Virus record (IMG/VR): IMGVR_UViG_3300012931_000072
Coordinates: 1-25,308 of that record
Source: a virus
Strand: one strand, 5' to 3'
Length of the DNA stretch: 25,308 nt
The notes beneath the pieces are model-generated. The model saw only the letters and a list, made by a program, of their open reading frames with translations. It was not told where the DNA came from and did no database searches. Both the position numbers and the translations under genes were made by a program. Below are positions 1-25,308 of this stretch, piece after piece. Position 1 is the first letter of the stretch; each line of letters starts with the position of its first letter.

Positions 1-445
1 CAAGAACTCCACCTTGATATGCATTTGTAGTTGTATATGCCAATGCATAAGTACTAACTACACCAGCACTATTTATTTTCTGGCCTACTATTGAACTATA
101 AGGAATAAAATGTATATCTCCATTCGGAGCAACAACTCCGCCATAATAAGCCTCTGTTACTGTATACACCAATGCATAAGTACTGACTACGCCTAGAACA
201 CTTATCTTCTGACCCTTGTTTGCATAGTATGGTACAAAATAAATATCTCCATTTGACGCAAGAACACCGCCAGCATAGGCTGCTGTAGTCGTATATACCA
301 AAGAATAAGTACTAACAACACCAGAACTATTTATTTTTTGTCCTCTATTTGCGCTTTGTGGAATAAAATGAATATCTCCATTTGGAGCAAGAACTCCACC
401 TTGATATGTACCAATTCCACTTGTATATATTAACGAATAAGTGTT
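1..445 (-). repeat. 129-bp tandem coding repeats (43-aa units) in the fibre gene
   Basis: Copies of the same segment begin (minus strand) near 400, 271, 142 and 13, exactly 129 bases apart. There are three full units, one unit cut by the window edge, and a degenerate start just upstream (about 445-401). The bases aagaactccacc recur at 2 and 389, with variants at 131 and 260. The units encode G-G-V-[LV]-A-x-N-G-D-I, then F-[IV]-P, G-Q-K-I and V-V-S-T-Y-x-L-x-Y-T. Differences between units fall mostly at third codon positions and in the short variable loop after the Y-T, which suggests selection on the protein. Such arrays can change copy number by recombination. Confidence 0.9.
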
Positions 446-1687
446 GATTATTGGATTTGAAAATAATGATCCAGTTTTTACACTTTTTATTATTGTGTTT
501 TGAATTTGCAACCATGTTGTTTCATTTAATGATCCATCGTCCTCTTTCGGAATTACACTTTCATTTATAATGTTTAATTTTTCTGAAATCAAATCATCAT
601 AAAATACTCCTGACGTGTGACTTGAAATCACAACATATAACATTCCGGAATTGAAAATATAATCTCCAGCAATATATGCTGTTGCCGTTGCCCATGTTTT
701 TATTCTGATTTCATAAAGCTCTTCATAGATGTGTTTTCTGACATCAACGTCACCAGACTCGCTTGCCCATGTTAATTTTTGGTCAATATTTCTTATCATC
801 CCTGAAGTTATTGTTGTCGTTGCCGCCCCTACATCTATTTCAGCAATCTTGAACCATTCATTTGTTCCGGTGTATTCGTATTTATAAATCCCTCCAGCGG
901 AAACACCGAATATTATAAATATAGCGTCAAGGCTTGAATCTGTTACGACTGGTTTAAGTGTAAATGTACTTTTTTCTCCCCATCCGTCACCAGTCAAAAT
1001 AATTACATCTCCTGGTCCAGAGCTTGCCATGGTTCTTCCAACCGCTGCGTTGATTGCAGCAATTATTTCCGCCCTGGTAGTCGCTGAAGGAGTTGCCCCG
1101 CGACAATCTATTTCCTGGTATGACCCATCCTCTCCGTCACGGAGATTGATTAAATATTTTGCACTCAAGTCTATTGTGGTTGATATTGCAATTATTCCAG
1201 TCAATGTTCCCTGCGTTGCCGCTGTAGTATCAGTTGTTCCTGTTTTTTTCTGAACAGCGAGATAATGTTTTATATCTCGCATTATTGATTCATTGCTTAT
1301 TATAACTCCCCCGGAGCCAGAGGCCACTTCGCCAACCTGGACAATATCTCCTTTGCTGGCGACAGACTTCACTTGAGCTTCTATTGTGTCAATTCGAGGC
1401 GATCCTGTTGCCGCGTCAAGAGTTATCGCTTGGGATGATGGTTGCAGGACAGGAAGAATGTCAACTGTTCTTTGAAGACAAGCTCCAGAAGGAACGCTTA
1501 TTGTCATTCCAGAAGAAGGCTCTACGCGGAGTCCGCTTCCTATGATAAGCGCCTTTCCGGTATCGAATATATTTATTTTTGACAATACTCCCAAGTCTCT
1601 CGAAAGAAGAGTCCCGAGTCTTTTCATTACTTCATCGCTTTCTATTTTCTGTCCAGCGGTGAAATTCATTGTTCGTAAATCTCTCAT
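1..1687 (-). CDS. Tail fibre / receptor-binding protein (3' end outside window)
   Basis: This reading frame is open for 562 codons from an ATG at 1687 to the left edge, so the C-terminus is missing. An AAGGTG Shine-Dalgarno lies 7 bases before the ATG. The N-terminal ~120 residues (starting MRDLRTMNFTAGQ) contain a stretch of the kind seen in baseplate-attached fibre proteins, with alternating small beta-type segments and an RIDTIEAQV-like segment; this part probably docks on the baseplate. Residues ~120-400 are beta-rich and give no recognisable domain. From about residue 415 the protein becomes a tandem array of 43-residue repeats built on G-G-V-x-A-P-N-G-D-I-x-F-I-P and S-T-Y-x-L-x-Y-T, resembling beta-propeller blades. 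It follows the gp6/gp47-like and small wedge genes, the usual place for fibre genes. The fibre call rests on position and repeat style, and receptor binding is inferred. Confidence 0.72.
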   Translation of the reverse strand, partial: MRDLRTMNFTAGQKIESDEVMKRLGTLLSRDLGVLSKINIFDTGKALIIGSGLRVEPSSGMTISVPSGACLQRTVDILPVLQPSSQAITLDAATGSPRIDTIEAQVKSVASKGDIVQVGEVASGSGGVIISNESIMRDIKHYLAVQKKTGTTDTTAATQGTLTGIIAISTTIDLSAKYLINLRDGEDGSYQEIDCRGATPSATTRAEIIAAINAAVGRTMASSGPGDVIILTGDGWGEKSTFTLKPVVTDSSLDAIFIIFGVSAGGIYKYEYTGTNEWFKIAEIDVGAATTTITSGMIRNIDQKLTWASESGDVDVRKHIYEELYEIRIKTWATATAYIAGDYIFNSGMLYVVISSHTSGVFYDDLISEKLNIINESVIPKEDDGSLNETTWLQIQNTIIKSVKTGSLFSNPIINTYSLIYTSGIGTYQGGVLAPNGDIHFIPQSANRGQKINSSGVVSTYSLVYTTTAAYAGGVLASNGDIYFVPYYANKGQKISVLGVVSTYALVYTVTEAYYGGVVAPNGDIHFIPYSSIVGQKINSAGVVSTYALAYTTTNAYQGGVL

Positions 1688-1698
1688 TTTAATACACC

Positions 1699-2337
1699 TT
1701 ATGAATAATTTATTTGCAGTATAACAGTGATCCCTGCCGCAACAATACTTTTAATTAAATTTTGAACTAATATTATTTCAATTGAAGTCGTATCCCATAG
1801 TGTTATTTTTATCGTAAAAAAAGACGAATCGTAATCCTCTGCAATCGCGGGGAATACATATATTGTTTCTGTTCCAAAAATCACATCCTCTCTCGCGTAT
1901 ACATCCGCAAATGAAAAATCAGCGAAAGCGCTGAATGTTTCGACATTCTCAATTACTGGTTCAATGCTTGAATATGGACGAAGGGCGAAAATTATTGCAG
2001 CATTGCTTACCTTCGGTTGCATTACTATTGAAATTGTCCTGGCAACCCACTCTGCATCTGATTCACTCCCAAGCCTTAAGCTTGAAAAGAAATCTTCAAG
2101 CTGATAAATCAAAAATTCTTGAGATGATTGATCTATGAAAATTTGTTTCATAAGATCAATACTCAATCTTCTTAAATATTCAATTTGTGATGCTATCATT
2201 CCAATATCAATATCGGTTGGAAGCGATACCAATGTCGGATTTACACCATTCTCATCACAAATCAAAGCCTTATACACAGGGTCATCGTGTACGTTGTAAA
2301 GAGCTTGAAGATTATTATTTATTCTATCTTGTATCAT
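1699..2337 (-). CDS. Small baseplate wedge protein (P2 gpI / Mu gp48 position)
   Basis: A 212-residue protein starting at an ATG 6 bases after the stop of the upstream J-like gene; the gap is AAAAAAG and has no strong Shine-Dalgarno, so it is probably translated by coupling. The N-terminal half is predicted helical (an I-E-Y-L-R-R-L-S segment and a Q-E-F-L-I-Y-Q-L segment). The C-terminal half is beta-rich, with A-D-V-Y-A-R-E-D-V near residue 145, and ends in alternating hydrophobic strands. No family motif is decisive. In P2, Mu and many environmental myoviruses the gene directly after the gpJ/gp47 protein is the second wedge subunit that links the wedge to the fibres, and its size of about 200 residues agrees. 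The assignment is by synteny. Confidence 0.5.
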   Translation of the reverse strand: MIQDRINNNLQALYNVHDDPVYKALICDENGVNPTLVSLPTDIDIGMIASQIEYLRRLSIDLMKQIFIDQSSQEFLIYQLEDFFSSLRLGSESDAEWVARTISIVMQPKVSNAAIIFALRPYSSIEPVIENVETFSAFADFSFADVYAREDVIFGTETIYVFPAIAEDYDSSFFTIKITLWDTTSIEIILVQNLIKSIVAAGITVILQINYS

Positions 2338-2343
2338 CTTTTT

Positions 2344-3762
2344 TTATATGCTTGCCGTTGAAGCTATTACCATTGTGACTGTTATCACCCCGCCTGTCCC
2401 GGAGCCGGTTTTCGGGAATTCCCCATCATTGATTACGATATCTGCTGTAGGAGATGTAACAATAATTTTATAAGCCGCTGCATTTGAATTTTTTCCAACC
2501 CTTATGATTTCATCAGTAAGAATATTTTGGCCTAATTGCCGAGTATTTACGTATTGTTCTATTGCAGTTTGAACATCTAATTTTATTTCATCGAGATCAA
2601 CTGCAACGGTTGGAAGCCTGTAGACAGTAACGCTTATATTCACATCAACAATAACTGGAGTTGTGATATTATAATCTATTCCAGCGCAATTTTTTCCTGG
2701 ATAATTTATCAAATCGTTGGGATCACCATAAAGAACTTTTTCTATTGATGCAATTAATGATGCACTCAATGATCCGCTTCCATTATCAACGATTATTGTA
2801 TTTGTACCCTTGAATGGATAGGCGCTTCTCATTCCAACGGATCGTATTCCAGCTATTCCTTTTATGGCTGCAATAATTCCATATTCAGTCCCAGCATTTA
2901 ATGCATTGACCGTTTCTGAAAATCTTATTCTCCTAGATTCATCCGTTTCTGCGTTCGATCCACCGCTGAAAGCACTATCATTGATACAATTTTCGACCCC
3001 TGATATTTGAGAATTTATATATCCTTTTCCGTTGGCGGTATCTACTGCATGAACAGAAATATTCCCAAGCGGTCCAGTATTCCCGACTTGAGAAAGCAAC
3101 TGTACTCCGGACTCTCCAGCAAGGATCGTTCCGGAGATAGTGCTTACAATTTGCATGCTATTTATTGTAACAGAAAAACTTGGTATCGATATCGCTGCCG
3201 CTGTTGCAATCATTATATCAAAACCAAGAGTGTTCAAATAATTTTTTGTTCCAATGCATTCTTTCGCTGTATATTGATATAATAAATCTGAATCGATATC
3301 ACTAACGAGTGTCGCACTCCAATTGGAGAGAGCATTTATCGCATTCACCAAATCACTTGTTTTTGGATATGTAGAATACGAAAGATTGAAATCATCAGAA
3401 GGAACTCCTGTTACTGAACTTGAAATCGCCGTTCCGCTCGATGTTATCAATGCAGACGATCCGAGGCCGTTGTATTTTATCCAAAGCGCCGGTTTTCTGT
3501 AAGGGCGGATATATCCTGTCGCTGCAATCGCCTCAAGTTTTGAAAAACCAAAACCCTCATACAGCGCAATTGGTATCGCCTTGTAGAGAGCTTCCTTGAA
3601 GCTCATTTGTATGCTGGAAATGATTTCTGAATTTGATTCAACAAGCGCTCTTGTTTTCGCACCTTCGTTGAAATCAGTTAGCCCGACCCCTTTTGATAAA
3701 AGATAAAGTCGATACATTTCATAAAGTTGTTCTGACGTGTATATTTTTAATATATCGGCCAT
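2344..3762 (-). CDS. Baseplate wedge protein, gp6/gp47/gpJ-like (Baseplate_J family)
   Basis: This 472-residue protein matches baseplate J-like wedge proteins (T4 gp6, P2 gpJ, Mu gp47), which form the ring that opens when the tail contracts. The N-terminal part is helical and fits the family start, including a G-A-K-T-R-A-L-V-E-S segment near residue 35. The middle has an A-G-E-S-G-V-Q-L segment, then a D-E-S-R-R-I-R-F segment near residue 275 and a G-T-E-Y-G-I-I-A-A-I-K segment, which are typical J hallmarks. The C-terminal part has beta strands and a P-V-I-V-D-V-N-I-S-V segment. The length is normal for the family. Its ATG overlaps the stop of the LysM-gp25 gene as TAATG. Family assignment is by motif pattern read by eye. 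Confidence 0.83.
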   Translation of the reverse strand: MADILKIYTSEQLYEMYRLYLLSKGVGLTDFNEGAKTRALVESNSEIISSIQMSFKEALYKAIPIALYEGFGFSKLEAIAATGYIRPYRKPALWIKYNGLGSSALITSSGTAISSSVTGVPSDDFNLSYSTYPKTSDLVNAINALSNWSATLVSDIDSDLLYQYTAKECIGTKNYLNTLGFDIMIATAAAISIPSFSVTINSMQIVSTISGTILAGESGVQLLSQVGNTGPLGNISVHAVDTANGKGYINSQISGVENCINDSAFSGGSNAETDESRRIRFSETVNALNAGTEYGIIAAIKGIAGIRSVGMRSAYPFKGTNTIIVDNGSGSLSASLIASIEKVLYGDPNDLINYPGKNCAGIDYNITTPVIVDVNISVTVYRLPTVAVDLDEIKLDVQTAIEQYVNTRQLGQNILTDEIIRVGKNSNAAAYKIIVTSPTADIVINDGEFPKTGSGTGGVITVTMVIASTASI

Positions 3763-5543
3763 TATACTGTAACCTCTCTGTTTTCTTCTGATCCTACAAA
3801 ATAAATAGTGAATTGAGATGACAATACTTCACCATTCAATTTTAATTTACTCATATCCATTTTTACGGAATCCACCCTTGGATCAGATTGAATTTGATTG
3901 ATTAGATCAGAAAGATATCTGTCTATTTTCACCAAAAGAGGGGAATTGCCATCGCCAATCAATGTTACTCCCCAATTCGGATTAAATACGTTAAGACTTC
4001 CTTTTTTATTCTCTGTTCTTTTTGTTATTCCTTCCATGACATTATCTATTCCGGAAATTTCAAGAATATCTCCGGTTGAAGATATCATTATTTTATTTTC
4101 AGAATCAACTGCGATATCGGACCCGTAAAGAAATTTTTGTATATCTGCTTGATTCGGCTCATAAACCAAATTATCATCTCCCCTGGAGATCAGGCTTGTG
4201 AGTAACGGTATTTTTATTTGTTTTCCGACAAGTGTTCCATCTATAAAATCATTTTCATTTATATCGTTTACTTGAAGAATATTTACAAATTTTTCCCCAT
4301 CATTTAATTCTCTTGCCGCAATAATTCTTGAAGTATCTCCGTCGCGAACGGTATAATAATAAAATGTTATTGACCCTTCCACTTTATTTTCATTTATGCT
4401 GTCGAATTGTTCGGTTGTCAATGTGTAATTATCTGCATTTGATGCATACCTTATTTCGTCTTGTTTTACTATTGAATTCAAAATTCCATTTATTGATTCA
4501 GCATATAGTTTTATTTTTTGCAACGTGTTATAAAATGAAACAAGATTTATATCAAGAACTTCGTCAAGCGTTAATGTTCCTGCGATATATGAAGTTTGCT
4601 GGTCGGATGAAAGAAATATGGATAAAAAACCGCTAAAAGAAGCATCAAGAGCAATCATCAAATTAGAAACAAGAGTTGGAAGACTTGTCAATGCTGTTGA
4701 TTGTCCGGATTGAATTGCCTGATTTTCGGTTGATATTTCTTCTATAATATTCTCTATGCTTATTGAATTTGAAACAAAATCAGAATTATATCCTATTTCG
4801 GCCTGGATTGTCGAAAATACTTCGGAGAAATTAAGTTGCTGAAGCGCCGAATTGGTCGTATCGACAAGTTCATTTGTTTGTTTTTTTACCTGAGTGACTT
4901 CAAGAGCTTTTTGGCCATCATCCGGCCTGTAGCATTCAAGGTCTATCGTATACATCACTCCGATATATTTTTCATCAGATTGACTTGAGCTAAAATTATT
5001 AACTCTGCAATACCAGTGATCGTCCATATCGTAATCATGAACAATCAGTTTCACTTCATCATACAAGACGCCTATTTTTTTTCTTAATTTGCTTGATAAT
5101 TCTTTGTATAAAGTATGAACACTTGGGCTTAAATTTTGTACTGTTGTAGGAACATTCATTTTTGATTTTCGAGTCATCGTGTAATCACGATATCGAACAA
5201 GCATCCAGCGGAGTTTGAAAAATTCATTCAGGCCATCAATGGTGTTCGCAAGACCAGTGTTATCCCTGGCAATAGGGTTGTCCGGGCTGCCTACATAGGG
5301 GAAATACAATTCTCCAGAAATCATCATCGACTTTGTTCCATTCCCTGCGTCGATGATGTAATTTCCACTGAGCGTTGGTTGGGCTGTTGATCGTGTCGGC
5401 TCCTGCATGTCCTTCTTTTTCGGGGGACACATAAAAAATATTTCAGCTATTGTATTTCTGTTTTTATCGACGAATTCGAAGGAATAGAGTCCCGTGAGGG
5501 TGAATTGCCCGTAAAGTTGCTGGATTATGGTCGGCAGATTCAC
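3762..5543 (-). CDS. Baseplate wedge fusion: N-terminal structural domain + LysM + gp25-like domain
   Basis: A 593-residue protein with a GTG start at 5543, chosen because AAGGTG lies 8 bases upstream; an ATG in that position is absent. Residues 1-220 form a mixed domain seen early in baseplate or hub proteins (F-E-F-V-D segment, then W-M-L-V-R-Y-R-D-Y near 113-121). Residues ~220-390 are helical linker. Residues ~396-446 are a LysM module: Y-T-V-R-D-G-D-T, then N-I-L-Q-V-N, then G-T-L-V-G-K-Q-I-K-I-P. Residues ~516-593 resemble GPW/gp25 wedge proteins, with N-W-G-V near 523 and D-P-R-V-D-S-V near 554. In T4, LysM-bearing gp53 and gp25 are separate wedge proteins that touch each other; here the two functions seem joined. 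It is the first gene left of the divergent promoter region and overlaps the next gene as TAATG. Confidence 0.75.
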   Translation of the reverse strand: MNLPTIIQQLYGQFTLTGLYSFEFVDKNRNTIAEIFFMCPPKKKDMQEPTRSTAQPTLSGNYIIDAGNGTKSMMISGELYFPYVGSPDNPIARDNTGLANTIDGLNEFFKLRWMLVRYRDYTMTRKSKMNVPTTVQNLSPSVHTLYKELSSKLRKKIGVLYDEVKLIVHDYDMDDHWYCRVNNFSSSQSDEKYIGVMYTIDLECYRPDDGQKALEVTQVKKQTNELVDTTNSALQQLNFSEVFSTIQAEIGYNSDFVSNSISIENIIEEISTENQAIQSGQSTALTSLPTLVSNLMIALDASFSGFLSIFLSSDQQTSYIAGTLTLDEVLDINLVSFYNTLQKIKLYAESINGILNSIVKQDEIRYASNADNYTLTTEQFDSINENKVEGSITFYYYTVRDGDTSRIIAARELNDGEKFVNILQVNDINENDFIDGTLVGKQIKIPLLTSLISRGDDNLVYEPNQADIQKFLYGSDIAVDSENKIMISSTGDILEISGIDNVMEGITKRTENKKGSLNVFNPNWGVTLIGDGNSPLLVKIDRYLSDLINQIQSDPRVDSVKMDMSKLKLNGEVLSSQFTIYFVGSEENREVTV

Positions 5544-5591
5544 TATTATGTCACCTTATCAAATCTGCCTTATAGTTGGCTTATTATGATA

Positions 5592-5620
5592 ATAATGGGT
5601 AAAATAATGATTTTTGTCAA
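5592..5620 (-). promoter_or_regulatory. Predicted sigma70-type promoter for the left baseplate genes
   Basis: On the minus strand a perfect -35 box TTGACA (5620-5615) is followed by 17 bases and CATTAT (5597-5592, 4 of 6 bases of the consensus). The upstream side is A/T-rich. It would start transcription about 45 bases before the GTG of the LysM-gp25 gene and drive that gene, the J-like gene, the small wedge gene and the fibre. It sits back to back with the plus-strand promoter at 5656. Confidence 0.6.
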
Positions 5621-5627
5621 TAAATAA

Positions 5628-5664
5628 AAATGTTTAACTTTTTTTTAAAAAAGTGTTGACATTT
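5628..5664. promoter_or_regulatory. A/T inverted repeat between the divergent promoters
   Basis: Between the two -35 boxes lies an imperfect palindrome with arms AATGTTTAACTTTTTT and AAAAAAGTGTTGACATT around a two-base centre. A run of T facing a run of A forms its core. The right arm contains the plus-strand -35 hexamer. It could be an operator shared by both promoters or a weak bidirectional stop; the sequence alone does not decide. Confidence 0.4.
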
Positions 5665-5684
5665 ACAAGATAATTTATTATTGT
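5656..5684 (+). promoter_or_regulatory. Predicted sigma70-type promoter for the two plus-strand genes
   Basis: TTGACA (5656-5661), 17 bases, then TATTGT (5679-5684, 4 of 6). An inverted copy TGTCAA overlaps the -10 box at 5682-5687, so TTGACA and TGTCAA flank the core promoter; this may be a binding site for a repressor. The start codon of the first gene is about 30 bases downstream, preceded by AAAGGAG. Confidence 0.6.
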
Positions 5685-5714
5685 CAATTTATCTTAAAAG
5701 AAAGGAGATTCGAA

Positions 5715-5903
5715 ATGAAAAAGATAGATAAAGAAATCCTTGAAGTCATGAACGGCCAAGAAATCATTTCCACCAATTACGAAGGATGTGTTATGGTAAA
5801 AGGAAAAGATGTAATCAGGAATGGCAAGGTGGTTGACGCTCTGACTACTGCAAAAAAGGTTAATGTTCTTTGGAAAGAGTTTTTAGAGCAAGAAGGAATT
5901 TAA
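5715..5903 (+). CDS. Small protein of unknown function (62 aa)
   Basis: Not recognised. The gene has its own promoter and a near-perfect Shine-Dalgarno AAAGGAG 8 bases before the ATG, so it is very likely real. The product is small and soluble, rich in lysine, glutamate and valine. An N-terminal helix (K-E-I-L-E-V-M-N-G) is followed by a short beta-type middle (C-V-M-V-K-G-K-D-V-I) and a C-terminal helix containing V-L-W-K-E-F-L. There is no signal peptide, membrane segment or cysteine pair (one Cys only). It lies on the strand opposite to all surrounding virion genes, with its own promoter, as morons or small regulatory and host-takeover genes often do. That role is inference. Confidence 0.72.
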   Translation: MKKIDKEILEVMNGQEIISTNYEGCVMVKGKDVIRNGKVVDALTTAKKVNVLWKEFLEQEGI

Positions 5904-5930
5904 TTAAATCAATCAAAGAGGAAATCAAAA

Positions 5931-6128
5931 ATGAGAATTAAAACATATTTCATGGTTACTCCAAAAGGATTTGCTAGTTCATTTTTCAAGAATAAAAAAG
6001 ATGCAATTATACATGCTAACAAAGAATACCGATTCAGAAATTCAAAAGATGGTTATGACGAATATTGGAACAATCTCCCAATTAAAATTGAGCGGGTGAT
6101 TGAGATAAAATTTAATAAAAATTATTAA
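5931..6128 (+). CDS. Small protein of unknown function (65 aa)
   Basis: Not recognised. It begins 27 bases after the previous plus-strand gene, with AGAGGAAA as ribosome-binding site, so the two form a short operon. The product is basic and aromatic-rich (Y-F-M-V-T-P-K-G-F-A, then E-Y-R-F-R-N, then Y-D-E-Y-W-N-N). The pattern of an initial strand, a helix carrying A-I-I-H-A-N-K-E-Y and a final strand resembles small single-domain phage proteins with an alpha/beta fold. Its stop overlaps the stop of the convergent spike gene by 4 bases (6125-6128), with no terminator hairpin between them, so each strand is probably read through in antisense. No function can be assigned. Confidence 0.7.
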   Translation: MRIKTYFMVTPKGFASSFFKNKKDAIIHANKEYRFRNSKDGYDEYWNNLPIKIERVIEIKFNKNY

Positions 6129-6979
6129 TCAGTAAGCAAAAGCGCCCACTTCGCTTGTTCGGCTGTGAGCGCTGCAATCGTTGCGGGATTCAATAACACA
6201 GGAGAACCCACCACGCAATTCGTTGTCACTAATCCTGAAATAACCGTAATTAAACTATCGATAAGCGTTTTCATCGATTGCGCTGCATTTTTTATTTGAA
6301 TCAAAGCCTGAACGTCAACCACTCCCCCGAGACTCGATTCCATTTTTGCATCTGGAGCACTTACTGTTGCACTTATCGATCCTGTTAATTTCGCCAAAGA
6401 AGATTTCATTTCAGAGCTTACAAGAGAATTAAGCAATATGCTTGTATTGCTTGACACTTCGAAATCAGTCATTGCATTTATTGAAACGCTCCCTGGTAAT
6501 TTTGTTGAGGGAAGTATCCCGGTATTTAAGCTAATAAATGATCCAGAAAAATGTCCAAGTATAACATCAAAATAATGATATCCTGAAAATGTCATCGGGA
6601 AAGTATAAGAACCTTCAACGAAAGTATTTCCTGCACCTTGATAGGGGAATTTATTTACTACAAATGGATTTGCTGAATTCCCGGACTCAAATCCAACGGC
6701 AACCATTTGTCCCGGAAACGGACCTTCATACAAGCCATGCATATTGCCAGTTATCGGATCAATAAATGCTCCCGGATAACCTACGTTCTTTATTACTCCT
6801 CCGCGAGCAAGCCTGACAGAAACGGTCGTCTGCTTAAATAATGGCTCCGGCTCCGGGAATAAAATTTCTCCAACCATCATTTGTGTCGATCCAACACTTT
6901 GCGAAGTAAAAATATTGCTGTCGCTCGATCTGACGTGTGTATCTCTTCCTATATTTTTTGCAACTTTTAATTGCTGCAT
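6125..6979 (-). CDS. Baseplate central spike protein, gp5/gpV OB-fold type
   Basis: A 284-residue protein. Residues ~35-125 look like the OB-fold of tail spikes (T4 gp5 N-domain, P2 gpV): valines alternate with charged residues, then G-P-F-P-G-Q-M-V-A-V-G-F near 93-104 and N-P-F-V-V-N-K-F-P-Y near 111-120. A middle region of short S/T-rich strands (~155-220) probably forms a trimeric beta-helix or needle stem. The C-terminal ~70 residues carry A-L-I-Q-I-K-N-A-A-Q-S-M-K-T-L and L-L-N-P-A-T-I-A-A-L, a tail seen in many phage spike proteins. No lysozyme domain is present, unlike T4 gp5. Its ATG overlaps the stop of the hub gene (TAATG), as expected for partners that assemble together on the tube tip. 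Confidence 0.75.
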   Translation of the reverse strand: MQQLKVAKNIGRDTHVRSSDSNIFTSQSVGSTQMMVGEILFPEPEPLFKQTTVSVRLARGGVIKNVGYPGAFIDPITGNMHGLYEGPFPGQMVAVGFESGNSANPFVVNKFPYQGAGNTFVEGSYTFPMTFSGYHYFDVILGHFSGSFISLNTGILPSTKLPGSVSINAMTDFEVSSNTSILLNSLVSSEMKSSLAKLTGSISATVSAPDAKMESSLGGVVDVQALIQIKNAAQSMKTLIDSLITVISGLVTTNCVVGSPVLLNPATIAALTAEQAKWALLLTD

Positions 6980-8757
6980 TATTTTCCACCCTGCAAAGAT
7001 TTCCTGAGATTCGCAAGCACCCTGTATTCCCCATCATACAACCCTGATTCGGGAGGAAGAATTTCAAAATCAAAAAGCAATAATGCTGTTTGCGCGGCGC
7101 TAGTTGGAAGAGGTATTCCTCTTATCAAATTAAGTGTTGTTGAAAATCCTGCGTTTTCATTTTCTAAATTATAACTATGAGAAAGACTATCGATGTAATA
7201 TATTCCTATGTCACGCATGTTTTCCGGTTTTCTTCCATTTCTTGCTGGAAGATAAAGGCAATACATTCCTGGGCGAGCATAGGGAATTCCTCTTACAGTG
7301 ACAGTCCCCTCACGAAATCGACTTTGATTTCTAAACCATACGGCGAGAAGATTTCCAAGTTCATTTTTTGACATTTGAAGAAACGGAATTCCGAACAAAT
7401 TTTTGGAAGACCTTTCAAGCGGAGAAAATTCAGCGCCAAGGCCATTCAAATTTATACAATTTACGTCTTGAAACATTTCAATTATTCCAAATGTTTGTAT
7501 TCCACCACTCGCAAATGGATTCAATGGTCCGACTGACTTTATCCCCCTATCAGTAACGTCCATCGCTCCGCCGCTCATTGACGAAGTGTATCTTGTATGG
7601 AATACTGTTCGCTGGTCAACGCAATCCATTCCCAAAGATTTATCATGAATCATTTCGTCTGTTATTATTATAAAATCTCCACCAGCAAGAAGCGCGATAG
7701 TTGAAAGGTCGAACGGTAGCGTATTTACCATATGTTGCGCATTTACAGTTCCTATTATTGGATTGCTGTAGGGAACAGAACGCGCAACCACGTAATTAAA
7801 TCCTGGGAACAATAACGCTGGAATTCCAATCGGATCGGTAACGATTGTTCTTCCCCCGCTTTCGGTATATAATTCCATCCATGGATTCGGGACTAGATTT
7901 TTGATATAAGACCAAAGGGACTGCCCTCCACCACCTTGAGAATGAGTTTTAAACATTTGAACATTTGCAAACATATTGTTGGCAAATGAATAATTTGCAA
8001 TTCCTCCGAACGGATTGCTTGTGGAAAGTAATCTCAATGAAAGAGGAAACCCATCGCTTGTTGTTACGTATCCAAGCAATGCTGTTGTTTTAAATGCATC
8101 TATAATCGCAGTCATCGCGACAGCAAGAGAGACGCCTTGCGTTGTGGCAATCGCTGCAATTGCCAATTTCAAAGAATCAGAAATTTGAGTTTGTATTCCA
8201 TCAACTTCAATCGTATCGAGAGAAAGAGTATTATTTGTATACAAATTCCCAAGCTCATCGATGACAAGCGTGTAACTTACACTTTTGCTTTTATTAGTAA
8301 CACTCGCGGAGCGTACACAGGATCGAACGGTCCCCGTCATTATGTGATATCCGTTTATCCATAATTGGCAAAGTGTTCTTACCTTAAATAAATCTTCAAG
8401 ATCGACTCCAAGCTCTCCCCAAATTCTTGAATATAAATTATGAGAATACTTATTTATAGTATCAACTATTCTCTGAATTGTCGATTGATCTGGAGTTATG
8501 CTGGCTTGAAATATTCCACCTGGATTGTTTCTATCTTTTCTCCATGACATATTTTGAATAATATTATTAACATCATTTCCAATTATTTCAATCGGAACAA
8601 AAGGAAGCCCGAATGGTGAAAACAATAATTGTATTTGCGGAACAAAGGCGTCTTGGCTATCGGAATATGCGATAGACGATTCCACTCCTGCGTTGAAGAT
8701 TATCTTTTTTTTAAAAGATAATGCTCCTCGTTGTTCTATTTCACTATAATCTGACAT
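6979..8757 (-). CDS. Baseplate hub protein, gp27/gp44-like
   Basis: This 592-residue protein is placed between the tape measure and the spike, where T4 gp27, Mu gp44 and P2 gpD analogues stand; the hub is a trimer that adapts the tube to the spike. Visible marks are a beta-rich N-terminal part (L-W-I-N-G-Y-H-I-M-T-G-T-V near 132-144, typical of tube-like hub domains). A glycine run follows (Q-G-G-G-G-Q-S-L-W-S-Y near 275), then a long mixed core. A C-terminal segment reads G-T-V-T-V-R-G-I-P-Y-A-R-P-G-M-Y-C-L-Y-L-P, then I-D-S-L-S-H-S-Y-N-L; it matches the pattern of tail-tip proteins, where a final OB-like domain reports position and ends in L-N-L-I-R-G. The ATG follows the tape-measure stop by 7 bases with a GGAAA site. 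Assignment is by context and pattern. Confidence 0.65.
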   Translation of the reverse strand: MSDYSEIEQRGALSFKKKIIFNAGVESSIAYSDSQDAFVPQIQLLFSPFGLPFVPIEIIGNDVNNIIQNMSWRKDRNNPGGIFQASITPDQSTIQRIVDTINKYSHNLYSRIWGELGVDLEDLFKVRTLCQLWINGYHIMTGTVRSCVRSASVTNKSKSVSYTLVIDELGNLYTNNTLSLDTIEVDGIQTQISDSLKLAIAAIATTQGVSLAVAMTAIIDAFKTTALLGYVTTSDGFPLSLRLLSTSNPFGGIANYSFANNMFANVQMFKTHSQGGGGQSLWSYIKNLVPNPWMELYTESGGRTIVTDPIGIPALLFPGFNYVVARSVPYSNPIIGTVNAQHMVNTLPFDLSTIALLAGGDFIIITDEMIHDKSLGMDCVDQRTVFHTRYTSSMSGGAMDVTDRGIKSVGPLNPFASGGIQTFGIIEMFQDVNCINLNGLGAEFSPLERSSKNLFGIPFLQMSKNELGNLLAVWFRNQSRFREGTVTVRGIPYARPGMYCLYLPARNGRKPENMRDIGIYYIDSLSHSYNLENENAGFSTTLNLIRGIPLPTSAAQTALLLFDFEILPPESGLYDGEYRVLANLRKSLQGGK

Positions 8758-8764
8758 TTATTTC

Positions 8765-10360
8765 CTATTGCGGTACAAACAAATATGATGGACTGTCTTT
8801 TTTTATATTTTCCTTAAATGTTTGGTTTAATGATTCAGCCGCATCTTTACAAGCATTAACTACAATTCCAACTGCTCCAGTCAAATCTTTTAATGCTCCT
8901 GCAACATGTGGAAGCGTTGAATCCGCGATATCAATCATTATTTTTTCCATTGCCAGTGAAGCTTCTGCAAATCCTGCTCCATGTTTAAAAACTAAATCCT
9001 CTTCCATCCCTGCTTTAACTACTCCATATCCAGAATGGCTTCCAATTGTTTCCTTGTATCTTTCCATCAAAGTGTCGAAACCTTTCTTAGATACATCTTT
9101 TGCCGGAGATTGTGCGGCCCTCCATGACGTAAGCCTTTGTGGTTGCGTGTCACTCCACCCTAGTTGATCAGCGATTGTGCTGAACATTTGAAAACCTTCA
9201 GCCCCGGAACCAAATTCTTTCTGTATATTTCGAACAGTTTGCATTTTTAATTTTTCAGGACCAGCTTCGAATGCAGCATTTTTAAAAAGTGTATGAGCCG
9301 CCGCCGGTCCAATTGCATTTTGAATATCCTCGTATGTCGCGTTCGGACCAAGATTTGTCAAGGCTCCGAATTGTTTTCCAGAAATAAGTCCTGATTCAAC
9401 AAGCCTTTTTCGATATTCAATTCCCCCTTCACTTTGATCAGTTATATTTTTTGTTAAAATATCTTTTGTGGCCCCTGCTGCATACAGCCCTTCAAGAGTT
9501 TCACCCATTTTACCTTTTTCTGTTTGAGATTTTACATTTTGAAAACTTTTTATAATATTTAAAGCAGCATCAACGCTTTTACCTGGTGTAAATGTAGTAA
9601 GAGATGAAATTTCATCTCCTATATCTTTCGCCATATCTGAAGTGTTTATTCCAGCCTTGACCGCTTCTTCAAGAATGCTCGATAATCCACTCATAAGAAC
9701 AGGGAGTTCAGTTTCTATTCCCATTCCTGCTCCTTGCTGCGCGGCGCGTCCATATCCAGCGCCCGCACGGGCAAACGTACCAGCTTGGCCGAACACTTCT
9801 CCTGGAGATAGACCAAAAGTAGCCCCAAGATTTACGGCAGTTTGATCCTCTTGTCCATATTTAATATTGTGTGCGAATTTTCCACTTGTGGTTGCATATG
9901 ATTTCATGCCTGATCCCATTTCGGCAGCATTCCACATTCCTTGTCGAAACCGAAATCCGGCTGTTCCTACATTTCCTTTTTGAGCGAGCGTTCTTTCAAT
10001 AAACGCCTGTCCGATTTGATTTACTTTTTGAATTGTAAATCCGGCAGTCGCTACCATAGCCCCAATTAGTGGAAGCGATGCTCCTACCCCCCCAATACCG
10101 GCGCTATCCCTGCCGATCCCTCGACCACCTCCGCTCCCAAGCCCGAGTCCACCCCCTCCGCTGTGCTCAACGGCTCTTGTTAATTTCTGAATTGATGAAT
10201 TAAGACTTTTTAACGAAGTTAAAATTTCTTTATTTATTGCGGGCGCGGCACCAGTTCCCGCTTGCTTTTCGGCACCACGTTGCGCCTGAAGAACCTTTTG
10301 ACGAGTCGCAAGCGACTGTTTTCCAGCCCCGGAATATTCAAATTTTATTTTATAATCCAT
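8765..10360 (-). CDS. Tail tape measure protein (short)
   Basis: A 531-residue protein directly after the two tail chaperone frames, the invariant place for the tape measure. It starts with a basic, coiled N-terminus (residues 1-65) and a glycine-rich linker (~68-95), then a hydrophobic segment with A-S-L-P-L-I-G-A-M-V-A-T-A-G near 93-106 that could cross a membrane during DNA delivery. A long helical body follows, with many A/G/K residues. There is no peptidase or lysozyme motif. Using the usual rule of about 0.15 nm of tail per residue, the tail would be roughly 80 nm, which is short for a contractile tail. The ATG overlaps the end of the second chaperone frame by 11 bases. Confidence 0.72.
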   Translation of the reverse strand: MDYKIKFEYSGAGKQSLATRQKVLQAQRGAEKQAGTGAAPAINKEILTSLKSLNSSIQKLTRAVEHSGGGGLGLGSGGGRGIGRDSAGIGGVGASLPLIGAMVATAGFTIQKVNQIGQAFIERTLAQKGNVGTAGFRFRQGMWNAAEMGSGMKSYATTSGKFAHNIKYGQEDQTAVNLGATFGLSPGEVFGQAGTFARAGAGYGRAAQQGAGMGIETELPVLMSGLSSILEEAVKAGINTSDMAKDIGDEISSLTTFTPGKSVDAALNIIKSFQNVKSQTEKGKMGETLEGLYAAGATKDILTKNITDQSEGGIEYRKRLVESGLISGKQFGALTNLGPNATYEDIQNAIGPAAAHTLFKNAAFEAGPEKLKMQTVRNIQKEFGSGAEGFQMFSTIADQLGWSDTQPQRLTSWRAAQSPAKDVSKKGFDTLMERYKETIGSHSGYGVVKAGMEEDLVFKHGAGFAEASLAMEKIMIDIADSTLPHVAGALKDLTGAVGIVVNACKDAAESLNQTFKENIKKDSPSYLFVPQ

Positions 10361-10814
10361 CAGTTAATCCCCTTCCGCGCAATAAATCCCAAAGTTTCTC
10401 TTGCCTTATTTGCTTCCTGTTTTCCGTATTCTCTGGAATTCCCTCAATTTTTTCTGGAGCTTTTTCTTCTTCTTTTATCCCAAATTCTTTTTTTAATTCA
10501 CTTATTCTTTTTTTCTTTTCAGAAATCAATCTTTCTTTTTTAAGTTGTTCGATATCTCTTCCCTGAAGAATTGCAATATCAATATCAGTTTGTTCGAGCT
10601 TTACTTCTTTTAAATTATTGATTTCTTCAAGTTGTATTTTATAATCAACTTGAATGCTCCAATTTTCCTGACTCGGTATGGACCCTATCAAATAAATTAA
10701 AAAAGCTTTTTGCTCGTCAAGCATATTGTCTTTTTCGCATCCTACAGGCCATATGTTAAAATATTTTATTAAGAATCCATCAATAAAATATTCCGGTTTA
10801 CCCGCTTCAAGCAA
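10350..10814 (-). CDS. Tail assembly chaperone, C-terminal (T) frame, made by frameshift
   Basis: This 154-residue frame lies between the first chaperone frame and the tape measure, like lambda T, Mu and T4-type second chaperone frames. Its first possible start is TTG at 10814, with no Shine-Dalgarno. The frame is open upstream to a TAA at 10832-10830, inside an A-run of the upstream frame. It is therefore most likely made as a fusion with the upstream protein by a -2 (or +1) shift. The product is helical and charged, with a long E/K-rich segment (residues ~75-140, E-K-K-K-R-I-S-E-L-K-K-E-F), which fits a chaperone arm that binds the tape measure. The alternative is an independent start at the internal ATG near residue 30, which would lose the junction. 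Confidence 0.7.
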   Translation of the reverse strand: MLEAGKPEYFIDGFLIKYFNIWPVGCEKDNMLDEQKAFLIYLIGSIPSQENWSIQVDYKIQLEEINNLKEVKLEQTDIDIAILQGRDIEQLKKERLISEKKKRISELKKEFGIKEEEKAPEKIEGIPENTENRKQIRQEKLWDLLRGRGLTDGL

Positions 10815-11160
10815 TAGGTTTATTTTTTTTTAATTTCTCATCGAGATCATTTGTGTGTTTTCTTATTTCAACCGCAACTTCAGATATCAACGAAACATCG
10901 GGCCATTTTTGGCAACTCTCATTTGACTTTAACGGCTCCGGATATTCTTCAATACAGGTATCGTTTATCGCGATATTTTCAAAATAAAAATAATCGTCCT
11001 GAGTGAAAGCTTCAACCGAATTTCCGTTTTGAAGAGCTACTCGGCGCTGTGTTATTTTAACGCGATCTATCGGAGAAATATACCGTATTTTGAAAACAAG
11101 TCCGCCTTCAGTTGTTATCGTTTTGAATTTTTCGTCTTCTAACGTCAACAGGTTCTTCAT
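10807..11160 (-). CDS. Tail assembly chaperone, N-terminal (G) frame
   Basis: A 117-residue protein between the tube gene and the tape measure, of a size and place typical of the G-type chaperone. Its product keeps the tape measure soluble and recruits tube subunits. The N-terminal half has a small beta-type domain (T-L-E-D-E-K-F-K-T, then V-F-K-I-R-Y-I-S-P-I near 22-31, typical of phage tail chaperones with a Y-x-x-P-x-D-R turn). The C-terminal half is helical, with E-V-A-V-E-I-R-K-H-T-N-D-L. It ends ...K-K-N-K-P-I-A just after the slippery A-run. Translation starts at an ATG with AAAGGT about 10 bases upstream, just beyond the terminator that follows the tube gene. Confidence 0.7.
   Translation of the reverse strand: MKNLLTLEDEKFKTITTEGGLVFKIRYISPIDRVKITQRRVALQNGNSVEAFTQDDYFYFENIAINDTCIEEYPEPLKSNESCQKWPDVSLISEVAVEIRKHTNDLDEKLKKNKPIA
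10823..10831 (-). promoter_or_regulatory. Slippery A9 run for programmed -2/+1 frameshifting
   Basis: On the minus strand the upstream frame reads TTA AAA AAA AAT AAA CCT ATT GCT TGA. The nine A residues let two tRNA-Lys slip. The downstream frame is +1 (equal to -2) relative to the upstream one, and it is closed by TAA at 10832-10830 just before the run, so only a shift within the short stretch between that TAA and the upstream TGA (10809-10807) can join the frames. A -1 slip would meet TAA immediately. The fusion would read K-K-(K)-I-N-L-L-L-E-A-G-K. Confidence 0.65.
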
Positions 11161-11186
11161 TTAATTTTACCTTTTATAAAAAATTT

Positions 11187-11212
11187 AGCCCCGCCCTAAT
11201 AAGAGCGGGGCT
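11187..11212 (-). terminator. Intrinsic terminator after the tail tube gene
   Basis: Perfect 8-bp GC stem AGCCCCGC / GCGGGGCT with a 10-base loop, 8 bases past the tube stop codon. On the minus strand it is followed by AAATTTTTTAT, and a TTTT tract also lies on the other side, so it could act in both directions. It separates the abundant sheath/tube transcript from the chaperone and tape-measure genes. Confidence 0.85.
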
Positions 11213-11219
11213 TTTATTC

Positions 11220-11678
11220 TTAAGAAGTTTGCAGTCCGGGAAGCAGCATCCTCGCCCTCCAGCGCGTTTGACGGTTCATGAGCGCCCCTTGCGCGACCGT
11301 GGTATCACCACCACCATATTTCACCCCAAGAATTGTAAACAGGACGGTGAGTGTATGAATATCGAGTCCAGTGAACGTGTATAGTCCTGAACTGTTGATA
11401 TTGTTGTTTCCATCCGGTTGCCAGCCTGGGATTGATACCGATCCTGCAATATTTGTTCCGCGAAGAAGGAATGTCCCCATGGTCATGTTGCAATCGTATC
11501 CCATGGAAAGCAATTCTCGGAAACCATAATACCCAAGAGTTTGAATACCTTGCAGCATGTAATCTTCACTGACGTTCAAATCAGTGCTGTATGCCATGAT
11601 GGTATTATCCTGCATCAAGAAACAATCTATGCCAGACCCCACCGGGCCGCGTGGCTCACCTGCTTGTCTGAAAGCCAT
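11220..11678 (-). CDS. Tail tube protein
   Basis: A 152-residue protein immediately downstream of the sheath, the standard place for the inner tube of contractile tails. The size is right (T4 gp19 163, other tubes 140-170). It starts M-A-F-R-Q-A-G-E-P-R-G-P-V. The beta-barrel-type pattern includes D-C-F-L-M-Q-D-N-T-I-M-A-Y, then N-V-S-E-D-Y-M-L-Q-G-I-Q-T-L-G-Y-Y-G, a signature-like stretch of tube proteins in many large phages. It ends in L-M-N-R-Q-T-R-W-R-A-R-M-L-L-P-G. The ribosome-binding site GGGAGG lies 9 bases before the ATG. GC content is visibly higher than in the chaperone genes, consistent with a highly expressed structural protein, and a strong terminator follows. Confidence 0.75.
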   Translation of the reverse strand: MAFRQAGEPRGPVGSGIDCFLMQDNTIMAYSTDLNVSEDYMLQGIQTLGYYGFRELLSMGYDCNMTMGTFLLRGTNIAGSVSIPGWQPDGNNNINSSGLYTFTGLDIHTLTVLFTILGVKYGGGDTTVAQGALMNRQTRWRARMLLPGLQTS

Positions 11679-11693
11679 TTTATTTGCCCTCCC

Positions 11694-13457
11694 TTAAATG
11701 TTTTGACCCGGAACAATGAATGTAAAGAAATTGAATGCGAATCTTGGCGTCACACTCATTGTCAGTGTTGCATATGTAATAAATTGCTCCCCATCCTGGA
11801 CGAAGGAGACTCCACTGAATGCGAGTTGTCCATCGGGTCCGTTCGTGATCCATTTGTAATCATCACGGTATTTCGGGAACAAGAATGTCGTGATCCAGTT
11901 TTGAATTGTGGAAATAATAACCGAATTCGCAACAGAATCAAGGGCGCGTATTTTTTCGATTATTTGTTCTTCATAATCTTTTGTAAGAACATTTATCGAA
12001 TAAACTACACTTGGATTTGTCCTTGTTACCTGGCTGCCCTGGAACGTGGTGTTATTGCATTTTATTTCAAAATTGTTTTCATTGTTTGCATTCGCTGTCT
12101 TTTGAATAAAAGTTGCTCCAGCGGCAGCGTAGTCTTTTTTGTCCTGAGTTGATATTTCAGGAGTCGAAAGAACATTGAGATATTTAAAAACTATATCCAT
12201 CCCCACGTTGTTCGAATATCTGAATCCTGCGATCATCGCATAAAGATAATAAGGAAGGAATGTGGCGTCTGCTACCTTATTAACGTAATCGTATCTCTTA
12301 AAAGAAGAAACACAATATTCGATATATGCCGAATTCAGGGCTTTCATTTCAGCGATTCGAAGTGCTTTTGTTGTCTGAACGCTTCCCGCGCCGAACCCTG
12401 CTTGTCGGTACATTTTTTCTTGGATCGAATTCATCCGTTCGCAATGATCCTGAACAAGAAGATGGATCGTTTCGCTTCCACTCATACATACGATATTATT
12501 GATATTGTATTTTTCGAGTTTCACGAGGGCCGCTGTCCAGTCGGCAGTTGTCGCGGCTGATACTGTCCCTCCGGTAAAATATTGGTATTCGCTGAGATTA
12601 TCCGGAACGGTCCTTGCCGCTGCCGCATGAAGAGCCGCAAGCACAGCCCCGGTCCCATTGAGCAACCTGATAATTGCTTCAACGATCCCTACGCAGCTAT
12701 AGGAAGATTTTATATTTACTGCCGTAACCGCGTCAAAAACATTTGGAAGTTCGTCGCTCAATCCCGTAAGAAGACATGTGTAATTCGCCTGGGTATTGAT
12801 GAAATTTATCAATGACCCTATATCGGAATAATCAGCGAGCGTGATATCGAGATCATCGGCAGGAGTCGCCGCACAACTCGTGGTAAGCTTTGTCGCGGTT
12901 ATTGTCATCGTTGCCGTTGCTGCCGCTCCTGTGTAAAGAACGGACATAAGCGCGAGCGTCACGTCGTCCTGTTTTAAAATTTCGGAACCCTTGTAAAGAA
13001 TTTGAACGAGTTTTCCAGTATTCGTCCCCGTGCTGACTTTGACGGCCATTGTATTTCCGTCTGTCCCGTACTTTATGGAGGAAATATCAATAATCGGATT
13101 TGCACTTGCGTCAAGCTCCGTTGATGCTTTTGTCATCTGGTTGACAACAATACAGTTTGCAACACTTGGCTTGTTGAACCGTTCATCTTTGTGAGGAGTT
13201 AAGAAAAATTCAGCACCATAATAAACATCCCCACCGCCAAAAACTTCGAGAGCTTGCGATTGCCCTCCGTCGATCACGTTGATCACATCTTCAGCGTCAT
13301 CGAATGCGGTGTAAGGAATTCCACCCTTTGCGGCCTCTCCCATGATAACGGAAAGTCCGGTAACGGCACCCGCTCCCTGGTCAACCGGGAATTTTCTTTG
13401 TGTATATGCTCCTGGAAGAATTATTTTTTGCCCTGCGAAATCATAATACTGTGCCAT
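11694..13457 (-). CDS. Tail sheath protein
   Basis: A 587-residue contractile sheath subunit, close in length to T4 gp18 (659) and other sheaths. The N-terminal segment has L-P-G-A-Y-T-Q-R-K-F near 14-23, a typical sheath start where the protein wraps the tube, followed by G-L-S-V-I-M-G-E-A-A-K-G-G-I-P. A variable domain (~100-300) projects outward. The conserved C-terminal region has T-N-P-S-V-V-Y-S-I-N, then L-D-S-V-A-N-S-V-I-I-S-T-I-Q-N-W-I, then A-F-S-G-V-S-F-V-Q-D and T-M-S-V-T-P-R-F-A-F-N-F. The ATG at 13457 has TGGAG 8 bases upstream. The sheath-tube order and spacing (15 bases) follow the usual pair. Contraction of this sheath drives the tube through the host envelope. Confidence 0.9.
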   Translation of the reverse strand: MAQYYDFAGQKIILPGAYTQRKFPVDQGAGAVTGLSVIMGEAAKGGIPYTAFDDAEDVINVIDGGQSQALEVFGGGDVYYGAEFFLTPHKDERFNKPSVANCIVVNQMTKASTELDASANPIIDISSIKYGTDGNTMAVKVSTGTNTGKLVQILYKGSEILKQDDVTLALMSVLYTGAAATATMTITATKLTTSCAATPADDLDITLADYSDIGSLINFINTQANYTCLLTGLSDELPNVFDAVTAVNIKSSYSCVGIVEAIIRLLNGTGAVLAALHAAAARTVPDNLSEYQYFTGGTVSAATTADWTAALVKLEKYNINNIVCMSGSETIHLLVQDHCERMNSIQEKMYRQAGFGAGSVQTTKALRIAEMKALNSAYIEYCVSSFKRYDYVNKVADATFLPYYLYAMIAGFRYSNNVGMDIVFKYLNVLSTPEISTQDKKDYAAAGATFIQKTANANNENNFEIKCNNTTFQGSQVTRTNPSVVYSINVLTKDYEEQIIEKIRALDSVANSVIISTIQNWITTFLFPKYRDDYKWITNGPDGQLAFSGVSFVQDGEQFITYATLTMSVTPRFAFNFFTFIVPGQNI

Positions 13458-13525
13458 AACGGTTGCTCCATTTTAATGTTTTGACCTATGCCGGTTTTGT
13501 TATGGCTTGTTTGGTCTGTGAAAAT

Positions 13526-13690
13526 TTATTTTGCGATTTCTCCATTAAATTTATCTATAATTTTGTCCCAAGCAATTTTTTCAAACTTCGGATTGTTTGG
13601 ATTTATTTTTCTGTACCACGATATGATAATTCTATCAAGATTTCTGTTCCTTGAATAATTGCTAAGATATTCATTAAGCGTTATTTTCAT
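13526..13690 (-). CDS. Small protein of unknown function between neck and sheath genes (54 aa)
   Basis: A short gene of 54 residues that fills what would otherwise be a 230-base gap. The ATG at 13690 follows the stop of the tail-terminator gene by 3 bases, and the Shine-Dalgarno GGGGTGA overlaps that stop, so translation is coupled. The product begins M-K-I-T-L-N-E-Y-L-S and contains I-I-I-S-W-Y-R-K-I-N-P and K-I-A-W-D-K-I-I-D-K-F. It is basic and helical with two tryptophans and no cysteines. I do not recognise a family. Its place suggests a role in tail completion or sheath assembly, which is inference. Confidence 0.7.
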   Translation of the reverse strand: MKITLNEYLSNYSRNRNLDRIIISWYRKINPNNPKFEKIAWDKIIDKFNGEIAK

Positions 13691-13693
13691 TTA

Positions 13694-14437
13694 TCACCCC
13701 GGAGTACCAAATGTTCCTATTAAACTATGATCCGTTATCACATCATCACTGTATATTGTATAATTATTATATGTATTCATAAATGTCAAGTTATATTCTG
13801 TGCCGAAAAGAACGCGCCCAAAATTAAAATTTACAAGACCCTTTGTTACTTTTACCATCATGTTTTGTAATTTTGAATCATCACCGGCAAGAGATACCTG
13901 TATGTCCATCATAATGCTGTCAATGAGATTTCCCAAAACAATGTCCATATCGGGAGTTTCGGACCACACACTTATATTTATTTCCTCGTTCTTTCTCCAT
14001 TCATGCACTTGAGCCTTTAGACCGCCTGAAGGATTCCTTTTGTACGCTCCAATAATTAAATCAATCTGATCTTTTGTTATCAAAAGTTCTTTTTGAATTT
14101 CTTCATCAGTCATTGCGTAAAAAGCTTTTAATATTGAAACAAATTCATCATCAACTATTTCGGTTGAAAATCCCGCTCCTATCGTAAATCCTATATCGCT
14201 TGGATTAGACGGAGTTACACTTATTGCCGGAACTATTCCCGAGCGCTCCGTTTCTCTCCCGGCAAGCTTATTCATCATCATAGTAACAATCGGGTGCTGT
14301 TTTGAAACATTTATAATATCAATCATTTTGTTCGTAATTCCGGGGAGATCACGAACGACAAGTTCATCCTCAATTTTCTTTTTAAAAAATTCTATCGATT
14401 GAATTGTATAATCTGAATATTTAGTAATTACTAACAT
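13694..14437 (-). CDS. Probable tail terminator / tail completion protein
   Basis: A 247-residue protein directly upstream of the sheath (with one small gene between), the usual position for T4 gp15 or lambda gpU-like terminators that cap the tail and bind the neck. The N-terminal part is helical. The C-terminal half has a beta-rich domain with E-I-N-I-S-V-W-S-E-T-P-D and a D-I-Q-V-S-L-A-G-D segment. The last part contains T-K-G-L-V-N-F-N-F-G-R-V-L-F-G-T-E-Y and M-N-T-Y-N-N-Y-T-I-Y; alternating strands and a Y-T-I-Y edge are common in terminators. The start codon abuts the stop of the neck gene (TAA then ATG). The function is inferred from order and fold pattern. Confidence 0.5.
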   Translation of the reverse strand: MLVITKYSDYTIQSIEFFKKKIEDELVVRDLPGITNKMIDIINVSKQHPIVTMMMNKLAGRETERSGIVPAISVTPSNPSDIGFTIGAGFSTEIVDDEFVSILKAFYAMTDEEIQKELLITKDQIDLIIGAYKRNPSGGLKAQVHEWRKNEEINISVWSETPDMDIVLGNLIDSIMMDIQVSLAGDDSKLQNMMVKVTKGLVNFNFGRVLFGTEYNLTFMNTYNNYTIYSDDVITDHSLIGTFGTPG

Positions 14438-15628
14438 TTATTTTTCCATAAGTTTGACTAAATCTTCTTTGCTTGTTTTTGTCCAACTTTTTGCATAAAT
14501 GATTTTTGGATAACGCCTGTTCTCAAGATTATTCGGTTCAGGGTTATCTTCAAAGCATACGAAAGTTGGCTTGTAGCCATACTTGACGCTCATTGTTTTT
14601 CCTTTCTTTGGCTGGTTATCCGTAAGCCATCGAATATATCTGTTCCCTTCAAGAATATAGTCTACTTCTCTATAATATGTTTTTCCATCAGAATCAAGTA
14701 TCACATCATTCAATTCGAATATTTCTATTTGATACAAAATGTCAAGCTCCCCCGCATGGGGAAGCATTTCTGTTTTTGATTGCGTGTCGGCAGCGATTAC
14801 AACGATATCACCCTTGGCAATATTAAACCATGGGTAAACCGCCATTCTTATTGTTCCACTTTCGAGATCGTTTGTCCATTTTTCGAGATCATCTTTTGTT
14901 TTAAGATCGGCGGTAATTATTTGTGTCAAATCAGCATAATAATAATCGGCCTTGACTTGGCCCTCTACCACATTTTCATTTTTTGATTTTATTGTATTTC
15001 CATTTCTTGTGAAATCGGTTATGTCGTGTCCGGTTACAAAATTATATAATCTTGTTATTTCAACAATATCTGCTTCGGCGCGAAGTGGATTACTACTTTG
15101 GTATTGAGCATCAAAATATGTTTTCGTGGGCCACAAAAGACCGTTTTTAGAATCGACTTCTAATATGTCCCCTTCTATTTTTGTCCATCCATCAAAAAAA
15201 TATGTAACACGAAGTTGCTCATATTTTTTTGCTTTCACAGTTGAATTATTAACATAAATTGTCGTTTCATCAAAGCTTTGTATCGGAAGCTCCTGAATTC
15301 CTCCCTGGATTGGTGCAATTATTCTTTCAACTTTCGTGGCTTCAAGAACGGGTATATAATATGGATATATTTCTGTAACATTATCATTGCATTGGCTGAA
15401 TTCATCTGCAATAAGAAATCGTCTTTGATACGTATATACATAGCCGAATCCATGACAAATAGAACAATGCATCTTCGGGGAGCCACCATTTTCGGGAACG
15501 CATGGACAAAACATTGCCTGTTTTATTTTGCATAACTGGCCGTGGCTTTGTATTAATTTAGAAAAACTTTTCGGCTCTCCATAAACAACAAGAGAATTAT
15601 TCTGACCTATGTTTCTAAACTGTCCCAT
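14438..15628 (-). CDS. Neck / head-tail joining protein with Cys-rich N-terminus
   Basis: A 396-residue protein between head genes and the tail terminator, so probably a neck or completion protein. The N-terminal region has cysteines at C33, C41, C43, C55 and C58, arranged C-x-C then C-x2-C-x-G-x-G (the second half reads H-C-S-I-C-H-G-F-G-Y), which resembles a DnaJ-type zinc half-site. This could bind a zinc ion or bridge subunits. The rest is beta-rich and ends in several W/Y-containing strands (I-R-W-L-T-D-N and Y-A-K-S-W-T-K-T). The ATG overlaps the stop of the coiled-coil gene as TAATG. I do not recognise a named family; the structural role is inferred from synteny. Confidence 0.55.
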   Translation of the reverse strand: MGQFRNIGQNNSLVVYGEPKSFSKLIQSHGQLCKIKQAMFCPCVPENGGSPKMHCSICHGFGYVYTYQRRFLIADEFSQCNDNVTEIYPYYIPVLEATKVERIIAPIQGGIQELPIQSFDETTIYVNNSTVKAKKYEQLRVTYFFDGWTKIEGDILEVDSKNGLLWPTKTYFDAQYQSSNPLRAEADIVEITRLYNFVTGHDITDFTRNGNTIKSKNENVVEGQVKADYYYADLTQIITADLKTKDDLEKWTNDLESGTIRMAVYPWFNIAKGDIVVIAADTQSKTEMLPHAGELDILYQIEIFELNDVILDSDGKTYYREVDYILEGNRYIRWLTDNQPKKGKTMSVKYGYKPTFVCFEDNPEPNNLENRRYPKIIYAKSWTKTSKEDLVKLMEK

Positions 15629-16011
15629 TATTCAGAAACCCTTACTCCAAATGCATCAATTTTTTCCATTATGGAATTTAGATTATCAATAGATAATTGA
15701 TTCATTCCAATTTCAGAACATTTATTTTTTATATCCTGAATATGTTTTTTTAATTCTTCATTATGCGTTCTAAGTATTTTGTTTCTTATTTCGAGAGCTT
15801 TTATTTTTTCGGGAACAAATGATTTCCCTGTTTTTTTTGTTTCTTCAACCATATATTGAATCAACGTCATGTAATTTTTTACTGGTTTTTCATTCACGAA
15901 ATATCTGCTATATTCACCTTCTGGAAATTTATTTTTCTTGGCGTCTTCAATCGATTCAGCCGTTTCTATTCTAATCTCATTGCTGCCTTGCATAAGCTTT
16001 TGAGTTATCAT
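15628..16011 (-). CDS. Small coiled-coil protein of unknown function in the neck cluster (127 aa)
   Basis: The start was placed at the ATG at 16011, 2 bases after the stop of the connector gene, because the longer frame (from 16074) would run 60 bases into that gene. The product is helical: residues ~70-105 form a coiled coil (I-K-A-L-E-I-R-N-K-I-L, then H-N-E-E-L-K-K-H-I-Q). An N-terminal module (E-G-E-Y-S-R-Y-F-V-N-E-K-P-V) has the look of small DNA- or protein-binding domains. It ends A-F-G-V-R-V-S-E, overlapping the next gene as TAATG. It is not recognised as a known family. It is probably a small virion or chaperone protein of the neck. Confidence 0.6.
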   Translation of the reverse strand: MITQKLMQGSNEIRIETAESIEDAKKNKFPEGEYSRYFVNEKPVKNYMTLIQYMVEETKKTGKSFVPEKIKALEIRNKILRTHNEELKKHIQDIKNKCSEIGMNQLSIDNLNSIMEKIDAFGVRVSE

Positions 16012-16013
16012 TT

Positions 16014-16952
16014 TTATTGTCCTAAATTTCCAACAAGAGTCCTGCTGTATTTTGCACGGTTTTGAGCGAACCATGTCTTTATTTCTTCTTTGTATATTCG
16101 TATGCGAGCGCCAAACGCCGCGTTTTCGGCGGACAGTGTTGTTCCTATACTTTCAGAAACTGAATTCAAGCTTACACTTCTACTCGCAATAGCTGCAAGT
16201 TTTCCATCACCGTATATATTCAAAAGAGTAAGTGTTGCGATTTTTTGTATTATGTACCTGAATTCATCAGGAACATCCTGGCAATTCTCATATCCAGTCG
16301 AATAATCTATCAAAAAAATATTTTGACGATTTGAATTGAATGGAGAAAAAAGATAATTTTGCCATATATACTGATATGTGTTGCTCCTGGTGGAGAGATA
16401 CCTTGGTCGGAAATAACACGCACCTACAAATCCACCCTTAAGGAATCGATAAGGCATTAAATTGATCACGGTATTTGCATAATAAGGATCAACAAAATTT
16501 GCAGTAAGAACATCCCGGACGGGACGGCGACGAAATTTTACTCGGCATTCCTGCCGGGCAGCAATGATCCTGTACGGATATCCTGGCTCTCTTAAGTATA
16601 ATTCAGATTTTTGCTTCCTTGTCATCCTTGACGTAAAACCAGAATCATCGTAATCGGTTCGGGGAGTACCGACTCCCTCTTGATCGATTTGATCTTGATA
16701 ACGAATTATTCGAGGTAGCAAGTCGATATTCAATTCAACTTCTACATATCGCGTTGCCACTCGAATATAATCAAGAAGTTGATCGTCGGTAATCGTTGCA
16801 CTATCGGCAACGGCGATAAGCGGATTTCCGAATAATTCGTTATATCGCAATTCGTCGGCAGTAACTAATAGGCCCCACTTGGGGGCCATATAGTCACTAC
16901 TGATATCAGGATTATTAAAAACAAATCCTTTTCTCGTTTCTCCAGTTGTCAT
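16014..16952 (-). CDS. Putative head-tail connector / adaptor protein
   Basis: A 312-residue protein following the capsid and decoration genes, the place of head-completion adaptors (HK97 gp6, SPP1 gp15 type). The N-terminal half carries the expected helical pattern: D-D-Q-L-L-D-Y-I-R-V-A-T-R-Y-V-E-V-E-L-N-I-D-L-L-P (about residues 55-80), matching the helix-turn-helix bundle of adaptors whose A-x-x-x-(V/I)-E-x-x-L motif is common. A basic mid-region with F-R-R-R-P-V-R-D-V follows, with aromatic strands. The C-terminus is helical (N-A-A-F-G-A-R-I-R-I-Y-K-E-E-I-K-T-W-F), as expected for a channel-lining tail. It starts 6 bases after the paralogue's stop. The call rests on pattern and place. 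Confidence 0.55.
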   Translation of the reverse strand: MTTGETRKGFVFNNPDISSDYMAPKWGLLVTADELRYNELFGNPLIAVADSATITDDQLLDYIRVATRYVEVELNIDLLPRIIRYQDQIDQEGVGTPRTDYDDSGFTSRMTRKQKSELYLREPGYPYRIIAARQECRVKFRRRPVRDVLTANFVDPYYANTVINLMPYRFLKGGFVGACYFRPRYLSTRSNTYQYIWQNYLFSPFNSNRQNIFLIDYSTGYENCQDVPDEFRYIIQKIATLTLLNIYGDGKLAAIASRSVSLNSVSESIGTTLSAENAAFGARIRIYKEEIKTWFAQNRAKYSRTLVGNLGQ

Positions 16953-16958
16953 ATCTTT

Positions 16959-17390
16959 TTACAGATTTCTCTTATAATAAAGATACACTTGCGCTGCATC
17001 AGCTTCGGCATTTGAGAATACCCTCACCCCATCGGCGGTGACGTATTTATACGCATCATCGATGGAAGCAGCCCTGGCAATCGTTTGATCGGTTGCGCAC
17101 GTCATCACATCAGTCACCGCGTTGACGCCCGATCCTGTTTTTACTTGCATTGTACCGCCCGCACTCGATACGGTCGGAATAACCTTCACGTCGATTATTT
17201 CTGAACCGATTGGAATTACGGCGGCTATGCCGACACTGGAACCACTTGCAAGAGCCGCGACAGAAACTTCGGAAACAAGGATGGAAGAAGCCATTTCTGA
17301 CTTTCCCCATTCCTTTTGAAGTCTTTGCATTGCTTCAAGATTCGGATTCCCGCCCTGGCCTGTGTCGTCCGAGCTTTGATGAATAGTCAT
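16959..17390 (-). CDS. Capsid decoration / head-fibre-type protein, copy 2
   Basis: A 143-residue, beta-rich protein and a clear paralogue of the next gene upstream (about 40-50% identical by eye). Shared marks are M-T-x-H-Q-S at the start, I-P-x-G-x-x-I-I-D, G-T-M-Q-V-K-T-G, I/V-T-D-x-M-x-C, R-A-A-[ST]-I-D-D-A-Y, A-D-G-V-[RK]-[VI]-F-S-N and a V-Y-x-x-Y end. The N-terminal ~30 residues differ most and may anchor to the capsid. It has a strong ribosome-binding site (GGGAGG). Such proteins follow the major capsid gene in many large phages and decorate the shell. The copy number and surface location are inferred. Confidence 0.6.
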   Translation of the reverse strand: MTIHQSSDDTGQGGNPNLEAMQRLQKEWGKSEMASSILVSEVSVAALASGSSVGIAAVIPIGSEIIDVKVIPTVSSAGGTMQVKTGSGVNAVTDVMTCATDQTIARAASIDDAYKYVTADGVRVFSNAEADAAQVYLYYKRNL

Positions 17391-17403
17391 TTCCGAACCT
17401 CCC

Positions 17404-17820
17404 TTACTTGATGTACTCTATGTAAACATCTCCGCGATCCAGCGCCCCGTTGGAAAAGATTTTAACGCCATCCGCGCCAACGAGATTGTAAGCGTCATCG
17501 ATTGTCGCCGCACGATCAATTGCGCCTTCGGTGTTGCAATCCATCGCATCGGTAATGGCCGATGGTGAAGTCGCTCCGGTTTTGACTTGCATTGTACCGC
17601 TTCCATTCGAAGACGTACAAACGACATGCGCGTCAATGATTTTTGCGCCCACGGGTATATCAACGGCAATACCCGCAACGGCAGTTGCCGTTATGGATGT
17701 TTTTGAAACCCTCAAGGCAGCCGAGATATTCGATTGAGTCCAGTTATTCTGAATAAATGCAGAAGCATCAAGATTCGGGATACCTTGGCTTTCGTCAAAT
17801 GCACTTTGATGAGCAGTCAT
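17404..17820 (-). CDS. Capsid decoration / head-fibre-type protein, copy 1
   Basis: A 138-residue protein with AAAGGAG 6 bases before the ATG, and a paralogue of the gene that follows. It begins M-T-A-H-Q-S-A-F-D-E-S-Q-G-I-P-N-L, with a helix (A-S-A-F-I-Q-N-N-W-T) and then a beta-sandwich-like domain with V-D-I-P-V-G-A-K-I-I-D, G-T-M-Q-V-K-T-G-A and R-A-A-T-I-D-D-A-Y. It ends R-G-D-V-Y-I-E-Y-I-K, typical of small phage decoration proteins. It is small, acidic-neutral and without a signal peptide, so it is made in the cytoplasm and joins the capsid there. Family naming is by pattern only. Confidence 0.62.
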   Translation of the reverse strand: MTAHQSAFDESQGIPNLDASAFIQNNWTQSNISAALRVSKTSITATAVAGIAVDIPVGAKIIDAHVVCTSSNGSGTMQVKTGATSPSAITDAMDCNTEGAIDRAATIDDAYNLVGADGVKIFSNGALDRGDVYIEYIK

Positions 17821-17832
17821 TTTTTTGCTCCT

Positions 17833-18090
17833 TTAATTCGTTAAAATTTTTCTGACCAGAGAGAGAGACGATAAATGCAATTTATTCGCGCCATCAAGAA
17901 CCGATATCATTAAACGCATAAATTCTGTTTCATGATCATCGAATTCAAATTCTTTTTCTCCCGAGTCTGCTTCTTTGATCTGTACCTTTTTCAATATATT
18001 TTCTGCCAGTTCAAGGGTTTTAATATTCCCTTGAACTGGCAGGATATATTGAACCTGGAGTCTTTCTTCTACTGTGAGCAAGAGTTTCAT
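17833..18090 (-). CDS. Small helical protein of unknown function downstream of the capsid gene (85 aa)
   Basis: The start was set at the ATG at 18090, which overlaps the stop of the preceding gene as ATGA; a longer frame from 18165 would run 79 bases into that gene. The product begins M-K-L-L-L-T-V-E-E-R-L and is largely helical, with a charged middle (K-E-A-D-S-G-E-K-E-F-E-F-D-D-H-E) and a C-terminal helix (L-S-S-L-S-L-V-R-K-I-L). Proteins of this size and shape are frequent in virion clusters and their role is not known to me. The coding region carries a perfect 15-bp inverted repeat at codons ~17-30, listed separately. Confidence 0.65.
   Translation of the reverse strand: MKLLLTVEERLQVQYILPVQGNIKTLELAENILKKVQIKEADSGEKEFEFDDHETEFMRLMISVLDGANKLHLSSLSLVRKILTN
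18003..18042. promoter_or_regulatory. Perfect 15-bp inverted repeat inside a coding region
   Basis: Arms CTGCCAGTTCAAGGG (18003-18017) and CCCTTGAACTGGCAG (18028-18042) are fully complementary, with a 10-base A/T loop. In the minus-strand transcript this forms a stable hairpin 48 bases after the start codon of the 85-aa gene. There is no U-run after it on either side, so a simple intrinsic terminator is unlikely. Better candidates are an mRNA processing or stability element, an attenuator, or a protein-binding site. Confidence 0.8.
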
Positions 18091-18401
18091 TCTTCGAACA
18101 CGCCCCTTACAATATATCCCTTCGCAATCATTACGTTTCCGACTATGGATATTCCATAATCGCATCTGATCGGAGAAAAATTAGAGGTAAAGGAGCCAAG
18201 ACCAGCAACAATCTCCACCCCCGCCCCATCGTTCAGTGTAACGGTTGTTCCTGTTGCCGGGATTATGGATTCCAAGAAAAAGATTCCTTTATCCACGGCA
18301 ACGGATTGGTCTATACCGCTGATAATCACAGAATCATTTATTCGATTTTGTTGATGGTCGATAATGATATTGCGCGTGTTCGATTTCTGATATATGCCCA
18401 T
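18087..18401 (-). CDS. Small beta-rich protein next to the capsid gene (104 aa)
   Basis: A 104-residue protein 11 bases after the major capsid gene, with AAGGGATG 5 bases before the ATG. It is beta-rich: R-N-I-I-I-D-H, then I-S-G-I-D-Q-S-V-A-V-D-K-G, then T-T-V-T-L-N-D-G-A-G-V, then I-V-G-N-V-M-I-A-K-G-Y-I. It lacks Cys pairs and membrane segments. The place and size fit a minor capsid or cement protein of the shell, but no family hallmark is decisive. Its stop overlaps the start of the next gene (ATGA). Confidence 0.6.
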   Translation of the reverse strand: MGIYQKSNTRNIIIDHQQNRINDSVIISGIDQSVAVDKGIFFLESIIPATGTTVTLNDGAGVEIVAGLGSFTSNFSPIRCDYGISIVGNVMIAKGYIVRGVFEE

Positions 18402-18412
18402 TACATCATCCC

Positions 18413-19921
18413 TTAGATGGTGTTAAAGCGATTCATGCTCGCCGCTTCTACGCCGATATTGCGAATTTCGCAAAGGACGTTTTTCTTGTAATACTTCGGA
18501 ACGCCGTACAGGTTGATAAGGCCCTGGCTGTAGCGCCCGATTTTTGCAAGATCGGTATTGTGGATTGGAAGAAGCTGCGCGAACGCAAGCACCCTCTGTT
18601 CGCTCGCTTGGGTTTGGTCAATGATATACATGCGAGCGGTCCCCGGTATGTAGAGATTCTTGTCCACATACGTGAGAGGAGTGAGAGGCGCGGCGGCAGC
18701 TTCCACGGTATCCATGTACCGATATACGCCGGACCCGCCAACCTTTGTGCTGTAAATTTCAAAGCACGAAGGAAGCTTCGATCCTGCATCGGCCGGATTC
18801 GGGGTGATGTTAATCGTAAGCGACCCTGCCGTATCAAGAACGCTGGTGCTTTCAACGGCTGCACAAGCGATTGACCGGCCATACGCATTCCTGGCGACAA
18901 CGCGATACGAATACTTGACCCCGGATGGCCTGGTCCCTGTTGCGAGCCAGAGCGATCCAGCAACCGTTGCGGAGTCATTTGTGAGCGTGATCGACGGGAC
19001 GGACGGCGCCTTGTCGGACGTTGCCCCTTCAACCCAAGCTGCTGTTGCGTTGTTGTAATACTGAGGAACACCCTTGGATTCGAACGCCATGCCAAGAAGC
19101 TTGTCCATCCTTGGGGTCATCATGCCATAAGCGGTCATGATTCCGGAAATCCTTCCGCCGATAGTAATACCGTTCTTTCCCATTTCAACAATTTTTCGAT
19201 CACCCGTTGAAGCTGCCTGGGATTCGATGATTGTTGAAAGGTTTTGAACTCCGGCGGGGGAAACGTAAATCTTTGCGTTTTCCGCATGGCCGTTCGCTTC
19301 GGTAATGATCTGACCGATAAGATTGAAGGTCGCCATGGAAACCGATCCACCGCGCATATCCTTGATCTGATCGGAGGATTCGCCCGCGATTGTTTTTGCA
19401 AGTCCGTCAATCGACTTGGGTATCCATGTCGAATTTCCGGAATAAAGCGCGATATCGAGATTGCGAAGGAGCCTGGTCATGGCCGCACGTTGCGAACGTG
19501 TCCGTTCATCGATGATGGTGTTTGTTGCTTCAGCAACATCGCCCACCGTCCAACCTTCGGACATGAACTTTACAATCGCGATCTGCTTCAGGATATCAGG
19601 ATCACGGAATTCGGGATTTTCGATCTGGCCCACGAATCCGCCATCATTGATACCAACGCCGATCTGCTGGTCGTATTCTTCAACGGTCGAAAACGCCTTG
19701 ATCTTGTTGATATCCTGCCACAACGTAAAATCGGTTGCGTTCAGGGTGAGATCGACAAGCATTCCCTCAAGGCTCTGCCTTGTGAGCGCTCCGCCGCTTG
19801 TCGAATAAAGTTCATCGGAACTCCCTGGAGCGAGAAGAGCTTTCGACAGCGCTTCTATTTGATCCGCGCTGGAGATACCCATTTCGGTATCAGCAAGTGC
19901 TAAAATTTCTTCAGGATTCAT
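18413..19921 (-). CDS. Major capsid protein (HK97-type fold) with Ig-like insertion
   Basis: A 502-residue protein after protease and scaffold. The N-terminal arm has L-S-K-A-L-L-A-P at 25-32 and Y-S-T-S-G-G-A-L-T-R-Q-S-L-E at 39-52, the G-G-A-L-[RT] pattern of many phage capsid proteins. It continues with V-E-E-Y near 80 and W-T-V-G-D-V-A near 124, and a spine region with R-N-L-D-I-A-L-Y near 153. The axial part has I-Y-V-S-P-A-G-V-Q-N-L near 218. Residues ~305-425 form an extra Ig/fibronectin-type domain (K-Y-S-Y-R-V-V-A-R-N-A-Y-G near 336-348). It then ends in a domain with L-L-P-I-H-N-T-D-L-A. The ATG overlaps the scaffold stop (TAATG), with GGAGG upstream. The gene is clearly GC-richer than most of the window. 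Roughly the first 28-40 residues are probably removed by the protease. Confidence 0.85.
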   Translation of the reverse strand: MNPEEILALADTEMGISSADQIEALSKALLAPGSSDELYSTSGGALTRQSLEGMLVDLTLNATDFTLWQDINKIKAFSTVEEYDQQIGVGINDGGFVGQIENPEFRDPDILKQIAIVKFMSEGWTVGDVAEATNTIIDERTRSQRAAMTRLLRNLDIALYSGNSTWIPKSIDGLAKTIAGESSDQIKDMRGGSVSMATFNLIGQIITEANGHAENAKIYVSPAGVQNLSTIIESQAASTGDRKIVEMGKNGITIGGRISGIMTAYGMMTPRMDKLLGMAFESKGVPQYYNNATAAWVEGATSDKAPSVPSITLTNDSATVAGSLWLATGTRPSGVKYSYRVVARNAYGRSIACAAVESTSVLDTAGSLTINITPNPADAGSKLPSCFEIYSTKVGGSGVYRYMDTVEAAAAPLTPLTYVDKNLYIPGTARMYIIDQTQASEQRVLAFAQLLPIHNTDLAKIGRYSQGLINLYGVPKYYKKNVLCEIRNIGVEAASMNRFNTI

Positions 19922-20742
19922 TACTTGGCCTCCGCGATAAGTTTTTCAACGAATTGTCTTTGGGGAACATTGAGAAGGTTTGCGTTTTTCCCCTTGGATT
20001 CAAAAACGGAAAGTATCTGTCCGGCAACCGAATTACCGGCTTGCGTTGCTTTCATGAGCGCCGAGTAAATGATCTTGTTCCCGTTCTGGTCAATGGGAAC
20101 CAGCGCTTTTTTCATTTCGGAAACCGAATCCTTTCCCTTTCTGCCCTGGGGCTTTCCAAGCCATTCGTTGATTGCCATTGCCTGATCAGCCGTAACCTTT
20201 GCCGCTTTCCGCATCACGCTGAATTCTTTTTCCTGCTGATCGGAAATGAGGACAATCTGATCGGCAATACTTTGAATTGCTTTGCTCATTGCGGAGATGC
20301 ATTCGGTCTGCGCATCAAGGATCGGTTTAAGGTCTTCCATTTCGACAACAGCGCCCGCTGCATCGATATCGAAATCACTTACGGCCTTTTCCATTTTGTC
20401 ACCAAAGATTCCGGCTTCTTTGGCTGAAGAGGCGGCATGCTTTTTGTTTTCTTTCATATAACGCTTCATATGCTTTCGCATATATTTTTCGTTATATTCG
20501 CCTTCCTCCTCTTCGTCATCGTCGTCGTCTTCCTTTTTCCCTTTTCCCTTGGAACCCTTTTCGTCGTCATCCCCTCCCTTCTCGGCCTTGAAAAGTTCTT
20601 CTGATTCAGAATCCTTTTCAAGAGCCTTGGCAAGAGCTTGGAGGGAATTTTCGTCGGCGTTGCCGTCCTCAAATGCGGTTATAATTTCATCTGCCGCACT
20701 TTCGGGAACTCCTTTTTCTAACAGTTCTTCTTTTGTAAACAT
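19921..20742 (-). CDS. Prohead scaffold / core protein
   Basis: A 273-residue charged protein between the protease and the capsid protein, the standard scaffold position. The N-terminal 50 residues are helical. Residues ~57-84 are a low-complexity D/E/K/G stretch with five aspartates and four glutamates in a row. The rest is helical and coiled, with a C-terminal helix (Q-F-V-E-K-L-I-A-E-A-K) of the type that binds capsid subunits. The motif [M/L]-x-K-A occurs seven times (37, 50, 117, 152, 177, 210, 229), a candidate for cleavage by the neighbouring protease so that fragments can leave the head. The ribosome-binding site AAGGAG overlaps the protease stop. The sequence is not conserved enough to name a family, so role is by position and composition. 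Confidence 0.75.
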   Translation of the reverse strand: MFTKEELLEKGVPESAADEIITAFEDGNADENSLQALAKALEKDSESEELFKAEKGGDDDEKGSKGKGKKEDDDDDEEEEGEYNEKYMRKHMKRYMKENKKHAASSAKEAGIFGDKMEKAVSDFDIDAAGAVVEMEDLKPILDAQTECISAMSKAIQSIADQIVLISDQQEKEFSVMRKAAKVTADQAMAINEWLGKPQGRKGKDSVSEMKKALVPIDQNGNKIIYSALMKATQAGNSVAGQILSVFESKGKNANLLNVPQRQFVEKLIAEAK

Positions 20743-20747
20743 GTTAG

Positions 20748-21614
20748 CTATGCTCCTTTTTTTGATTTAAAATATTTGTCAATAATCATAAATGACTTAC
20801 TTCCAAATGCTTTCTTGTTTTGTGATTCGAAGTGACGAATATATTCTGCTTTCGTAAGAGGAATTTTTTTATTTTTTATTCCCAAAACAGTATCCAGTAA
20901 ATCAGTCGCCTCGTCCTCGCTGAATGTAACCGGCTTAGAAATACTTTGCTTGGTCACAACTCCGCCACTTGTTCCGTACATATCTGATACGGAGCTTGGA
21001 GCCATTAGTGCCTTTCTTAACTCTTCTTCATTTTTGATAACTCCATAATTTTTTGTGAATTCTCCCATATTGTCAAATTCACACATAATATCATTTGCTT
21101 TTTGAAGCAATCTTACATTCATTCCTGGAGCACGATTTATAACGGAATTCGACGGAGCTATTGCAAGATGATCCCACCGAATTCGGGGAACCACTCTATG
21201 TTTTTTCCCGCTTGAATCAGAAACCTCCAATACCATTTTCGATCCGCCGACTGATGCAGCGTATACTGGAAGATTCGCCTTGAGATTCGGGAGCATCGAT
21301 TGAACGATTGGATGTTCTTCGGCAAGACTTGCCGTGACAACCGGCTTCCCGCCTTCCCATCTGAATGCGATTGGTTTTCCAATTATTGCGGCTGTTTTCT
21401 CTGCTTTTGTAAGTAGTGGATTCCTCGATTCATGCCAGTGCTCAATCACACCAATATCGAGGAATTCTTTTACTGTTTCGGAGTTGAAAGCTTCTTTGAG
21501 AATTGTTTCTTGTTCGGTATCTTCGGTAAGATGGTTCGCAATTATATCAACGGTGACGACTTCGCCAGCTTTTTTCAAATTTGATATTTCAAAACCGTTG
21601 ACCTGGAAAAGCAT
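20748..21614 (-). CDS. Prohead maturation protease
   Basis: The ATG at 21614 was chosen over a TTG at 21629 that directly touches the AAGGAG site; the spacing to the ATG (15 bases) is long but shares AGCTAACATG with the scaffold start. Numbering from the ATG, the candidate catalytic His is H59 or H61 (I-E-H-W-H-E) and the serine is S121 (V-Y-A-A-S-V-G-G). A D-H-L-A-I-A-P segment follows at 148-154, the usual order His, Ser, acidic/His seen in phage U9/U35/S78-type prohead proteases. The C-terminal ~130 residues are an extension with L-R-K-A-L-M-A-P-S-S and Y-G-T-S-G-G-V-V-T-K-Q-S, matching the capsid N-terminus. This may be a scaffold-like or delta segment. It is first in the head promoter's operon. 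Confidence 0.8.
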   Translation of the reverse strand: MLFQVNGFEISNLKKAGEVVTVDIIANHLTEDTEQETILKEAFNSETVKEFLDIGVIEHWHESRNPLLTKAEKTAAIIGKPIAFRWEGGKPVVTASLAEEHPIVQSMLPNLKANLPVYAASVGGSKMVLEVSDSSGKKHRVVPRIRWDHLAIAPSNSVINRAPGMNVRLLQKANDIMCEFDNMGEFTKNYGVIKNEEELRKALMAPSSVSDMYGTSGGVVTKQSISKPVTFSEDEATDLLDTVLGIKNKKIPLTKAEYIRHFESQNKKAFGSKSFMIIDKYFKSKKGA

Positions 21615-21687
21615 GTTAGCTTTACACAACTCCTTTTTAGCTTAACATGATTTCCTTATTAAGGAGGGATTCTATGTTTATGTCGCA
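21614..21687 (-). promoter_or_regulatory. Leader of the protease mRNA: mini-ORF, anti-SD and local hairpin
   Basis: Between promoter and protease ATG the minus strand holds CCTCCTTAATAAGGA (TCCTT/AAGGA hairpin), then a mini-ORF ATG TTA AGC TAA preceded by AAGGA, then the AAGGAG of the protease. CTCCTT in the leader is exactly complementary to that AAGGAG, so it can pair either locally or with the protease Shine-Dalgarno. This could tune protease translation. The elements are visible; the switching is inference. Confidence 0.4.
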
Positions 21688-21716
21688 ATATTAGTATATA
21701 CGTAAATAATTGTCAA
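21688..21716 (-). promoter_or_regulatory. Predicted sigma70-type promoter for protease-scaffold-capsid genes
   Basis: On the minus strand a perfect TTGACA (21716-21711), a 17-base spacer and TAATAT (21693-21688) precede the protease gene by about 75 bases. The sequence upstream is A/T-rich and includes TTATTTA directly before the -35, shared with the promoter at 5592-5620. The intergenic gap (21630-21769) is the largest on this strand to the right of 14 kb, and it is otherwise free of genes. Confidence 0.72.
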
Positions 21717-21769
21717 TAAATAATTTAATCGGTTAATTTTTTACCAAAAAACAAACAATTACAAGATTT

Positions 21770-21949
21770 TTATTCAGTGATTATCTCCTTGCATTGTTTG
21801 CATTTTGCCTTGACTTTTCCCGTTTTCTTGTCCTGGTGCAAAAGTGTGATATTCCGATAAAGAATTTCTTCATCGTTTTCAATAGAATAAACGGTGTTGC
21901 ATTTTGGGCATTTGTTTTTAATCCCATTCTCAATTGTTATGCCGTACAT
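21770..21949 (-). CDS. Small zinc-ribbon protein (59 aa)
   Basis: A 59-residue gene that fills the gap before the head promoter. The ATG at 21949 overlaps the stop of the giant upstream protein as TAATG, and GGAGG lies 11 bases upstream. The product has two CxxC knuckles, C14-P-K-C17 and C50-K-Q-C53, separated by ~32 residues with a helix and strands between (E-E-I-L-Y-R-N-I-T-L-L). This is the layout of a small zinc ribbon (Com- or YjfA-like phage zinc fingers are possible relatives, not proven). Such proteins can bind RNA or DNA or partner with virion proteins. The stop at 21770 is followed by a T-rich stretch but no strong terminator. The function is unknown. Confidence 0.72.
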   Translation of the reverse strand: MYGITIENGIKNKCPKCNTVYSIENDEEILYRNITLLHQDKKTGKVKAKCKQCKEIITE

Positions 21950-24900
21950 TATTTTTTAACCTCCACTTTTTTCTTTGTCGGTTCATTCGGTTTTTTAGGT
22001 GAAGTCTTTTCCTGTTTTCCGCCAAGATTTATTTTTGTTTTCTCTTTAATTGCTTCGCCCGTACTTTCAACCGCTTCCCCGGTCGGTTGATTCGGGTTTT
22101 TCCCTGAGAGGGCATCAGCAAGAATTGTCGCCATCTTCTTAAGCGATCCCCTTATTATTTCCATTTTGGGATTCGATGATTTTTTCTCTCCTGGTTTTTC
22201 TTTCTTTTCATCTTCTTTCTTTTCACGTTCTTTTTTGCCTTTTTCTTTTCCGTCACTTACCGGAACCCATTTCCCTTCAGCCTCTTTCCTACGTCCATGG
22301 GAAACGGTGCCGATGGGCATTTTTTTTGCTTTCGCAAGTTCGGAGAGAAGAAGAGAAGAAGCTTTTTGCATTTTATCCGCGTTTATATGTTTTCCATTCG
22401 CAATTGCTTTTTTGAAATTGTCTTTTCCTGCTATTGAGAGTTGTTTTTTTGCATTTTCAATTGCAAGGTTTTTATTGTTTCCCTGTCCAACTTTCAATCC
22501 GGTTTTCTTTTCTGAAACAGAATATCCACCATTGGGTGATTTTATAAGAAAAAGTGATTCCCCCCATACACTGAATTGTGATTTTATATCTTTCGGCTCT
22601 ATTATCTTTTCCGCTGAACCTGTGTTTATTTTAAATACTTCATTTTTATTAATTTTTACAGGCTCCCATCCTTGATCTTTTATATTGTTTTCAATATTTT
22701 TTTTATTTTCTTCTTCATTTTTTTGAACTTGAATTATGTTTTTTTCCCATTTTTCGCGAGCTTGTTTTAATTGGTTCGAATCGAGTTTCCCATTCCCAAG
22801 TTCTCTAAAAAAATCTTGAACAACATTCATTTTAGATGGAACCCTTGTTTTTTCTATAGTATCTTTGAATTTATGTAATTCTTCTTTTATTTTTTTATAT
22901 TCAACTTTGTCAAATCCCGGCAACCCTAAGTCATTTAACCTATCCGCAGAATCCAGTGTTCTCACTCGTGTATCCTTTTCCCAGTAATCATTATATATGT
23001 CCGAATAAAGAGATGGGAGATAAATTTTATTCAACTCCATTAATGGATTGTGATCACCTTGTGCGACATAAGATGCAGCCTCAAATACGGCTGGTTTATC
23101 TATTTTTTTTCCATGATGTTTTGCAATTATGGATGCAAATTTCATTATTTTTTCAGGGTCTATTTTTTCATTATTTTTCAAAAGCTCAATAATATTTGGA
23201 GCGTCTTCGCTTCCTTGTAAATATTCTTTATCCAATCTTTTTATCTTGTCGAGAAAGTTCTCATTTTGAGTGCCATCAGACATAATTTCTCTTTTGTCAC
23301 CTGTTGTAAGATGCTTTTTAACCTTCTCCCAATCAATTTTCCCGTCTTTTGCTATTGCATCTATTTTTTCCAGTCCTTCTCTCAATTTGTTGTTTGCCAT
23401 TCCATCGAATTTTTTGCTTTCTTCATTTACATATCTTATCAATGCTGATTTATTAAAATCATTCATCGCATCTTTCCCGAATAAGTCATCAATACGAGAA
23501 GATACTTTCTGATTACTTTTTATATACTCACCTCTATCTTGCTCTCTCTTCTCCTGTCTCTCTGTGAATTGAGTTATTTTTTCTTCTTTTTGTGAAAGCT
23601 TAAATTCTGCATTATCAAATTCGGAATCGAAATTTGAATAATCCGGACCTACAACTAAGTCATTTCCGGATTTTTCTATTCCTGGAAACATTTTCATCAG
23701 TTTAAATTTTTCATCATCAGTAAATTTCTTGCCTACTTCTCTCGGAATAATTACCCTTGTTTTGCTGCTATATTTTGAACTCGAAACAACTCTCGGCTTC
23801 AACATATCCTTTCCCGACATAACTGCGCTTTTGTCTTCAGGTTGGTTTGAATTTTCTTTCTCTCCACCCGAAACAAATCCAGCAATCTTCTTAATCAACC
23901 CCGTGTCCCATCTGCTTCCCGACTCGGACTTCGATTCTCCTTTACTCTTGCTTTTGCTTTTTTCGGTTTTCGAACTCGTCGATCCCTTTTTCTCTCCTGG
24001 AGCTTTATTGAATTTCGTATCCCATTTATCTTTATTTGATAGATACTCATTCATGTGATCAGAGAATGTTTTTTTGTCAACTCCGGAAAGTTCAGACTTT
24101 TTGGAGTTGTATATCTCATTTACTTTTTCTTTCGCTTGCTTTTCATCCTTGAATCCGAAAAACGCCATTATCCCTGAAAGAATTCCCCCAGTCCTTTTCT
24201 CTTCCCCTGGTATCGTTCCATTCTTCTTATACTCTTTGTATTGCTGGGCATTATAAAAATAAATGTATCCCTTTCCTGTTTTCTTTGGAACACGACGAAT
24301 ATATTTGTAACTTTTTGCTTTTTCCATTGATTCTTGTTTTGGAATAACTTTGAAGTTTAGTCCATCTTTTTCAAATGAAAGATTTGCATATTTAGAATGT
24401 CCATATCTTTCGAACATTCCTTTCAGGGCGGATTGATAGGATTCTATTTTTTTTGGTTTTAATTTTCCATCTTTATCATAAAATTCATCTTCGCTATATA
24501 CCTTCGGTTTAAATTCCATCGAACCATCTTCTTTTTTAATAACTGTTTTATGACCTATAGTAATTCCACCAATCGATTTTATTGCAAAATCTGAAATATC
24601 TTCTGGAAGTCTCTTCATACCATGAGTCTTTCCTATAGACGGATTATCTTTTTTTTGTTCAGGAATTTTTCCTGTTTTATTGTATTCACTTAATTGCTGA
24701 TTGTTGTAAAAATAAATATATCCTTTCCCCTTCGGGTTAAGAAGTCTTTTTATATATTTATGCATTGTCGCCTTTTCCATGGACTCATTTTTCACGACAT
24801 GAATTTTTCCATCTTTATATTGCAAAGATACTTTTCCGTTAAGAGCATTAAATCTTTTCTTTTCGAAATCCATCTTTCCACCACGAAAAACAGCGCGATG

Positions 24901-25305
24901 TTCCGTCGACATGCTCTGCATGTAATCGCTGAATTTCGCGTGAAGCTTGCTTGGAGTGCTCACGTCCTCTGAAGTCGAACTTCCCGAGCTATGCTCGCTG
25001 TGTTTGTGCGCTCCGGATTCTTCAACAAGCTTCCAGTTCCCTTCACTTATTTTGCGATACTGCTTTCCATCGGCCCACGTCGCCGTTTCACCTATTGCGG
25101 CCTTTTTCGCTTTTTCCATCGCACGTCCGCTTTCCGACATCGCGATTGCAACAGCCTGTTTATAATCAGTGACCTTTTTCCCATCACTTGATTTCAAAGT
25201 ACCCATTTTGAATTCATGCATTACTTTTTCGAATTTATCATCAGAAACAGCTTTCTCAAGGTTAAGATAAAGACCATCATAAATTTGAATCATTCTCTTT
25301 TTCAT
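21949..25305 (-). CDS. Giant modular virion/head protein (5' end may lie outside window)
   Basis: At least 1118 residues. The first ATG seen is 3 bases from the window edge and the frame is open beyond it, so the true start may be upstream. Residues ~24-60 match a short module with M-H-E-F-K-M-G-T-L-K-S-S-D-G-K-K-V-T, like the DUF6496-type segment of phage head proteins. Modules K-Y-I-[KR]-R with G-K-G-Y-I-Y-F-Y-N occur twice (~183-219 and ~334-370), each after E-S-M-E-K-A. The pair [AP]-I-G-[ET]-T/V with a G-K-x-[YW] end occurs near 70-95 and again near 997-1015. Long charged helical regions lie between. The C-terminal 90 residues are K/E-rich and disordered. It has no recognisable enzyme. 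It is co-transcribed with the zinc-ribbon gene and could be an internal head or ejected protein, or a polyprotein cut by the protease. Confidence 0.65.
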   Translation of the reverse strand: MKKRMIQIYDGLYLNLEKAVSDDKFEKVMHEFKMGTLKSSDGKKVTDYKQAVAIAMSESGRAMEKAKKAAIGETATWADGKQYRKISEGNWKLVEESGAHKHSEHSSGSSTSEDVSTPSKLHAKFSDYMQSMSTEHRAVFRGGKMDFEKKRFNALNGKVSLQYKDGKIHVVKNESMEKATMHKYIKRLLNPKGKGYIYFYNNQQLSEYNKTGKIPEQKKDNPSIGKTHGMKRLPEDISDFAIKSIGGITIGHKTVIKKEDGSMEFKPKVYSEDEFYDKDGKLKPKKIESYQSALKGMFERYGHSKYANLSFEKDGLNFKVIPKQESMEKAKSYKYIRRVPKKTGKGYIYFYNAQQYKEYKKNGTIPGEEKRTGGILSGIMAFFGFKDEKQAKEKVNEIYNSKKSELSGVDKKTFSDHMNEYLSNKDKWDTKFNKAPGEKKGSTSSKTEKSKSKSKGESKSESGSRWDTGLIKKIAGFVSGGEKENSNQPEDKSAVMSGKDMLKPRVVSSSKYSSKTRVIIPREVGKKFTDDEKFKLMKMFPGIEKSGNDLVVGPDYSNFDSEFDNAEFKLSQKEEKITQFTERQEKREQDRGEYIKSNQKVSSRIDDLFGKDAMNDFNKSALIRYVNEESKKFDGMANNKLREGLEKIDAIAKDGKIDWEKVKKHLTTGDKREIMSDGTQNENFLDKIKRLDKEYLQGSEDAPNIIELLKNNEKIDPEKIMKFASIIAKHHGKKIDKPAVFEAASYVAQGDHNPLMELNKIYLPSLYSDIYNDYWEKDTRVRTLDSADRLNDLGLPGFDKVEYKKIKEELHKFKDTIEKTRVPSKMNVVQDFFRELGNGKLDSNQLKQAREKWEKNIIQVQKNEEENKKNIENNIKDQGWEPVKINKNEVFKINTGSAEKIIEPKDIKSQFSVWGESLFLIKSPNGGYSVSEKKTGLKVGQGNNKNLAIENAKKQLSIAGKDNFKKAIANGKHINADKMQKASSLLLSELAKAKKMPIGTVSHGRRKEAEGKWVPVSDGKEKGKKEREKKEDEKKEKPGEKKSSNPKMEIIRGSLKKMATILADALSGKNPNQPTGEAVESTGEAIKEKTKINLGGKQEKTSPKKPNEPTKKKVEVKK

Positions 25306-25308
25306 TAC

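Follow-up and report, generated by a model that had tools for sequence, protein, structure and literature searches.

Recoding in the tail assembly chaperone genes is among the best known and most conserved of phage recoding events, and it is regarded as ribosomal and mostly of the -1 type. In the lambda G/GT pair, and in tailed phages generally, the two chaperone frames lie after the tail tube gene, a short chaperone is accompanied by a rarer, C-terminally extended form, and the second frame has no start of its own. The locus described here appears to share this plan, its tail tube gene being named by position, and departs from lambda in its site, since lambda makes a -1 shift on a heptamer whereas here the second frame lies in the +1/-2 register at a run of nine A's (A9) with a stop in the -1 frame. 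Natural -2 shifts are rare. In phage Mu the G/GT gene pair is joined by a -2 shift at ~2.2% (PMC3498833).

The locus lies in a virus record of 25.3 kb (IMGVR_UViG_3300012931_000072, positions 1-25,308), which was analysed over its whole 25,308 nt and is called the window below. A contractile-tail module occupies its minus strand, and TC1 and TC2 denote the two chaperone frames:

11694 to 13457, minus strand: tail sheath protein (phrog_279 tail sheath, E 6e-36)
11220 to 11678, minus strand: tail tube protein, upstream neighbour of TC1, called by its position after the sheath
10807 to 11160, minus strand: TC1, probable tail assembly chaperone and zero-frame product, 117 aa (phrog_1038, model, BFVD matches)
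10350 to 10829, minus strand: TC2, second frame (+1/-2), 159 codons, a predicted C-terminal extension of TC1 by ~158 aa, with a homologous frame in every relative
10823 to 10831, minus strand: A9 run, the putative slip site (a T run on the plus strand), TTA AAA AAA AAT in the TC1 frame
10820 to 10822, minus strand: stop in the -1 frame immediately past the run, here TAA, in all relatives either TAA or TAG
10807 to 10809, minus strand: TGA stop of TC1 in the zero frame, four codons past AAT
8765 to 10360, minus strand: probable tape measure protein, 531 aa, the gene after TC2, assigned by position only, which is the same in relatives
2344 to 3762, minus-strand tail module: Baseplate_J gene, among the baseplate genes beyond the probable tape measure

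The order sheath, tube, TC1, TC2 and next gene is kept in relatives, where the tube is upstream of TC1 in every case and is 72-91% identical in the closer ones; the tube and tape measure are named by position only, and the gene at 8765-10360 found no PHROG match. Elsewhere on the minus strand of the window, two adjacent genes near the major head protein (16959-17390 and 17404-17820; 143 and 138 aa) are apparent tandem paralogues with an MTxHQS... N-terminus, a truncated ORF (2-1687) carries repeats of ~35 residues (GGVLAPNGDIHFIP...GQKINSSGVVSTY) and is perhaps a tail fibre or adhesin, and an ORF of 1118 aa at the window edge (21949-25305) contains repeated YI[KR]R...K.GKGYIYFYN.QQ..EY.K.G.IP modules. 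Two small ORFs of 62 and 65 aa (5715-5903 and 5931-6128) lie on the plus strand within the tail module and are possible accessory genes.

Re-read on the minus strand, the 3' end of TC1 is ...GAG AAA TTA AAA AAA AAT AAA CCT ATT GCT TGA, and the slip site encodes LKKN, the last residues common to both products. TC2 (10829-10350) is in the +1/-2 register relative to TC1, the TAA that closes its frame overlaps the start of the A9 run, its first start-like codon, TTG at 10814, is not preceded by anything resembling a Shine-Dalgarno sequence, and a -1 slip reads AAA TAA, stopping at 10820-10822. An earlier note made from this DNA had given the same end of the upstream frame, a downstream frame in the +1/-2 register that is closed just before the run and has only a TTG start without a Shine-Dalgarno sequence, and an immediate stop upon a -1 slip, all of which we read likewise. 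It had concluded that a G-T fusion is made by a probable -2 (or +1) shift; the chaperone pair, the A9 junction and the net +1 (= -2) register are supported, a ribosomal, Mu-like -2 shift is one candidate mechanism, and transcriptional slippage, which the note did not consider, is at least as likely.

The identity of TC1 was approached through profiles and a predicted structure. Ten of 13 members of the TC1 family matched phrog_1038, 'tail assembly chaperone' (best 5.4e-6), the best PDB match of the AlphaFold model (pLDDT 89.7) was the HK97 tail assembly chaperone 2ob9, a weak one (E 0.098), and the BFVD matches included named tail assembly chaperones from phages of Bacillus, Lactobacillus and Rhodococcus (probability 1.00). 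The PHROG matches and the fold comparison together support the assignment of TC1 as a tail assembly chaperone. The TC2 model is helical (pLDDT 77) and a fold search with it gave no meaningful match to a known fold. Every relative has a homologous TC2 frame, conserved from the first residues past the run (KI-L--E). There is no ATG, GTG or TTG before codon 19 of TC2 in L010, L019, L021 and L022, the first possible start is at codon 35 in L048 and codon 60 in L092, and the Leptospira phages have none before codon 12-20; residues 1-18 are conserved in relatives without an early start, and some relatives have ATG, GTG or TTG at codon 5-6. The lack of an early start in several relatives, together with the conserved residues just past the run, indicates that TC2 is an extension of TC1 and is reached from it. 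As in pairs of the G/GT type, the second frame overlaps the first, is without a conserved start of its own and is kept in relatives. These comparisons support reading TC1 and TC2 as the G/GT-type tail assembly chaperone pair of a contractile-tailed phage, joined at A9 with a net +1 (= -2) change, and the TC1-TC2 fusion is very probably made. TC1 (117 aa) would then be most of the product and the fusion of ~270 aa a minority, arising through a net shift of +1 (or, equally, -2) at the A9 run.

In the LE1-like Leptospira prophages and the contig L078 (L057, L061, L062, L067-L078), TC1 meets no zero-frame stop for 94-102 codons after the run, a stretch that covers most of TC2. When synonymous TC2 sequences were simulated, only 0.05-0.27% of draws gave such an open frame, a rarity which suggests that both frames may be coding in those loci.

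Relatives were gathered from scans of viral contigs with the sheath, tube, TC1 and TC2 and from searches of phage records, and yielded 33 junction-bearing loci in ~24 distinct lineages, comprising uncultivated relatives (18 including the window), Leptospira prophages, LE1-like GenBank phages, the metagenomic LE1-like contig L078 and the isolate LE1 (L130). Many loci were recovered through the sheath, the tube or the downstream part of TC2, so that for them the A9 run was no search criterion. Phage records gave no match to the TC1-TC2 region in a DNA search for distant similarity, nor to the tube or the L019 TC2 in tblastn, and genome contigs gave none to the tube and LE1-type TC2 profiles.

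The earlier note had proposed surveying related phages for conservation of the run, and the outcome is uniform. The junction is [CT]TA AAA AAA AAT A[AG]N in 33 of 33 loci, with exactly nine A's in the same codon phase, and every one of the 33 places TC2 in the +1/-2 register and a TAA or TAG in the -1 frame; cases that would speak against the fusion (a conserved start or Shine-Dalgarno sequence, an in-frame fusion, separated frames) were sought in the relatives and none was seen. This uniformity spans considerable divergence: within the window's clade, the TC1 most distant from that of the window is ~31% identical to it, and profile comparison links LE1-type TC1 to that of the window's clade (97.8%, E 1.2e-12) and LE1-type TC2 of Leptospira to window-type TC2 (probability 95.8%, E 7e-9). 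The 12-column block A9-T-A-[A/G] (columns A1-A9, T10, A11, R12) is invariant in 23 of 23 lineages, with LE1 as a further lineage, and the flanking columns vary on both sides apart from T at 0 and T at -1 (22 of 23 lineages). L078 and LE1 have CTA in place of TTA, which indicates that the first T is dispensable and the A9 run is not.

At the slip site, the codon usage of these phages would readily allow synonymous changes. The chance of A9T arising from synonymous codon choice for Leu-Lys-Lys-Asn is 0.005-0.46 per lineage, and these values multiply to ~1e-21 on the assumption of independent lineages, which holds only in part; L092 retains A9 though AAA makes up only 37% of its Lys codons (P 0.005). 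Judged by these codon statistics, the conservation of the A9 site is not due to chance, and the constraint is on the DNA rather than on the protein. The stop in the -1 frame is kept as well. Arg codons directly after the site are AGR without exception. A CGR there would change no residue in either frame and would cost nothing but the -1 stop; AGR makes up 37-75% of the Arg codons, and the product over nine lineages, not fully independent of one another, is 0.005. In LbrZ and LE1 the codon after AAT is AAC (Asn), so that the feature kept is the -1 stop and not a Lys or Arg residue. Second A9 runs were also noted, ~21 bases upstream of the site as in-frame AAA AAA AAA in L070-L074, and before the chaperone gene in L017 (2426) and L078 (4610).

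Which machine slips on the run was approached through a homopolymer census, in which ~186,000 codons of these phages were compared with synonymous-codon permutations. Runs of A6-A8 occur at 1.07-1.18 of expectation, and those of A7 and A8 that hold an in-phase A_AAA_AAA at 1.36 and 1.57 respectively; A9 runs fall to 0.51 and runs of A>=10 to 0.05, and no T>=9 run was seen against 8.6 expected. Bacterial RNA polymerase slips on runs once they reach nine A's, the same length from which many genomes show selection against runs (PMC5009743, PMC1088944); Baranov and co-workers read avoidance from nine in many bacterial genomes as selection against transcriptional or replicational slippage, two causes which, as they state, run-length avoidance cannot separate (PMC1088944). 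The threshold at nine favours transcriptional slippage over a -2 or +1 ribosomal shift, since A9 is present in every locus, runs of at least nine are avoided elsewhere, and shorter A runs are not. We found neither a conserved RNA structure 3' or 5' of the site (mean z ~0 at +5..+40) nor a conserved Shine-Dalgarno sequence at the site in relatives, and the census and the absence of stimulators fit transcriptional slippage better than a ribosomal -2 shift.

We therefore place moderate confidence, on sequence grounds, in slippage of RNA polymerase on the A9 run as the mechanism behind the fusion. Under this mechanism mRNAs with 9 (or 12) A's would give TC1, mRNAs with 10 (one gained) or 7 (two lost) would run at once into TAA or TAG and give an essentially normal TC1, and rarer mRNAs with 8 or 11 would give the fusion, with the junction ...LKKI... 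or ...LKKKI.... The -1-frame stop, present in every locus, would thus dispose of the commonest slip product. RNA polymerase inserts A's more frequently than it deletes them (PMC6260861), a bias that fits a stop in the frame opened by one added A, the -1 frame. Against transcriptional slippage, it does not strictly require that the codon phase and the TAR stop right after the run stay fixed over so great a divergence, a constancy that common descent or a ribosomal mechanism could explain, and the E. coli RNA polymerase slips less readily on A than on T runs (PMC6260861). A search of 12 records for a phage-type single-subunit RNA polymerase, which would be very slippage-prone, gave no match, and neither did the control, so that this negative carries little weight. 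More tentatively, a large and old group of contractile-tailed phages, uncultivated and of the Leptospira LE1 type, may set its chaperone ratio by RNA polymerase slippage on A9-TAR, with an obligatory -1 stop turning the commonest slip product into the normal short chaperone.

A programmed -2 ribosomal frameshift on A9, as in Mu G/GT, would give the junction LKKKIN and is a possible, if rather doubtful, alternative. It might take the form of two successive -1 slips, the first in tandem on A_AAA_AAA. With TAA or TAG then in the A site and tRNA-Lys paired to AAA in the P site, a second slip would follow. Such a two-step shift would use all nine A's, the fixed phase NNA AAA AAA AAT and the invariant -1-frame TAA/TAG, and the exclusive use of AGR over CGR after the site preserves exactly that stop; the fit of the phase and the immediate TAR to a -1/-1 slip, together with the Mu precedent in the same gene pair, ranks it second. 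On the other side, in-phase A_AAA_AAA in A7 and A8 runs is not avoided and is even enriched, and as this class has not been emptied, host ribosomes seem not to slip there harmfully; nor was a stimulator found.

The register would equally suit a programmed +1 ribosomal frameshift at AAA_AAU, in which the P-site tRNA-Lys moves one base forward and the junction is LKKIN with no extra Lys, and a +1 tail-chaperone shift has been reported for the Bacillus myophage Moonbeam (PMC4299906). In distant sheath relatives (Aeromonas ST4, Bordetella PHB04, Pseudomonas Dolphis and Touem01, Bacillus Goe26 and SBSphiC) the second chaperone frame likewise lies in the +1 register, with the junction TCC/TCT/ACC TTT CGN, which resembles the +1 site of influenza PA-X type (PMC3498833). 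A +1 shift needs only AAAA and not nine A's, however, and in most of these phages AAT, the A-site codon, is the usual one for Asn and not slow, with no stop or rare codon as at known +1 sites. The demand for only four A's and the lack of a slow A-site codon make it the least favoured of the three slip agents, and we consider it unlikely. Neither the window's clade nor the LE1-like phages have the YCC/UCU UUU CGN motif at the end of TC1; it was found only in the distant sheath relatives, where the junctions are at L058 8390, L060 8563, L064 7402, L065 ~7315, L059 8533 and L066 7533. Window-type TC1 and that of the ST4/PHB04/Goe26 group were related by hhalign with a probability of only 20%, and we do not claim shared descent. 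If the chaperones are homologous, the slip site and perhaps also the mechanism were replaced without any change of register.

A reading without recoding, in which TC2 is translated on its own after re-initiation or from a weak TTG start, is highly improbable: it could draw on the TTG at 10814 and on the start codons at codon 5-6 in some relatives, but comparison of the relatives rejects an independent start, there being no conserved start or Shine-Dalgarno sequence and starts only from codon 19-60 in L010, L019, L021, L048 and L092, and it leaves unexplained both the conservation of TC2 from the run onward and the invariant A9. Homopolymers are error-prone, but a sequencing or assembly error splitting one real gene is refuted, to a negligible remaining chance, by the same nine A's in independently sequenced metagenomes, Leptospira prophage genomes and GenBank isolates.

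The group to which the window belongs is deeply conserved, differs in its slip site, never lacks the -1 stop and may rely on another slipping machine. The prediction tool PRFect omits -2 shifts (PMC10885494), and tools that leave out -2 and transcriptional events, like annotations such as that of LE1-0032/0033, miss fusions of this kind. LE1, a culturable phage of the saprophyte Leptospira biflexa, bears the site, which makes the mechanism testable there; its genes LE1-0032/0033 and those of the LE1-like prophages are direct homologues with an identical site, annotated in LE1 as separate genes, and in most of the prophages the zero frame runs 94-102 codons over TC2. Mu has the same gene pair and, if the shift here is ribosomal, the same net register; the slip site here differs in being A9TAR, conserved over a large group, with transcription as a serious alternative agent. 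The SPO1-like and ST4/PHB04-like myophages, with +1 shifts at YCC/TCT/ACC TTT CGN, share the register of the second frame and have detectably related sheaths, but their slip sequence is wholly different and the TC1 relation is weak (hhalign 20%). We found no report of transcriptional slippage in phage tail chaperones in the literature searched. Programmed transcriptional slippage at A9-A11 is known from Thermus dnaX, IS elements, Shigella spa13/mxiE and Citrobacter tssM, and these cases resemble the present one in having a homopolymer of at least nine, a stop close by in another frame and no stimulators of translational shifting; their two length variants have a predicted counterpart here. If the mechanism here is transcriptional, the same gene pair and register as in some other phages would be recoded at another level of gene expression. 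In dnaX, ribosomal frameshifting is used in some bacteria and transcriptional slippage in others, and the possible switch of machine in the tail chaperones would be comparable to that case.
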